A DNA stretch of 58,247 nucleotides from Longispora albida DSM 44784. GTDB lineage: Bacteria > Actinomycetota > Actinomycetes > Mycobacteriales > Micromonosporaceae. Positions within the stretch are counted from its first letter, which is position 1; the number at the start of each line of letters is the position of its first letter. The stretch lies in NCBI RefSeq assembly GCF_000379825.1, contig NZ_KB903823.1, positions 204-58,450 of the forward strand, in the 5' to 3' direction. Below the pieces are notes generated by a model, which did not search any database, was not told where the DNA came from, and was given only the letters and a program-made list of their open reading frames with translations. The translations under genes were made by a program, and so were the position numbers. Shown piece after piece: positions 1 through 58,247 of this stretch.

Positions 1-695
1 TCGAGGGCGGCGACGACGGATTTGGCGAGGTCGGTGACGTGGATGAAGTCCATCGACTGTTCGCCCTTGCCGTCGATGGTGGGGGCCTGGCCGGAGCGGA
101 TGCGCTGGATGAACGTGTTGATGACGCTGGTGTAGTAGGCCTCGATCTTCTGGCCGGGGCCGTAGACGTTGAAGAAGCGCAGGGCGTTCCAGGACAGGCC
201 CTTGGTGCGCTGGTAGAAGCCGAGGAGGTCTTCGCCGGCGCGTTTGGTGATGCAGTAGGGGGTGAGGGGGGCGAGTTTGTCGTCTTCGTGCATGGGGAGG
301 CGTTCGGGGTCGCCGTAGACGGAGGCGGTGGAGGCGAACACGAGGCGCTTGACGCCGTGGTCGGCGGCGGCGGCGAAGACGTTGTTGTTGCCGGTCATGT
401 TGATGTCGATCGACTCGTAGGGGTCGGCGACGGACTTGTTGATGGAGACGGTGGCGAAGTGGATGACGTGGGAGCAGCCGGCCATGGCGTTGTGGACGGC
501 GCCGCCGTAGCGGACGTCCTGCTCGACGAGCTCGACGTTCCCGCCGGCGATGAGGGCGTTGACGGCCGCGCGGTCACCACGGGCCATGTTGTCGAAGATC
601 CGGACCTTGTAGCCCTTGTCCAGCAGGATCGGGATCACATGCAGGCCGATGAAACCAGCACCACCAGTAAACAGAACAGTCTTCTGCTCGGACAT
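1..695 (-). CDS. Nucleotide-sugar epimerase/dehydratase, extended SDR (GalE-like), cut by window edge
   Basis: The reverse strand is open from an ATG at 693-695 to the window edge, giving about 231 residues with no stop. The N-terminus has the Rossmann motif TGGAGFIG (residues 10-17). The catalytic YxxxK is YCITK (Tyr147, Lys151), preceded by FASTASVYG. These are hallmarks of extended short-chain dehydrogenases that bind NAD and a nucleotide-activated sugar. UDP-glucose 4-epimerase is the closest familiar member, but the sugar cannot be read from the sequence. A GAAGGAGAA Shine-Dalgarno-like run lies about 12 bases before the ATG. The gene is divergent from a membrane protein and lipoprotein pair, so a role in a surface polysaccharide is plausible but inferred. 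The C-terminal substrate-binding part is outside the window. Confidence 0.88.
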   Translation of the reverse strand, partial: MSEQKTVLFTGGAGFIGLHVIPILLDKGYKVRIFDNMARGDRAAVNALIAGGNVELVEQDVRYGGAVHNAMAGCSHVIHFATVSINKSVADPYESIDINMTGNNNVFAAAADHGVKRLVFASTASVYGDPERLPMHEDDKLAPLTPYCITKRAGEDLLGFYQRTKGLSWNALRFFNVYGPGQKIEAYYTSVINTFIQRIRSGQAPTIDGKGEQSMDFIHVTDLAKSVVAAL

Positions 696-764
696 ACGGG
701 GAAGGTTCTCCTTCGGGACAAGCCACGGACCGTGACAGTGAGATGAATTACCGATTGAGGTTAA

Positions 765-792
765 TTGTCATCTTCTGTGCCGTGGGTAGTAT
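765..792 (+). promoter_or_regulatory. Candidate sigma-70-type promoter for the 959-3591 genes
   Basis: TTGTCA (765-770) and TAGTAT (787-792) are separated by 16 bases and lie in a locally AT-richer stretch upstream of the rightward membrane-protein gene. The match to -35/-10 consensus is good for such a GC-rich genome. The leader would be about 160 bases. Confidence 0.4.
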
Positions 793-958
793 TGTCGGCT
801 GCTTGGGCCAGAGGCCCCCAGCTCGGGTTCCACTAGTATGCCAGGGTAGATTTCCTGCGCCGCCAGGACAGGCTCCTCACCTGTGACCGGGCCAGTGATC
901 CGGTGGTTTCACGGGGTGACATGTGTCAGCTCCGGTTCACTCAAGAAAGGATGCCTGG

Positions 959-2959
959 GTGTCTACTGCACCACCTGCACCACCCGTCGCGTCTAGTGAG
1001 CCATCACCCGCGCCTGAGTCGCCGGGGAGGCGGCCAGTTGCAGCTACACGCCGTGACGGCGTCCCGCTGCACTACGCCGGGCTGGCACTAGCGTTGTCCT
1101 GGGGGCTCCCAGCTGCCGCGATGGCGATCCACGCCGGCTGGATCCTCCCGCTCGTGCTCTGGGCCGCCACCGCGAGCCTGCTGCGCGCCGGGCGCACGAT
1201 CCTCGACCGGCTGGTCCTGTCCCTCGGCGCCCTGGTCGGCACGACCTGCGCTGCCGGGCTGGTCCTGTCGCTGTGGCCGGTGACGCTCAGGCCGGTACCG
1301 GTCTTCGGCATCGGTTTCACGATCCTCGTCGTGCTGTCGGTCCTGACCCGCCGCCGCCCCCAGTTCCCGGTCCGCACCGCGGGGCTGGCCGAGGCCGGCG
1401 TGGTGCTCACGACCCTGGTCAGCGCGGCGTTCGCGGTGTACCCGTTCCTCGGCAAGGGCTTCGCCGGCCGGCTGGGCATCCTCGCGATGGGCGGCGACCT
1501 GGCCAGGCACTTCACGATCTACGACGGGCTGCGGGTCACTGGCGGCTTCCTGTTCATGCACCGCACCGAGGCGCTCAAGTACGTCGACGACGGGTACGAG
1601 AGCTACCCGCAGGGTGTCCACTTCATCTACGCGCTGCTCGCCAACGTCCTGCCGCAGGGTGCCGACCGTGACGACACCGTCGCGTCCTTCGACCTGCTGA
1701 TCAGCCTCGACATCGCCACGCTGGTGTTCCTCTGCCTCGCGATGCTGTGGGGGGCGCGCTGGGTGGCCGGACCGCTGATGCGTAACCCGCTGACCCTGGC
1801 CCTGCTGGCCGTGATCTGCGGCTACGCGCTGTTCGGCGAGCCGGTGACCATGCTGACCCAGGGCTTCCCCTCGGAGATGGCCGGCGGCGGGCTGCTGGCC
1901 CTGCTGGTCGCGATCGTGGTCCGCCCCGTGCGGCGGCTGCCCGACCAGGCACTGCTGGTGTCCAGCCTGCTGGTGGGCATCTCCTTCACGTACTTCCTGT
2001 TCATGCCCTTCGCCGGGCTGCTCGCCCTGCTGTGGGTGTGGCGCAGCCGGCGAGCACTCCGCGGACACTGGGTGAAGATCGGGCTGCTGGCTCTGGTCAC
2101 CGGGGCGCTGGTCATGGTGTCGCCGGTGGTGAACACGCTGATGAGCCCGGCGAGTGTCGGCAACCGGCTGCTGCTGCCAGGCACGATCACCAAGGTCGAC
2201 CGGTCGGTGGTCGTCTTCTGGCTGCTGATGGTGATGGCTGGCGGCCTGCTGGCCTGGCGCCGCAAGATCGTCCTCTGGCGGAACGCCCTGATCGTCGCGG
2301 TGCTCAGCCTCGCGCCGGCCGTGCCGCTGTTCGCCTACCAGGTGTACAAAGGCAGGTCCCAGGAGACGTACTACCTGGACAAGCTGCTCCACCAGAGCCT
2401 GCTGACCGCCGTGGTGGTCTCCGGGGTGCTCCTGCTGATGGCCCCGAAGATCAAGCTGACCGGCGGCCTGCGGAACAAGGCGCTGCCGGTCGTGGTGACC
2501 GCGATGGTCGCCCTGGCGATGTTCGTCCGCGTCGCGAACGTGGAGTGGAACGGGCCGGTCGGCCTGGGCCGCAGTTTCCTGAGCGGGCGGGACGCGTTGC
2601 CGTCCGCCGGTGCGAGCACGGAGACCGCGATCACCATGTTCCCCAAGGCTGACGGCCGGGTGACCTGGGTGCAGCTGAGCAGCCGGATCGACCAGAGCAA
2701 CCGTGAGGCCTCGCACTGGGCGACCCTGTACACGTCGGTGCTCCAGCGCAACTACCGCGACTCCTGGTCCACGTTCTACTGGGGCTACCCGTGGCTGCCC
2801 AACACCGAGGAGGAGACGGCCGAGTTCCTGATGACCTCGCCCGTCCCGCTGCGGATCCTGGTCGGTGACCAGATCAGCTACGAGTTCCTGAACCGCATCC
2901 AGGCGCGGTACCCATCCCTGGACCTCGAGATCGTCGACCTGAGGAAGAAGAAGCTATGA
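959..2959 (+). CDS. Polytopic membrane protein, possible GT-C-type glycosyltransferase
   Basis: A protein of about 666 residues with a Pro-rich N-terminus followed by roughly a dozen hydrophobic segments up to about residue 540, then a soluble C-terminal region of about 130 residues. The overall plan resembles GT-C glycosyltransferases and related uncharacterised actinobacterial membrane proteins: many membrane segments, an early loop rich in acidic residues around YVDDGYESYPQG, and a C-terminal soluble domain. No diagnostic motif proves catalysis. I chose the GTG at 959 because AAGAAAGG (943-950) sits 8 bases upstream. An in-frame GTG at 923 would add 12 residues. The stop overlaps the next start (ATGA), so the two genes are translationally coupled. 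Confidence 0.75.
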   Translation: MSTAPPAPPVASSEPSPAPESPGRRPVAATRRDGVPLHYAGLALALSWGLPAAAMAIHAGWILPLVLWAATASLLRAGRTILDRLVLSLGALVGTTCAAGLVLSLWPVTLRPVPVFGIGFTILVVLSVLTRRRPQFPVRTAGLAEAGVVLTTLVSAAFAVYPFLGKGFAGRLGILAMGGDLARHFTIYDGLRVTGGFLFMHRTEALKYVDDGYESYPQGVHFIYALLANVLPQGADRDDTVASFDLLISLDIATLVFLCLAMLWGARWVAGPLMRNPLTLALLAVICGYALFGEPVTMLTQGFPSEMAGGGLLALLVAIVVRPVRRLPDQALLVSSLLVGISFTYFLFMPFAGLLALLWVWRSRRALRGHWVKIGLLALVTGALVMVSPVVNTLMSPASVGNRLLLPGTITKVDRSVVVFWLLMVMAGGLLAWRRKIVLWRNALIVAVLSLAPAVPLFAYQVYKGRSQETYYLDKLLHQSLLTAVVVSGVLLLMAPKIKLTGGLRNKALPVVVTAMVALAMFVRVANVEWNGPVGLGRSFLSGRDALPSAGASTETAITMFPKADGRVTWVQLSSRIDQSNREASHWATLYTSVLQRNYRDSWSTFYWGYPWLPNTEEETAEFLMTSPVPLRILVGDQISYEFLNRIQARYPSLDLEIVDLRKKKL

Positions 2960-3591
2960 CCCGCGCATGGATCCGGCGGGCCGTGGTCACCGCCCTCGTC
3001 CTCGTGGCCGCGGCGGGCTGCACGGGCGGTACCACCGCCGAGCCGGCGAAGAAGGCCTCGGAGCTCAGCGGCAAGAAGCTCCAGGACCTGCTGGCGATCT
3101 ACCCCTGTGGGCTGTACGAGAAGGACGACGTCCTCAACACGATCAAGCCCAGCCTCACCAAGGCCGGCTGGCCGAGGATGGTCATCGAGGACATCCGGGT
3201 CCGGATGAGTGGTCACCTCCAGCGCTGCCAGTGGGTGTTCGCCCCGTGGGACCTGCGCAAGGACGGTTCCCAGCGGCTGTGGCTCTCGCTGTACAACGAG
3301 GGCGAGCACGGCGGCAAGCTGATGAAGGACTGCCTGGCCCGGCCGGGTGCCGCCGAACGCAGCAAGCAGAAGGTGGGCGACGAGTCCTGTGTGGATCTCG
3401 CCGGCCAGTGGCGGGTCCGGGTCGGCACGGAGTACTTCTCCGTCCTGGTCCACGTCCCGCCGTACATGGAGTCCGGCGACCGCCCGCTCGTCGAGGGCGA
3501 GAGCGTGACCCCGCCGTCGCGCACGACAGACAAGGCCAAGGCCGACATCGCCTACTACGTGGCTGCCGACCTGGCCAAGCGCCTGGGGTAA
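2956..3591 (+). CDS. Secreted lipoprotein (DUF3558-like)
   Basis: A 211-residue protein beginning with a lipoprotein signal: basic MTRAWIRR, a hydrophobic stretch and the lipobox VAAAGC, with Cys near residue 22. The mature part contains four more cysteines and a segment around YPCGLYEKDD that recalls the DUF3558 family of actinobacterial lipoproteins, whose function is unknown. It overlaps the upstream membrane-protein gene by four bases and is followed by a strong hairpin, so these two genes form a complete small operon. It probably works at the outer face of the membrane with the upstream protein. That partnership is inferred only from the coupling. Confidence 0.78.
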   Translation: MTRAWIRRAVVTALVLVAAAGCTGGTTAEPAKKASELSGKKLQDLLAIYPCGLYEKDDVLNTIKPSLTKAGWPRMVIEDIRVRMSGHLQRCQWVFAPWDLRKDGSQRLWLSLYNEGEHGGKLMKDCLARPGAAERSKQKVGDESCVDLAGQWRVRVGTEYFSVLVHVPPYMESGDRPLVEGESVTPPSRTTDKAKADIAYYVAADLAKRLG

Positions 3592-3611
3592 CCAGCGGCA
3601 CTACCACACGA

Positions 3612-3652
3612 CCGCCCCGTCACCGGCTCTCCGGTGGCGGGGCGGTTTGTCG
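3612..3652 (+). terminator. Rho-independent terminator after the lipoprotein gene
   Basis: A 15-base stem (3612-3626 with 3631-3645) has one G-U type mismatch, a CTCT loop and a short T-rich tail (TTTGT). It lies 20 bases after the lipoprotein stop and separates that operon from dxs. Confidence 0.8.
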
Positions 3653-3747
3653 TACATGGGCGTTCGGCCTGGCGGAACGCCCGCCCGTCGCCGGTCGGCT
3701 CCTGGGGTGAGGTAGGGAGGTGTCTCACGTGCGGAGGTGGTGGCGAA

Positions 3748-5562
3748 GTGCTCTCCAGCAGTCATGACCAGCTGTCCCTTGTGGAGGTTTCCCCGGAGTC
3801 TGTCCGAGCCTGGCCGGCCGGTGACCTGCCGGCGCTCGCCGGCCGGATCCGGGACTTCCTGGTACCGGCGGTGTGCGCCTCCGGCGGGCATCTGGGGCCG
3901 AACCTGGGCGTGGTCGAGCTGACGATCGCCCTGCACCGGGTGTTCGCCTCGCCCCGGGACCGGATCCTGTTCGACACCGGTCACCAGGCGTACGTCCACA
4001 AGATCCTGACGGGCCGCGCCGGGGGTTTCGGCACGCTGCGCCAGGCCGGCGGCCTGTCCGGGTATCCGGCGCAGGCCGAGTCGGCGCACGACGTGGTCGA
4101 GAACTCGCACGCGTCGACGGCACTGTCCTATGCGGACGGCCTGGCGAAGGCGTACCAGCTGCGGGGCGAGGACCGCGCCGTCGTGGCCGTGATCGGCGAC
4201 GGGGCGATGACGGGCGGGCTGGCCTGGGAGGCACTGAACAACCTCGGGGCTTCGAGCCGCCCGGTGGTCGTGGTGCTCAACGACAACGGCCGCTCGTACG
4301 CGCCGACGTCCGGCGGGCTGGCCGACCACCTCGCGGACCTGCGGGCCGGCCGGGCCTCGGGGAAAGGGAACATGTTCACCGCCCTCGGGTTCGCCTACGC
4401 CGGCCCGGTCGACGGCCACGACATCCCGGCGCTGGAGGAGGCGTTCCGGCAGGCCAGGGCGCTCGGCCGTCCCGTGGTGGTGCACTGCGTGACGGTGAAG
4501 GGGAAGGGGTACGGGCCTGCCGAGGGCGACGAGGCGGACCGCATGCACGGCGTCGGCGTACTCGACCCGGTGACCGGCCGCCCGCCGAAGCCGACCAGCC
4601 CGACCTGGACGGACGTCTTCGCCGCCGAGATCGCGCAGCTGGGGGCCGAGCGGCAGGACCTGGTCTGCCTGACGGCCTCGATGCTGCTGCCGGTGGGCTT
4701 CGGCCCGTTCGCCGCCCGGTACCCGGACCGGGTCTTCGACGTCGGCATCGCCGAGCAGCACGCGGTGTGCTCGGCTGCCGGGCTGGCTCTCGGCGGGCTG
4801 CACCCGGTCGTCGCCGTGTACGCGACGTTCCTCAACCGCGCCTTCGACCAGGTACTGATGGACGTGGCCATGCACCGCCTCCCGGTCACCTTCGTCCTCG
4901 ACCGGGCCGGGATCACCGGGCCGGACGGCGCGAGCCACCACGGGATGTGGGACACGTCGTTCCTGGCGATGGTCCCCGGGTTGCGGGTCGCGGCGCCCCG
5001 TGACCCGGCCCGGCTGCGCGAGCTGCTCCGGGAGGCGGTGCGGGTGACAGGCGGGCCGGCTGTGGTCAGGTACCCGAAAATGACTGCTGGACCGGATCTG
5101 GACCCGGTGGACCGCGTCGGCCGGGCAGACATCCTGCATCGGTCGGGGAGCGACGTGCTGATCGTCGCGAACGGACCTGTGGCGCGGATGTGCGTGGCGG
5201 CCGGGGTGGATCTGGGCAGCGCGACCGTCGTCGACCCCCGCTGGATCATCCCGCCCGACCGATCCCTGCTGGCCATGGCCGCCGAGCACCGGGCAGTGAT
5301 CACTGTGGAGGACGGCTCGCGGACCGGCGGCGCGGGCACGATGCTCGCCCAGGCGATGGCCGACGCCGGCGTGACCACCCCGGTGCACTGCCTCGGGCTG
5401 CCCCGACGCTTCCTCCAGCACGGCGACCGGGCCGCGATCCTCGCCCAGCACGGTTTCACGGCCGAGGCCATCGCGCACGCCGCCCGCCTGGCCCTGACCG
5501 GCGAAGGCCCCTACCGGCACGAACCGGACCAGCCCCCCGCCCAGTCCCTGTGGCAGTCCTGA
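3748..5562 (+). CDS. dxs: 1-deoxy-D-xylulose-5-phosphate synthase, compact form
   Basis: This enzyme makes DXP from pyruvate and glyceraldehyde 3-phosphate, the first step of the MEP isoprenoid pathway, using thiamine diphosphate. The start of the family is clear ([28 protein letters not shown]). The ThDP motif GDGAMTGG is at about residues 150-157, paired with [13 protein letters not shown], and the transketolase-like domain shows [11 protein letters not shown] chose the GTG at 3748 because GGAGG lies 10 bases upstream and upstream codons look non-coding. The 604 residues are fewer than the usual 630-650: after [11 protein letters not shown] the sequence goes almost directly to [19 protein letters not shown], so the usual linker of about 35 residues is missing. 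ispG follows after 43 bases. This is probably a pathway-dedicated copy beside a housekeeping dxs. Confidence 0.93.
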
Positions 5563-5605
5563 ACCCTTCCAGAACCCGTCCAGCCAAGCCGAGAGAGGAA
5601 CGCCG

Positions 5606-6682
5606 ATGACGACCTTGGCCATCCGCCGTCCCACCCGCCAGCTCCAGGTCGGCAAGGTGGGAGTGGGCAGCGAACATCCGGTGAGCATCCAGTCGATGAC
5701 GACGACGCTGACCGCCGACGTGGACGCGACGCTCCAGCAGATCGCCGGGCTGACCGCCGCCGGCTGTGACATCGTCCGGGTGGCTGTGCCCTCGCAGGAC
5801 GACGCCGAGGCGCTGCCGAGGATCGTGGCCCGGTCACAGATCCCGGTGATCGCCGACATCCACTTCCAGCCCCGCTACGTCTTCGCAGCCATCGACGCCG
5901 GCTGTGCCGGGGTCCGCGTGAACCCGGGCAACATCAAGAAGTTCGACGACCGGGTGGGCGAGATCGCCCGCGCGGCCGGCGCGGCTGGCGTGCCGATCCG
6001 GATCGGGGTCAACGCCGGTTCGCTCGACCCGCGGCTGCTGGCCAAGCACGGCAGGGCGACCCCGGAAGCCCTGGCGGAGTCGGCGCTGTGGGAGTGCTCC
6101 CTCTTCGAGGAACACGGCTTCACCGACCTGAAGATCTCGGCGAAGCACCACGACCCGCTGACGATGGTGGCCACCTACCGTCTCCTGGCCGAACGCTGCT
6201 CCTACCCCCTCCACCTGGGAGTCACCGAGGCCGGCCCGGCCCTCCAGGGCTCGGTCAAGTCCGCCACGGCCTTCGCGATCCTGCTCGCGGAGGGCATCGG
6301 TGACACGATTCGCTGCTCGCTGTCCGACCCGCCGGTGGAGGAGGTCAAGGTCTGTGAGCAGATCCTCCAGTCACTGGGCCTGCGTCCCCGCACGCTGGAG
6401 ATCGTGTCCTGCCCCTCGTGCGGCCGGGCGCAGGTCGACGTGCACACCCTGACGGCGAAGGTCAGCGCGGCCTTCGACGGCTTCCCCCACCCGATCCGCG
6501 TCGCTGTCATGGGCTGCGTGGTCAACGGTCCCGGCGAGGCCCGCGAGGCCGACATCGGGGTCTCCTGCGGCAACGGCAAGGGCCAGATCTTCGTCCGTGG
6601 CGAGGTTGTCCGCACCGTCCCCGAGTCCCAGATCGTCGAGACGCTCCTGGAGGAGGCCCTCAAGCTCGAACCCGCCCCGTAA
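5606..6682 (+). CDS. ispG: 4-hydroxy-3-methylbut-2-enyl diphosphate synthase (IspG)
   Basis: IspG reduces methylerythritol cyclodiphosphate to HMBPP, the penultimate MEP step, using a 4Fe-4S cluster. The 358 residues show the family start ([11 protein letters not shown]), [13 protein letters not shown] and GVRVNPGN. Three cluster ligands are visible: Cys269 and Cys272 in SCPSCGR, and Cys304 in [10 protein letters not shown], followed by the conserved glutamate. AGAGAGGAA lies about 6 bases before the ATG. It is slightly shorter than typical IspG (about 370-390), mostly at the ends. It forms an operon with dxs and ends at a strong terminator. With ispH at 18.1 kb the locus carries three MEP enzymes, which points to boosting precursor supply for the terpene genes nearby. 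Confidence 0.96.
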
Positions 6683-6692
6683 CCCCGCCGCC

Positions 6693-6735
6693 GGTTTGGC
6701 CTGGCAATCCACTCCAGGCCAAACCTTTCTCTTCT
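6693..6735 (+). terminator. Rho-independent terminator after ispG
   Basis: A perfect 12-base stem (6693-6704 with 6714-6725) has a 9-base loop and a pyrimidine tail TTTCTCTTCTT. It ends the dxs-ispG operon. Confidence 0.88.
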
Positions 6736-6844
6736 TGTACCCGTCTCGTGGCCCCCTGGCTGCCTTCCACCGGTTCCGTCCGGCCCGGGCGGCTGACGGA
6801 AAACGGATCGACGACTTTGCCGAGCTCTGACACAGTGGCGCACC

Positions 6845-7498
6845 ATGACCGGCTTCGAGCTTGTGACCGCCGGGGACATCCTGCTCATGCAGGGTCTCGC
6901 CCAGCGTGTCACCGCCACCCGCCCGGACCTGGTCAGCGCAGGTGCTTCGTACGGGGAACTGGCCTGGATCTGGGGCGGCGGGCCTGGAGCGCACGGTGTG
7001 CCCGACGGACGCCGAGGAGTTCACCCTGAAGCGATGGGCGGCGCACGGCTACGAGGCCGACCCGTACTCCCTCGGCGACGACGGCGAATGGAGGGGCCTG
7101 AGGCTGCGGTCCGGGCCCACGTGGACGCCTGGTCTCCCACCTCGTACACAGCCGGGTGCTACGCGGTCGTCCGGCAGACGGCGGCCTACCGCAGCGACCT
7201 GCACGTCCTGGTGGAAGCTCCGGACGGGACGATGGCCTCCTCCACGATCATGTGGTTCGACGAGGCGAACAAGGCCGTCGAGTTCGAGCCGGTCGGGACG
7301 CACCCGGACTACCGGCGCCTCGGGCTGGCGAGAGCGATGATGCTGCACGGGATGCACCTGGCGCGCGCCGCCGGGGCCACGCACGCGACGGTCGTCTGCG
7401 AGGGCGGAGCAGCGCACGCCGGGACCCAGCGGCTGTACTCCGGCCTCGGATTCCGTGAACTCTCGCGAGACGTACCGCTCATCAAGGCCGCAGCCTGA
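6845..7498 (+). pseudogene. GNAT acyltransferase remnant with two compensating frameshifts
   Basis: The frame from the ATG at 6845 is open for 217 codons, but only its two ends look like protein. The C-terminal part is a clear GNAT domain: FEPVGTHPDYRRLGLARAM contains the acetyl-CoA-binding region, and LYSGLGFREL is the usual end. From about 6967 to 7095 this frame gives an arginine-rich run. The +1 frame there reads AGLERTVCPTDAEEF and GYEADPYSLGDDGEW, which looks like genuine protein that belongs between the two ends. The simplest reading is two deletions whose frame effects cancel. From memory, actinobacterial relatives with this C-terminus are about 300 residues long. The encoded enzyme is probably inactive, because the acceptor-binding middle is scrambled. 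No Shine-Dalgarno is visible. Confidence 0.6.
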
Positions 7499-7507
7499 AA
7501 ACCAGGG

Positions 7508-7849
7508 TCAGCTCGCCGGGTCGTAGTGGAACGCGCGGACCTCCTGCGCGCACCGGCAGGCGGCCGCGATTTTCGCAGCCCACTCCAGCGCCGCCTCCCG
7601 GGACGGCAGATCCAGGACCGCGTACCCGCCTTCGATCTGCCGCGTCTGCGGATACGTCCCCTCGGTCACCTTCCCGTCGCCGTCCACCATGACCGGCGGA
7701 ACGCTCTCGTCGATGCCACCGCCGAACACCCAGACACCGGCGTCCCTGGCCTCCTGCACCACAGCATGCGAAGCGTCCCAGACGGCCTGGAAATCCTCCT
7801 CGGGAACCACCATCGCGCCACTCGGAAACGAGATCAGGTACTTCGCCAT
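7508..7849 (-). CDS. YCII-related (DGPF) domain protein
   Basis: A 113-residue protein of the YCII family: MAKYLISF at the start, then a ferredoxin-like fold ending in a helix (REAALEWAAKIAAACRCAQEVRAFHYDP). Actinobacterial members are small soluble proteins of uncertain role; some are fused to or encoded near sigma factors or enzymes. I chose the ATG at 7847-7849 because AAGGAG sits 8 bases upstream. The longer open frame upstream does not look coding. The stop is 9 bases from the stop of the convergent GNAT remnant. No partner is evident nearby. Confidence 0.85.
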   Translation of the reverse strand: MAKYLISFPSGAMVVPEEDFQAVWDASHAVVQEARDAGVWVFGGGIDESVPPVMVDGDGKVTEGTYPQTRQIEGGYAVLDLPSREAALEWAAKIAAACRCAQEVRAFHYDPAS

Positions 7850-7906
7850 CGCTTCGGCTCCTTCTGCGGCCTTCGGCTGCAAGATTCGATCTGGGCAGGT
7901 GTGACA

Positions 7907-8113
7907 GTGTCTCCTATCATCCGGCGCGGCATCCTCGAAACCGCGATCTTCGGAAGCATCACGTTCGTGGCCCTGCTGCTGCTCGCGGACGGCAAACAAT
8001 GGCCGCTCCTGGCACTGATGGTCCTGGCCTCCGGAGCACTACGGACGTGGCTCCTCGAGCTGCGCTACCGCAGAGCCGCCCAGGTCGGCTCGGAACGCGA
8101 TCGCACCAGCTAG
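7907..8113 (+). CDS. Small two-segment membrane protein
   Basis: A 68-residue frame starting at a GTG, with GGGCAGG about 7 bases upstream. It has two hydrophobic segments (around ILETAIFGSITFVALLLL and LLALMVLASGALRTWLL) and a basic, charged tail. The start lies in the short gap behind the divergent YCII gene. I do not recognise a family. The amphipathic layout and good spacing of the ribosome site favour a real gene, but a chance frame cannot be excluded. It faces the next leftward gene pair end to end. Confidence 0.5.
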   Translation: MSPIIRRGILETAIFGSITFVALLLLADGKQWPLLALMVLASGALRTWLLELRYRRAAQVGSERDRTS

Positions 8114-8150
8114 CAATCAGCCAGCGAGAGCCGGCCCCGCCGAGTGGGGC

Positions 8151-8399
8151 TCACAGTAGTCGCAGGGCGGAGGCCGCAAGCGTGACAGCTATTGCCAGCA
8201 CGACCAGTAGGCGGACACTGATCGTCCTGTGCCTGTAGTGGCGCAAGCGGCGCTGGACGTGCACCATTCCGGGATACGCGGCACATGGCACAGCCAGCCA
8301 TTGTGGACGGTCGGCGCCTGGCGGCGTGAGGGCTTCCGCTGCGTCGGCCGAGGTGTACGCGAGGAACCCTGAGGCGCACAGCCCGCATTCGTACGCCAC
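8151..8399 (-). CDS. Small membrane-anchored protein with a CxxC motif
   Basis: About 82 residues. The N-terminus has YECGLCASGF, which could be half of a zinc ribbon, and there is one more cysteine later (VPCAAYPG). The C-terminus is a single hydrophobic segment (LLVVLAIAVTLAASAL). I chose the GTG at 8397-8399 because it overlaps the upstream stop as TAGTG, a typical coupling arrangement. A GTG at 8420 would add 7 residues. Function is unknown. It forms a two-gene unit with the gene at 8399-8677, just downstream of the XRE regulator gene. Confidence 0.5.
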   Translation of the reverse strand: MAYECGLCASGFLAYTSADAAEALTPPGADRPQWLAVPCAAYPGMVHVQRRLRHYRHRTISVRLLVVLAIAVTLAASALRLL

Positions 8400-8677
8400 T
8401 ACGGGAACACCGGTGCGCACATGAGTGCCACGAAGGCTGATCGCCGACCCTCGTCATCAAGATCCGTCACGTGGAATCCGTACCCGGCCAGAAGCAGGTC
8501 CACCTCGGCACGAGTCGCGATGAGCTGGCAGCCGGCCGGTAGCTGGCGAGCGCAGCCGAACCCGCCGTGGCCATCAGCGAACAGGACGGGTCCCGTGGCG
8601 GTGCCCCAGGGTTGCAGGAGAAGCTCGCGGACCTTCTCGCCCAGCTCCCGGTGCTGGGCGGCTGTCAGTGAGAGCAT
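8399..8677 (-). CDS. Hypothetical protein, 92 residues
   Basis: A 92-residue soluble protein (starting MLSLTAAQHRELGEKVREL) with no family I recognise. Its composition is balanced, unlike a shadow frame. The start codon is preceded, with a gap of exactly 6 bases, by TACCGT (8684-8689, reverse strand), so it is probably translated from a leaderless message. It is coupled to the small membrane protein downstream by a TAGTG overlap. A short GTAC palindrome about 50 bases upstream resembles the operator of the neighbouring XRE gene, so the pair may be controlled by that regulator. Confidence 0.55.
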   Translation of the reverse strand: MLSLTAAQHRELGEKVRELLLQPWGTATGPVLFADGHGGFGCARQLPAGCQLIATRAEVDLLLAGYGFHVTDLDDEGRRSAFVALMCAPVFP

Positions 8678-8683
8678 GGCCTC

Positions 8684-8689
8684 ACGGTA
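8684..8689 (-). promoter_or_regulatory. -10 hexamer, leaderless start of the 8677 gene
   Basis: TACCGT on the reverse strand ends 6 bases before the ATG, the spacing expected when transcription starts at the start codon. Confidence 0.5.
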
Positions 8690-8727
8690 CGAGGTCCATG
8701 ACCGAGGGTGAGGTACGTCGGTTGACG

Positions 8728-8741
8728 GGTACGACCGTACC
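8728..8741. promoter_or_regulatory. Palindrome GGTACG-AC-CGTACC, candidate XRE operator
   Basis: This is a perfect 14-base inverted repeat between the XRE stop and the next leftward promoter. Its half-sites GGTAC/GTACC also occur in the longer palindrome in front of the XRE gene (9981-10005), with spacers of 4 and 5 bases respectively. Confidence 0.4.
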
Positions 8742-9970
8742 TAGTCTGCTCCGACCCCGACCCGGCCGGCCAGCGTGACCGCCTGGGCCCTCAGATACGC
8801 GGGGGACTCCTCCACCAGCCGCCGGACCATGTCCCGGCCAACAGGGGAGTACCTGATGACCTCTGTGGACACATCGGCGGCCTGGGACAGCAGATGGAGC
8901 ACACCCTCGCGTGATCCCTCCAGGTCCGCGAGCCGGGCCACTTCGAGCAGGTGCCGTGCCCGGTGCTCGGTCGACGTGATCGTCGCGGGGTCAAGCGCGT
9001 AGGCATGGTTGGCCGCGCTGGCCATGTCGCCCATCTCGACCGCGCACATCACGCCGTACACCTCGACCCGCACGGGTCCGATCTGCGTCCACGGGTGCGC
9101 GTATCCGGCTGGCAGCAGCTGCCGCACGATCGTGTCCGCCCGGCCCCAGTCCTGCCAGGACGACTGGTCACCAGCTCTGGCCCGGGTCAGCGCCGAGCAC
9201 AGGTGCAGGTCCGCGAGCATCGCGGCCCGCTCGACCTGTTGGCCGCCCGTGCTCGAAGCGACCAGCGGAGTCATCAGCTCGATGGCTTCACGGAGCCGGT
9301 CCGAGGCCTCGTCCGTCCGGCCGACGGCTCTCAGCAGGTGCGCCGTGTACCAGACGGATCCGGCGATCGTGACCGGCTCGTCAGCTTCGAGCGCTGTGGA
9401 CATGCCCCGGTCAGCCGTCAGCCACACGAGTTCGCGGTCGCCGTGCCAGGCCAGGTATGCCTGAGCCATGTGGTAGCCCTGCGCCAGCAGCGCCAGTGCC
9501 TCCCGCCGGGCCTCGCCGGTGTGCAGGCGGGCTGATCGCTGGAGCTGGTCGAGCAGGCCAGGCAGGAACTCGCCGGCCTCGGTGCGCTGGCGGGCGGACG
9601 TGTGCCAGGTGCGCCAGGCGGAGTCGACCGCCCCCCGCAGGTACTCCACCGGTTGAGGCTCGCCGTCGACCGAGAGATGCCATGTCGTGAGGACCCGGCG
9701 CACCTCGGGTACGCCCGGGTGACTCACCGGACCCGACAGCGACAGCCGTCCGATGTCGGCACCGTAGAGGTCGGCGAGGTCGTCGACGCGCAGGGCCGGA
9801 GCGAGCTTGCGCGCCGAGTCGATCGACAGATTCCGGCGGCCGTTCTCGATGAACTTGACGGCCGTGACGCTGAGCCCGCTCTGCGCGGCGAGACCAGCCT
9901 GCGTCAGCCCCCGGGCTTTGCGCAGTGCCCGGACCCGCTGGCCCGGAGTCATGGCGGACGGCTCTGGCAT
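8741..9970 (-). CDS. XRE-family regulator with helix-turn-helix and TPR-like C-terminus
   Basis: A 409-residue protein. Residues about 10-65 form a Cro/C1-type helix-turn-helix (GQRVRALRKARGLTQAGLAAQSGLS, then IENGRRNLSIDSA). The rest is all-helical, with alanine- and leucine-rich repeats like the tetratricopeptide sensor domains of large actinobacterial XRE regulators. Such proteins often respond to peptides or metabolites, but no ligand is evident. The ATG is preceded by GGAGG, which directly abuts a perfect 25-base palindrome (9981-10005). Repressor bound there would cover the ribosome site and probably the promoter, so autoregulation is likely. The gene sits between the two halves of the terpenoid locus but faces away from dxs-ispG. 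Confidence 0.88.
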   Translation of the reverse strand: MPEPSAMTPGQRVRALRKARGLTQAGLAAQSGLSVTAVKFIENGRRNLSIDSARKLAPALRVDDLADLYGADIGRLSLSGPVSHPGVPEVRRVLTTWHLSVDGEPQPVEYLRGAVDSAWRTWHTSARQRTEAGEFLPGLLDQLQRSARLHTGEARREALALLAQGYHMAQAYLAWHGDRELVWLTADRGMSTALEADEPVTIAGSVWYTAHLLRAVGRTDEASDRLREAIELMTPLVASSTGGQQVERAAMLADLHLCSALTRARAGDQSSWQDWGRADTIVRQLLPAGYAHPWTQIGPVRVEVYGVMCAVEMGDMASAANHAYALDPATITSTEHRARHLLEVARLADLEGSREGVLHLLSQAADVSTEVIRYSPVGRDMVRRLVEESPAYLRAQAVTLAGRVGVGAD

Positions 9971-9980
9971 GGCGCGCCTC

Positions 9981-10005
9981 CTGGGGGTACAAGGTGTACC
10001 CCCAG
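9981..10005. promoter_or_regulatory. Perfect 25-base palindrome, probable XRE operator
   Basis: The arms CTGGGGGTACA and TGTACCCCCAG (11 bases each) are separated by AGG. The site lies 10 bases before the XRE ATG and touches its Shine-Dalgarno, which suits autorepression. Confidence 0.65.
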
Positions 10006-10080
10006 GTTAGGTTCCTGCTTGCAGGGAATGCGCTTCCGGCACGCAGGTTGGCACGTTCCGGACATCAGTACACAGTGGAT

Positions 10081-11265
10081 CTACAGGAGTTCGAGTTCTT
10101 CTGGGGTGGGCAGGGTCACCGGGGCCGGGCTGTGGCAGTCTGCTGGGCCTGAGGTGGTGAGTTCTTCCTCGTCCCAGAAGTCGGGGAGGCTGTAGCGGTG
10201 GTCGTTGGTGGCGTGCCACCAGTGGTTGCCGTCGACCCAGTCGGCGACGCCCTTGCAGAAGCGGGCGAGCTGTGGGAGCGGGTGGGCCGCCATGAGCAGC
10301 GCGCACTGTTCCTCGAACTGTTCCATCAGGTCGTTGTGGACGCGGATGGCCTCCAGGTAGGCCTCGCGGTCCGAGCAGCCGGTCTCGGCCTGGACGACGC
10401 GGGGGAGGTTGAAGTGGCCGGGGTCGGAGCGGAGTTCCTTGGTGTAGGAGTAGAGGTCGTTCACGATCGTGGTCGCGTTGCCCGCGAGCCCGATCATCTT
10501 CTGTACCAGCGGCAGGTCGTGGAACTCGGCCGGCAGTTCGTACCCGGCGACCAGGTCGGTGAGCACCGGGCACGGCCGGAAGTTGTTGTACTGCCGGTAC
10601 AGCAGGTACTGCCACACGGTCGGCACGGTGCCGTCGAGGGCGTAGCCGGCTTCGGCCGCGTACCCCAGGTGCAGGCGCAGCAGGTCGTGCCGTTCGCGGT
10701 CGGCCTGGGCCGGGGTGCCGTACTTCTCCAGGTACGAGAAGGCTGACACGTACGAGACGACGGCCGGGTCGGAGTCCCGCCATTCCCGCCACTGGGAGGC
10801 GTAGGGCTCGGCGGTGTGCAGCGGGTCGACGGCGGTGTGGGCGCGGAGGATGCGGTACGCGAGGCCGCTCGGGCCGCCGCCGTAGGGCCCTGCCTCGCAG
10901 TAGGTGTCGTCGATGGCGTTCTCGGCGACGAGCATGCGGGAGGCGACCATCAGGTGCTCGACGCTCTGGTAGTCGGGGTGCTGGAGGCAGATCGCGTAGC
11001 CGAAGCCGAAGCCGCGGAAGTCCTCCTCCCATTCCGGCGGGTAGAGGCCGATCTCGTCGACGGCCCAGCGGGCGGTGCGTTCCTCGACCTCCGCCACGAG
11101 CAGCGGGTCGGGTTCGGGCACGCTGTGCCAGTGCAGCCCGGGGATGGGGCGGACCGGGGTCGAGCGCGCCTGCCCGGCCTCGGGTGCCGCCGGCAGGTGT
11201 GCGCGCGCGAAGGCCGTGCCCAGCCCGCGCGGGCCGGGCGGCAGGCCGCCCGTGGTGTCAGTCAT
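10081..11265 (-). CDS. 2-methylisoborneol synthase-type terpene cyclase, probable encapsulin cargo
   Basis: A 394-residue class I terpene cyclase. The first metal motif is DDTYCEA (Asp119, Asp120, Glu124), the second NDLYSYTKE (Asn269, Ser273, Glu277), and the RY pair is Arg357-Tyr358 in HRYSLPDFW. Long stretches (YRQYNNFRPCP, LAGNATTIVNDLYSYTKEL, WVDGNHWW) match 2-methylisoborneol synthases, which cyclise 2-methylgeranyl diphosphate. Characterised enzymes read DDxxCED; here the third acid is Ala125, so the product might differ (for example 2-methylenebornane). The first 50 residues are Pro/Gly/Ala-rich and disordered-looking (GLPPGPRGLGTA), but shorter than the roughly 110-residue tails I recall in Streptomyces. 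Such tails target this enzyme class into family 2B encapsulins. It is the last gene of the operon, 64 bases after the geosmin synthase gene. Confidence 0.9.
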   Translation of the reverse strand: MTDTTGGLPPGPRGLGTAFARAHLPAAPEAGQARSTPVRPIPGLHWHSVPEPDPLLVAEVEERTARWAVDEIGLYPPEWEEDFRGFGFGYAICLQHPDYQSVEHLMVASRMLVAENAIDDTYCEAGPYGGGPSGLAYRILRAHTAVDPLHTAEPYASQWREWRDSDPAVVSYVSAFSYLEKYGTPAQADRERHDLLRLHLGYAAEAGYALDGTVPTVWQYLLYRQYNNFRPCPVLTDLVAGYELPAEFHDLPLVQKMIGLAGNATTIVNDLYSYTKELRSDPGHFNLPRVVQAETGCSDREAYLEAIRVHNDLMEQFEEQCALLMAAHPLPQLARFCKGVADWVDGNHWWHATNDHRYSLPDFWDEEELTTSGPADCHSPAPVTLPTPEELELL

Positions 11266-11329
11266 GACGTCTCCTCACAGCATCGCCAGCACTTGGTTCA
11301 ACGCTTGGGTCAACGATTCAGCCGGTACA

Positions 11330-14999
<3,670 letters not shown>

Positions 15000-15060
15000 G
15001 ACAAGGCTCCGCTTCTGCTGCTGTGGTGTGGGGGGACGAGTGGAAGTCTGGAGTGGACGG

Positions 15061-16170
15061 TCACAGGTCGCGGCGGGTCGCGGCGTCGATCAGCGCGGCC
15101 AGCACCTCCCTGGCCTCCGGCGCGACCGGGGCTGCTGCCAGGGCGGCGCGCGCTGCGAGAACCCGGACCGCGATCATGTCCTCGACGGCCGCCGGGGCCC
15201 CGGTCGCCAGCATGATCCGGCGGAGCTGCGCCGCGCCGAGCGCCGTCAGGTTCGCCCGGCCGTGCAGGGCTGCGATCTGCCTGGCCTGCCGGGCGTCGGC
15301 GCGTTCCCTGGTGAGGGCGATCAGGACGGTCGGGCGGCCCTCGCGTAGCTCGTCGGCCGCGTGCCTGCCCGTCACCTCCGGGTCACCGAAGACACCCAGC
15401 AGGTCGTCACGGAGCTGGAACGCCTCACCGAGCGGCCTGCCGACGGCGGTCAGCGCCTCCAGCAGCTGCGGCCCGGCCCCGGCGGCGGCCGCCCCGATCC
15501 GCAGCGGACCCTCCACTGTGGGTGGTGAGGTCTTGTGCCGGATCACGTTGAGCGCGCCGGCCAGGCTCCCGCCCCGCGCCTGCTCGTGCAGGTCGAGGAA
15601 CTGCCCGGCGATCGTCTCCGTCCGCATCCTGGCCAGCTGCGCGTCGGCCGCTGCCAGGGCGGTGGCCGGCAGGCCGCTCGTCCGGTACATCTCGTCGGAC
15701 CAGGCCAGCAGCAGGTCACCGCAGTCGATGGCGGTGTTCGCGCCGAACCGGGCCGCGTCACCCCGCCAGGCGGAGCGGGCGTGCAGGTCCGCCAGGTACC
15801 TGTGCAGGGCCGGGCGGCCGCGCCTGGTCGCCGCGCGGTCCATCACGTCGTCGTGGATCAGGCAGAACGCGTGGAACAGCTCCAGCGAGGCCGCGACCTG
15901 GATGATCGGCTGGCAGTCCGCGCCGCCGGCCGCGCGCCAGCCCCAGTAGCACAGCGCCGGGCGGAGCCGTTTACCCGGCGCGAGCACGAAGCCCCGCAGC
16001 GCCTCCCACACCAGCTGGCTGCCGCCCTGCTTCGCCGCTGGCTCCGGCCAGTGGCCCGCACGGGCGTCGAGGAACGCGGCGAGCGCGCCGCCGATCCTGC
16101 TCCGCAGGCCCGGGAGCTGCTGCGCCGCGGGTATCTCAGGCTGTACGTGAGGGGAAAGACTGCTCATCAC
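15061..16170 (-). CDS. Polyprenyl diphosphate synthase, possible encapsulin cargo
   Basis: A 369-residue all-trans prenyl diphosphate synthase. GKRLRP (residues 66-71), the first aspartate motif HDDVMD (Asp107, Asp108, Asp111), KTSPP and the second motif RDDLLGVFGD are all present, so it should be active. It condenses IPP with an allylic diphosphate; GPP or FPP would feed the methyltransferase/MIB synthase and the geosmin synthase respectively. Chain length cannot be fixed by eye. The first 25 residues (Pro/Gln-rich) might be a loading tail: polyprenyl transferases are known cargo of family 2B encapsulins. GGAGG precedes the GTG/ATG pair at the start. The gene is first in the encapsulin operon, and 61 bases separate it from the shell gene. 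Confidence 0.9.
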   Translation of the reverse strand: MMSSLSPHVQPEIPAAQQLPGLRSRIGGALAAFLDARAGHWPEPAAKQGGSQLVWEALRGFVLAPGKRLRPALCYWGWRAAGGADCQPIIQVAASLELFHAFCLIHDDVMDRAATRRGRPALHRYLADLHARSAWRGDAARFGANTAIDCGDLLLAWSDEMYRTSGLPATALAAADAQLARMRTETIAGQFLDLHEQARGGSLAGALNVIRHKTSPPTVEGPLRIGAAAAGAGPQLLEALTAVGRPLGEAFQLRDDLLGVFGDPEVTGRHAADELREGRPTVLIALTRERADARQARQIAALHGRANLTALGAAQLRRIMLATGAPAAVEDMIAVRVLAARAALAAAPVAPEAREVLAALIDAATRRDL

Positions 16171-16194
16171 TGCGCGGCCTCCGATCGGCGACGA

Positions 16195-16211
16195 CAGTCA
16201 CTTTAGGACTG
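16195..16211. promoter_or_regulatory. Inverted repeat with embedded TAAAGT, candidate promoter/operator of the encapsulin operon
   Basis: CAGTC and GACTG arms flank a 7-base centre that reads CTAAAGT on the reverse strand, a plausible -10. It lies about 25 bases before the polyprenyl synthase start, in the 96-base gap after the IclR gene. Confidence 0.35.
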
Positions 16212-16266
16212 AAATGTGCGGCGGCAGGCGGCTGTTCCGGTCAGCCGACCGCGCACTTGGCGGTGA

Positions 16267-17049
16267 TCAGATCCGATCCCAGTGCATGCCGCGCAGCTCG
16301 CGGCTGATGCTGGCCGCCGCGGCCCGTACCGCGCTCGACACAGCCGGGGTCCTGACCCGTTCGGCCGGCCCGGCCACGCCGACGGCCGCGAACACCCGCC
16401 GCCGCGAGTCGAGGACGGGAGCGGCGACCGCGTGCACGCCCGGGTGGTACTCGGCCCTGGTCACCGCGATGCCCTCCTCCCGGATCCGGCGTAGCTCGGA
16501 GGCGAGCTTCACCGGGGACGTGATGGTCGACGGGGTGTAGCCGGTCAGCTTCGGAGCCGACAGGAACCGTTCCGCCGCCTGCGGGTCGAAGGCCAGCAGC
16601 GCCTTCCCGCAGGCCGTCGCGTGCGCGGGGGCGAGCCGGTTGATCGGCGAGATCTCGCGCTGCTGCCGGTGGTCGAACAGCCGTTCGGGGTAGGACACCA
16701 TCCACTGTGACCAGACGCCGAGCACCGTGGCGCTGCGGACCTTGCCGTGCAGCTCGACGAGGTACGGCGTGATCTGCTGGCGTACCTCGGTGTAGATGGG
16801 GTTGCCGCCCCGGTCAGCCCAGCGGTAGGGGCGGGCGCCCAGCACGTACCCGTGCTCGGTGCGCACGATCATGCCGTGCACCACGAGCAGGCCGAGGATC
16901 CGGTGCACGGTGACCTTGGGCAGGCCGGTACGCCGGACGATCTTCGACAGCGAGATCGGGCCGTGCGCGACGACATCCATGATGGTCACCATCCGGCCCA
17001 CCTGGCTGACCACGCGCGGCCCGCCGGAATCGCCGGGTCCCGTGTCCAT
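16267..17049 (-). CDS. IclR-family transcriptional regulator
   Basis: A 260-residue regulator: an N-terminal winged helix-turn-helix (SLSKIVRRTGLPKVTVHRILGLL region, about residues 30-75) and a C-terminal GAF-like effector domain (VLGVWSQW, PAHATACGKALLAF, GVHAVAAPVLD). IclR proteins are usually repressors or dual regulators of adjacent catabolic or secondary-metabolite genes. I chose the ATG at 17047-17049; the long open frame upstream runs into the divergent intergenic region. It is co-directional with the encapsulin operon (96-base gap) and divergent from the methyltransferase-ispH pair across 200 bases, the ideal position to control both halves. The ligand is unknown. Confidence 0.87.
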   Translation of the reverse strand: MDTGPGDSGGPRVVSQVGRMVTIMDVVAHGPISLSKIVRRTGLPKVTVHRILGLLVVHGMIVRTEHGYVLGARPYRWADRGGNPIYTEVRQQITPYLVELHGKVRSATVLGVWSQWMVSYPERLFDHRQQREISPINRLAPAHATACGKALLAFDPQAAERFLSAPKLTGYTPSTITSPVKLASELRRIREEGIAVTRAEYHPGVHAVAAPVLDSRRRVFAAVGVAGPAERVRTPAVSSAVRAAAASISRELRGMHWDRI

Positions 17050-17248
17050 CACGGCGCCTGATTCGTTGTCATTTCCTGCAGAGATCCCGTCCACACCGGG
17101 GATAACGATGTCCAGACCACTGCTGGACCGATTGTGTCGAAGTCCCGACAGTGCGGACGGTTCGGCTGAGTGGAACAAACCGTAGACTCTTGCACCTACC
17201 CCTCCATACCGTGCAAACCAGTTCCCCCACACCCAAGGAGTCTCTGAC
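17050..17248. promoter_or_regulatory. Divergent control region between IclR and methyltransferase genes
   Basis: This 199-base region holds a weak rightward promoter candidate (TTCGGC at 17161-17166, 16 bases, TAGACT at 17183-17188) and the Shine-Dalgarno AAGGAG of the methyltransferase gene about 9 bases before its ATG. I could not find a convincing IclR palindrome. Confidence 0.35.
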
Positions 17249-18127
17249 ATGACGGCTGTGCTGCGGACGGCGTACCAGAAGTCGATCGCCGAGTACTGGG
17301 ACGCAGAGCGCGATCCCGTGAACATCCGCCTGGGAGACGTCGATGGCCTCTACCACCACCACTACGGCATCGGCGAGCCCGACCTGTCCGTACTGGAGGG
17401 TCCCGCCGAGACCAGGGAAGCCCGGATCATCGAGGAGCTGCACCGGCTGGAGACGGCACAGGCGCACCTCCTGCTCGACCAGTTCGAGCCGAGGGAGTTC
17501 GGGCCGCAGGGCTTCGGCCAGCCCGGCCCGCTCGGCGCCTCGTCCCGGCTGATGGACGCCGGATCCGGCAGGGGCGGCACGTCCTTCCTCGCCAACCAGC
17601 GCTTCGGCTGCCAGGTAGACGGCGTGTCCATCTCGCAGCAGCAGGTCGACTTCGCCAGCAACCAGGCCGTCGAGCGCGGCGTGGACGGCCAGGTCCAGTT
17701 CCACTTCAGGAACATGCTCGACACCGGCTTCCCCACCGGGTCGATGAACGGCATCTGGACCAACGAGACCACGATGTACGTGGACCTCTTCGAGCTGTAC
17801 AAGGAGTTCTCCCGGCTGCTGGCCTTCGGCGGCCGGTACGTGAACATCACCGGGTGCTACAACGACCTGACGGGCGGCCGGTCCAAGGCCGTCATCCAGA
17901 TCGACGAGAAGTACACGTGCAACGTGCACCCGCGCAGCGCGTACTTCAAGGCGCTGGCCGCGAACAACCTGGTGCCGATCAGCGTGGTCGACCTGACCCC
18001 GCACACCATCCCGTACTGGGAGCTGCGGCAGAAGTCCTCAGTGGCGACCGGGGTGGAGGACCCGTTCCTCACCGCGTACAAGGAGGGCAGCTTCCACTAC
18101 CTGATGATCATCGCCGACAAGGTGTGA
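17249..18127 (+). CDS. Geranyl diphosphate 2-C-methyltransferase
   Basis: A 292-residue SAM-dependent methyltransferase that matches the enzymes making 2-methylgeranyl diphosphate, the substrate of 2-methylisoborneol synthase. The diagnostic N-terminal stretch NIRLGDVDGLYHHHYGIG is present, followed by the SAM-binding motif DAGSGRGG (family members usually have a Cys where Ser is here). NETTMYVDLFELYKEFSRLLAFGGRYV, VDLTPHTIPYWELR and the end DPFLTAYKEGSFHY also fit. AAGGAG gives a strong ribosome site. An insert of about 10 Gly/Pro-rich residues (FGPQGFGQPGPLGASS) before the SAM motif is unusual. ispH follows after 7 bases, so the two are co-transcribed. The protein is likely soluble and outside the shell. 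Confidence 0.93.
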   Translation: MTAVLRTAYQKSIAEYWDAERDPVNIRLGDVDGLYHHHYGIGEPDLSVLEGPAETREARIIEELHRLETAQAHLLLDQFEPREFGPQGFGQPGPLGASSRLMDAGSGRGGTSFLANQRFGCQVDGVSISQQQVDFASNQAVERGVDGQVQFHFRNMLDTGFPTGSMNGIWTNETTMYVDLFELYKEFSRLLAFGGRYVNITGCYNDLTGGRSKAVIQIDEKYTCNVHPRSAYFKALAANNLVPISVVDLTPHTIPYWELRQKSSVATGVEDPFLTAYKEGSFHYLMIIADKV

Positions 18128-18134
18128 CGGGCTC

Positions 18135-19091
18135 ATGACGACGAGCGGTACCCCGGCCGGGACGGTCCTGCTCGCCGCCCCGCGCGGCTACTGCGCCGGA
18201 GTGGAGCGGGCGATCGAGATCGTGGAACGGGCGCTGGAGCTCTACGGGCCGCCGGTGTACGTCCGCAAGCAGATCGTGCACAACCAGCACGTGGTGGCCC
18301 AGCTCGCCGGCCGCGGTGCCGTGTTCGTCGACGAGCTGGACGAGTGCCCCGACGGGGCGACCGTGATCTTCTCCGCGCACGGCGTCTCCCCCGCCGTGCG
18401 CGGGGAAGCCGAACGGCGCGGGCTGTTCACGATCGACGGCACGTGCCCGCTGGTGGCCAAGGTGCACGCCGAGGCCAGGCGGTACGCGGGCTCCGGGCAC
18501 CCGATCCTGCTCATCGGGCACGCGGGGCACGAGGAGGTCGACGGGACGGTCGGCGAGGCGCCGGCCAGCACACGGGTGTTCGACCCGGCGGCCGATCCGG
18601 CGAGCCTGCCGGACCTCGAAGGCCGCAGCCCGGTGTGGCTGTCGCAGACCACGCTGGCCGTGGAGGAGGTGGAGGCCGCGGTGGCCGGGCTGCGGTCCAG
18701 GTACCCGGACCTGCACGACCCGCCCAGCGAGGACGTCTGCTACGCCAGCAGCAACCGGCAGCGCGCGGTGAAGGCCATCGCGCCCCGCTGCGACCTGCTG
18801 CTCGTCGTCGGCTCGGCCAACTCGTCGAACTCGGTGCGGCTGGTGGAGGTGGCGCTCCAGCACGGTACGCCTGCCGCGTACCTGATCGACGACGCGTCCG
18901 GCCTGCGGCCCGAATGGTTCGCCGGGGTCGGCACCGTCGGGCTGACCGCTGGGGCCTCGGCACCGGAGACCCTGGTCAGCGGGGTGCTCGCCGCGCTGGC
19001 CGAGCGGGGCTACGCCGGAGTGGAGGAGGTACGGGTGGCTGAGGAGACGATCGAGTTCACCCTGCCGTCCGTCCTCAAGGGACGCTCATAG
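18135..19091 (+). CDS. ispH: 4-hydroxy-3-methylbut-2-enyl diphosphate reductase (IspH)
   Basis: IspH catalyses the last MEP step, HMBPP to IPP and DMAPP, with an iron-sulfur cluster. All three cluster cysteines are visible: Cys20 in PRGYCAGV, Cys104 in DGTCPLV and Cys202 in DVCYASSNRQ. The substrate-binding motifs SAHGVSP, HNQHVV, GHEEVDGT and GSANSSNS are also present. The length (318 residues) is normal. It follows the methyltransferase gene by 7 bases and ends at a strong hairpin. Its presence next to terpene genes, with dxs and ispG 12 kb away, suggests a dedicated set of MEP bottleneck enzymes. Confidence 0.97.
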   Translation: MTTSGTPAGTVLLAAPRGYCAGVERAIEIVERALELYGPPVYVRKQIVHNQHVVAQLAGRGAVFVDELDECPDGATVIFSAHGVSPAVRGEAERRGLFTIDGTCPLVAKVHAEARRYAGSGHPILLIGHAGHEEVDGTVGEAPASTRVFDPAADPASLPDLEGRSPVWLSQTTLAVEEVEAAVAGLRSRYPDLHDPPSEDVCYASSNRQRAVKAIAPRCDLLLVVGSANSSNSVRLVEVALQHGTPAAYLIDDASGLRPEWFAGVGTVGLTAGASAPETLVSGVLAALAERGYAGVEEVRVAEETIEFTLPSVLKGRS

Positions 19092-19095
19092 TCCT

Positions 19096-19134
19096 GGCTG
19101 GGCTGCCCGTCACTCCTCCGCGGGCGGCCCAGCC
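19096..19134 (+). terminator. Terminator hairpin after ispH
   Basis: A 14-base stem (19096-19109 with 19121-19134, one G-U) and an 11-base loop lie 5 bases after the ispH stop. There is no T-tract, as is common in actinomycetes. Confidence 0.7.
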
Positions 19135-19151
19135 ACACACCACACACCTGA

Positions 19152-19463
19152 TCAGGCTGCGAGTCTCTCGTGTGCCCTGGCGACCGGGATGCGCTCGATC
19201 TCCGTGCGCAGCGGCTGGCCGTGGGATCCGCGCCGCCCGTTCCAGACGTCGGCGGGGAAGTAGCTCTCCATCGAGGGCAGCGTCTCCAGCCGGTCCCTGA
19301 GGAACGCGAAGGCGAACGCCCGCGACGGGCAGGGCGTCACCAAGCCGCACGCCGGGCACAGCTCGCCCTCGGTCTTCACGGGGCCGTGCTCGGCCAGCAG
19401 AGCGGTGGCAAGCCGGTTACCGATGTGCGCCGGTACCTCTTCCACCTCCGGCTCATCCTGCAT
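19152..19463 (-). CDS. Hypothetical protein with CPACGxxxPCP motif
   Basis: A 103-residue acidic protein. It has ELCPACGLVTPCPSRAFAFAF, a short Cys cluster of the kind seen in many small actinobacterial proteins of unknown function, and a C-terminal basic/aromatic region. I prefer the ATG at 19461-19463 because GGGAGG lies 8 bases upstream. An ATG 33 bases further up has no ribosome site. The three cysteines might bind zinc. There is no recognisable family and no clear partner; it is convergent with ispH. Confidence 0.6.
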   Translation of the reverse strand: MQDEPEVEEVPAHIGNRLATALLAEHGPVKTEGELCPACGLVTPCPSRAFAFAFLRDRLETLPSMESYFPADVWNGRRGSHGQPLRTEIERIPVARAHERLAA

Positions 19464-19702
19464 GCGCCTGCCCTCCCACCTGAACACCTCGGCCATCGGG
19501 GGTCACAGGCAGCCTACCGAGAAACGGCCTCCAATCGGACAAATCCCGGGAATCTGGAGCGCTCCCCGGACGCTGCCGCCCCCATCCGCGGTGCGGGGAC
19601 CCCCGTTGCGACTGGCGCGGCCCCCATATTCCCCGCGAGCCGTTGTCCCAGCTCACCGGGCCGCGTTGACTCGGAACCGACGTCACGGCAGGGGAGGGCC
19701 AG

Positions 19703-20230
19703 ATGCACTACGGATCGTTCGCCGCGGGCACCCAGGTGTACTCGGTGGACCGCAGGGCCGCCGGGCACAGCCTCCTGATCCGCCCCGTCTGGCCACCAGC
19801 CGACCACCCGCCAGCGGAACTGGTCTACCCTCTCGACTCTGCTTCTGGGGCCTCGCCGTCCGCCTTGCTTCGCGGCCCCGGCCGGCTCGGCCCGCCCCCC
19901 GGCTGGGCGGCCCGGCCCGCGAACCGGCACCTGGCGGAGGGCGCGCTGGCCGCCTACCGGCTCGCCACCGCCGGCCCCGCGCCGGTCGCCGGGCCGGTCG
20001 ACGCCGGCAGCTTCGCCTACCGTGGCCTGACCTGCCGGGTCACCGTGGCCAGCCCGGCCAGGCTGACCGTGCTGACCCCGGACGGCGAGGTCGCGGCCGA
20101 AGTGGACGGAGCCGGCGGCCAGGTACCGGCGATCGTGTCCCGGCTCGCCCGCTTCACCCAGGCCGACGAGCCGGCCCTGCTGTTCGCGGCCCTGGCCAGG
20201 TACCGGGAGGCCTTCAGCCCGGCAGCGTAG
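19703..20230 (+). CDS. Hypothetical protein, 175 residues
   Basis: A soluble protein with a good Shine-Dalgarno (GGGGAGGG, about 5 bases before the ATG). The C-terminal half (FAYRGLTCRVTVASPARLTVLTPDGEVAAEVDGA) looks like a small beta-rich domain, and the middle is Pro/Ala-rich. No signal peptide or membrane segment is visible. I do not recognise a family. Its end overlaps the end of the convergent LAL regulator gene by 17 bases, which suggests mutual interference or a shared end rather than co-regulation. Confidence 0.6.
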   Translation: MHYGSFAAGTQVYSVDRRAAGHSLLIRPVWPPADHPPAELVYPLDSASGASPSALLRGPGRLGPPPGWAARPANRHLAEGALAAYRLATAGPAPVAGPVDAGSFAYRGLTCRVTVASPARLTVLTPDGEVAAEVDGAGGQVPAIVSRLARFTQADEPALLFAALARYREAFSPAA

Positions 20231-23072
20231 CCGCGTACGCGCACAGCCCGGCCCGGTCGGCGGCGCCGGTCTTCGCGATCAGGCTGGCGACGTGCTTCTC
20301 CGCCGTCCGGGGTGAGATGAAGAGCTGGCCAGCGATGTCGCGGTTGCTGTGCCGCCCGGTGGCCATCAGCCGCAGCACCTCGTACTCCCGGACACTGATC
20401 CGCAGCTCGCGCAGCGCGGCCGGCAGGTCGCTCTCCCCGGCGCGCCGCTGCGGTACCCGGCCGCCAGCCCGCCGGGTGAGCCGGCGGCAGGCCCGGGCCG
20501 CGACGGTGAGCCCCGCCGTGTGGAAGTGCTCCTCGGCGGTGCCCAGCCACGCCACCGGCTCGCCCCAGCCGCCGTCGATGCCGGCCTCCGCGACCAGGCG
20601 CAGGCCCAGGTTGCGGGCGAGCGGGAAGACCTGGCCGGCCGCCTGGGCCTCGGCCACCAGCCGGGACGCGTGGTCAGCGTGACCGGATCGTCCGCTGAGG
20701 ACGGCCTGGCCGTACAGCACGAACTGCTTGTTCCAGCGCAGCTGCGCGGCCGGCTCGGCGCTGACCTGGGCGAAGCGGGCGGCGTCGATCTGGCCCCGGA
20801 GGACGCCGAGCAGCGGGTACAGGCCGTGGCGGCCGCCGAGCTGGAACGGGGAGTTGTGGCGGGCCTGCCAGGCGACCAGCTCCTCCAGGTCAGACCAGGC
20901 CCGGTCGCCGTCCTCTTCGAGCAGGGCACAGAAGGCGCTCGCCAGCCCGTACCGGATCGGCATGTACGGGGAGGCCGGCCCGGCGGCCTGGTCGAAGGCG
21001 AGCAGCGCGGCCGTCATCCGCTGCCGGTCGCCCTGGTGCGCGGCGACCAGCGCCCGGATCGCCAGGGCGTAGGAGTGCGAGCCGGTGTCGCGGAGCCGGC
21101 GCAGCGCGTCCGTGCAGTTGTCCAGGAGCAGGCCGGCCTCGGCATGGTGCCCGGTGAGCGCCGCCTGCATCGCCGCAGCCGACTCGGTGAAGTGGGCCAG
21201 TCCGATGTCGCCGGTCGTGTGCATGGCGCGGCGGGCCTCGTGGAGGCGGTTCGCGTCGCCGGTACACAGGAATTCGTTGATGCCGAGGCCCAGCAGGGCC
21301 CGCAGGCGGTGCAGGGGCAGTGTGTGGCGCTCAGCGATGGCCAGCATCTCGCGCAGGCAGGCGTCGGCCTCGGTGAAACCGTCGCGCCGGGCGCTCGACG
21401 CGAGCAGCTGCCAGGCGCGGCAGGCGATGTCGGGCGCGCCGTCGGCGGCGGCCCGGCGCAGCAGCGCCTCGGCGGCCTCCGGCTGGCTGCCGAGCAGGAA
21501 CCGGCCTTCGAGCAGGGCGATCGCGGCGGCCTGCTCCCTACCCGGGTCCGGGATCTGGTGCTTGGCCTGCCGCAGCTGCTCCGCGGCGTCAGCCATCCGG
21601 CCGGCCCCGCTGGCCTCGATGGCCAGCCGCAGATGCAGCGCCGCGCGTTGTTCCGTGCCGAGCTGCGGCAGGCTGCCGGCCAGGCTCAGCGCCCGGTCGA
21701 TCTGGCCGGCGTCGAGCAGAGCGCGCAGCAGAGCCTCCCGGGCCTGCTGCTCCTGGCCTGCAGCCCCGGCGGACCCGGCCAGCTCGCACGCCCGGTCGAG
21801 CAGCGCCACCGCCGAGCCGACCGCCCCGGACTCCAGGGTGGACAGCCCGGCCCGGGTCAGGAACCCGGCGGCGCCAGCCGGATCACCAGCGGTCAGCCGC
21901 AGCCCGGCGATCTGCTGGCACCGGTCGGCGGACAGTACCTGCGATTCGAGGATCGCGGACGCCGAACGCGCGATGCCGGCCTTGGCCGCCTGGGGCAGGC
22001 TCTCCCGGAGCGCCTCGGCCGTCAGGGCATGACAGAACTCGTACTCGCCCTCGGCAGCCCGCCGGATCAGCTGGGCCCCGGCCGCAGCACGTAACTGCGC
22101 CCCGACGGCATGACCGGCGACCGCCTCCAGATCGGCCACCCGGAACCGCTGCCCCAGCACGGCCGCCGCGTCGAGGACGGCGCGGGTCTGCTGACCCAGG
22201 CGCTCGGCACGCTCGGTCACCGCCCGGACCACGGTCATCGGTACCCCGGCGGACAGGTCACCGGACACCCGCCAGCCGGTCGCCGACGGGTGGAGTGCGC
22301 CCCGGGAGACCATGTCCCGCAGCAGCTCCTCGACGACGAACGGGCTGCCGCCGCCGTACCGGGCCAGCTCAGCCGCGACCGGCTCCGGCAGCCCGCCGGG
22401 CCCCACCCCGAGGCACGCGGCCCCCAGCGCGCGGACGTCCTCAGGGGACAGCGGACCGAGATCGGCCACCCTGGCCGCTCCGCGCCGTTCGAGCGCGCCG
22501 GTCAGGTCCAGGGCCGGGCTGTGCTCGGGCCGCAGCGTGACGAGCAGCAGTACCGGCAGGCTCGCGATGTGATCGGCCAGGTACTCCACGATGGCCAGTG
22601 TCTCGGGCTCGGCGTCGTGCAGGTCCTCGATGCTGAGCAGGCAGCCGGACTCCGCCCCGGCCACGCCGACCAGCCGCAGCACGGCCTCGGCGGTCTCCAG
22701 CAGGGTACCGGGGCCGGCCGGCGCCTCCTGCCCGCTGCGCCACTCGGGGATCAGCCGGGCCAGGACGGGCCGGTAGGGTGCCAGGCCCGGGTTGTCCGGC
22801 GGCCCTGCCGTGCGGAACAGGGTCAGCAGGGCCTCGGTGATGGGCCGGAACGGCATCGGTACCGTCGTCGAGCTGGTCCGCCCGCGCAGCACCGGCATCC
22901 CGCTGGCCGTGGCCTGCTCCGCGCACCACGCCGCCAGCCGCGACTTGCCCAGCCCGGCCTCGGCGCGCAGGAAAACGGCCTGGCCGGCCCGGTCACGGGC
23001 GGCGGCCAGGCCATTGTGGAGGATGGCCGTCTCGCCGGACCGGCCGACGAGCGAGGGGGAGCGCAGGTGCAT
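20214..23072 (-). CDS. LAL-type giant regulator: AAA/STAND ATPase with C-terminal LuxR helix-turn-helix
   Basis: A 952-residue large ATP-binding regulator of the LuxR family. The Walker A motif is AEAGLGKS (residues 37-44) and Walker B is within LLSIEDLHDAEP. A long helical TPR-like middle (about residues 330-880) follows. The last 70 residues are a LuxR helix-turn-helix (SVREYEVLRLMATGRHSNRDIAGQLFISPRTAEKHV region). LAL proteins usually activate transcription of secondary-metabolite or catabolic genes. The start ATG is preceded by TAGCCT with 7 bases between, so the mRNA is probably leaderless. No adjacent gene is an obvious target; the terpenoid locus and the O-methyltransferase are both within 4 kb. 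Confidence 0.92.
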   Translation of the reverse strand: MHLRSPSLVGRSGETAILHNGLAAARDRAGQAVFLRAEAGLGKSRLAAWCAEQATASGMPVLRGRTSSTTVPMPFRPITEALLTLFRTAGPPDNPGLAPYRPVLARLIPEWRSGQEAPAGPGTLLETAEAVLRLVGVAGAESGCLLSIEDLHDAEPETLAIVEYLADHIASLPVLLLVTLRPEHSPALDLTGALERRGAARVADLGPLSPEDVRALGAACLGVGPGGLPEPVAAELARYGGGSPFVVEELLRDMVSRGALHPSATGWRVSGDLSAGVPMTVVRAVTERAERLGQQTRAVLDAAAVLGQRFRVADLEAVAGHAVGAQLRAAAGAQLIRRAAEGEYEFCHALTAEALRESLPQAAKAGIARSASAILESQVLSADRCQQIAGLRLTAGDPAGAAGFLTRAGLSTLESGAVGSAVALLDRACELAGSAGAAGQEQQAREALLRALLDAGQIDRALSLAGSLPQLGTEQRAALHLRLAIEASGAGRMADAAEQLRQAKHQIPDPGREQAAAIALLEGRFLLGSQPEAAEALLRRAAADGAPDIACRAWQLLASSARRDGFTEADACLREMLAIAERHTLPLHRLRALLGLGINEFLCTGDANRLHEARRAMHTTGDIGLAHFTESAAAMQAALTGHHAEAGLLLDNCTDALRRLRDTGSHSYALAIRALVAAHQGDRQRMTAALLAFDQAAGPASPYMPIRYGLASAFCALLEEDGDRAWSDLEELVAWQARHNSPFQLGGRHGLYPLLGVLRGQIDAARFAQVSAEPAAQLRWNKQFVLYGQAVLSGRSGHADHASRLVAEAQAAGQVFPLARNLGLRLVAEAGIDGGWGEPVAWLGTAEEHFHTAGLTVAARACRRLTRRAGGRVPQRRAGESDLPAALRELRISVREYEVLRLMATGRHSNRDIAGQLFISPRTAEKHVASLIAKTGAADRAGLCAYAATLPG

Positions 23073-23079
23073 TCCAGCC

Positions 23080-23085
23080 AGGCTA
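23080..23085 (-). promoter_or_regulatory. -10 hexamer, leaderless start of the LAL gene
   Basis: TAGCCT on the reverse strand ends 7 bases before the ATG of the LAL regulator. Confidence 0.45.
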
Positions 23086-23102
23086 CCGGTGCGGCCGGGG
23101 CG

Positions 23103-23402
23103 TCACCTGCCGGTGACTGTGGTGATCTGCTCGAACACGATCTGGGTCAGGCCCTGTTCGCCGCCCATCGACATCGCGGCGCTGTCGCTCCACCGCGCCA
23201 GGACCATCGCCGTGACCCCGGCCCCGAGCAGCGCGCTCGCGTACCCGAACCGCAGCCAGCCGTGTCCACGCGGGAGGTCGATCTCGCCGGCCGGGTGCTC
23301 GCCGCCGTGACGCGCGCCGGAGTCCTTCCACTGCCGGACCAGGCCGGCCCCGGAGGCGCCTTCGCCCTGCTGACCAGGCAGGATGCCGTCGTCGTCTGCC
23401 AT
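23103..23402 (-). CDS. Small single-pass membrane protein
   Basis: About 99 residues: an acidic/Gly-rich N-terminus (MADDDGILPGQQGEG), one hydrophobic segment (FGYASALLGAGVTAMVLARW) and a short polar C-terminus. I chose the ATG at 23400-23402; GAAGGGA lies about 11 bases upstream and the longer frame above it reads as non-coding. No family is recognised. A 13-base element in its upstream region (23491-23503) is repeated upstream of the O-methyltransferase gene, so these two genes may share a regulator. Confidence 0.55.
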   Translation of the reverse strand: MADDDGILPGQQGEGASGAGLVRQWKDSGARHGGEHPAGEIDLPRGHGWLRFGYASALLGAGVTAMVLARWSDSAAMSMGGEQGLTQIVFEQITTVTGR

Positions 23403-23490
23403 GATGGATGATCCCTTCGACGGAGTAGCTGCTCCATCATGACAGCGGGCCCCGTGATGGGGTAGAGCATCGTGCCCAGCGGTCACTGAC

Positions 23491-23503
23491 CAGTCAGAGA
23501 TTG
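23491..23503 (-). promoter_or_regulatory. Shared 13-base element, copy 1 (CAATCTCTGACTG on reverse strand)
   Basis: Identical to 24699-24711 and in the same orientation. It lies 89 bases before the start of the small membrane protein gene at 23402. Confidence 0.35.
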
Positions 23504-23591
23504 CCTGCCAGCAAGTAACAGCAGGCGACGTGAGGGCCGCAGGAAGCGGGCCGGGTCCGGCATCCCTGCGAACCCGGCCTGTCTCCGGGCG

Positions 23592-24608
23592 TCAGGGCTT
23601 GACGGCCTCGATCAGCCGTTCCGAGTGGGCTATCCCGCTCGGGGCGCCCTGGCTGCCCGTGACGGTGAAGCCCGCCGCTTCCATGAGGGCGCGGTACTGG
23701 GGCTCGTCGCGGTCGTGACCTTCGAGGGCCACCAGCATCACGATGTCCACGATGCCCGGGTCGGCGGCGAGGCAGTCTTCCATGACGAGGAGGCGGCCGC
23801 CGGAGGGCATGGCGTCGTACACGCGGCGCAGGATGAGGGCCGCGTTGTCGTCGTCCCAGTTGTGGAGTACCCGGGTGAGGACGTAGGCGTCGGCGCCTGT
23901 CACCGGGAGCGGGTCGAAGAAGCTGCCGGGGACCAGGTCTGCGCGGTCGGTGAGGCCGGCTTCGGCGAAGAGGTCGGCGGCTTGTTCGACGGCGATGGGG
24001 AGTTCGATCAGGGTGCCGTGCAGGCCGGGGTTCCACTGGAGGGCCTTGATGAGCAGGCCTCCGGTGCCGCCGCCCACGTCGACGAGGGTCTTCACGCCGG
24101 TGAGGTCGGCCTCGCGGAGCACCTCCGGGACCAGGTTGCGGCTCATCGACTCGTTCCAGAGCCGGGCCTTGTCCGGGTTGTCGTTGAGGTAGTCGTACAT
24201 GCCCTGGCCGGCGAATTTGTCGAAGCCCGACTTGCCGGTCATGAGCGGGTGCATGATCTCGCCGAAACAGCGGTGCATTTCCTCGCCGTAGATGATGGCG
24301 GTGCTCCACAGTGAACCGGGGACGTCGGCGCGGAGAATCTCCGATTTGGGGTTGTTGGCGAAGAGTCCCGGTTCCGGTTCGGCGAGCATCTGCCACTGCA
24401 CGGCGGTGCGCAGGAGCCGGGTGAGGCCGTGTTCGAGTGCTCCGGTCGACTCGGCGAGCTGTGCGGCCGTCCGGGGGCCTTCCGTCAGCAGGTCCGGGAT
24501 GCGGAGCTTGGCGATGGCGTACATCGTCTGTGCTTTCCACGTGCCCTGCAGGGTGGCGAGGAGCTGCCCGCGGAGGACGCGGGTCTCCTCTGCGTTCGGG
24601 GTCGTCAT
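23592..24608 (-). CDS. SAM-dependent O-methyltransferase (acetylserotonin/hydroxyneurosporene OMT family)
   Basis: A 338-residue class I O-methyltransferase. The N-terminus is a helical dimerisation/winged-helix domain (LRIPDLLTEGPRTAAQLAESTGA region). The SAM site is VDVGGGTGGLL, about residues 163-173, and RVLHNWDDDNAALILRRVY with GGRLLVMEDCL is the typical catalytic and C-terminal region. Members methylate hydroxyl groups of small aromatic or polyketide-like natural products; the substrate here is unknown. I favour the ATG at 24606-24608, with GGAGAG upstream; an ATG 18 bases earlier is also possible. It is divergent from the M4 protease gene. No biosynthetic partners lie next to it. Confidence 0.9.
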   Translation of the reverse strand: MTTPNAEETRVLRGQLLATLQGTWKAQTMYAIAKLRIPDLLTEGPRTAAQLAESTGALEHGLTRLLRTAVQWQMLAEPEPGLFANNPKSEILRADVPGSLWSTAIIYGEEMHRCFGEIMHPLMTGKSGFDKFAGQGMYDYLNDNPDKARLWNESMSRNLVPEVLREADLTGVKTLVDVGGGTGGLLIKALQWNPGLHGTLIELPIAVEQAADLFAEAGLTDRADLVPGSFFDPLPVTGADAYVLTRVLHNWDDDNAALILRRVYDAMPSGGRLLVMEDCLAADPGIVDIVMLVALEGHDRDEPQYRALMEAAGFTVTGSQGAPSGIAHSERLIEAVKP

Positions 24609-24698
24609 GGGAGTGCGGCTCTCCATTCGATTGTGGACGCCGTGGAAACGGGGGCTGTGGCGTCTGAGTACAAGATAAAGGCACTGTTGCCCTGGCCA

Positions 24699-24711
24699 CA
24701 GTCAGAGATTG
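24699..24711 (-). promoter_or_regulatory. Shared 13-base element, copy 2
   Basis: The same 13-mer and orientation as 23491-23503. It lies about 73-91 bases upstream of the O-methyltransferase start, in the divergent region with the protease gene. Confidence 0.35.
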
Positions 24712-24746
24712 GTGCGAACGCGGAGCGCGTGGCTAGGATCTTGGGG

Positions 24747-24767
24747 ATCTGTCCACAGAGGACAGAT
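24747..24767. promoter_or_regulatory. Inverted repeat ATCTGTCC-N5-GGACAGAT, candidate operator of the protease gene
   Basis: The perfect 8-base arms sit just after TAGGAT (24734-24739), a plausible -10, and about 60 bases before the protease ATG. This is the usual position for a repressor site over the transcription start. Confidence 0.45.
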
Positions 24768-24828
24768 GGCTGCGGAAGAATTCACCGCCCTTTGTGAGCC
24801 ATTCCTTTACCCCCACAAGGAGTGCTGC

Positions 24829-27627
24829 ATGAGACGCACCATCCCCGCCGTCACCCTGGCGGGCATCCTGGCTGTGCCGCCGCTGGCGCTGATCGCGTCA
24901 CCGGCCGCCGCCGCTCCGGCCCAGCCGGCCCTGACCGGGAAGGCCGCTGCCACCGCCGCTGCCAACCGGCTGGTCGCCAGCGGCAACGCGCGGTTCAAGA
25001 AGAGTGCCTACGACCAGCTGAGCCTGGTGAAGGTGCACGAGGGCACGGCCGGGTTGCAGTACGCGGCTTTCGAGCGTACGCACAAGGGCCTGCCCGTCAT
25101 CGGCGGCGACGCCGTCGTCGTGACCGACTCGACCGGCAGGATCCTGCACACGGCGAACGCCCAGGACCACGTGATCACGGTCGGCACGACGCCGGCCGTC
25201 ACGGCTCCCGCAGCCCTCGGTACCGCGACGCAGCAGCTCGCGGCCGTGAAGGAGGCTTCGGAGCCCAAGCTCTCCGTCCTGGCCTGGGGCAGCCCGGCGC
25301 TGGTCTGGGACGTGGTCGTGACCGGCCGGACGCAGGCCGGGACGCCCAGCCGGCTGCACGTCCTCGTCGACGCGGCGACCGGCGGGGTCGCGCGGAAGTA
25401 CGACGACTTCGCGGCGGGCAGCGGCACCGGCTACTACAACGGCAGCCAGACGATCGGCACGTCCGGTTCGGCCGGCTCGTTCCAGATGTCCGACCCGGCG
25501 CGGCCGGGCCTGCGGTGCGGCGGGCTGGACGGCGCGACGTTCACGGGCACCGACGACGCCTGGGGCAACGGCTCCGGTACGAACCTCGAAGCCGCCTGTG
25601 TGGACGCCATGTACGCCGGCGGCAAGCAGTGGGACATGGTCGGTTCCTGGCTGGGCCGTAACGGGCTCGACGGCTCCGGCAATGGTTTCGCGATGCGCGT
25701 CGGCAGCAGCGATGTCAACGCGTACTGGAAGTACTCCTACGCTGAGTTTGGTAAATCCTCCGACAACCTGCGCCAGGCGGTTTCCGTCGACCTCGTCGGC
25801 CACGAACTCGGGCACGGCATTTTCCAGAACACGCCGGGTGGATCGACTGCCGAGAATGGCCTCAACGAGGGTACCGGCGATATTTTCGGGACGATGACCG
25901 AGCACTACACGGCGGACCCGGCGAAGCCCGCTGACTATGTCATGTTCGAGGACTTCAATTACTACGGCAGTGGCGCGATCCGCAACCAGGCCGACCCCTC
26001 CCAGTACGGCGACCCGAACTGCTGGTCGGCCGCGATCAAGACCACTGAGGAGCACGCGGCGGCCGGCCCGCTGAACCACTGGTTCTACCTGCTGGCCGAG
26101 GGCAGCAACCCGGGCGGCGGCAAGCCGGTCAGCCCGATCTGCGCCGGGGGCCCGTCCTCCGTCACCGGGGTCGGCATGCAGGCCGCCGGCAAGATCTTCT
26201 ACAACGGGCTGCTGACCAAGACGTCCGGCTGGGAGTACACGGACGTCCGGGTCGCCACCCTGGCAGCGGCCAAGAACCTGTACCCGGGCGACTGCACCAC
26301 GTTCAACCGCGTGCGCGACGCCTGGAACGCGGTCTCCGTCCCGGCCGGCCCGGAGGAGCCGCAGTGCGGCACGACCGACAACTTCTCGGTCTCCGTCGCC
26401 CCGGCCGGCGCCTCCGTCAAGGCGGACGGCATGGTCTTCCTCTGGGTGACCTCGGCCGTCACGAGCGGCTCGACCGAGATCCTTTCCCTGTCGGCCAGCG
26501 GCCTCCCCGCGGGCACGACCGGCGTCTTCGAGGCCCCGACGGTGACGACCGGCCAGCCGAGCCAGCTCACGATCGACACGGCAGCGACGACCACCCCGGG
26601 CACATACCCGATCACCATCACCGCGACCGGCGCGCAGACCCACACGACAGTCTTCGAGCTGTCCGTACTCGCGCCCGAAGCCGACGACTACGTGATCGAG
26701 CTGGAGAACATCCCGCAGTTCATCGTGCCGGGCAACTCACATGACGTGACCGTGAAGGCTGTCATCCAGGACACCAGCTCGCAGCCGCAGAGCGTGACAC
26801 TGTCGGCGACCGGGCTACCGGCCGGCGCGACGGCCACGTTCACGCCGGAGACGGTGATGACGGGCGGCATCGCGTGGGGTCCGTCCACCATGCACATCAC
26901 GACGTCGCCGGCCACGCCGTACGGCGAGTACCGGATCACCATCAGCGGTTCGGGTGGCGTGGCCAACCACTACACCTGGTTCTACCTGAAGGTCACCCCG
27001 GTACCGAACGACTTCTCGGTGTCGATCGGGCAGGCTTCGGCCTCGATCGCCGCCGGCGCGTCGGGCAACGTCACGGTCAGCACGGCGCTCGTGTCGGGGG
27101 CCGTGCCGTCGATCAGCCTGAAGGCGCAGCAGCCGGGGATGCCGGCCGGTACCGGCTTCACCTTCAACCCGGTCACGGTCGCGGCCGGTGGCTCGTCGGC
27201 GCTGACGATCGCCATCCCGGCCGGGGCGACGCCGGGCGCCTACACGCTGACCGTCAACGCTGACAGCCCGGACAAGAGCCACAGCGCCTCGATCCCGGTC
27301 ACGGTGACGGCGGGCAGCACGTGCGGGGGCTACCAGGTCACGGCCACGGGCACGCTCAGCGCCGGCGCGAACGCCTACAAGCCCGGCACGAGCGGGTTCA
27401 CCGCCGCGGCGGGCACGCACCAGGCCTGCCTCGACGGCCCGGCCGGCAAGGACTTCGACCTGTACCTCCAGAAGCTCAGCGGCGGCTCGTGGGTGACCGT
27501 GGCCAGCGCGGCGAGCTCCAGCGCCGACGAGTCCCTGACCTACACGGGCACCGCGGGCACCTACCGCTACCGGATCTACGCCTACTCCGGTTCCGGCAGC
27601 TACACCCTCGGCTACAACACCCCGTAG
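24829..27627 (+). CDS. Secreted M4 (thermolysin-like) metalloprotease with C-terminal beta domains
   Basis: A 932-residue secreted enzyme. A signal peptide (basic MRRTIP, hydrophobic core, ASPAAAAPA) is followed by an FTP/PepSY propeptide (about residues 35-195). The catalytic domain has HELGH (His325, Glu326, His329) and the zinc-binding Glu347 in NEGTGDIFG; the spacing of 18 residues is two shorter than in thermolysin. The partner motif is GPLNHWFYLLAEG. After about residue 515 come repeated Ig-like beta domains (each starting near DNFSVSVAP, DDYVIELEN, NDFSVSIGQ) and a PPC-like terminal domain with two cysteines. AAGGAG lies 6 bases before the ATG. It hydrolyses proteins outside the cell. 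It ends just before a bidirectional terminator. Confidence 0.94.
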   Translation: MRRTIPAVTLAGILAVPPLALIASPAAAAPAQPALTGKAAATAAANRLVASGNARFKKSAYDQLSLVKVHEGTAGLQYAAFERTHKGLPVIGGDAVVVTDSTGRILHTANAQDHVITVGTTPAVTAPAALGTATQQLAAVKEASEPKLSVLAWGSPALVWDVVVTGRTQAGTPSRLHVLVDAATGGVARKYDDFAAGSGTGYYNGSQTIGTSGSAGSFQMSDPARPGLRCGGLDGATFTGTDDAWGNGSGTNLEAACVDAMYAGGKQWDMVGSWLGRNGLDGSGNGFAMRVGSSDVNAYWKYSYAEFGKSSDNLRQAVSVDLVGHELGHGIFQNTPGGSTAENGLNEGTGDIFGTMTEHYTADPAKPADYVMFEDFNYYGSGAIRNQADPSQYGDPNCWSAAIKTTEEHAAAGPLNHWFYLLAEGSNPGGGKPVSPICAGGPSSVTGVGMQAAGKIFYNGLLTKTSGWEYTDVRVATLAAAKNLYPGDCTTFNRVRDAWNAVSVPAGPEEPQCGTTDNFSVSVAPAGASVKADGMVFLWVTSAVTSGSTEILSLSASGLPAGTTGVFEAPTVTTGQPSQLTIDTAATTTPGTYPITITATGAQTHTTVFELSVLAPEADDYVIELENIPQFIVPGNSHDVTVKAVIQDTSSQPQSVTLSATGLPAGATATFTPETVMTGGIAWGPSTMHITTSPATPYGEYRITISGSGGVANHYTWFYLKVTPVPNDFSVSIGQASASIAAGASGNVTVSTALVSGAVPSISLKAQQPGMPAGTGFTFNPVTVAAGGSSALTIAIPAGATPGAYTLTVNADSPDKSHSASIPVTVTAGSTCGGYQVTATGTLSAGANAYKPGTSGFTAAAGTHQACLDGPAGKDFDLYLQKLSGGSWVTVASAASSSADESLTYTGTAGTYRYRIYAYSGSGSYTLGYNTP

Positions 27628-27651
27628 CCACAGGTAGGCGCTCCGGTGATC

Positions 27652-27693
27652 GTGGGACCCCTCATGTCGCTATAGCGACATGAGGGGTCCCAC
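27652..27693. terminator. Bidirectional terminator, perfect 42-base palindrome
   Basis: The 19-base arms with a TATA centre pair perfectly with no mismatch. The hairpin lies between the convergent protease gene (ends 27627) and TetR-like gene, whose stop codon begins at its edge. There is no T-tract on either side. Confidence 0.8.
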
Positions 27694-28508
27694 TATCTAC
27701 CCGGGCCGGCCAGCTCCTCCACCACGTCAGCCAGGCTCCGCGCGTCCCCGCCGTCCACCATGCCCGCGAACAGCGCCATCGCCGCCGTGCCCAGCAGCGA
27801 CCGCCGCCCCGCGTGGTCGATCAGCGGAGCCTCCGGGTCACCGGCAGCCCGCAGGGCCAGCCCCTCGGCGAGCGCCGTCAGCAGGGTCGCCAGGTCCTCG
27901 AACGTGACCCCCGGCCGCAGCCGCAGCCCCCTCGCGGCGAACACCGCCTCGCACATCGCGGCCCAGTGGACGGTGATGTCCCGGTACACCGAGGACATCA
28001 CCTGCCGGAGCGGCTCGTCCTGGCCAGCCCACGCGGTCAGCAGGAACCGGTACCGCATGGCGGTCGACGGGTTCCCGGCCACCGACGTCATGTCCCGGTA
28101 GGCGATCTCCTCCAGCGCGGCGACGAAGTCCCCGCCCGACAACGCCGGCACGGCCTGCTCGGCGAGCTGGTTGTGCAGCGACCAGCGCCGGATGCGCATC
28201 GTGTACCTGGCGAGGTCCGACAGGTAGTCCGTGAAGTAGGCCCACCGGTCCCGGAACGACCCGACGCTGGCCCGCTTCGCGAGGTCCGAGGGCTCGTTGG
28301 CCACCTCCGCGATCACGTTCTCCCTGGTGAGTGTCGACAACGGCCGGGGGAAGCCCTCGGCTGGCGCCGGAGCGGCGAAGAACTCCCTGTCCGCCAGCCG
28401 CACCCCGGCCTCCAGGTAGGCCCGGGTCAGCGGATGGTTCGCCAGCCGGGCACGCACGACGGGATCCCGCCGGTTGAGACTCGTCACGACATCGCCGAGG
28501 TCGTCCAT
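27693..28508 (-). CDS. TetR-like transcriptional regulator, divergent N-terminus
   Basis: About 271 residues, all helical. The stretch LTRENVIAEVANEPSDLAKRASVGSFRDRWAYFTDYLSDL resembles a TetR helix-turn-helix (normally ..GVSKGTFYRYFPSKEDL..), but it lies about 65-105 residues in and not at the very start. The rest looks like a TetR ligand-binding domain with a C-terminal helix (LADVVEELAG). I placed the start at the ATG 28506-28508, preceded by GGGCAGG. A GTG at 28551-28553 is possible. The target and ligand are unknown; the inverted repeat in the protease promoter 3 kb away is one candidate site. Confidence 0.6.
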   Translation of the reverse strand: MDDLGDVVTSLNRRDPVVRARLANHPLTRAYLEAGVRLADREFFAAPAPAEGFPRPLSTLTRENVIAEVANEPSDLAKRASVGSFRDRWAYFTDYLSDLARYTMRIRRWSLHNQLAEQAVPALSGGDFVAALEEIAYRDMTSVAGNPSTAMRYRFLLTAWAGQDEPLRQVMSSVYRDITVHWAAMCEAVFAARGLRLRPGVTFEDLATLLTALAEGLALRAAGDPEAPLIDHAGRRSLLGTAAMALFAGMVDGGDARSLADVVEELAGPGR

Positions 28509-28611
28509 GTCCTGCCCAGCCCTTCCGCCCGTCCTCCGCTGGCGGAGGTCCACTGACGACGGTCCGTGCCGAGCCTAGTACCGGACCGCCACGGGGCCGT
28601 ACAACGTTCCC

Positions 28612-28713
28612 ATGCAGATCACATGCACGGCGGCGTTCCTCGCGAAGCTCGCCACCACCGTCTTCCTGTCCGGCCTCACCGCCGGAGTCCTCCTGTCAGC
28701 CTGGCTGACCTGA
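28612..28713 (+). CDS. Possible 33-residue single-pass membrane peptide
   Basis: A short frame, MQITCTAAFLAKLATTVFLS onward, encodes one hydrophobic helix ending SAWLT. It lies alone in the gap between the divergent TetR-like gene and the convergent SARP gene. The ribosome site is weak (GGGGCC). The composition fits a membrane microprotein, but the evidence is thin. Confidence 0.3.
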   Translation: MQITCTAAFLAKLATTVFLSGLTAGVLLSAWLT

Positions 28714-28726
28714 ACTGACCGGACTG

Positions 28727-31726
28727 CTAGAACCTGTCCTCCGGTGAGATCCCGAGTTCCTGGTACAGGGCCAGGGACTCGGCGTGCAGGGCGGACTGCT
28801 CTGCGGGGTCCGGGGTGCAGCGCGAGGCGCCGGCCAGGGCGTCGGCCCTGGTGGACCGGGCGCAGGTCCGGCGGGCGGTGTTCAGGGCCGCCTCGTAGTG
28901 GACCAGGGCTGCGGCCGGGTTGCCGAGGGCTTCGAGGGCGCGGGCCAGGCCGTAGTGGGCGTTCATGACCGAGCCCTGCACGCCGAGGGCGATCGCCAGG
29001 CTCAGCGCCGTCCCGAACTCCTCGGCCGCCCGGGCCGGATGGCCGGAACGGAGCGCCAGCAGCGCCCGGATGTTCAGGGTCTCCACCTCGGCTGGCCGGC
29101 TGCCGGTCTCGCGGTGCACGGTCAGGGCCTGGTCGAGGTACCCGCGTGCGGAGTCCCAGGCGTGCTCGCGGATGGCGGCGAGGCCGAGGTTGTTGAGAGC
29201 GGCGCCCTCGCCGCCACGGTCGCCGGCGGCGCGGTACACCGTCAGGGCTTTTCCGAGGTATCTGATGGCGGCGGGATAGTCACCGGTCTGGCGGTGGCAG
29301 ATGGCGATGTTGTTCAGGGTGTCGCCCTGCCCGGCCGGGCAGCCGGCCGCCCGGTGGATGACGAGGGCGCGGTGGTAGCACCCCAGCGCCTCCGGCCACT
29401 CGCCCTGCCACTCGTGGATGAGGCCGATGTTGCCGAGCGTGCGGCCCTCGGCTGTCCGGTCGCCGATCGCACGGCTGAGGGCGAGTGCCCTGGTGAACAG
29501 GCCGAGGGCCGTGGTCAGCTGGCCGAGGTGGTGCCGGGCGGTGCCGAGCGCCTGGAGTGCCTGGCACTCGCCGGCCGGACTGTCCAGCCCGATGTGGATG
29601 GTGAGCGAGTGGTCCAGGTCCGTGATGGCCTCGGGGTACTGGCCCAGCCGGATGAGTGCCATGCCCCGGTCGTGGAGAGCGGCGGCCCTGGCAGCCGGGT
29701 CGGTAGCTGCCGTGACGGCGAGCGTGTGGACGGTCAGCATGTCCGCGTACCGCGCCCGGGTGTGCAGATGCCGGTGCAGCGTGCCGGAGAGCGCCGTGAC
29801 GTGGGCAGGCCAGCCGGACTGCGCCGCGAGCCGGGCCAGCGCGACGAGGTTGGGGAGTTCGGTGTCGAGCCAGGCGATCGCCGACTCGGCCGTCGTGAGC
29901 GGGACCCGGACCGTGGCTGGTTCGGAGACCTTGGGACGCGTGTGGGCCTCGTGCGGGTACGCGAGGTCCATCGCGGCGGACGCGGCGTGCACCTGCTGGT
30001 CGAGGAGCCGGGCCAGTGCGGCGTGCCGGACCGGCTCCGGCTCGGCGGCCCCCAGCTCCGCCGCGTACTCGCGCAGCAGGTCGTGGCACGCGTACCGCCC
30101 CGGGGCGACCTCCCCGACCAGGTGCGCCCGGAGCAGCCCCGAGGTCAGCGGCCGCGGAGCCGGCTCGCCAGCCAGCGCCGCGATGGCGTACTGGTCGAGC
30201 GTCCGGCCCGGGTGCAGGCCGATCAGGCGGAAGGCCCGGGCCGTCCGGTCGGGCAGGTGACGCTCCGACCAGGACAGCACCGAGCGCACGGCCGTCCCGG
30301 CGTCCCCGCCGGCGTCGAGCACGTCGAGCCTGCCGCCGGCCAGCTCGGCGGCCAGCCCGGCGGCCGTGAGGCCCGGCTCGGACACCACCAGCTCGGCGGC
30401 GATCCGCAGGGCGAGCGGGAGCCGCGCGCAGCGGCCGGCCAGCAGCGCGGCGCCGGGATCCCCGGTGAGCTCGGCCAGGAGAGCGACGGCATCCGGCTCC
30501 GGCAGCAGGTCGAGCTCGACGCGGCTGGCACCGTCACGGGCCACGAGACCGGCGAGCGTGTCGCGGCTGGTCACCAGTACCTCGCACGAACCGCCGGGCA
30601 GCAGCGGGCGGACCTGCTCGGCACAGTAGGCGTTGTCGAGCACGACGAGCATGCGGCGGCCGGCCAGCTCCGTCCGGTACCGGCCGGCCAGCCCGGCAGC
30701 CGGGCCGCCGATGCCGAGCGCAGCGAGGAAGTCCTCCAGTACCTCGGCGGGCTCGGCCGGGTCGCCGGGGCCGTAGCCGCGCAGGTCGGCGTAGAGGCAG
30801 CCGTCCGGGTAGAGGTCGCGGGCCTGGTGGGCCCAGTGCAGCGCGAGGGCTGTCTTGCCGACGCCTGCGGTCCCGCTGATCACGGCGATGCCGACCATGT
30901 CGTCCAGCATGGACAGTTCCTCGTCGCGGCCGGTGAACGTGGACGGGGCCGGCGGTAGCTGCCACGGCTTGCTGACCGGTACCGGGGCCGGGAGGCGCAG
31001 GGCCGGGTCCGCCGCGAGGATCTGCGCGTGGAGCTCCTGGGCCGGTGCGCCCGGCGCGACGCCCAGCTCGGTGCCGAGCAGCCGGTAGAGGCGCTGGTAG
31101 GCGTCCAGGGCCTCGGCCTGCCTCCCGCTCCGGTACAGGGAGAGCATCAGCAGGCACCACAACCGCTCCCGGAGCGGCGTGACGGAGATCAGGGACGGCA
31201 CCTCGCTGGCCACCTCGGCGTGCAGGCCCAGCGCGAGCCGGGCCGACATGGCGTCCTCGATCGTGTCCTGCCTGCGGTCCTCCAGCAGCCGCGCGTCAGC
31301 CGTGACGGCCTCCGGCAGGTCGAGACCGGCGAGGACCGGCCCGCGCCACAGGCCGGAAGCCCTGGTCAGCCGGTCGGCCGCCAGGCCGGCCGCCCCGGTG
31401 GCCAGGCACTGCCTGCCCTCGGCGGCCAGGGCGGCGAAGGTCAGGGCGTCGAGCTCGCCGATGCCGGCCCGCAGCAGGTAGCCGCCCCGGACCGCGTCGA
31501 TCTGCGGGCCGAGCTTGCGCAGCTCGGCCACGTACGACCGCAGGTTCGCTGCGGCCGACTGCGGCGAGCCCTCCGGCCACAGCGCCTCGGCGATGACCTC
31601 GGCGGACACCGGCATGTTCGCCCTGAGGGCCAGCATGCCCAGCAGGATCCTGGCCAGCCGCCGCTTCGGGCTGAGCACCAGGCCGCCGGACCGGATCTCC
31701 AGGGCACCCAGGATGCGGACCTCCAC
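28727..31726 (-). CDS. AfsR-type SARP regulator with NB-ARC ATPase and TPR domains (first of two)
   Basis: A 999-residue regulator. Residues 1-95 are an OmpR-like winged helix (EVRILGALEIRSGG, VIAEALWPEG), followed by the bacterial transcriptional activation domain to about 245. The NB-ARC ATPase has Walker A GTAGVGKT near residue 285 and DGCLYADLRGYGPG after it. The last 330 residues are tetratricopeptide repeats (AALNNLGLAAIREHAWDSA, NNIAICHRQTGDYPAA). This is the AfsR/SARP architecture, in which ATP and TPR-bound signals gate DNA binding. I chose the GTG at 31724-31726, with GGGGGA 9 bases upstream; the open frame above it is not protein-like. It is divergent from a secreted ricin-type lectin gene, the likely direct target. 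Confidence 0.92.
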   Translation of the reverse strand: MEVRILGALEIRSGGLVLSPKRRLARILLGMLALRANMPVSAEVIAEALWPEGSPQSAAANLRSYVAELRKLGPQIDAVRGGYLLRAGIGELDALTFAALAAEGRQCLATGAAGLAADRLTRASGLWRGPVLAGLDLPEAVTADARLLEDRRQDTIEDAMSARLALGLHAEVASEVPSLISVTPLRERLWCLLMLSLYRSGRQAEALDAYQRLYRLLGTELGVAPGAPAQELHAQILAADPALRLPAPVPVSKPWQLPPAPSTFTGRDEELSMLDDMVGIAVISGTAGVGKTALALHWAHQARDLYPDGCLYADLRGYGPGDPAEPAEVLEDFLAALGIGGPAAGLAGRYRTELAGRRMLVVLDNAYCAEQVRPLLPGGSCEVLVTSRDTLAGLVARDGASRVELDLLPEPDAVALLAELTGDPGAALLAGRCARLPLALRIAAELVVSEPGLTAAGLAAELAGGRLDVLDAGGDAGTAVRSVLSWSERHLPDRTARAFRLIGLHPGRTLDQYAIAALAGEPAPRPLTSGLLRAHLVGEVAPGRYACHDLLREYAAELGAAEPEPVRHAALARLLDQQVHAASAAMDLAYPHEAHTRPKVSEPATVRVPLTTAESAIAWLDTELPNLVALARLAAQSGWPAHVTALSGTLHRHLHTRARYADMLTVHTLAVTAATDPAARAAALHDRGMALIRLGQYPEAITDLDHSLTIHIGLDSPAGECQALQALGTARHHLGQLTTALGLFTRALALSRAIGDRTAEGRTLGNIGLIHEWQGEWPEALGCYHRALVIHRAAGCPAGQGDTLNNIAICHRQTGDYPAAIRYLGKALTVYRAAGDRGGEGAALNNLGLAAIREHAWDSARGYLDQALTVHRETGSRPAEVETLNIRALLALRSGHPARAAEEFGTALSLAIALGVQGSVMNAHYGLARALEALGNPAAALVHYEAALNTARRTCARSTRADALAGASRCTPDPAEQSALHAESLALYQELGISPEDRF

Positions 31727-31743
31727 CGTCGCAGTCCCCCACT

Positions 31744-31773
31744 CTCCACAGTGCACGAAGCTCCACAGTGCAC
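31744..31773. repeat. Direct repeat of CTCCACAGTGCAC, 17-base period, in the SARP/lectin divergent region
   Basis: Two identical 13-base copies (31744-31756 and 31761-31773) are separated by GAAG. SARP proteins bind short direct repeats, so this is a candidate site, although the 17-base period is not the usual 11 or 22. Confidence 0.45.
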
Positions 31774-31822
31774 ACACAAACGTATGCCTGATCGTGTGCT
31801 CCCAAGAACAACTATGCAAGGC

Positions 31823-32362
31823 ATGGTGAAACGCATGATGATGACGATCGCCGCCACGGCGGTCGCACTGCTGACTCTCGCGCCCAGCTCCGCCCAGGCG
31901 GCCGGCTGGCAGCTCCAGTACTCGAACGCGGCCAGCGGCAAGTGCCTGGACGTCCAGGGCTCCTCCGGGGCCAACGGCGCGAACATCCAGGAGTACACCT
32001 GCAAGTCCCTCGGCACCTCCGGCGCGGCGAACCAGCAGTTCGAGCTGGTGGCCAGCGGCGGGGCGTACCAGCTGGTCGCCGCGCACAGCGGCAAGTGCGT
32101 CGACCTCCGCGACTGGTCGGCCAGCGACGGCGGCGCGGCCCAGCAGTGGTCGTGCACCGGCGCTGCCAACCAGCAGTGGAACCTCGTCTACCACAGCACC
32201 AACACCAACGGCAGCACGAACTACCTGATCCAGAGCGCCTACAGCGGCAAGTGCCTGACCCGTGCCACCAGTGGCAACCCGGTCTACCAGCTCACCTGCA
32301 ACAGCGGCAGCACCCAGCAGGTCTGGCGGCAGAAGCTGCGCGACGTCGGCGGCACCGCCTAA
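31823..32362 (+). CDS. Secreted ricin-type beta-trefoil lectin
   Basis: A 179-residue secreted protein: a signal peptide (MVKRMMMTIAATAVALLTLA, cleavage after AQA) and a single ricin B-type domain of three repeats. Each repeat has the SGKCLD/SGKCVDL start, and the QxW motifs are QQFELV, QQWNLV and the final QQVWRQ. Such modules bind galactose, xylan or other polysaccharides; with no attached enzyme it is probably a free lectin. Of several in-frame ATGs I favour 31823, with AAGG just upstream. It is divergent from an AfsR-type regulator and ends at a strong terminator. Confidence 0.88.
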   Translation: MVKRMMMTIAATAVALLTLAPSSAQAAGWQLQYSNAASGKCLDVQGSSGANGANIQEYTCKSLGTSGAANQQFELVASGGAYQLVAAHSGKCVDLRDWSASDGGAAQQWSCTGAANQQWNLVYHSTNTNGSTNYLIQSAYSGKCLTRATSGNPVYQLTCNSGSTQQVWRQKLRDVGGTA

Positions 32363-32371
32363 CCACCAGTG

Positions 32372-32404
32372 AGTGGTTCCGGACGCCGATCGTCCGGAAC
32401 CACT
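32372..32404 (+). terminator. Terminator after the lectin gene
   Basis: A perfect 13-base stem (32372-32384 with 32392-32404) with a 7-base loop. Its right arm directly abuts the -10 hexamer of the next gene. Confidence 0.75.
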
Positions 32405-32406
32405 TG

Positions 32407-32412
32407 TAGCGT
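32407..32412 (+). promoter_or_regulatory. -10 hexamer, leaderless start of the VOC gene
   Basis: TAGCGT ends exactly 6 bases before the ATG at 32419. Confidence 0.5.
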
Positions 32413-32418
32413 GACGGC

Positions 32419-32775
32419 ATGGCCATCGCTCGCTTTCCCAGCCTCGTCATGGACTGTCCCGATCCGGCAGCGCTCGCCGCTTTCTACGGTGCGCTGCTGG
32501 ACTGGAAGGTCACCGTGTCCGAAGGCTGGGCCGAGATCCGCGCCGACTACGGCCAGTGCATCTGCTTCCAGCAGGTCCACGGGTACACCCCGCCGGTGTG
32601 GCCCGGGCAGGACGTGCCGCAGCAGATGCACCTGGACGTGATGGTCGACGACCTCGACGCGGCCGGGGCAGCCGTGCTGGCGCTGGGCGCTTCGAAGCAC
32701 GCGCACCAGCCCGGCGAGTCCTTCCGGGTCTTCCTCGATCCCGCAGGGCACCCCTTCTGCCTCTGCGTGAACTGA
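32419..32775 (+). CDS. VOC-family (glyoxalase/bleomycin-resistance fold) protein
   Basis: A 118-residue single-domain protein of the vicinal oxygen chelate superfamily. It begins with ARFPSLVMDCPDPAALAAFYGALLDW, the standard first beta-alpha unit, has the metal-ligand type strand MHLDVMVDDLDAA, and ends FRVFLDPAGHPFCLCV. Members are dioxygenases, glyoxalases or metabolite-binding resistance proteins; this short form is widespread in actinomycetes and usually uncharacterised. No Shine-Dalgarno is present, but TAGCGT lies 6 bases upstream, so a leaderless message is likely. It faces the end of the second SARP gene. Confidence 0.9.
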   Translation: MAIARFPSLVMDCPDPAALAAFYGALLDWKVTVSEGWAEIRADYGQCICFQQVHGYTPPVWPGQDVPQQMHLDVMVDDLDAAGAAVLALGASKHAHQPGESFRVFLDPAGHPFCLCVN

Positions 32776-32781
32776 AAGATC

Positions 32782-35682
32782 CTACGGGCGGCTGGCGGCG
32801 GGAGTCCTGGATGGAGCCTCCGCCGCCAGGTGCCGCGCGGCCTCCCGCTGACCCTGCTCGTACCCGTGCTCGCCGGCCAGGGCCCCCGCCTGCCGGAAGT
32901 ACCGGCGGGCCTGCTCCTCGTTGCCCATCGCCCGCAGGGTCACCCCGAGGTCGATGAGGGTCTTGCACTCGCGGAGCCGGTACCCGGTCTTACGGGTCAG
33001 GTCGAGCGCCTCGTGGTGGCACTCCACGGCCTGCGGGTACGCGCCCTGCCCCCGGTAGACGTTCGCCAGGTAGCCGAGCGACTTGGCCTCGCCGCGCAGG
33101 TCACCGATCGACCGGTTGAGCGCGAGGGCCTCACGGAAGTGCCTGGCCGACTCGTCGAGCTGGCCGAAGTGCTCGTAGACCAGCCCGAGGTTGTTCAGCA
33201 GCGAGGTCTGGATCTGGAGGTGGCCCTCCTCGCGGGCGACGGCCAGCCCCTCCTGGAGATAGCCCAGCGCCTCGGTGTACCGGTTGAGGCGGCCGTGCAG
33301 CACACCCATGTTGTTCAGCGTGTGGAAGGCGTGCCGGAGCAGGCCGTTGTCCCGGTACACGGCCAGCGACTCCTGGTAGAGGCGCCTCGCCTCGTCGAGC
33401 CGGTCCTGGGCCTCCATCGTGTACGCCAGGTTGCTGATCGCCGCCGCTATCCGCAGCGGGTCGCCCAGCCGCTTGCGGGACTCCAGCGCCACCAGGTACA
33501 CGCGTTCGGCCTCGGCGTAGTTGCCGAGTTCCATCTGGAGCGTGCCCAGGCTGTTGAGGATGTCCGAGTGGCCGGCCTCGTCGCCCAGCCCCTCGGCGGC
33601 GGCGAGCGCGCAGGTGTGCCCGGCCTGCCACTCCTGGATCAGGCTGCGCCGCTGGAGGTAGTGCTGGAGGCCCCGGGCCAGGGTGACGGCGTGCTGTGGC
33701 CTGCCGTGGGCTCGGGCGGCCATGATCGCGGCGGTGACGCCGGCGTGGTCGGCGTCCAGCCAGGCCAGCGCCGCCTCCTGGCTGCCCAGCTCCGGCAGGC
33801 AGGCCGGTTCCGGGACGTCCGGTGCGCCCTGCCGGGGATCGGGCTGGCCGCGCAGCACCTGGTCCGCGCGGTGCAGGGCATGGAGGTAGTACCCGTAGAG
33901 CCTGTCGAGCGCATCCTCCCGGATCCCGGCGGTCTCCTCGGCACACACCACGTCACGGGCATACTCGCGCAGCAGGTCGTGGAACTGGTACCGCCCGGCG
34001 GCCACCTCAGCGATCAGGTGCGCGTCGGCCAGGTCGTCGAGGATCCGCTCAGTCTCGGCCAGCGGCAGCCCGGCCAGCGCGGCCACGGCGTACGGCTCGA
34101 CCACGTCCCCGGGCAGCAGGCCGAGCACCCGGAAGACCCACTGCTCCCGGCTGGTCAGGTGCTCGTAGGACACCATGATGCAGGCGTGCACGCTGCGGTC
34201 GTCCGCCGTCAGCTCCACGAGCCGCCGCTGCTGCCCGGTCAGCCGGGCCGCCAGATCCGCCACCGTCCACGACGGCCGGGCGCGCAGCCGGGACGCGGCG
34301 ATCCGGATGGCCAGCGGCAGGTACCCGCACAGCCGCAGCACCTCAGCCGTGCCCTCGGCGTCGGCCAGGGCCCTGGCCCCGGCGATCTGGGCGAACAGGT
34401 CGAGCGCGTCGCCTGGCGGCAGCACGTCGAGCAGGACCGGCACAGCGCCGTCCAGCCCGGTCATCCTGCGCCGGCTGGTGACGAGGACCATCGAGCCCGG
34501 CACCCCGGGGATCAGCGGCCGGACCTGGGCCGGGTCGGCGGCGTTGTCCAGCACGACGAGCGCGCGGCGGCCGGCCAGCTCGTGCCGCCACAGCGCCGAG
34601 CACTCGTCCACATCGGACGGTACGTGCTCGCGGGGCACGCCCAGTGCCCGCAGCAGCGTCTGGAGGGCCGACAACGGCGTGACCGGCTCGCGGCCGGGCG
34701 TGAACCCGTGCAGGTCGCAGAAGAGCTGGCCGTCGGGGAAGTGCCCGGCGAGCGCGTGCGCGGCCCGGATCGCCGTGGCCGTCTTGCCGACACCGGGCAT
34801 GCCGTCCAGCGCGGAGATCACGACGGCGGTGTTCGACTCTGCCGACAGCCGGGCCAGCTCGGCCAGCTCCGCGGTGCGGCCGGTGAAGTCCTGTACGCCG
34901 TAGGGGAGCAGCTTCGGCGCGACGGGCGGCCCGGCCGGCGGTGCGGCGGGTACCGGTGCGGCCGGTGTGAACTGCTCGTTGCGCAGGATCCGGGCGTGCA
35001 GGGCCTCCAGCTCCGTGCCGAGGTCCAGGCCCAGCTCCTCGGCACGGTACTTGCGGGCCTCCTCGTACACGCCCAGCGCCTCCGCCTGCCTGCCGCTGTG
35101 CAGGAGCCCGACCAGCTGGAGGCGCAGCGGCCGGTCCCGCAGCGGGTACTCGGCGGCGAGCGCGGCCAGCTCCGCCAGGATCTCCTGGTGCAGGCCGGCC
35201 TCCAGCTCTGCCTCCAGGAAGTCCTCCCTGGCCAGCAGGTGCTCCTCCTCGAGCCCGGCGCGCAGCCGGTCGACCAGGTTCGTGGGGTGCAGCCCGGCCA
35301 GTGGCTCGCCCCGCCAGAGGCCGAGCGCGCGGATCGCCAGCTCACGGTTGCCGGTCTGGCGGGCGCGGGCCGTCAGGTCGCGGAACTCGTACAGGTCGAT
35401 CTTCGCGCCCGGTTCGAGCAGGTAGCCGGGCTTGCGGAGCGTGATGACCAGCCCGGCGGGGCGCAGGGCGGCGCGCAGCCGGGAGACGTAGGTCTGGATC
35501 ACCCGGCGCATCCCGGCCGGCGGCCTGCCGTCCCACAGCGCCTCGGCGATCCGCTCGACGGGGACGACCCTGCCCGGTTCGAGGGCCAGGAGGGCCAGCA
35601 CGCAGCGTTGCAGCGGCGATCCGATGTCGATGGTGCCGCCTTCGTGCCACACTTCCACCGGGCCGAGCAGTCCGATCCTCAC
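32782..35682 (-). CDS. AfsR-type SARP regulator with NB-ARC and TPR domains (second)
   Basis: A 966-residue protein with the same domain order as the gene at 28727-31726: a winged helix and activation domain (RIGLLGPVEVW, RIAEALWDGRPPAG, GYLLEPGAKIDLYEF), NB-ARC with Walker A GMPGVGKT (residues 295-302) and GQLFCDLHGFTPG, then TPRs (LNNMGVLHGRLNRYTEALGY, LNNLGLVYEHFGQLDES). The start is a GTG preceded by TAGTTT with 6 bases between, so it is probably leaderless. It is divergent from a giant secreted LamG/ricin protein, which repeats the layout of the first SARP gene with its lectin. Identity to the first SARP is limited, so this is not a recent duplication. Confidence 0.92.
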   Translation of the reverse strand: MRIGLLGPVEVWHEGGTIDIGSPLQRCVLALLALEPGRVVPVERIAEALWDGRPPAGMRRVIQTYVSRLRAALRPAGLVITLRKPGYLLEPGAKIDLYEFRDLTARARQTGNRELAIRALGLWRGEPLAGLHPTNLVDRLRAGLEEEHLLAREDFLEAELEAGLHQEILAELAALAAEYPLRDRPLRLQLVGLLHSGRQAEALGVYEEARKYRAEELGLDLGTELEALHARILRNEQFTPAAPVPAAPPAGPPVAPKLLPYGVQDFTGRTAELAELARLSAESNTAVVISALDGMPGVGKTATAIRAAHALAGHFPDGQLFCDLHGFTPGREPVTPLSALQTLLRALGVPREHVPSDVDECSALWRHELAGRRALVVLDNAADPAQVRPLIPGVPGSMVLVTSRRRMTGLDGAVPVLLDVLPPGDALDLFAQIAGARALADAEGTAEVLRLCGYLPLAIRIAASRLRARPSWTVADLAARLTGQQRRLVELTADDRSVHACIMVSYEHLTSREQWVFRVLGLLPGDVVEPYAVAALAGLPLAETERILDDLADAHLIAEVAAGRYQFHDLLREYARDVVCAEETAGIREDALDRLYGYYLHALHRADQVLRGQPDPRQGAPDVPEPACLPELGSQEAALAWLDADHAGVTAAIMAARAHGRPQHAVTLARGLQHYLQRRSLIQEWQAGHTCALAAAEGLGDEAGHSDILNSLGTLQMELGNYAEAERVYLVALESRKRLGDPLRIAAAISNLAYTMEAQDRLDEARRLYQESLAVYRDNGLLRHAFHTLNNMGVLHGRLNRYTEALGYLQEGLAVAREEGHLQIQTSLLNNLGLVYEHFGQLDESARHFREALALNRSIGDLRGEAKSLGYLANVYRGQGAYPQAVECHHEALDLTRKTGYRLRECKTLIDLGVTLRAMGNEEQARRYFRQAGALAGEHGYEQGQREAARHLAAEAPSRTPAASRP

Positions 35683-35688
35683 GTCCCA

Positions 35689-35694
35689 AAACTA
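35689..35694 (-). promoter_or_regulatory. -10 hexamer, leaderless start of the second SARP gene
   Basis: TAGTTT on the reverse strand ends 6 bases before the GTG at 35682. Confidence 0.45.
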
Positions 35695-35823
35695 CCGGGG
35701 GCGGCCCTTACTCCCGCCCGGAAGTCCGCTACGTCACGTCATCGAGAACGGGCGATGCGGGTTTATCGAGGGTCAGCATTTTCTCAGCAGCGCGTCATGG
35801 TGGCGGCCATAACGTCCGGCCTC

Positions 35824-38800
35824 ATGTCACCTCCCCTCGACCTGACCCGAAGTCCCCGCCGCGCAGTGGCTCTCGCAGCCGTGACCCTCGCGACCACGAT
35901 GCTCACCCCCGTCGCCCTGGCGGCCAGCCCGGCGGCCGCCGCCCCGGTGACCTGCGCCGACAGCCAGGCGGACCCCGCCGCGGCCACCAGCATGGCCAAG
36001 GCGTGCGGCAAGGACGTCGAGGTCATGGGCCAGCGCACCGAGACCGCGCAGACCTTCGCCAAGCCCGGCGGCGGATACACCGTCAAGCAGTTCCTGGCGC
36101 CGCGCTGGACCCGCAAGGGCTCCGGCTGGGCCGATGTCGACACGACGCTGGCCGTCGCGGCCGATGGCAAGATCAGCCCGAAGGCCGCCGTGCTGCCGGT
36201 GACGTTCTCCCCGGGCGGGACCGGCCCGCTCGCGACGCTCACCGAGGGTGACAAGACGCTCGCGGTGTCGTGGCCGGGTGGCGCGCTGCCCAAGCCGGTA
36301 CTGGCCGGCGACAGCGCGACCTACCCCGAGGTGCTGCCGGGCGTCGACCTCACGGTCACCGCGTCGGCGACGGGCTTCTCCGAGGTGCTGGTGGTCAAGA
36401 ACCGCCAGGCCGCCGCGAACCCGGCCCTGGCCGAGGTGAAGTTCGGCCTGGCCACCCAGGGCGTCCAGGCCGTGGCGACGGGGGCCGGCGGACTGGAGGC
36501 CCGGGACAAGGCCGGCAAGGCTGTCTTCCGCTCGCCGACGCCGCTGATGTGGGACTCGGCCAAGGACCAGCCGGCCGCCGCCAAGGCCAAGGGCGCGTCC
36601 GCCGCCGACGGCGCGGGCGAGGAGTCAGCGGCCCCGTCCGGTGCCCGCAAGGCCGTCATGCCGGTCAAGGCGCAGAACGGCCAGCTTTCCGTGGTACCGG
36701 ACAAGCAGATGGTCAACGACCCGGCCACCGTGTACCCGATCTTCATCGACCCGTCGTGGACGGGCTGGCTGCGGAACAACAACTGGACGACGGTCTGGAG
36801 CAAGTACCCGAACCAGAGCTTCAACCAGAAGGGCGACGCCCTCCGCGACTCCGGCCTCAAGGGCGGGGCCGGGTCGGGCCGGACCTGCGACACCAGCACC
36901 ACCGAGGGCGTGTGCACCTCGGAGCAGTACGTCGTCCGCTCGCTGTTCCAGCTGGACACGGGTGCGGTACGCGGCAAGCAGATCCAGCGCGCGATCTTCA
37001 GCATCGACCAGAAGTGGGCCTGGAAGTGTGACAACTCCAGCCAGGGCCTGTGGCGCACCGAGGCGCTCGGCGACTACTGGCAGGACTACTCCCAGGTGAC
37101 CTGGGCCGTCTCCAACGACTGGAACAAGTTCCGCTGGCACGAGTCGACGAGCACGCCGGCCAACCACCGGTACAACGCGACGCTGGGCTGCGGCGGCACC
37201 GGACCGGTCGAGTTCAACATCACGAGCTGGATGGCCGGCGTGGCCTCCCGGGGTGAGTGGTACATCGGCCTGGGCCTGAGGGCGCTGGAGGAGAGCTGGA
37301 ACTACAACCTCTGGAAGCGCTACGACCAGACCCGGGCCTTCCTCTCCATCGACTACAACACCCCGCCAGACAAGCCGTTCGAGCTGAGCACCGACCAGCG
37401 CGGCTGCGTGACGGGTGACAGCCGGCCGATCCTGCCGACCGGCACGCCGAACCTGCGCGCCCGCGCGACCGACCCCGACGGCGACTCGATGACGGTCAAC
37501 TTCACGGTGCTGAAGGACTACAACTGGGGCCAGCGGCAGGACGGTTCCCACCACAACATCGGGAACTGGGGCTACGCGCAGTGGGCTCCCAACGTCGGTG
37601 ACGGCAGGTACGTCTACTGGGCTGAGTCCAACGACGGACGTGGCGGCACTAGCGGGTGGAGCGCGCTCTGCGAGTTCGAGGTGGACCTCACCGACCCGGT
37701 CGTCCCGACGGTGACCTCGGCGCTGTACACCGAGGGCTGCCAGGGCTGTGGCTCGGTGGGCAAGCCCGGCCAGTTCACCTTCAAGAGCTCGGACGACGTG
37801 GTCAAGTTCCGCTGGGGCTTCGGCTCGCTGTCCAACGAGACCGCCGCGCCGTGGAAGGGCGCGGAGGTCACGGTGAACTGGACCCCGAGGGAAGGTGGCC
37901 CGGCCGCACAGCACCTGATGGTCGAGGCCGTCGACCACTCTGGACGGACGGCGCTGAAGAACTACTACTTCATCGTGAAGATGCCCGAGCCCGCTGTCGG
38001 CAACTGGCCGCTCAACGAGGGCGAAGGCGCGACGCAGTTCGCCGACACGACGCGGCACAACCGTGCCGCCGTGCTGACCGGTGGCACGCCGGGCCTGCCG
38101 GGCCGGATTCCGACTGGTGACACGGCTGCCGGGTTCAGCGCGGCCAAGCAGGAGTCCGCGACTGCCCCGCACGTCCTCGACACCAGCAAGAGCTTCTCGG
38201 TCGCGGCGTGGGTCAAGACCAACGACCTGACCTCGCACCGCACAGCGCTCAGCCAGGACGGCGCGGTGTCCACCGGATTCCAGCTCCAGGTGGCCGGCGA
38301 CTGCGGCTGCTGGAAGTGGGTGCTGCCGGGTTCGGACGGCAACCACCCGGGTGGCACGACCGTGACCGGACCGAAGGCCAGGGCCGGGGTGTGGGTGCAC
38401 CTCGCCGGCGTCTTCGACTCCGAGGCGAAGGTCGCCAGCCTGTACGCCAACGGCACCAAGGTCGGCGAGCAGCCGGTCACGTTCACACCGTGGAACGCCG
38501 CTGGCTCGCTGGTCTTCGGCCGGACAAAGTGGAACGGCGTGAACATGGACTGGTGGGACGGCCAGATCGCAGGCGTGTACGCCTGGGACCGTGTCATCAC
38601 CCACCGCGAGGTCAACGATCTCGGCGGCACCCAGCGGGTCGGCCTGACAGGCGCCTGGCGGTTCGAGTCGCCGGGCCGTGGCCCGGACGCCGACGAGACG
38701 GGCAACCAGCTGCTGAACTTCCACCCGATCGCGAACGTGCCGCTCACCGGGGCCGGCAAGATCGGCACCGGCCTGCACGTCGGTGAGCTCGGTGCGCCGG

Positions 38801-39702
38801 GGGAGCCGGACAAGACCGGCTGGGCGGACACCGACAACCCGGTCATCGACACCAGTCAGTCGTTCACCGTCTCGGCGTGGGCGAAGCTCAACTCGCCGTC
38901 GCTGCCGGGGAAGAGCATGGCGGTCGTCAGCCAGGACGGCAACGTCAACAGCGCGTTCTTCCTGCGGTACCGCTGGTACAACAACGAGGGGCACTGGGCC
39001 TTCACCTGCACCAAGAAGGACGAGCTGGCGCCCGGCTTCTCTGACGCGCTGAGCGCCAGCCCGCTGACCACGGCCGACCTCAACAAGTGGGTGCACCTGG
39101 TCGGCGTGTACGACGCCCCGACCAGCTCGATGACGCTCTACGTCGACGACGTCCTCCAGCGCACCTCGCCGTGCGACATGTGGAACGCGCAGGGCAAGTT
39201 CAACATCGGCCGCGCCAAGTACGAAGGCTGGTCCTCGAACTACTGGATGGGTGACGTCGACGAGGTCCGGGTCTGGGCCGGAGCGCTCAACGGAGGCTTC
39301 GACCTGCTCACTGTGGACGGTCCGCGGCCGGCGCGGCTCCAGGGCGTGCACAGCACCAGGTGCCTCGACACCCCCAACGGGAACACCGCCGACGGCACGC
39401 AGCTCCAGCTCTGGTGGTGCAACGGGACCCCGGCGCAGGCACTGACCCTCTTCCCGGACGGCACGATGCGGCTGCTCGGCAAGTGCGCCGGCGTCGGCCA
39501 GGATCGCGTGGTGGTCGAGATGCGCACCTGCGACCCGGAGAACAACCCCGGCCAGAAGTGGATCCACAACCCGGCGACGCAGCAGTTCGAGTCGCTGGAC
39601 CGCTGCCTGGACCCGGTCTGGGCCGGCACGGCGGACGGCACCAAGCTGATCGCGTGGAGCTGCCACACCGGCGACAACCAGAAGTGGCGGATCGTCCAGT
39701 AA
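35824..39702 (+). CDS. Large secreted protein with DNRLRE-like, two LamG and a C-terminal ricin-type domain
   Basis: About 1292 residues, secreted. The signal peptide (RSPRRAVALAAVTLATTMLTPVALAASPAAAAP region) is followed by a beta-rich N-terminal half. A section with YPIFIDPSWTG, VRSLFQLDTGAVRGKQIQRA and FNITSWMAGV resembles DNRLRE-type domains. Two concanavalin-like LamG domains follow (SFSVAAWVKTND and SFTVSAWAKLNS, each about 200 residues). The last 135 residues are a ricin-type trefoil (STRCLDTPNGNTADGTQLQLWWCNG, QKWIHN, QKWRIVQ). It is a cell-surface or wall-polysaccharide binding protein, with no catalytic site seen. Start choices are ATG 35824 (TAACGT 8 bases upstream) or ATG 35797. 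A terminator follows. Confidence 0.87.
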   Translation: MSPPLDLTRSPRRAVALAAVTLATTMLTPVALAASPAAAAPVTCADSQADPAAATSMAKACGKDVEVMGQRTETAQTFAKPGGGYTVKQFLAPRWTRKGSGWADVDTTLAVAADGKISPKAAVLPVTFSPGGTGPLATLTEGDKTLAVSWPGGALPKPVLAGDSATYPEVLPGVDLTVTASATGFSEVLVVKNRQAAANPALAEVKFGLATQGVQAVATGAGGLEARDKAGKAVFRSPTPLMWDSAKDQPAAAKAKGASAADGAGEESAAPSGARKAVMPVKAQNGQLSVVPDKQMVNDPATVYPIFIDPSWTGWLRNNNWTTVWSKYPNQSFNQKGDALRDSGLKGGAGSGRTCDTSTTEGVCTSEQYVVRSLFQLDTGAVRGKQIQRAIFSIDQKWAWKCDNSSQGLWRTEALGDYWQDYSQVTWAVSNDWNKFRWHESTSTPANHRYNATLGCGGTGPVEFNITSWMAGVASRGEWYIGLGLRALEESWNYNLWKRYDQTRAFLSIDYNTPPDKPFELSTDQRGCVTGDSRPILPTGTPNLRARATDPDGDSMTVNFTVLKDYNWGQRQDGSHHNIGNWGYAQWAPNVGDGRYVYWAESNDGRGGTSGWSALCEFEVDLTDPVVPTVTSALYTEGCQGCGSVGKPGQFTFKSSDDVVKFRWGFGSLSNETAAPWKGAEVTVNWTPREGGPAAQHLMVEAVDHSGRTALKNYYFIVKMPEPAVGNWPLNEGEGATQFADTTRHNRAAVLTGGTPGLPGRIPTGDTAAGFSAAKQESATAPHVLDTSKSFSVAAWVKTNDLTSHRTALSQDGAVSTGFQLQVAGDCGCWKWVLPGSDGNHPGGTTVTGPKARAGVWVHLAGVFDSEAKVASLYANGTKVGEQPVTFTPWNAAGSLVFGRTKWNGVNMDWWDGQIAGVYAWDRVITHREVNDLGGTQRVGLTGAWRFESPGRGPDADETGNQLLNFHPIANVPLTGAGKIGTGLHVGELGAPGEPDKTGWADTDNPVIDTSQSFTVSAWAKLNSPSLPGKSMAVVSQDGNVNSAFFLRYRWYNNEGHWAFTCTKKDELAPGFSDALSASPLTTADLNKWVHLVGVYDAPTSSMTLYVDDVLQRTSPCDMWNAQGKFNIGRAKYEGWSSNYWMGDVDEVRVWAGALNGGFDLLTVDGPRPARLQGVHSTRCLDTPNGNTADGTQLQLWWCNGTPAQALTLFPDGTMRLLGKCAGVGQDRVVVEMRTCDPENNPGQKWIHNPATQQFESLDRCLDPVWAGTADGTKLIAWSCHTGDNQKWRIVQ

Positions 39703-39716
39703 GGACAGTCGCCTGA

Positions 39717-39753
39717 CGGGCTCCCGTTCACCCGCGCGGTGAACGGGAGCCCG
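39717..39753 (+). terminator. Terminator after the LamG/ricin gene
   Basis: A perfect 16-base stem (39717-39732 with 39738-39753) with loop CGCGC lies 15 bases after the stop. Confidence 0.82.
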
Positions 39754-39777
39754 CGCAAAGTGACTGCCGTCTTTCCA

Positions 39778-39807
39778 TTGTGATCAGCCACCCGGGGCCG
39801 ATACGGT
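39778..39807 (+). promoter_or_regulatory. Promoter of the glycogen synthase gene, leaderless type
   Basis: TTGTGA (39778-39783), 18 bases, then TACGGT (39802-39807), which ends 6 bases before the ATG at 39814. Confidence 0.5.
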
Positions 39808-39813
39808 ACCCGG

Positions 39814-41016
39814 ATGGCCGTACGTGCCGGGCTGATCAGCAGAGAGTACCCGCCGGAGATCTACGGCGGGCTCGGCACGTATCTCGCCCACCTCGTCCCG
39901 CAGCTGCGGTCCTACGCCGAGGTCGAGGTGCACTGCTTCGGCGCGCCCCGCCCGGCCGCCCGCTCGTATCCGGAGCCCCGTGAGCTGGCCTCGGCCAACC
40001 CGGCCCTGCGCGCGCTGGCGACCGACGTGCTGATCGCGGCGGAGCTCGGCGGCCTGGACCTGGTGCACAGTCACGGCTGGTACGTGAACCTGGCCGGCCA
40101 CCTCGCCAAGCTCCTGCACGGCCTGCCGCACGTGATCACCGCCCACACGCTGGAGACCCACCGGCCGTGGAAGCGGGACCAGCTCGGTGGCGGGTACGAG
40201 GTCAGTTCCTGGATCGAGCGGGTCGCCTACGAGGCGGCGGACGCGGTGATCGCCGTGAGCGCGGCCATGCGTGCCGACGTGCTGGCGGCCTACCCCGGCG
40301 TCGACCCCGCCCGGGTCCACATCGCACGCCCCGGCGTCGACACCTCCCTCTTCTACCCGGACCACGACCCTGCGGAACTGCTGCACTGGGGCATCGACCC
40401 CGGCCGGCCGATCGTGCTGTACATCGGCCGCAACACCCCGCAGAAGGGCCTGGGCAGCCTGCTGGCGGCCGCCCACCTGCTCGACAGCTCCGCGCAGCTC
40501 GTCGTGTGCAGCTGGGCACCGGACACGCCGGAGCTGGGCGCGTGGATCGGCCCGGCGGTCGGGCGGGCAGGCGGGCTGCTCATCGGGCAGCCGATCCCGC
40601 AGCAGCTCGTCCGCCAGCTGCTCAGCCAGGCGGCTGTCGTGGTCTGCCCCTCCGTCTACGAACCCCTCGGCATGGTCAACCTCGAGGCGATGGCCTGCGG
40701 CACGCCGGTCGTCGCGGCCCGGGTCGGCGGCATCCCCGAGGTCGTGGCGCACGGCCGCACCGGCCTGCTCATCGACCAGGGCCGGTCCTTCCCGGCCCGC
40801 CTGGCCGAGGCGGTCAACGGGCTCCTGGCCGACCCGGCCGAGGCCGAGCGGATGGGCCAGGCCGGCCGTCAGCGCGCCGAGCGCGAGTTCAGCTGGGCGG
40901 GCACGGCCGCCAGAACCCTCGCCACCTACCGCGCCGCCTGCATCGCCCGCGAACCAGCCGCCGGCCAGCCCGGCTCCCTCTGGGGCCCGCCGAAGGACGC
41001 TGGCGCCCTCTCCTAG
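39814..41016 (+). CDS. glgA: Glycogen synthase / alpha-1,4-glucan transferase, GT4 (actinobacterial GlgA/GlgM type)
   Basis: A 400-residue GT-B enzyme of family GT4. The N-terminal domain shows SREYPPEIYGGLGTYLAHL (nucleotide-sugar binding glycine region), LVHSHGWY and HVITAHTLETHRPWKRDQLGGGYEVSSW. The C-terminal domain has LYIGRNTPQKG and the retaining motif VCPSVYEPLGMVNLEAMACGTPVV. In actinobacteria this type makes maltose-1-phosphate or glycogen from ADP-glucose. The usual partner glgC is not adjacent. There is no ribosome site; a promoter with TACGGT 6 bases before the ATG predicts a leaderless message. Linkage to the downstream surface-sugar operon is only positional. Confidence 0.88.
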   Translation: MAVRAGLISREYPPEIYGGLGTYLAHLVPQLRSYAEVEVHCFGAPRPAARSYPEPRELASANPALRALATDVLIAAELGGLDLVHSHGWYVNLAGHLAKLLHGLPHVITAHTLETHRPWKRDQLGGGYEVSSWIERVAYEAADAVIAVSAAMRADVLAAYPGVDPARVHIARPGVDTSLFYPDHDPAELLHWGIDPGRPIVLYIGRNTPQKGLGSLLAAAHLLDSSAQLVVCSWAPDTPELGAWIGPAVGRAGGLLIGQPIPQQLVRQLLSQAAVVVCPSVYEPLGMVNLEAMACGTPVVAARVGGIPEVVAHGRTGLLIDQGRSFPARLAEAVNGLLADPAEAERMGQAGRQRAEREFSWAGTAARTLATYRAACIAREPAAGQPGSLWGPPKDAGALS

Positions 41017-41091
41017 CGGCGGCGTGCTGTGCCGCTCGTGCCCAGAGCATGCCTGCTGCGATCTATCGCTGATTCTGTCGAAAAACTTCTA

Positions 41092-41140
41092 TTTGTACAA
41101 AATGCTGGTGGGATGGTAAATAGCCTGGCTTTTGTACCAA
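41092..41140. promoter_or_regulatory. Pair of TTTGTAC palindromic sites in an AT-rich promoter region of the wecB operon
   Basis: TTTGTACAAA (41092-41101, perfect) and TTTGTACCAA (41131-41140, near-perfect) are 39 bases apart, centre to centre. The region 41060-41140 is far AT-richer than its surroundings and carries a TAAATAG -10-like run between the sites. This fits a regulated promoter for the operon that starts at 41172. Confidence 0.45.
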
Positions 41141-41171
41141 GAGGGGGCTCCATGTAGAGATGGGGTGAACT

Positions 41172-42293
41172 GTGGGCGTTTTGAGGAGCACGGCAGGTGC
41201 GGCGGTCTTCGTGCTGGGTACCCGGCCGGAGATCATCAAGCTCGCGCCCCTCGCGGAGTCACTCGGGGAACTGGCGGTCGTCGTCGACACCGGCCAGCAC
41301 TACGACCCGATGATGAGCGGGGCCATCTACGCGGAGTGCGGCCTGCCCGCGCCGCAGGTACGCCTGGCCGTCGGCGGGCTGCCCAGGTCCGCGCAGGTCG
41401 GGCAGGGGCTGGCCGATCTGGGTGCGCTGTTCGCCCGTGCCGTACCCGCCGTGGTGGTCGTCCAGGGCGACACCAACTCCGGGCTGGCCGGTGCCCTGGC
41501 GGCCAACGCGTGCGGAGTGCCCCTCGTCCACGTCGAGGCCGGCCTGCGCAGCCACGACCGCAGGATGCCCGAGGAGAACAACCGGGTACTGATCGACCAC
41601 CTCGCTGACCTGCTGTGCGCGCCGACGCCGGGCAACGCGGGCAACCTGCGCGCCGAGGGCATCGCCGGCCACCGGGTCGCACTGACCGGCAACACCGTGG
41701 TCGAGGCGGTGCTCCGGCACCTGCCAGAGCCGGAGGATCGCCGGAAACTGCTGGCACACCACGGGGTGCGGGCTGGTGAGTTCGTCCTCGCGACAGTGCA
41801 CCGGCAGGAGAACACCGACGACGCCGCAGCGCTCCGCGAGGTCCTGAGCGGACTGAGCCGGTGTGCCGGGCGCGGATACCCTGTCATCCTGCCGCTGCAC
41901 CCCCGGACACTCGCCGCCGTGACAAGCCTCGGCTGCGGGGACCTGCTGGGCGGGCTGCTCGTCACCGGCCCGCTCGGGTACTCCGACTTCCTGGGCCTGG
42001 CAGCCGAAGCCGCACTCCTGGTCTCCGACTCTGGCGGACTCCAGGAGGAGTGCACTGTGCTCAAACGGCCGATGGTGGCGGTCCGCACCTCGACGGAACG
42101 GCCGGAGAGCCTGGACGGTTTCGTACGGCTCGTACCACCGGGCGCTGGCCTCCACCGTGAGATCGACGGCTTCCTGGCGGACGTCGCCGGGTGCCACGCC
42201 CGGCTCGCCGCACTGCACTCCCCGTACGGGCACGGAGCCGCAAGCCAGAGAATCGCCGGCCTCATCCAGGAGCGCTTCCTGGTTCACAGCTAG
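41172..42293 (+). CDS. wecB: UDP-N-acetylglucosamine 2-epimerase (non-hydrolysing)
   Basis: A 373-residue GT-B-fold epimerase that interconverts UDP-GlcNAc and UDP-ManNAc. Visible family motifs: FVLGTRPEIIKLAPL at the N-terminus, DTGQHYD, VVQGDTNS, HVEAGLRSHDRRMPEENNR, LATVHRQEN and VSDSGGLQEECTVLKRPMV near the end. The start is a GTG (41172). UDP-ManNAc feeds teichoic acid linkage units and surface polysaccharides. It is the first gene of an operon of at least six, with 15 bases to the next ribosome site region. This suggests that the following sortase-like and glycosyltransferase proteins act on a ManNAc- or ManNAcA-containing surface glycan (inference). Confidence 0.93.
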   Translation: MGVLRSTAGAAVFVLGTRPEIIKLAPLAESLGELAVVVDTGQHYDPMMSGAIYAECGLPAPQVRLAVGGLPRSAQVGQGLADLGALFARAVPAVVVVQGDTNSGLAGALAANACGVPLVHVEAGLRSHDRRMPEENNRVLIDHLADLLCAPTPGNAGNLRAEGIAGHRVALTGNTVVEAVLRHLPEPEDRRKLLAHHGVRAGEFVLATVHRQENTDDAAALREVLSGLSRCAGRGYPVILPLHPRTLAAVTSLGCGDLLGGLLVTGPLGYSDFLGLAAEAALLVSDSGGLQEECTVLKRPMVAVRTSTERPESLDGFVRLVPPGAGLHREIDGFLADVAGCHARLAALHSPYGHGAASQRIAGLIQERFLVHS

Positions 42294-42308
42294 CCCTGGG
42301 GAGATCAC

Positions 42309-42455
42309 ATGTACGGGAATCCGTTCGTCAGCCTGCCGGTCACCGGCCTGGCCAGCATCAGCATCGCCTTCGTCGCACTCGGGCTGATCTTCGCCGGCCT
42401 GCTGCTCTTCCGGCTCGGCCGTACCCGCCGCGCGGCGAACGGCGGCCGTGACTAG
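42309..42455 (+). CDS. 48-residue microprotein: LPxTG sorting signal with transmembrane helix and basic tail
   Basis: A short gene with a strong ribosome site (GGGGAG, 42298-42303). The product starts MYGNPFVS, then LPVTG at residues 9-13, a hydrophobic helix (about 14-35) and the basic tail LGRTRRAANGGRD. That is exactly the tripartite C-terminal signal of sortase or exosortase substrates, but with only eight residues in front of it and no signal peptide. Its stop overlaps the GTG of the exosortase-like gene by 8 bases, so the two are translationally coupled. It could be a minimal substrate, a membrane cofactor or an inhibitor of the transpeptidase. I know of no described family; its length excludes an ordinary wall protein. 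Confidence 0.75.
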   Translation: MYGNPFVSLPVTGLASISIAFVALGLIFAGLLLFRLGRTRRAANGGRD

Positions 42456-42996
42456 GTCCGGGCGGGTCGCCGAGTCCGCCAGGAGCCTGGCAGGGGCCTC
42501 GGTGATCGCCGGTGCCGTGCTGCTGGCCGCCAGCGGGATGCGGTTCCGGGGCTGGGAGGTCTCCGCTACCGGCTGGCTGATGGCGAACCTGTTCCCGCTC
42601 ACCGCCGTGCGCGCCCCGGGGCACCCGGACGTGCTGCATTTCCAGCCGGCGTCCGGCCCCTGGTACGCGATCCAGATCACGGCAGCGTGCACCGCGGCGG
42701 TGCTGGTCGTGCCGCTGCTGGTGGTCATGGGCCTGCTGCTGTGCACCCGGAGGTTCCCGGCCTCGCGCATCCTGCTCGCCGGAGGCCTCGCCGCGGTGGT
42801 CGTCACCGTGGTCAACCTCGGCAGGGTGATGGGCATCGCCGCCGCACTCGCCTACGGCGACCAGTCGGCCTTCGAGGTGGCGCACGTCATCTGCGGCACG
42901 CTGGCCACCATCGTCGGCGGGATACTCGCGGCGGTCGTCTTCGTCCGGGTGCTGCTCGGTTCGCGGGGACGCGGCAGGATGGCGGCCGCCGTATGA
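42448..42996 (+). CDS. Exosortase/archaeosortase-like membrane transpeptidase
   Basis: A 182-residue protein with about five membrane segments. It carries the three residues that define exosortases, in order and in membrane-proximal contexts: Cys81 in ITAACTAAV, Arg126 in VVNLGRVMGI (family pattern N-x-x-R) and His146 in FEVAHVICG. Exosortases recognise a short C-terminal motif followed by a helix and basic tail, cut the protein and attach it to a glycan or lipid. The coupled LPVTG microprotein upstream and the processive glycosyltransferase downstream fit such a role; the layout recalls the exosortase-G/glycosyltransferase pairing of other Gram-positives. It starts with GTG and overlaps both neighbours. 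A generic small membrane protein is the alternative. Confidence 0.72.
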   Translation: MTRSGRVAESARSLAGASVIAGAVLLAASGMRFRGWEVSATGWLMANLFPLTAVRAPGHPDVLHFQPASGPWYAIQITAACTAAVLVVPLLVVMGLLLCTRRFPASRILLAGGLAAVVVTVVNLGRVMGIAAALAYGDQSAFEVAHVICGTLATIVGGILAAVVFVRVLLGSRGRGRMAAAV

Positions 42997-44405
42997 CCAC
43001 TGTGGTGCTGATGGCGGCGATGAGCACGGTCATCTGGCTGTCCAACGGCTACTTCTTCACCATGCTCACCCTCGGCATCCGCTTCATGCGCCAGCGGGGA
43101 GCGAAACTGGGCGACCAGGCCAGGCTCGGTTACGGCCAGCCCCATCTCGGCCGCGACGACGACCTCTTCTACTACTTCCTCGTACCGTGCCTGAACGAGG
43201 AGAAGGTGATCGCGGCGACCGTCACCCGGCTGCTGGGCCATCCCGCCAGCCATGTCGTGGTCATCGACGACGGCTCTGACGACGCCACCGGCTCCCAGGC
43301 CCGTGTCGCGGGCGCGGACGAGGTGACGGTGCTCCGCCGGAACCTGCCGGACGCCCGCCAGGGCAAGGGCGAGGCACTGAACGACGGGCTCGCTGCCGTA
43401 CGGCGGATGGTGGCCAGCGGGCAGCAGGATCCGGAGAAGGTCGTCGTCTGCGTGATGGACGCCGACGGCCACCTGTCCGACGGCGCGGTCCGGCACGTGT
43501 CCGCAGCGCTCGCCGAGCCGGAGGTCGGCGCAGTGCAGCTGTCCGTGCGCATCCGCAACCGGGACCGGTACCTCACCAGGATCCAGGACTTCTACTTCTG
43601 GGCCATCGCCGCGGTCACCCAGTTCGGGCGCTCGGCGACCGGGACGGTGAGCCTGGGCGGGAACGGCCAGTTCACCCGGCTCACCGCGCTGAACATGATC
43701 GGGGAACGGCCGTGGAGCCGGTGCCTCACCGAGGACCTGGACCTGACCATCAGCATGGTGATCGACGGCTGGCGCCTGACGACCACCCCGCACGCCGCGG
43801 TGGCCCAGCAGGCCGTCGACCGGCTGCCGGCCCTCGTCCGGCAGCGCACCCGCTGGTACCAGGGCCACATGGCCTGCGGGAAGCGGCTGCCCGAGATCTG
43901 GGGCTCCTCGCGGCTCAGTCACCGGCAGGCCACGGAGCTGTCCCTCTACCTGCTGGTGCCGTGGGTACTCGACCTGCCGTGGTCGATCCTGTGGCACTTC
44001 GCGATGATCGGCTTCGTCCTGCACGCTCCGGACTACTTCGTCACCGGCTCGGGCCCGCTCGTCTTCGGCCTCAGCGTCGCGACCTGGTACGCGTTCAGTT
44101 TCGGTCCGGCGATCGCCGCCGCGTACATGCAGAAGAAGCGCTCTCCCGGCACGGGCTGGCTCCAGGCGCTCCTGATCGGCCACTCGTTCATCGTCATGAA
44201 CTACGTGTTCTTCGTCTGCGTGTGGCGTGCCTTCGCCGCCCTCGTCGCGGGCAAGCCGTCCACCTGGGCGAAGACCGCCCGGGTGTTCGAGAGCGGTGCC
44301 GCGCCAGCGAGCAGGATCCCGGCCCCGGCGCGGCGTGCGGGCGGCAGGCACCGGCGGACGGAGCCAGCGCGGGTCCACGGGTCCCGGCAGCGCGGGGAGG
44401 CCTGA
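42993..44405 (+). CDS. Processive family-2 membrane glycosyltransferase
   Basis: A 470-residue enzyme: an N-terminal helix, a GT2 domain with VVIDDGSDD (about residues 89-97), DADGHLSD (about 156), EDLDLTISMVIDGW and the QxxRW-type motif RQRTRWYQGH (about 284), then four C-terminal membrane helices and a basic, Arg-rich tail. These are the features of cellulose/hyaluronan-synthase-like processive enzymes that polymerise and extrude a glycan through the membrane. The start overlaps the exosortase-like stop (ATGA). The sugar is unknown; UDP-GlcNAc or UDP-ManNAc are suggested by wecB in the same operon. A frame running further upstream is antisense-free but lies inside the exosortase gene, so I did not use it. 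Confidence 0.88.
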   Translation: MTTVVLMAAMSTVIWLSNGYFFTMLTLGIRFMRQRGAKLGDQARLGYGQPHLGRDDDLFYYFLVPCLNEEKVIAATVTRLLGHPASHVVVIDDGSDDATGSQARVAGADEVTVLRRNLPDARQGKGEALNDGLAAVRRMVASGQQDPEKVVVCVMDADGHLSDGAVRHVSAALAEPEVGAVQLSVRIRNRDRYLTRIQDFYFWAIAAVTQFGRSATGTVSLGGNGQFTRLTALNMIGERPWSRCLTEDLDLTISMVIDGWRLTTTPHAAVAQQAVDRLPALVRQRTRWYQGHMACGKRLPEIWGSSRLSHRQATELSLYLLVPWVLDLPWSILWHFAMIGFVLHAPDYFVTGSGPLVFGLSVATWYAFSFGPAIAAAYMQKKRSPGTGWLQALLIGHSFIVMNYVFFVCVWRAFAALVAGKPSTWAKTARVFESGAAPASRIPAPARRAGGRHRRTEPARVHGSRQRGEA

Positions 44406-44408
44406 GCG

Positions 44409-46742
44409 ATGGGACTTCTCCTGCTGCTGACGAGTACCGCGATCATCGCCACCGCCGCGTGGCGGTTCGCCCGGCGGCTACGGGTACGCGGCCGGATCGA
44501 GCAGCTGGTGGCGGCGCTCGTGCTGTCCTCGGCCGGCGTGCTCGGGCTCACGCTGCTGACCGGGGGAGTGCTGCGCTCCTACGACCGGGCGGGGATGGCG
44601 CTCGGCGCCCTGGCCATCGGCGGGCTGGAGCTGTGGTGGACCCGGCGGAGCCCGCTGCCAGCCCGGTCCGGTACCCCCGTGCGGTCGTGGCTCACCGGCC
44701 GGACCGGCTGGGAATGGGCACAGTGGACGGCCGCCGGCGCGCTGCTGGTCCTGGTCTGCGGCCAGTACGCCTGGCGAGTCCTCCTGGCGGTCACGCTGCC
44801 ACCGACCGACTGGGACGGACTCCAGCGGCACCTGGTCGGCCCCGCAGTGTGGATCCAGGCCGGCAGGCTCACCCACAGCCCGCAGAGCGAGTGGGCCGAC
44901 AGCCTGCCGCTCACGGTCGAGTCCTTCGGCGGGTGGACCGGCGTCTTCCTGCACACGATGCGTTACGCCCCGCTGGCCCAGCTCCCGCTGTACCTGCTCG
45001 CCGGGCTGTCGGTGGCAGGCCTCGCCCGGAGGGCCGGAGCCGGCCGGGCGGCCGCGCTGCTCGCCGGACTCGTCCTCCTCGCGTCGCCAGCGGTGTTCGC
45101 CCAGGCCGGAACGAGCTATGTGGACGTTTCCGCCACGGCCTTCGCCCTCGCTGCCCTGTACCTCGTCACCGGCCTGGGGTCAGCCTGGCAGCCGGGCGAG
45201 CCGGGCCTCCGGGTCGTCGCGGCCTACGCCTGCCTGACCGGGGTGGCAGCCGGGCTGGCCGCCGGGTCCAGGATGGACAGTCTTCTGCTGGTGCCGGTGC
45301 TGGCCGCCGTGCTGTTCGTCGTCACGATCCGGCGGCACAACGCGGGCCACGTGTCCGGGGAGCACGCCGGGCTCCGGACCAGGAAAGCCCGCCGGCTCAG
45401 CCGCTCGGCTCTGCGACCGGCGGCCCTGGCACTGGCCGGGCTCGCCGTGCCGGTGCTGCTGCTCGGATCCTTCTGGTACCTGCGGGCCTGGGCCACCCAC
45501 GGCAACCCCTTCCACCCGTTCACCGTGGCGGGCTTTCCCGGCCGTGGCGCGGTCGCCGATCTGCTCGCCGGGGCTTCGGTGACGGCGGAGCTGGGAACCG
45601 ACCCGATCGGCAGGGTGGCGCGCTCCTGGCTGGCGGACCTGAGCCCGCAGGCCGCGCGGTACGACATGCGGTCCGGCGGATTCGGCGTGGCCTGGCTCGT
45701 GGTCGTTTTGCCTGCGGCCCTCGCGGCCCTGGCCGCGTCCCGGCGCCGTCTCGCGGGCCCGGTGCCACTGCTCGGTGCCGTGGCGCTGCTCGCCCTCGTG
45801 GTCAGCCCCGCGCCCTGGTGGGCCCGCTACACCCTCCTGCCGCTCGCGATCGGTTCGGCGCTCGCGGCGGCGAGCATCACCCGCTGGAACGCCGGGAACC
45901 TGCGGATCCTGGCGGCCGGCACGACCGCAGCCCTCGTAGCCCTCACCTCGGTCTCGATGTGGTGGGCGAGCAGCTCGACCCCCATCTGCGCCGCGGAACG
46001 GTGTCCGGCCGGCACGCTGCTGACCCCGCACGGTGCGGTCGCGCTGCTGTCCCAGCCCGACCGGCACCAGCGACTGTGGCCGTGGAACCAGTACCGGATC
46101 CTCGGCGCTCTCCCTCGTGGCTCGGTGATCGCCGTGCCGAAGGTCCCCAGCACCCCCTTCCCGCTCGCGGTCATGGGCGAGCGGCTCGAACGGAAGATGG
46201 TCGCCGTCGAGGCGCCGGACTCCGCAGACCGGCTCGCGGACGTCCTCGACCGGCAGCACGCCAGCCATGTCCTGCTCGACCCGGCCGTGCACGGTTCGCT
46301 GGCCAGGGCTGTCGCGCGGGATCCCAGGTTCGCGCTGCGTTCCGCGCCGTCCGAGCGAGTGTTCGGTTCCGACCTGTTCGCCTACGGCCCCCAGGCCACC
46401 GGCTGCCCGGAGCCGCTACCCGCCACGCTCACGGCCGGCCTGGCCGGGACCGCCGGTGAGGCCTCCGGGCTGCGGGTGTCCGTGATGGACGGCTGTGGCC
46501 GGCCGATGCGCGCCGAGGTGCGGCTCTACGCCGGCGACCCGGCCAAGGCCCTCTGGCAGGACGACGTGGCCCTCGCGGAGCACTCCTCGGACGCGGGCGG
46601 CACGGTCACCTTCGCACTGCCAGCGCGCGCCCGGCCGTGGCGCTACTTCGCCAGCGTCCAGGCGACCGAGTACCACGACGCGCTGGCCAGCGCGACCGTG
46701 ATCGTCCCGCCGGCCGCCACAGCGGAGCCTGCTGGGGACTGA
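44409..46742 (+). CDS. Polytopic membrane protein, GT-C-like (dolichyl-phosphate-mannose mannosyltransferase type)
   Basis: A 777-residue protein with about 12 membrane segments in the first 530 residues and a soluble C-terminal region with a beta-rich end (VSVMDGCGRPMRAEVRLYAGD region). The first external loop holds LPPTDWDGLQRHLVGPAVW, an Asp-containing loop like that of GT-C lipid-linked-sugar transferases, and a second (AGTSYVDVSATAFALAALY) is typical of the same class. It starts 3 bases after the glycosyltransferase stop, so it is in the same operon. It probably transfers a polyprenyl-linked sugar to the polymer or to a protein outside the membrane; the acceptor is unknown. Confidence 0.8.
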   Translation: MGLLLLLTSTAIIATAAWRFARRLRVRGRIEQLVAALVLSSAGVLGLTLLTGGVLRSYDRAGMALGALAIGGLELWWTRRSPLPARSGTPVRSWLTGRTGWEWAQWTAAGALLVLVCGQYAWRVLLAVTLPPTDWDGLQRHLVGPAVWIQAGRLTHSPQSEWADSLPLTVESFGGWTGVFLHTMRYAPLAQLPLYLLAGLSVAGLARRAGAGRAAALLAGLVLLASPAVFAQAGTSYVDVSATAFALAALYLVTGLGSAWQPGEPGLRVVAAYACLTGVAAGLAAGSRMDSLLLVPVLAAVLFVVTIRRHNAGHVSGEHAGLRTRKARRLSRSALRPAALALAGLAVPVLLLGSFWYLRAWATHGNPFHPFTVAGFPGRGAVADLLAGASVTAELGTDPIGRVARSWLADLSPQAARYDMRSGGFGVAWLVVVLPAALAALAASRRRLAGPVPLLGAVALLALVVSPAPWWARYTLLPLAIGSALAAASITRWNAGNLRILAAGTTAALVALTSVSMWWASSSTPICAAERCPAGTLLTPHGAVALLSQPDRHQRLWPWNQYRILGALPRGSVIAVPKVPSTPFPLAVMGERLERKMVAVEAPDSADRLADVLDRQHASHVLLDPAVHGSLARAVARDPRFALRSAPSERVFGSDLFAYGPQATGCPEPLPATLTAGLAGTAGEASGLRVSVMDGCGRPMRAEVRLYAGDPAKALWQDDVALAEHSSDAGGTVTFALPARARPWRYFASVQATEYHDALASATVIVPPAATAEPAGD

Positions 46743-46776
46743 CCTGATGTCCGTACCAACCTGTGTGGAGGTAGCA

Positions 46777-47451
46777 GTGAGGAATTCGACCGCGAGGTGG
46801 CTGCGCACGTCAGTGCTGGCAGCCGCTGGCAGCATCGTCCTGCTGAGCGCGACGCCGGCCCTGGCGGCGACGATGACGTCCAAGGACGAGCCGGAGACCG
46901 TGACCATCGCGCCCGGGGCCACCGGCATCGTCCCGGTCACGATCCGCAACACCGGCACCACAGTCGTGGAGATCGACACATCGAAGCCGAGCAGCGTGGT
47001 GTTCACCGCTCCGGCGAACACGACGTTCCCGGCGCAGACGAGCGTGCCCGCCTACCAGGCGCCGACCGGGTTCCTCTGGAACACGGGCTCCCTGGCGCTG
47101 AACAACTGTGCCGTCAGCAACGCGGGCAAGACACTGACGTGCAAGCTCGACACGACTCCCACCAGCGGCGGCTACATGCAGTGGAAGGGCGATGTCGGCC
47201 GGCAGTTCAGGCCGCAGGTCACCGTCGACCCGTCGGCCCCGCCCTCGACGACGCTCTCCGCCGGGAGCATGAAGATGTCCTGGCAGGACACCAGCGGCGC
47301 AGCCTGGGAGACCGTCCCGGGCACCATGAACGTCAAGACCCCGGCGGTGAACGCCATCCCGATCGCCAACCTGGCGGTCGCCGTGCCGGTCCTCCTCGTC
47401 CTGGGCGCTGGCACCTATCTCGTCCGCCGGCGCGGAGCGCGGAAGGCCTAG
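46777..47451 (+). CDS. Secreted protein with C-terminal membrane anchor, candidate sorting substrate
   Basis: A 224-residue protein. I start it at the GTG 46777, with TGGAGG 5 bases upstream. An N-terminal signal peptide (RWLRTSVLAAAGSIVLLSATPALA) is followed by a beta-sandwich-like domain of about 150 residues with two cysteines (NNCAV, LTCKL). The end is NAIPIANLAVAVPVLLVLGAG, TYLV and the basic RRRGARKA, that is a short motif, helix and Arg-rich tail as in exosortase or sortase substrates, but without LPxTG. It is the last gene of the wecB operon and ends 4 bases into the convergent methyltransferase gene. The encoded protein may be the main cargo of the exosortase-like enzyme. Confidence 0.75.
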   Translation: MRNSTARWLRTSVLAAAGSIVLLSATPALAATMTSKDEPETVTIAPGATGIVPVTIRNTGTTVVEIDTSKPSSVVFTAPANTTFPAQTSVPAYQAPTGFLWNTGSLALNNCAVSNAGKTLTCKLDTTPTSGGYMQWKGDVGRQFRPQVTVDPSAPPSTTLSAGSMKMSWQDTSGAAWETVPGTMNVKTPAVNAIPIANLAVAVPVLLVLGAGTYLVRRRGARKA

Positions 47452-48224
47452 GGTGTACGCCTCCGGCCCATCGCCAGCACCGTGTCGAGCCGGATGTCCA
47501 GGTGGCCGCCGACCCGCCCGATCGCGTCGCCGATCCGGCCGAAGAGGGCGCTGCGCTGGTCGGCGGGCAGCAGCAGGTTCGGGGCGAACGTCCCGAGCAG
47601 GCTCAGGTACTCCGCGGCCGACCACCGCACCACCGGCGAGAAGATCCGCGCCTCCACGTCCGTGAACATGCCTGACCGGTCGACCTCCCGGAACAGCCAG
47701 TGGTCCTCCGGGCTGTCGAGCTGGTCGGGGAGCTGCGGGACGAGATGCGGGGCCGTGGCGGCGTACGCCGCCCGCAGCTGGTCGTCGAGCCGGGCGTCGA
47801 CCACTGTGTACTCGTGCTCGAACACTGCCAGGGTCCCGCCCGGTGCCAGGGCCTTGTGCGCGAGCCAGCAGCGCTCGCCGACCGGCATCCAGTGCCAGGC
47901 CTGCCCGCTGTACACGATGGACACCCCGCCGGGCGGCGGCGTCCAGTCCTCGAACGCGCAGACGGCGACCTCGACGTGCGGCTGGCCGGCGAACTTGGCA
48001 GCCAGCACGCGCGCCATCACCGGGCTGCGCTCGACGCAGGTGATCGGCAGCCCGTACGGCGCGAACTGCTCGGTGGCCTTGCCGGTGCCCGCGCCGACCT
48101 CCAGGAGGCTGGACACGGTGCCGGTGCGGGTGAGGACCAGCTCGGCGAGTTCGGGAGAGTAGCTGGGCCGGGCGAGGTCATACTCGGCGGCGATGCCGTC
48201 GAACACCGAAGACGGGCCGGACAT
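47448..48224 (-). CDS. Class I SAM-dependent methyltransferase
   Basis: A 258-residue enzyme. It opens with MSGPSSVFDGIAAEYDLARPSYSPELAELV, the pattern of many actinobacterial small-molecule methyltransferases, followed by motif I LLEVGAGTGKATEQFAPYG and the acidic loop CVERSP. VYSGQAWHWM is characteristic of a widely spread, uncharacterised subgroup. The substrate is unknown. The ATG at 48222-48224 is preceded by TAGAGT with 7 bases between, so the message is probably leaderless; upstream frame extensions read as non-coding. It is convergent with the sorting-substrate gene (4-base overlap). Confidence 0.88.
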   Translation of the reverse strand: MSGPSSVFDGIAAEYDLARPSYSPELAELVLTRTGTVSSLLEVGAGTGKATEQFAPYGLPITCVERSPVMARVLAAKFAGQPHVEVAVCAFEDWTPPPGGVSIVYSGQAWHWMPVGERCWLAHKALAPGGTLAVFEHEYTVVDARLDDQLRAAYAATAPHLVPQLPDQLDSPEDHWLFREVDRSGMFTDVEARIFSPVVRWSAAEYLSLLGTFAPNLLLPADQRSALFGRIGDAIGRVGGHLDIRLDTVLAMGRRRTP

Positions 48225-48231
48225 GCGGGCT

Positions 48232-48237
48232 ACTCTA
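48232..48237 (-). promoter_or_regulatory. -10 hexamer, leaderless start of the 48224 methyltransferase gene
   Basis: TAGAGT on the reverse strand ends 7 bases before the ATG. Confidence 0.45.
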
Positions 48238-48415
48238 AGGTCCCCAGGCTGATCAAGTCGAGCATTGGTCCAACGTGGACAGTCGCGCCGTGGTGGGCAA
48301 TTCCGGGCAATCGTGCCGAGTCCGCGAGCCCAGACCGAAACCTCACACAGCCTCACAGTGCGGTGCGCGAGGTGATGAAACGCCGGCCAAACGGTATCGC
48401 CCGCTGCCGGGTACC

Positions 48416-48435
48416 TGTTCGGGATTGTTCGGGAT
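48416..48435. repeat. Tandem 10-base repeat TGTTCGGGAT x2
   Basis: Two exact copies in direct tandem, one helical turn apart, in the 277-base region upstream of the small secreted protein gene. This is a possible activator binding site. Nothing else was recognised in 48240-48490. Confidence 0.45.
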
Positions 48436-48501
48436 CGGTGACGATCCGGAGCGCCGCGAGCTGCAATTGCCTGCGACCAGGGTGAACAGGAGGAGGCAGC
48501 A

Positions 48502-48864
48502 ATGCGGACGATCAGCAAGTTTCTCGGTGCGGCCGGTGTCGCCGCAGCTGTGGCCGTGACCGGCTTCGCGGCTCCCGCCAGCGCGTACTCGGGCGTGGAG
48601 ATCAACGCGGCCAGCTGCGTGTCCTACGTCGGCCCGATGTACGGCGGCATGAACTGCTGGGCCGACGCCGTGGGCGGCGACGGGGTCTACACCTACACGT
48701 GGGCCAGCGGCGACGGGGCGTGGATCGGCGGCCACGGGTACGAGCAGAGCGGTGCCTGCGTCCCGGACCGCTGGGTGTACGTCAACGTGACCGTGATCGA
48801 CAGCTCCGGGCACGGGGCCGGAACAGTCATCCACTTCTGGTGCGACGGGGCCGTGCCCGTCTGA
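48502..48864 (+). CDS. Small secreted protein, disulfide-rich
   Basis: A 120-residue protein with AGGAGGAGG about 7 bases before the ATG. The signal peptide is MRTISKFLGAAGVAAAVAVT..PASA. The mature 90 residues contain four cysteines (AASCVSY, MNCWAD, SGACVPD, HFWCDG) and a repeated aromatic-Gly pattern (YTYTWASGDGAWIGGHGYEQ), which suggests a small Ig/PKD-like beta domain with two disulfides. No family is recognised. It stands alone, with a terminator after it. Confidence 0.82.
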   Translation: MRTISKFLGAAGVAAAVAVTGFAAPASAYSGVEINAASCVSYVGPMYGGMNCWADAVGGDGVYTYTWASGDGAWIGGHGYEQSGACVPDRWVYVNVTVIDSSGHGAGTVIHFWCDGAVPV

Positions 48865-48882
48865 CCCGCGCCCTCCCAGACC

Positions 48883-48917
48883 AAGGAGCCACGGGATGCC
48901 ACCCCCCGTGGCTCCTT
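48883..48917 (+). terminator. Terminator after the small secreted protein gene
   Basis: A perfect 13-base stem (48883-48895 with 48905-48917), a 9-base loop, and no T-tract. Confidence 0.78.
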
Positions 48918-49036
48918 CACGCTGTTTCGCCAGCTCGGCGACCACGCCGCCCCGGCCAGGTACGCGAAACGCCGGGCCGCCCGGGCACGGAGAGATACCG
49001 TGGGCTGCGTCCATCACTACCAGCGGGGAGTGACAA

Positions 49037-49462
49037 GTGTCCGAGCCAGTGCGATGGGGCAGCAAAGACCCGGGCCCGTTCTTCCACGGTACGAAAGCCG
49101 TGCTGGCCGCCGGCGCGTTGCTGGAGCCGGGATACGGCTCCAACTACGGCGCTGGCGACCGGGCGAACTTCGTCTACATGGCAGCCACGCTCGACGCCGC
49201 GGTCTGGGGTGCTGAACTGGCCGCGGGCGACGGGGACGGGCGGATCTACCTCGTCGAGCCCACCGGGTCCTTCGAGGACGATCCCAACCTCACCGACCAG
49301 CGGTTCCCCGGCAACCCGACCCGTTCGTACCGCACCCGCCACGCCCTGCGTGTCCTCGCAGAACTCCGCGGCTGGCAGGGACACTCCGAGCAGGACCTGC
49401 GGCACATGCGCGACCACCTCGCAGCGCTCAAGGAGCAGGGCGTCGAAGCCATCAACGACTGA
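49037..49462 (+). CDS. arr: NAD(+)-rifampin ADP-ribosyltransferase
   Basis: A 141-residue enzyme of the Arr family, the normal length. Diagnostic stretches: GPFFHGTKAVLAAGALLEPG, SNYGAGDRANFVYMAATLDAA, GAELAAGDGDGRIYLVEPTG, DDPNLTDQRFPGNPTRSYRTR and the C-terminal GVEAIND. Arr transfers ADP-ribose from NAD to the C23 hydroxyl of rifamycins and inactivates them. All family landmarks are present, so it should be active. It starts with GTG preceded by GGGGAGTGA. It is a stand-alone gene, likely intrinsic resistance as in many soil actinomycetes. No rifamycin biosynthesis genes are nearby. Confidence 0.95.
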   Translation: MSEPVRWGSKDPGPFFHGTKAVLAAGALLEPGYGSNYGAGDRANFVYMAATLDAAVWGAELAAGDGDGRIYLVEPTGSFEDDPNLTDQRFPGNPTRSYRTRHALRVLAELRGWQGHSEQDLRHMRDHLAALKEQGVEAIND

Positions 49463-49557
49463 AACCAGCCCAGATCCGGCGCGAGTCGATGACCCGTCCC
49501 GGCTTTGTGTCCTGCCAGGATGGTGCTGCCAGCGCATCCTCGTGACAGGAGCAACTG

Positions 49558-50181
49558 ATGACAGGGTTCCCGACCGGGCAGTTCCGGCTCGTCAATGTGG
49601 AGACAGGGCTGTGTATGTACATACACAAGTACTCTCTCAACGACAGCCCGATGGTGGGGATGCAGAAGAAGAAGGGCGTGGCCGAGGAGCTCTGGCGCTT
49701 CGACGGGCGGCTCATCAACACTTCTGAGGTCGGCCTTCTCGGGACCTTCGGCCTGCGGGCGGATCGGGACCTGGATTTCCTCACCACCCGGGGTACCGGC
49801 AGCGAGCTGTGCAGCAAGTGGGAACACAAGAACGGGATCATCAGCTGCCCCGCCGTGCCGGGCGTCATGACCTGCTTGAAGGAGAACTTCAACGGGGCGG
49901 TTGGCATTGCCCGCGCGAACGGCACGACCCCGCCGATCAGGGCCGCCATCCAGAGCGCCACGGGAACAGACGATGCGGACACGTGGCTGGATGAGGCCCC
50001 AGACTACGAACTGCGGCACACGCTGGCGGAGATGACCATGGGGCGACAACTCCCTGGCGTGTCCGTGATCGTGATTCAGAAGAGCACTCCTGCCGAGCTG
50101 CGCGCGCTGTTCAAGAAGTTGCTCGCCGAGGAAGCCTCGCTCCCGCCCCTGAACCAGCAGTGGCGGTGCGATCCCGCCTGA
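49558..50181 (+). CDS. Cytosolic ricin-type beta-trefoil protein, atypical codon use
   Basis: A 207-residue protein with AGGAG 6 bases before the ATG. The first 120 residues look like a beta-trefoil: GQFRLVNVETGLCMYIHKYS, VAEELWRFDGRLIN, LCSKWEHKNGIISC. There is no signal peptide, so it should stay in the cytoplasm, unlike the two secreted lectins in this window. The rest is helical and charged (PAELRALFKKLLAEE). Codon use is less GC-biased than its neighbours, with an ATA codon, AAG/ACA choices and an 18-base AT-rich palindrome inside the gene (49610-49627). This suggests transfer from elsewhere. The function is unknown. Confidence 0.72.
   Translation: MTGFPTGQFRLVNVETGLCMYIHKYSLNDSPMVGMQKKKGVAEELWRFDGRLINTSEVGLLGTFGLRADRDLDFLTTRGTGSELCSKWEHKNGIISCPAVPGVMTCLKENFNGAVGIARANGTTPPIRAAIQSATGTDDADTWLDEAPDYELRHTLAEMTMGRQLPGVSVIVIQKSTPAELRALFKKLLAEEASLPPLNQQWRCDPA
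49610..49627. repeat. Perfect 18-base AT-rich palindrome inside a coding sequence
   Basis: TGTGTATGTACATACACA equals its own reverse complement. It lies about 50 bases into the trefoil gene and includes a very rare ATA codon. Confidence 0.6.
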
Positions 50182-50190
50182 CCTGTGCGG

Positions 50191-50223
50191 CTGGCCGGCG
50201 CGGTGAGGAACCGCGCCGGCCAG
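50191..50223 (+). terminator. Terminator after the trefoil gene
   Basis: A perfect 14-base GC-rich stem (50191-50204 with 50210-50223) with loop GAGGA; outer bases CCTGTG and CACAGG can extend it. Confidence 0.8.
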
Positions 50224-50330
50224 CACAGGCACAGCCGCCACCAAGCGGCCCGCAGGAGGGCTGTTTTCCCAGCTCGGCACCCAGATCGCCACCTCGTGGC
50301 ACGTCAGGAGACGAGACCCAGCTGTTCTAG

Positions 50331-50336
50331 TACTGT
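50331..50336 (+). promoter_or_regulatory. -10 hexamer, leaderless start of the PhzE-type gene
   Basis: TACTGT ends 6 bases before the ATG at 50343. Confidence 0.5.
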
Positions 50337-50342
50337 TGGGCG

Positions 50343-52145
50343 ATGACCGCAGCCGTGAAGCCCTTCTGCCTCTTCCACTCCGACGGGAAGACCTTCTACG
50401 CAGCCGGCGAGGTCAGCTACACCCGATGGCTCGCGCAGATGCCCCGCCCGGCGGGGACCGACGGCCGCCCCGTGATCAGCATGGTGCCCTACACCCAGCT
50501 CCGCGAGCGGGGCTTCGAGCTGCACGACGGCGACGAGCCGATCATCTCCATGATCGCCACGGAGTTCCGCGAGGTGGCCCTCGACGAGCTGCTGCCGGAG
50601 GGTGAGCCAGCCTTCGGCACCTCCGAGCTGGTGCTGGACGTCAGCGACGCCGAGTACGCGGAGATGGTCCGGAAGGTGATCGAGGAGGAGATCTGCCGGG
50701 GCGAGGGCTCCAACTTCCTCATCTCCCGCACCGGGCGGGCCACCATCAGCGGCTTCTCGCCGGAGGTCGCCCAGGTGATCTTCCGGCGGCTGGTCCGTAA
50801 CGAGCCTGACGCCTATCTCACCTTCTGCTTCCACGACGGCGAGCGCTACTTCGTCGGCTCCTCGCCGGAGCGGCACATCACGATCGAGCGTTCCGAGGTC
50901 ACGATGAACCCGATCAGCGGCACCCTGCGGAAGGCGGAGCTACACAAGCGGTCGGACCTGGTCGAGTTCCTCACCGACCCGAAGGAGGTCAACGAGCTCT
51001 TCCAGGTGGTCGACGAGGAACTCAAGATGATGTCCCGGATCTGCTCGGAGGGCGGGGTGGTCCGTGGCCCGTTCCTCAAGGAGATGAGCGCCCTGATCCA
51101 CACCGAGTACGTGCTGGTCGGCCACAGCCATCTCGACAAGGTCGACGCGTTCCGGGACTCGATGTTCGCGGCCACCATGATCGGCTCCCCGCTGGAGAAC
51201 GCCGCCCGGATCATCCGCAAGTACGAGCCGGCCAGCCGCCGCTACTACTCCTCGGCCATCGTCATCAACGGCCTCCGCCCGGACGGCGAGGAGTACCTGG
51301 ACAGCGCGATCACGATCCGGACGATGGAGGTCACACCGGACGGGCAGGCCCGGCTCCAGAGCGGCGGCAGCATCGTCCGCGACTCCGTACCGGAGAAGGA
51401 GACCAGGGAGGCCGAGGCCAAGATGGCCGGGCTGCTGCGCGCGATCACGTCGGGGGAGCTGGCGGAGCCGAAGCTGCCGCAGTACATGGACGCGCACATC
51501 GAGGAGCTGCTGACCTCGCGGAACAAGTACCTGTCCCGGTTCTGGATCGACGACCAGGAGGGCAGCCCGGTCCCGGTGCCCACCCCCGGCAAGTCGATCC
51601 TGGTCGTGGACAACGAGGACGAGTTCACGCACATGCTCGGCCACGTCCTGACCCACCTCGGTTTCGACGTGACCGTCAGCGACTACGACGATCCGGCGCT
51701 CGACCTGGACTCGGCGGACCTGGTGCTGGTCGGCCCCGGCCCCGGCGACTCGACCGATCTGTCCGACCCGAAGATGCGCAGGGTCCACGACATCGTGGGC
51801 AGGCTGCTGGCGAGCAGGACCCGGTTCCTGGCCGTGTGTCTCGGGCACCAGATGGTGTGCCACCATCTCGGCATGCAGATCGTCCCCGTCGACCCGCCGC
51901 TGCAGGGCGTGCAGAAGTCGATCGACCTGTTCGGGCGGCAGGAGGCGGTCGGCTTCTACAACACGTACTTCGCGCTCCGGCCGGAGGTCGCACCGGCCGG
52001 CGTGCGGATCGCCGCCGAACCGGACGGGCGGGTCATCGCCCTGCGCGGGGAGAACTTCTGCACCTTCCAGTTCCATGTGGAGTCGGTGCTGACCAGTAAC
52101 TGCGTAGCCATCCTGAAGGAAGCGCTCGATTGCCTCCAGCACTGA
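50343..52145 (+). CDS. PhzE-type fused aminodeoxyisochorismate/anthranilate synthase
   Basis: A 600-residue fusion. Residues about 90-400 form a chorismate-binding domain of the TrpE/PabB/PhzE fold (GEGSNFLISR, YFVGSSPERHI, MNPISGTLRK, MIGSPLENAARIIRKYE, YYSSAIVINGL). Residues about 415-600 are a class I glutamine amidotransferase with the triad Cys499 (AVCLGHQM), His578 and Glu580 (FQFHVES). The order and the GSPLENA motif match PhzE and related 2-amino-2-deoxyisochorismate synthases and fused anthranilate synthases, which aminate chorismate. It is followed, with a 16-base overlap, by a GntR regulator. No other phenazine genes are visible. The message is probably leaderless. The product could feed an aminoaromatic metabolite made elsewhere. 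Confidence 0.88.
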   Translation: MTAAVKPFCLFHSDGKTFYAAGEVSYTRWLAQMPRPAGTDGRPVISMVPYTQLRERGFELHDGDEPIISMIATEFREVALDELLPEGEPAFGTSELVLDVSDAEYAEMVRKVIEEEICRGEGSNFLISRTGRATISGFSPEVAQVIFRRLVRNEPDAYLTFCFHDGERYFVGSSPERHITIERSEVTMNPISGTLRKAELHKRSDLVEFLTDPKEVNELFQVVDEELKMMSRICSEGGVVRGPFLKEMSALIHTEYVLVGHSHLDKVDAFRDSMFAATMIGSPLENAARIIRKYEPASRRYYSSAIVINGLRPDGEEYLDSAITIRTMEVTPDGQARLQSGGSIVRDSVPEKETREAEAKMAGLLRAITSGELAEPKLPQYMDAHIEELLTSRNKYLSRFWIDDQEGSPVPVPTPGKSILVVDNEDEFTHMLGHVLTHLGFDVTVSDYDDPALDLDSADLVLVGPGPGDSTDLSDPKMRRVHDIVGRLLASRTRFLAVCLGHQMVCHHLGMQIVPVDPPLQGVQKSIDLFGRQEAVGFYNTYFALRPEVAPAGVRIAAEPDGRVIALRGENFCTFQFHVESVLTSNCVAILKEALDCLQH

Positions 52146-52858
52146 AGTACCAGTCCATCGCCGACGACCTGCGCGCGCGGATCGCGGCCGGCGAGTTCCC
52201 GCCGGGGACGCCACTGCCGGCCCAGCGGGCCCTGAGCGTGTCGTACGGCGTCACGCTCATGACCCTGCGCCAGGCGCTCCAGGTGCTCGCCGACGAGGGC
52301 AGGCTGCTGCTCCAGCCCGGGCGGGGGACCATCGTGCCCCCGGCCGGCGCCGGCTACCGGCTGGACACCCTGCGCAGCCTCAGTGAGGACCTGCGCGAGC
52401 AGGGGCACACCGTGACCAACGAGGTACTCGCGTCCGGCATGCGCAAGCCGCCGGGCTGGGTGGCCGGCCACCTCGGCACCGGCAGCGCCCTGCGCCTCGA
52501 ACGGGTCCGGCACGTCGACGGCCGCCCTGCCGTGCACCAGATCTCGTGGGTAGCCGAGCCGCACGGCACGCGGATCAAGGAACGCGACTTCCAGAACGAG
52601 CAGCTCTACGCCGTCCTGGCCAGCATCGGCGTCTCCGTCCACAGTGCCACGGAAACCATCCGTCCCCGCGTCGTCACCGATCCGGTCGCCGGCTACCTCA
52701 ACCGCCCGGCAGGCAGCGCCGTCTTCGTCAGTGACCGCATCACCCACGGCCTCGACGGCCGCCCGGTGGTCGTCGACCGGGCCTCGATCGACGGCGACCT
52801 GATGGAGATCCGCGCCGAACGCTCCGCAGCCAGCCTGTCCATCCGCTGGGTCAAATAG
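52130..52858 (+). CDS. GntR-family (HutC/UTRA) transcriptional regulator
   Basis: A 242-residue regulator: an N-terminal GntR winged helix (YQSIADDLRARIAAGEFPPGTPLPAQRALSVSYGVTLMTLRQALQ region, residues 7-55) and a UTRA effector domain (LRLERVRHVDGRPAVHQISW, DRITHGLDGRPVVVDRASI). It starts at a TTG overlapping the preceding gene by 16 bases, with AAGGA about 9 bases upstream, so it is translated by coupling to the PhzE-type enzyme. It probably senses a product of that enzyme. Upstream palindromes for it were not obvious. It ends just before a very long hairpin. Confidence 0.9.
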   Translation: MPPALKYQSIADDLRARIAAGEFPPGTPLPAQRALSVSYGVTLMTLRQALQVLADEGRLLLQPGRGTIVPPAGAGYRLDTLRSLSEDLREQGHTVTNEVLASGMRKPPGWVAGHLGTGSALRLERVRHVDGRPAVHQISWVAEPHGTRIKERDFQNEQLYAVLASIGVSVHSATETIRPRVVTDPVAGYLNRPAGSAVFVSDRITHGLDGRPVVVDRASIDGDLMEIRAERSAASLSIRWVK

Positions 52859-52869
52859 GGCCGTTTGGA

Positions 52870-52966
52870 CCCGCTGAGAGCGAATCTGGACTGCGCGAAA
52901 CGGCTTCCCACGTACAACACCGGTACGAGGGAAGCCGTTTCGCTTGCCAGATTCACTCTCAGCGGG
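52870..52966. repeat. Long imperfect inverted repeat (about 39-base arms) after the GntR gene
   Basis: Arms 52870-52908 and 52928-52966 begin and end with CCCGCTGAGAG/CTCTCAGCGGG and contain GCGAAACGGCTTCC/GGAAGCCGTTTCGC, with a small unmatched bulge between. The loop region is about 19 bases and has its own CGTAC/GTACG pairing. It is far larger than a normal terminator. It may be a terminator, a structured RNA or a MITE-like remnant. Confidence 0.7.
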
Positions 52967-52978
52967 CCACTTCGCGTT

Positions 52979-53020
52979 AGATCAAGAGCAAAAGGTCAAG
53001 AGCGATAGATCAAGTGCTTC
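52979..53020. repeat. Three tandem 14-base units, consensus AGRTCAAGWGC
   Basis: AGATCAAGAGC (52979), AGGTCAAGAGC (52993) and AGATCAAGTGC (53007) recur with an exact 14-base period directly after the long inverted repeat. The array is AT-rich compared with its surroundings and iteron-like. Confidence 0.65.
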
Positions 53021-53350
53021 ATCTGTTACTGGTGACGGGGGCACCCGCCGCGCGCCAGTGGCCCCCGGGAGAAGACCCGAGGGCCGCACAGTCCTCTGTG
53101 TCCGGTCCGGGGATCAGCGCGTGCTTCGCGGGGTCGGTGGCTGCGGCCTCGTACACGTCGAGGTAGCCCGCGAATCCGGGCTGACTGACGGCGAGGACCC
53201 GGTACTGCTCAGCTGGCCCGTAGTCGAGGCCGGGCACTGTCGTCGCGCTCAGGCTCTCGACGCCGAACCACAGGTCGCCGGTCACGCCGGGCGGCACCAT
53301 CGCCGTCAGCGCGGGCCGTGCTCGCCGGCGAGCACGGTCGCGTACCGCAT
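53019..53350 (-). pseudogene. Short hypothetical gene, probably frameshifted
   Basis: From an ATG at 53348-53350 the frame reads MRYATVLAGEHGP and stops at 53306. The neighbouring frame continues with plausible protein from about 53315 to the stop at 53019: ALTAMVPPGVTGDLWFGVES, then DYGPAEQYRVLAVSQPGFAGYLDVYEAAATDPAKH. Joined, the product would be about 110 residues of no family I know. Alternatively, translation starts at the internal ATG 53300 and the upstream part is not coding. No ribosome site is clear. The 14-base repeat array lies at its 3' end. Confidence 0.35.
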
Positions 53351-53537
53351 CCGGGAGGCGATCTGTTGTGCGCCGCCGGCGGAAACTTTTCCGGAACCGG
53401 CGAGGAGTATCGCTGACCTCGGATTCCTGGGTGCCGGGCAGGTGACTGCGGGCCCCGCAGCGGGTACAAAAATGGAGCTTTGGTTCTTGATCTGGGTGTG
53501 GATGGGCGGCGTCGCGTGGTCTGTAAGGTTCTGGATC

Positions 53538-53894
53538 ATGACAACCCCCCTCGTCACCGTCTGCCGGGACTGCTGCTGTGGCTCGGCGAAGAAGCACCCG
53601 GACGTCGACCACGGCTACCACCTGGAGGTCGTGCGAGCTGGGGTGGCCGGTCACGCGCGGTTTCGGGTCGCTGACTGCCTGGACGTGTGCGAACGGTCCA
53701 ATGTGGTGGTGGTCCAGCCCTCGCCGGAGGGCAAGCGGCGGGGCGCGCGGGGCGTGTGGCTGGGCGAGGTGCTCAGCGACGAGGCGGTCGACGCGGTGGT
53801 GGACTGGACGCGAGCCGGGGGCCCGGGCGCGGCGGCGATGCCCGAGGTGCTCCGGCCGCTGGTGATGCCCCGGCCGGCCACGAAGAAGAAATAG
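53538..53894 (+). CDS. Thioredoxin-like 2Fe-2S ferredoxin
   Basis: A 118-residue protein. VTVCRDCCCGSAKKHP at the start and FRVADCLDVCERSNVVVV later provide the cysteine pairs of the thioredoxin-like (2Fe-2S) ferredoxin family, also seen in subunits of NADH dehydrogenase and in small actinobacterial (2Fe-2S) proteins. Here an extra Cys makes CxxCCC. It probably carries electrons, but the partner is unknown. The C-terminus ends in a basic ATKKK. AAGG lies about 9 bases before the ATG. The MFS exporter gene follows after 39 bases in the same direction. Confidence 0.82.
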   Translation: MTTPLVTVCRDCCCGSAKKHPDVDHGYHLEVVRAGVAGHARFRVADCLDVCERSNVVVVQPSPEGKRRGARGVWLGEVLSDEAVDAVVDWTRAGGPGAAAMPEVLRPLVMPRPATKKK

Positions 53895-53933
53895 GCCCTT
53901 TGCCCTGAATACGCCGCTGCTGGGTGGCTGGCT

Positions 53934-55259
53934 ATGTCAGGGGCAGGTCTGCCCGGCCCGGAAGGCTGGCGGCGGGCACCCGGGAAGGAGCCACACTGGG
54001 ATGTGGAACCTGGACCAGCCGGGATCAAGCGGATCTACTACACGCTGGTGGTCGGCAACACCCTGGCGGCCTCGCTGATCTGGGGGATCAACACGATCTT
54101 CCTGCTCGACGCCGGACTGTCCAACCTGGAGGCCTTCGCCGCCAACGCCTTCTTCACGGCGGGCATGGTGCTCTTCGAGGTGCCGACCGGCGTGGTCGCC
54201 GACCTGCGCGGCCGCCGGACGTCCTTCCTGCTCGGCACGGTGACGCTGGCCGCATCCACCGCGCTGTACGTCCTGCTGTGGCGGCTCGGCGCGCCCTTCT
54301 GGCAGTGGGCTGTGGTGTCGCTGCTGCTCGGGCTCGGCTTCACCTTCTTCTCCGGCGCGACCGAGGCCTGGCTGGTCGACGCGCTCCAGGCGACCGGGTT
54401 CGACGGGCAGCTGGAGTCGGTGTTCGCCCGGGCCCAGGTCTTCGGCGGGCTGGCGATGCTGACCGGCGCGATCGGCGGCGGGTACCTGGCCCAGATCACC
54501 AACCTCGGCGTGCCCTTCGTCGTCCGGGCCAGCGTGCTCATGCTGATGTTCCTGGTGGCGCTCCTGCTGATGCGGGACATCGGCTTCACGCCCCGGCGGG
54601 ACGGCCACCCGCTCCGTGAGATCCGCACGATCGTGTCCAACTCGGTGGAGTACGGCTGGCGGGTCCCCGCGGTCAAGTACCTGATGCTCGCCGCGCCGTT
54701 CAGCGCCGGCGTCGCGATCTACGTGTTCTACGCGCTCCAGCCGCATCTGCTCGACCTGTGGGGCGACCAGGAGGCGTACGGCATCGCCGGCCTGGTCGCG
54801 GCGCTCGTGGCCGGGTCGCAGGTCGCGGGCGGGCTGCTCGCCCCGGTGGTCCGCAGGCTGGTGACCCGGCGGACCACCGCGATCCTCGTGGCGGCGGCGG
54901 CCGGCACGGTGGCGGTGTTCGCCATCGGCCTCGTACCCGACTTCTGGGTGGTCGTCGCGCTGATCACCCTGTGGGGGCTGGCCTTCACGGCGGCCGGCCC
55001 GATCCAGCAGGCGTACCTCAACGACATGATCCCGTCGTCCCAGCGCGCGACGATTCTGTCCTTCGCCTCGCTGATGGGTTCCAGCGGCGGGATCGTGGCC
55101 CAGCCGGCCCTCGGCCGCTCGGCCGACGTGTGGGGGTACCCGGCCTCCTACCTGCTGTCCGCCGGGATCTCCGCGCTGGCCCTGCCCTTCGTGTACCTGT
55201 CGCGCCGGCAGAACGCACCGGCCGACTTCCGCCGGGGCGAACCAGCCGCCCCGGCGTGA
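53934..55259 (+). CDS. MFS transporter
   Basis: A 441-residue protein with about 12 membrane helices. MFS motif A is present after helix 2 as GVVADLRGRRTSFLLG, and helix 1 (IWGINTIFLLDAGLS) and helix 5 motifs are typical of drug/small-molecule exporters. The N-terminus has about 30 polar residues. ATG 53934 is the first start; no ribosome site is clear, and a GTG about 70 bases in is a possible alternative. The substrate is unknown. It is convergent with prs, only 10 bases apart. Confidence 0.88.
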   Translation: MSGAGLPGPEGWRRAPGKEPHWDVEPGPAGIKRIYYTLVVGNTLAASLIWGINTIFLLDAGLSNLEAFAANAFFTAGMVLFEVPTGVVADLRGRRTSFLLGTVTLAASTALYVLLWRLGAPFWQWAVVSLLLGLGFTFFSGATEAWLVDALQATGFDGQLESVFARAQVFGGLAMLTGAIGGGYLAQITNLGVPFVVRASVLMLMFLVALLLMRDIGFTPRRDGHPLREIRTIVSNSVEYGWRVPAVKYLMLAAPFSAGVAIYVFYALQPHLLDLWGDQEAYGIAGLVAALVAGSQVAGGLLAPVVRRLVTRRTTAILVAAAAGTVAVFAIGLVPDFWVVVALITLWGLAFTAAGPIQQAYLNDMIPSSQRATILSFASLMGSSGGIVAQPALGRSADVWGYPASYLLSAGISALALPFVYLSRRQNAPADFRRGEPAAPA

Positions 55260-55269
55260 CGTGAGCTGG

Positions 55270-56208
55270 TCACGCGAACAGCGCGCTGACCGACTCTCCG
55301 TTGTGGATGCGGCGCATGGCCTCGGCGAGCGCCGGGGCGATCGACAGCACCTTGAGCTTCGGCCCGCGCTCCGACTCGGGGATCGGCACGGTGTTGGTGG
55401 AGACGATCTCCAGCACGTCGGGCTGGTCGCCGATCCGCTTGAGCGCGCCGCTGGAGAACAGGCCGTGCGTGCAGGCCACCCGGATCGACTTGGCCCCGAG
55501 CTCGCGGAGCCGTTCGATGAGTTCCAGGACGGTGCTGCCCTTGGCGATCTCGTCGTCCAGGATGATCACGTCGCGGCCGGTGACCTCGCCGATCACCGAG
55601 CTGATGCTGACCTTGTCGTCGGCGAACCGCTGCTTGGCCCCCGCGGCCACCTTGGCGCCGATCAGCCGGGCGAAGGCGGCGGCCTCCTTGGCGTTGCCCA
55701 GGTCGGGGGAGACGACGGTGGTGTTCGACAGGTCGTACTGCTGGAAGTGCGCCGCCAGCTCCCGCAGCGCGTGCAGGTGGTCGACCGGGATGTTGAAGAA
55801 CCCGTGCACCTGAGGGGAGTGCAGGGTCATGGTGAGAACACGGCTGGCGCCCGCCGTGACCAGCAGGTCGGCCACGAGCCGGCCGCCGATCGAGATGCGC
55901 GGCGCGTCCTTCTTGTCCGAGCGCGCGTAGGCGAAGTGCGGCATGACCACAGTGGTGCGTGCCGCCGAGGCGCCGCGTGCGGCGTCCAGCATGAGGAGAA
56001 GCTCGACCAGATTCTCCTGTACCGGCTGGACGAGCGGCTGGATCAGGAACACGTCCCGTTCCCGGCAGTTGGCCTGGAGCTGGACTTCGAGGCAGTCGTT
56101 GGCGAACCGCTGCACCCGGACCGGGTGGAGCGGTGCCTCCAGGTGTGAGCAGATCTCGGCGGCTAGTTCGGGGTGGGCGCTTCCGCTGAACACGGCGATG
56201 TCCCGCAC
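55270..56208 (-). CDS. prs: Ribose-phosphate pyrophosphokinase (PRPP synthase)
   Basis: A 312-residue enzyme that makes PRPP from ribose 5-phosphate and ATP. Family motifs: FSGSAHPELAAEIC at the start, ANCRERDVFLIQPL, MPHFAYARSDKKD (ATP binding), SPDLGNAKEAAAFA and the PRPP loop VIILDDEIAKGSTV. I chose the GTG at 56206-56208 because AAGGAG sits 7 bases upstream. The regulatory flexible loop looks shorter and altered (RSDKKDAPRISIGGRLVADLL), and RDV replaces the usual RGxDV. It may be a second, non-housekeeping copy, since it stands alone without glmU. Confidence 0.93.
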   Translation of the reverse strand: MRDIAVFSGSAHPELAAEICSHLEAPLHPVRVQRFANDCLEVQLQANCRERDVFLIQPLVQPVQENLVELLLMLDAARGASAARTTVVMPHFAYARSDKKDAPRISIGGRLVADLLVTAGASRVLTMTLHSPQVHGFFNIPVDHLHALRELAAHFQQYDLSNTTVVSPDLGNAKEAAAFARLIGAKVAAGAKQRFADDKVSISSVIGEVTGRDVIILDDEIAKGSTVLELIERLRELGAKSIRVACTHGLFSSGALKRIGDQPDVLEIVSTNTVPIPESERGPKLKVLSIAPALAEAMRRIHNGESVSALFA

Positions 56209-56374
56209 GGGAATGCTCCTTGTTGATCTCACCGGATGTCGCGCCGAATATACCGAGGCTCCGGGCGGCACCGACCGGCTGCGGCCAGCTGAGACGGACA
56301 TCTCACATCCCGCACTATCCACATAGGATCATCGATGCCTCGTGCGGTTGGCCGTCACGTCCCGCGCCGCTTCC

Positions 56375-56698
56375 TCAGTGACCCGACCCGCCGAGGTTCA
56401 GCAGGATCACCCCGCCGATCACCAGCATGATCCCGCAGATCTTCATCAGGTTGATCTCCTCCTTGAGGAAGGTGAACCCGATCGCGGCGATCACCGCCGT
56501 CCCGACCCCCGACCAGATCGCGTACGCCGTCGACACCGGCACCCCGCGCAGCGCCACGGACAGGAAGTAGAAGGACACCCCGTACCCGACCAGCGACAAC
56601 GCGGTCGGCAGGCCCTTGCTGAACCCGTCGGAGTACTTCAGGGAGGTCGTCGCGCCGATCTCGAACGCGATCGCCAGCGCCAGCATCACATAAGGCAT
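56375..56698 (-). CDS. Small multidrug resistance (SMR/EmrE-type) efflux protein
   Basis: A 107-residue protein with four membrane helices. The essential membrane glutamate is Glu13 in LALAIAFEIGATTSLKYSDGF; helix 3 has the conserved STAYAIWSGVGTAVIA, and helix 4 ends LVIGGVILLNLGG. SMR proteins are proton-coupled antiporters for cationic drugs or guanidinium, acting as dimers. The message is probably leaderless, with TAGGCT 6 bases upstream. It is divergent from a NUDIX gene, which also looks leaderless. Confidence 0.94.
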   Translation of the reverse strand: MPYVMLALAIAFEIGATTSLKYSDGFSKGLPTALSLVGYGVSFYFLSVALRGVPVSTAYAIWSGVGTAVIAAIGFTFLKEEINLMKICGIMLVIGGVILLNLGGSGH

Positions 56699-56704
56699 CC
56701 CGGC

Positions 56705-56710
56705 AGCCTA
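56705..56710 (-). promoter_or_regulatory. -10 hexamer, leaderless start of the SMR gene
   Basis: TAGGCT on the reverse strand ends 6 bases before the ATG. Confidence 0.5.
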
Positions 56711-56747
56711 GAGGCCCGCGTGCCCCGCGTGCCCAGGTCGGGCTGGG

Positions 56748-56753
56748 TAGCCT
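56748..56753 (+). promoter_or_regulatory. -10 hexamer, leaderless start of the NUDIX gene
   Basis: TAGCCT ends 6 bases before the ATG at 56760. It is back to back with the SMR promoter within 50 bases. Confidence 0.5.
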
Positions 56754-56759
56754 GGCCGG

Positions 56760-57221
56760 ATGGTTCTCCCGGCTGCCGAGTGGTACGCGACCCTGCCCAC
56801 CTTCCTGGCGTTCGCCGGCGCCGTGATCACGGATGACGCGGGGCGGATCCTGCTCGTCCGGACGACATACCGCCAGCACTGGAACCTTCCGGGCGGCGTA
56901 CTGGAAGCAGGCGAGCCGCCCCACGCCGGCTGCGCCCGCGAGGTCAGGGAAGAAGTCGGGCTCGACCTGGAGCCCGGCCGGCTGCTCGTCGTGGATTGGT
57001 CGGCGCCGGCCGCCGGGCGGCAGGCGCTGTTCGGGTTCCTGTTCGAGGCCGGCCCGGTCGCGCCCGGCACCCCTATCCGGTTGCAGGACGGGGAGATAGC
57101 CGACTACGCGTTCGTGCCACCCGGCGAAGCCCTCGGCCGGGTATCGGCGAACATGGCGGCCCGGCTCCGCGCGGTGGCCACGGCCCAGGAGACCGGCACC
57201 ACGGTGTACCTCGCCCGGTGA
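56760..57221 (+). CDS. NUDIX hydrolase
   Basis: A 153-residue hydrolase with a complete Nudix box: G(GVLEA)GE..P.AGCAREVREEVGLD, matching GX5EX7REUXEEXGU. Preceding WNLPGGVLEAGEP is typical. It would hydrolyse a nucleoside diphosphate linked to another group; the substrate is not predictable. It is probably leaderless. It is a stand-alone gene followed by a HAD phosphatase with its own promoter. Confidence 0.93.
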   Translation: MVLPAAEWYATLPTFLAFAGAVITDDAGRILLVRTTYRQHWNLPGGVLEAGEPPHAGCAREVREEVGLDLEPGRLLVVDWSAPAAGRQALFGFLFEAGPVAPGTPIRLQDGEIADYAFVPPGEALGRVSANMAARLRAVATAQETGTTVYLAR

Positions 57222-57294
57222 CCGGCAGGTGAACAACAATTCCGGCCCCGGTGACCTGGCCGACAGTCTGGTCCGGGCCAAAAGGGCCGTCGGC

Positions 57295-57300
57295 TAGGGT
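57295..57300 (+). promoter_or_regulatory. -10 hexamer, leaderless start of the HAD gene
   Basis: TAGGGT ends 7 bases before the GTG at 57308. Confidence 0.45.
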
Positions 57301-57307
57301 TCCACGC

Positions 57308-57958
57308 GTGACCCCGGACTTCGCCCTGCTCCTCGACATGGACGGCACCCTCCTCGACAGCGAGAAGCTGTGGGAGATCGGCCTCCACGACCTCGCCGTC
57401 CACCACGGCGGCCGGATGTCGGCGCAGGCCAGGGAACGCATGGTCGGAGGCAACATGGCCGACTCGATGGACATCCTGCACACCGACATCGGCAAGCCGT
57501 GGCTCGACGCCCAGGCCAGCACGGACTGGCTGGAGAACCGGATGGCCGAGATCTTCACCGAGGGCGTGCCGTGGCGGCCCGGTGCCGCTGAGCTGCTCGC
57601 GGCGGCGCGCGCGGCGGGAGTACCGGTCGCACTGGTCACCGCCACCCGCCGCCACCTCGTCGAGGTCTGCCTCGACACGCTGGGCCGGGACAACTTCGAC
57701 GCCGTGGTCTGCGGCGACGAGGTACCCGAGACCAAGCCGCACCCCGCCCCGTACCTCACCGGCGCGGCCCTCCTCGGCTTCCCGGCCGCGTCCTGCGTCG
57801 CGATCGAGGACTCGCCGACCGGTGTCGCGAGCGCCCTCGCGGCCGGCTGTGCGGTGCTCGCCGTCCCCTGCGAGGTACCGCTGGACGGCCTCGGCGCCAC
57901 GGTCACCGACAGCCTGGCCAGCATCGACCTGCCGTACCTGCGTTCCCTGCTCCTCTAG
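57308..57958 (+). CDS. HAD-superfamily phosphatase (beta-phosphoglucomutase-like)
   Basis: A 216-residue HAD hydrolase. Motif I is LLLDMDGTLLDSE (nucleophile Asp10, acid/base Asp12), motif II is ALVTATRRH, the lysine is in ETKPHP and motif III is CVAIEDSPTG. The helical cap between motifs I and II (subclass I) fits phosphoglycolate phosphatase or beta-phosphoglucomutase-like enzymes. The start GTG has no ribosome site but TAGGGT 7 bases upstream. Its stop lies directly against the apparent left end of an insertion sequence, so its natural terminator has probably been displaced. Confidence 0.93.
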   Translation: MTPDFALLLDMDGTLLDSEKLWEIGLHDLAVHHGGRMSAQARERMVGGNMADSMDILHTDIGKPWLDAQASTDWLENRMAEIFTEGVPWRPGAAELLAAARAAGVPVALVTATRRHLVEVCLDTLGRDNFDAVVCGDEVPETKPHPAPYLTGAALLGFPAASCVAIEDSPTGVASALAAGCAVLAVPCEVPLDGLGATVTDSLASIDLPYLRSLLL

Positions 57959-57959
57959 G

Positions 57960-58247
57960 TGTTCTGTCCATGGACGTTGGTGATGTGGGGTCTTGAAAGG
58001 GTGAGGGCCTGCCGGTTAGGTGTGGAGCTACCAAGTCAGCCGCACCCGAGCCGGAAGGCCCTCGATGGTCCACCGTAATGCACCCTTGTCCGAGACGGGC
58101 AGGCTGCGTCTTGCCCGTTGCGTTGTTGATGATCAGTGGCCGTTGCGCCGTGCCGCGGAGCGGTTCCAGGTGTCGGCGACGACCGCGGCGCGGTGGGCCG
58201 GCCGGTATCGCGAGCTCGGTGAGGCGGGGATGGCCGACCGGTCCAGC
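57960..58247 (+). mobile_element. Left part of an IS481-like insertion sequence, cut by window edge
   Basis: The region from just after the HAD stop to the window edge has a base and codon pattern unlike the neighbours and carries the start of an IS481-type transposase. The element's left tip is placed tentatively at TGTTCTGTCC (57960). The right end is outside, so the terminal repeat and target duplication cannot be checked. Confidence 0.7.
58065..58247 (+). CDS. IS481-family transposase, N-terminal part
   Basis: Only 61 residues are inside the window. MVHRNAPLSETGRLRLARCV at the start and WPLRRAAERFQVSATTAARW, followed by GRYRELGEAGMADRSS, form the N-terminal leucine-zipper/helix-turn-helix of IS481 transposases. 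The DDE catalytic core lies beyond the edge. The upstream 100 bases contain the probable left terminal region and promoter. Confidence 0.88.
   Translation, partial: MVHRNAPLSETGRLRLARCVVDDQWPLRRAAERFQVSATTAARWAGRYRELGEAGMADRSS

Follow-up and report, generated by a model that had tools for sequence, protein, structure and literature searches.

We analysed a window of 58,247 nucleotides from contig NZ_KB903823.1 of Longispora albida DSM 44784, in which six open reading frames (ORFs) follow one another on the forward strand at positions 41172-47451. The genes abut or overlap except for 15 bp ahead of the second and up to 34 bp ahead of the last, and the initial annotation of a single apparent operon was borne out, with six real, tightly packed genes at unchanged coordinates. 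The first gene (41172-42293) encodes WecB, a non-hydrolysing UDP-GlcNAc 2-epimerase that would supply UDP-ManNAc. It is followed, a few bases downstream of a GGGGAG, by a gene for a 48-residue microprotein (42309-42455) made up of MYGNPFVS, the motif LPVTG, a helix and a basic end, a probable sortase substrate with its N-terminus predicted outside. This small gene overlaps by 8 bp that of a 182-residue exosortase-family protein (42448-42996), which in turn is joined through an ATGA overlap to the gene of a processive GT2 glycosyltransferase (about 42993-44405). The last two genes encode a 777-residue membrane protein with a probable GT-C fold and a beta-rich C-terminal part (44409-46742), and a secreted protein with a signal peptide and a C-terminal IPIANL-helix-RRR tail, a candidate exosortase substrate (46777-47451), whose gene has a GTG start behind GGAGG and an in-frame ATG also at 46747.

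Judged by profile score and residue conservation, the 182-residue protein is a real member of the exosortase family. It passed the TIGR04178 model (32.7 bits, cut-off 23; 34.5 bits in the genome search), scored 21.8 bits against Pfam PF09721 (under its cut-off of 25.7) and stood above background, yet under the cut-offs, for its nearest models XrtP, XrtR and XrtS (55.5/200, 68.6/150 and 69.4/145 bits, respectively). Cys81, Arg126 and His146 were found at the positions where they had been named, and were kept in 39/40, 40/40 and 40/40 aligned sequences, respectively (the exception at Cys81 being locus L071), so that both the proposed identity and the proposed residues held. The AlphaFold model of the protein had a mean pLDDT of 95.1 and gave no match at E<=0.001 to PDB and BFVD structures. 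A single exosortase was detected in the whole L. albida genome. Searches with the window protein recovered exosortases from 6/150 genomes of the family, 48/397 of the order and, at E<=1e-7, 7/394 of the class (its own genome counted each time); at E<=1e-8, the exosortase alignment profile matched 56/249 genomes drawn from the order, with 13 candidates scored per genome. The view that an exosortase set is unusual in an actinomycete was not supported, since NCBIfam already holds several models (XrtP, XrtR, XrtS and an 'XrtP-associated glycosyltransferase') and 56/249 genomes of the order match; exosortases in actinobacteria are thus not rare.

The identity of WecB is certain as a family assignment (TIGR00236, 251 bits, cut-off 210; PF02350, 273 bits). 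The GT2 enzyme came nearest to NF053846, the 'XrtP-associated glycosyltransferase' (286 bits, cut-off 520), and scored 109 bits against PF13641, and its DAD, TED and QRTRW motifs (D155/D157, T245-E246-D247 and Q283/R286/W287) were invariant in 7/7 sequences; we take DxD, TED and QxxRW to mark processive GT2 enzymes, and these matches and residues upheld its earlier description as processive. Its profile found no relative among PDB sequences at 1e-10. The 777-residue membrane protein had no notable match to NCBIfam or Pfam families, and its six relatives among 80 loci fetched with the GT2 alignment all lay at exosortase loci. Foldseek of its model, whose pLDDT was only 65.4, returned 14 chains out of the best 15 from Pmt, AftD, ArnT, oligosaccharyltransferase, PimE and ALG9, which we take to belong to the GT-C class; Pmt4, AftD and ArnT were the best-ranked names, and Pmt4 (7e-4) alone fell below 0.001. 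The profile of the protein gave just two weak matches to PDB sequences (E 0.21 and 0.58). A GT-C fold is therefore probable on this low-confidence model, in line with the GT-C-like label first given to the protein.

The arrangement of these genes was conserved in part. Around exosortases fetched by searches of the family, order and class (L003-L042), a GT2 match lay within about 1.5 kb at 40/40 loci and the microprotein was mostly near, so that the expected gene order was confirmed for the exosortase-GT2 pair, whereas WecB, the GT-C protein and the tailed secreted protein differed between loci. WecB was present at 29/40 GT2-fetched loci with an exosortase and likewise at 29/40 without one; it follows the GT2 instead of forming part of the exosortase set, as had been supposed. 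Culturable hosts of the same block include Jiangella endophytica, Promicromonospora sukumoe and Lentzea atacamensis.

The secreted protein had no family match over cut-off in NCBIfam or Pfam, and none of the ORFs of the 80 loci passed the applied cut as its homologue. Kinship with the C-terminus of a Streptomyces NHL protein was considered and set aside, the profile giving the secreted protein 11 bits, too weak to claim. Signal-peptide proteins ending in [V/I]P, a helix and Arg recur near other actinobacterial exosortases (with motifs such as IPLVAP, IPIVAP, VPMIAP and VPILTP), which substantiated the motif-helix-Arg tail reported in the initial annotation; IPIANL fits these motifs loosely. 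A filter for such tails fired at 15/40 loci with an exosortase versus 5/40 without, corrected by eye to about 14 versus 0 (the match at L074 was the exosortase itself, that at L088 was doubtful, the five exosortase-less matches looked like other membrane proteins, and L106 had been missed). The tail motif is unlike that of the microprotein, and the secreted protein appears the likelier exosortase substrate of the two; we infer that exosortase and tailed protein are enzyme and substrate, as would be expected.

The microprotein belongs to a family, found by a pattern search and then with an HMM built from 26 seeds, in which Met-Tyr and a Gly-rich stretch are followed by L[A/P]xTG, one hydrophobic helix and a basic end. 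The HMM found 61 distinct members, with a short ORF of this kind at most exosortase loci. Between 6 and 26 residues lie ahead of the motif (one outlier among 74), position 2 of the motif is Ala in 55/61 members and Pro in 6/61, and in the alignment (n=39) Tyr2, Gly13 and Gly30 are invariant and Leu33 in the helix is conserved. The start with MY in 59/61 members arises partly by construction, since starts were preferentially placed just ahead of Tyr and the seeds of the HMM opened with MY (in two of the 59 the start is CTG; L079, having no start, was left out), and the TG at the motif end was required by the search pattern. Because the HMM finds 61 members and the 10 pairs of relatives that could be used (from 13 chosen, with L070/L074, L059/L061 and L089/L096 left out) gave dN/dS values of 0.21-0.57, the LPVTG microprotein is not a chance ORF. 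The window microprotein passed the TIGR01167 sorting-signal model (19.6 bits, cut-off 15.9), reached 14 bits against Pfam PF00746 (under 20), and has just 8 residues before the motif, with no N-terminal signal peptide. NF058583, 'LAXTG motif-containing small protein', models one branch of the family: the L017 member scored 89.7 bits (cut-off 65) and seven other scanned members 17.6-42.8 bits, and the window microprotein had no match to it at E<=1. In one genome, a Frankiaceae MAG (L130), microprotein and exosortase are fused in frame without an intervening stop. An alignment of this fusion with both families was discarded, as MAFFT superimposed the first helix of the exosortase on that of the microprotein, and the fusion was not taken to structure prediction. 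Among the literature matches listed, a set that mostly leaves subscription papers outside, no title dealt with this microprotein or with exosortases of actinobacteria.

In its occurrence the microprotein closely tracks the exosortase and, in certain genomes, a GT2. At the 80 loci, which were fetched with the GT2 alignment alone and in which the microprotein was called at E<1e-5, exosortase and microprotein occurred together at 34, exosortase only at 6, microprotein only at 1 (L103) and neither at 39 (Fisher p 5e-15); among the six with an exosortase only, L068 and L095 show microprotein matches at weaker scores. The two genes overlap or are adjacent at many loci. In a whole-genome control covering 22 of the 40 exosortase-less GT2 loci, an exosortase was lacking from 21 genomes at E<=1e-8, and their microprotein matches were all weak (the best, 1.1e-7, from model position 17, and one full-length match of 8.1e-7 in the L105 genome); L103, with its strong microprotein and no local exosortase, carries an exosortase on another contig. 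The Fisher association is weakened by kinship, which leaves few independent changes: on a 78-row GT2 tree the exosortase changes 6 times and the microprotein 10, and of 4 independent pairs with support, an average of 2.4 show the microprotein following the exosortase and 0.1 show it opposing, a number of pairs with which a sign test cannot reach 0.05. In ten Streptomyces/Kitasatospora, as well as in Actinomyces and Kocuria, the loci of the exosortase-type GT2 lack the microprotein, and this type of GT2 therefore does not need the microprotein.

Searching with the microprotein instead, we obtained matches at E<=1.1e-10 in 25 of 249 genomes of the order, 22/25 of them with an exosortase compared with 56/249 overall; this cut was set after viewing the list and excludes the window's own match (1.5e-9), and at 1.5e-9 the figure is 25/31. 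At E<=1e-5, 128/249 genomes match, most of the weaker listed matches falling in frames >100 aa, which is what the sorting tails of long proteins would give. Here 25 candidates were scored per genome, and the microprotein and exosortase searches (249 genomes each) were taken as the same draw. Among 30 microprotein-fetched loci, an exosortase lay within about 1.5 kb at 22, a GT2 at 12, and at least one of them at 29; the remaining one (L290) proved to be the C-terminal sorting tail of an LPNTG protein of 441 aa. Six microproteins are immediate neighbours of a GT2 in stretches of 8-19 kb where no exosortase was seen (L292, L293, L294, L295, L297 and L300), in genomes that matched at E<=1.1e-10 (G251, G331, G149) or with weaker scores (G267, G321, G146), and none of the six was among the 56 exosortase-positive genomes of the 249, for which 13 candidates were scored per genome. 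The GT2 of L295 is of the exosortase-associated type, while those of the other five stretches are distant by the GT2 profile, PgaC_IcaA being the nearest model, under its cut-off, for the three that were scanned. At L299, a microprotein was present and no GT2 was found within the 11 kb examined.

We then compared the motif of the microprotein with the sorting signals of its host. A sortase (PF04203) was found in 39/40 genomes searched (L. albida, 38 with an exosortase at the locus, and that of L103), the sole miss being a MAG, and L. albida has five PF04203 matches. Sortase absence, considered as a test of the role of the microprotein, does not decide, sortases being present in all of these genomes except the MAG and the L089 genome lying outside the sample. 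The sorting tails of L. albida gave 28 matches, 17 of them legible besides the microprotein; position 2 was Pro in 12/17, and LPVTG, the motif of the microprotein itself, was the commonest (6/17). Across 17 genomes (L. albida, and 16 of the remaining 39, which contributed 78 stretches, at most five per genome, 13 of them without a legible motif), position 2 of the microprotein agreed with the host majority in 15 (LP 6/6, LA 9/11, p 0.002), Jiangella and Leucobacter breaking the agreement. TIGR01167, with which the host tails were found, favours LP; the tails of L198, L199, L213, L232, L233 and L251 were re-read by eye, L216 (Kutzneria), itself a second microprotein (L298), was dropped, and the host motif comes from one tail in Amycolatopsis and from two in Oerskovia. 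Once kinship is counted the agreement is suggestive: the LP/LA state changes 5 times on the tree and the host follows in 2.6 of 3 supported pairs, so that it rests on 3-5 independent pairs and is not significant. LAXTG is reported to be the motif used by class E sortases (PMC5148588).

The initial annotation had taken both the microprotein and the secreted protein for exosortase substrates, which was not supported for the microprotein, whose motif, unlike the tails, tracks the host sortase (15/17) and which occurs in six stretches without an exosortase. Because its motif agrees with the host, differs from the tail motif and sits by a GT2 without exosortase in six genomes, the microprotein is better read as a probable sortase substrate than as an exosortase substrate.

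Among known systems, the NCBIfam exosortases P, R and S (NF012139, NF012138, NF033767) and NF053846 represent the same families and the same exosortase-GT2 pairing (55-69 bits and 286 bits), but all window scores were under the curated cut-offs and, in a comparison by model names, no microprotein and no GT-C protein is mentioned. NF058583 covers one branch of the same microprotein family, and its name mentions neither exosortase nor GT2. The exosortase G system of Firmicutes, according to the part of its description available, consists of XrtG, a Firmicu-CTERM protein and two glycosyltransferases, and resembles the window in clustering one exosortase, one tailed protein and glycosyltransferases, whereas that part mentions no LPXTG microprotein (PMC12854382). 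The window proteins had no match at E<=1 to the XrtG and TIGR03111 glycosyltransferase models. The substrates of actinobacterial class E sortases, as partially available, share with the microprotein L[AP]xTG, a helix and a basic end (PMC5148588), but the latter has no signal peptide, only its short lead before the motif, and a gene within an exosortase operon.

The operon hints at a way of fixing a surface sugar polymer or a protein to the cell wall. In the reading that we tentatively prefer, and that we consider possible without calling it probable, the operon would make and anchor a surface polysaccharide, the exosortase processing the tailed protein and the microprotein tying the product to the wall via sortase. 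WecB, by its family, would supply UDP-ManNAc; the processive GT2 would polymerise and export the polymer, the product being presumed from the family; and the GT-C-like protein, given its low-confidence fold, might decorate the polymer from a lipid-linked sugar. The exosortase, going by its family and the recurring tails, would cut the IP-helix-Arg tail of the 46777-47451 protein and join the protein to an acceptor. The microprotein would be a single-pass peptide with its N-terminus outside, its LPVTG read, as the motif and the host agreement suggest, by the housekeeping sortase, which would leave a short MY-Gly-rich peptide on the peptidoglycan. Because the neighbours are a processive GT2 and usually an exosortase, that peptide may hold either the polymer or the tailed protein on the wall; attachment of a protein to a polysaccharide, and with it the glycan link, is likewise suggested by the neighbourhood.

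In a more specific form, which we regard as unlikely, the MY...L[AP]xTG microproteins would be two-ended linkers, whose outside Met-Tyr end takes the polysaccharide of the GT2 (for instance at Tyr2) or the protein product of the exosortase (at the free amine), with sortase joining the other end to peptidoglycan. A linker between the systems would explain both the sortase-fitting motif and the co-occurrence with the exosortase and, in some genomes, with the GT2. If this were true, either a sortase-made bond between polysaccharide and wall or the acceptor of an actinobacterial exosortase would be named.

The microprotein could instead serve the exosortase itself as substrate or acceptor, being cut at LPVT-G, or having the tailed protein joined to its free N-terminus, with sortase then carrying the conjugate over to the wall. 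This we think rather unlikely, even though the in-frame fusion to the exosortase, its best support, is accompanied by overlapping or adjacent genes at many loci, by a microprotein at 34/40 loci with exosortase versus 1/40 without, by genome-wide co-occurrence, and by the lack of the microprotein from exosortase-less relatives of the same GT2. Against it, the motif varies with the sortase substrates of the host instead of staying constant, the secreted partners bear a different IP/VP motif, and six microproteins sit by a GT2 in stretches that contain no exosortase, although the wider exosortase search of those genomes scored only 13 candidates each. Because the genome-wide controls tie the microprotein to the exosortase, and because only 13 candidates were scored per genome, the anchoring mechanism is weakened and a role as exosortase partner strengthened. 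GT2 loci without the microprotein, its genome-wide tie to the exosortase and the fusion all agree with an exosortase partner as well as they do with the anchoring mechanism, or better, and the tailed protein is found at only about 14/40 exosortase loci. Exosortases are suspected, in the available part of one report, to be transpeptidases that leave a new moiety on the cut end (PMC11980579).

Two further explanations would take the microprotein out of wall anchoring. As a small membrane subunit of the GT2 or exosortase complex, with L[AP]xTG incidental or structural, it would account for the invariant Gly30 and the conserved Leu33 in the helix, for the fusion to the exosortase and for the GT2 or exosortase within about 1.5 kb at 29/30 microprotein-fetched loci; the agreement of LP/LA with the sortase substrates of the host in 15/17 genomes speaks against such a role, which appears quite unlikely. 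The operon might also be an ordinary exopolysaccharide operon beside an ordinary exosortase, with no joint function and a neighbourhood due to shared transfer, as would suit WecB and GT2 occurring equally without an exosortase (WecB at 29/40 loci each). We hold this to be improbable, given that the genes overlap in L. albida and that in many genera of actinobacteria the exosortase is again found together with GT2 and microprotein.

Genes of the size of the microprotein are easily filed as generic LPXTG proteins. Here, a gene of less than 150 bp, conserved across many actinobacterial genera and with a motif that suits the host, stands between an exosortase, a polymer synthase and sortase; it can be deleted and tagged, which makes the question of the exosortase acceptor accessible to direct experiment.

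Secreted proteins were encoded near the GT2 relatives that lack an exosortase in the DNA stretches L060, L063-L066, L073, L077, L078, L104 and L107, fetched from other genomes; they were often several in a row and had a C-terminal domain in common, and in the C-terminal ends shown no sorting tail was seen on any of them.

Microproteins of the Ala variant (MY...LAxTG) immediately adjoined distant GT2 synthases in five stretches retrieved by microprotein search (the pairs lie at L292:9023-10621, L293:2490-4124, L294:8552-10053, L297:297-1712 and L300:9373-10627), with no exosortase found within these stretches. Such microprotein/distant-GT2 pairs possibly represent a separate system. At L299:9297-9455, an ORF resembling the microprotein adjoined a 242-aa ORF, and neither a GT2 nor an exosortase was found within the 11 kb of that stretch.

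In a Frankiaceae MAG (L130:6614-7312), the exosortase carried the microprotein at its N-terminus, joined in frame. Alignment of the exosortase-like protein at L071:11609-12169 showed the catalytic Cys to be absent. A Kutzneria genome contained a second exosortase block (L298:5605-10048), comprising exosortase, GT2, WecB, tailed protein and microprotein. From position 4769 of stretch L095 on, a segment that resembles the microprotein and carries a long insert rich in Thr continued in the same reading frame into a second sequence resembling a secreted protein.

Upstream of WecB, window 39814-41016 encodes a GT4 that scored 446 bits against TIGR02149, the coryne-type glycogen synthase model (cut-off, 302); this gene probably falls outside the WecB-exosortase operon. 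The 600-aa product of window 50343-52145 appears to be an anthranilate-type synthase fused to a glutamine amidotransferase part.
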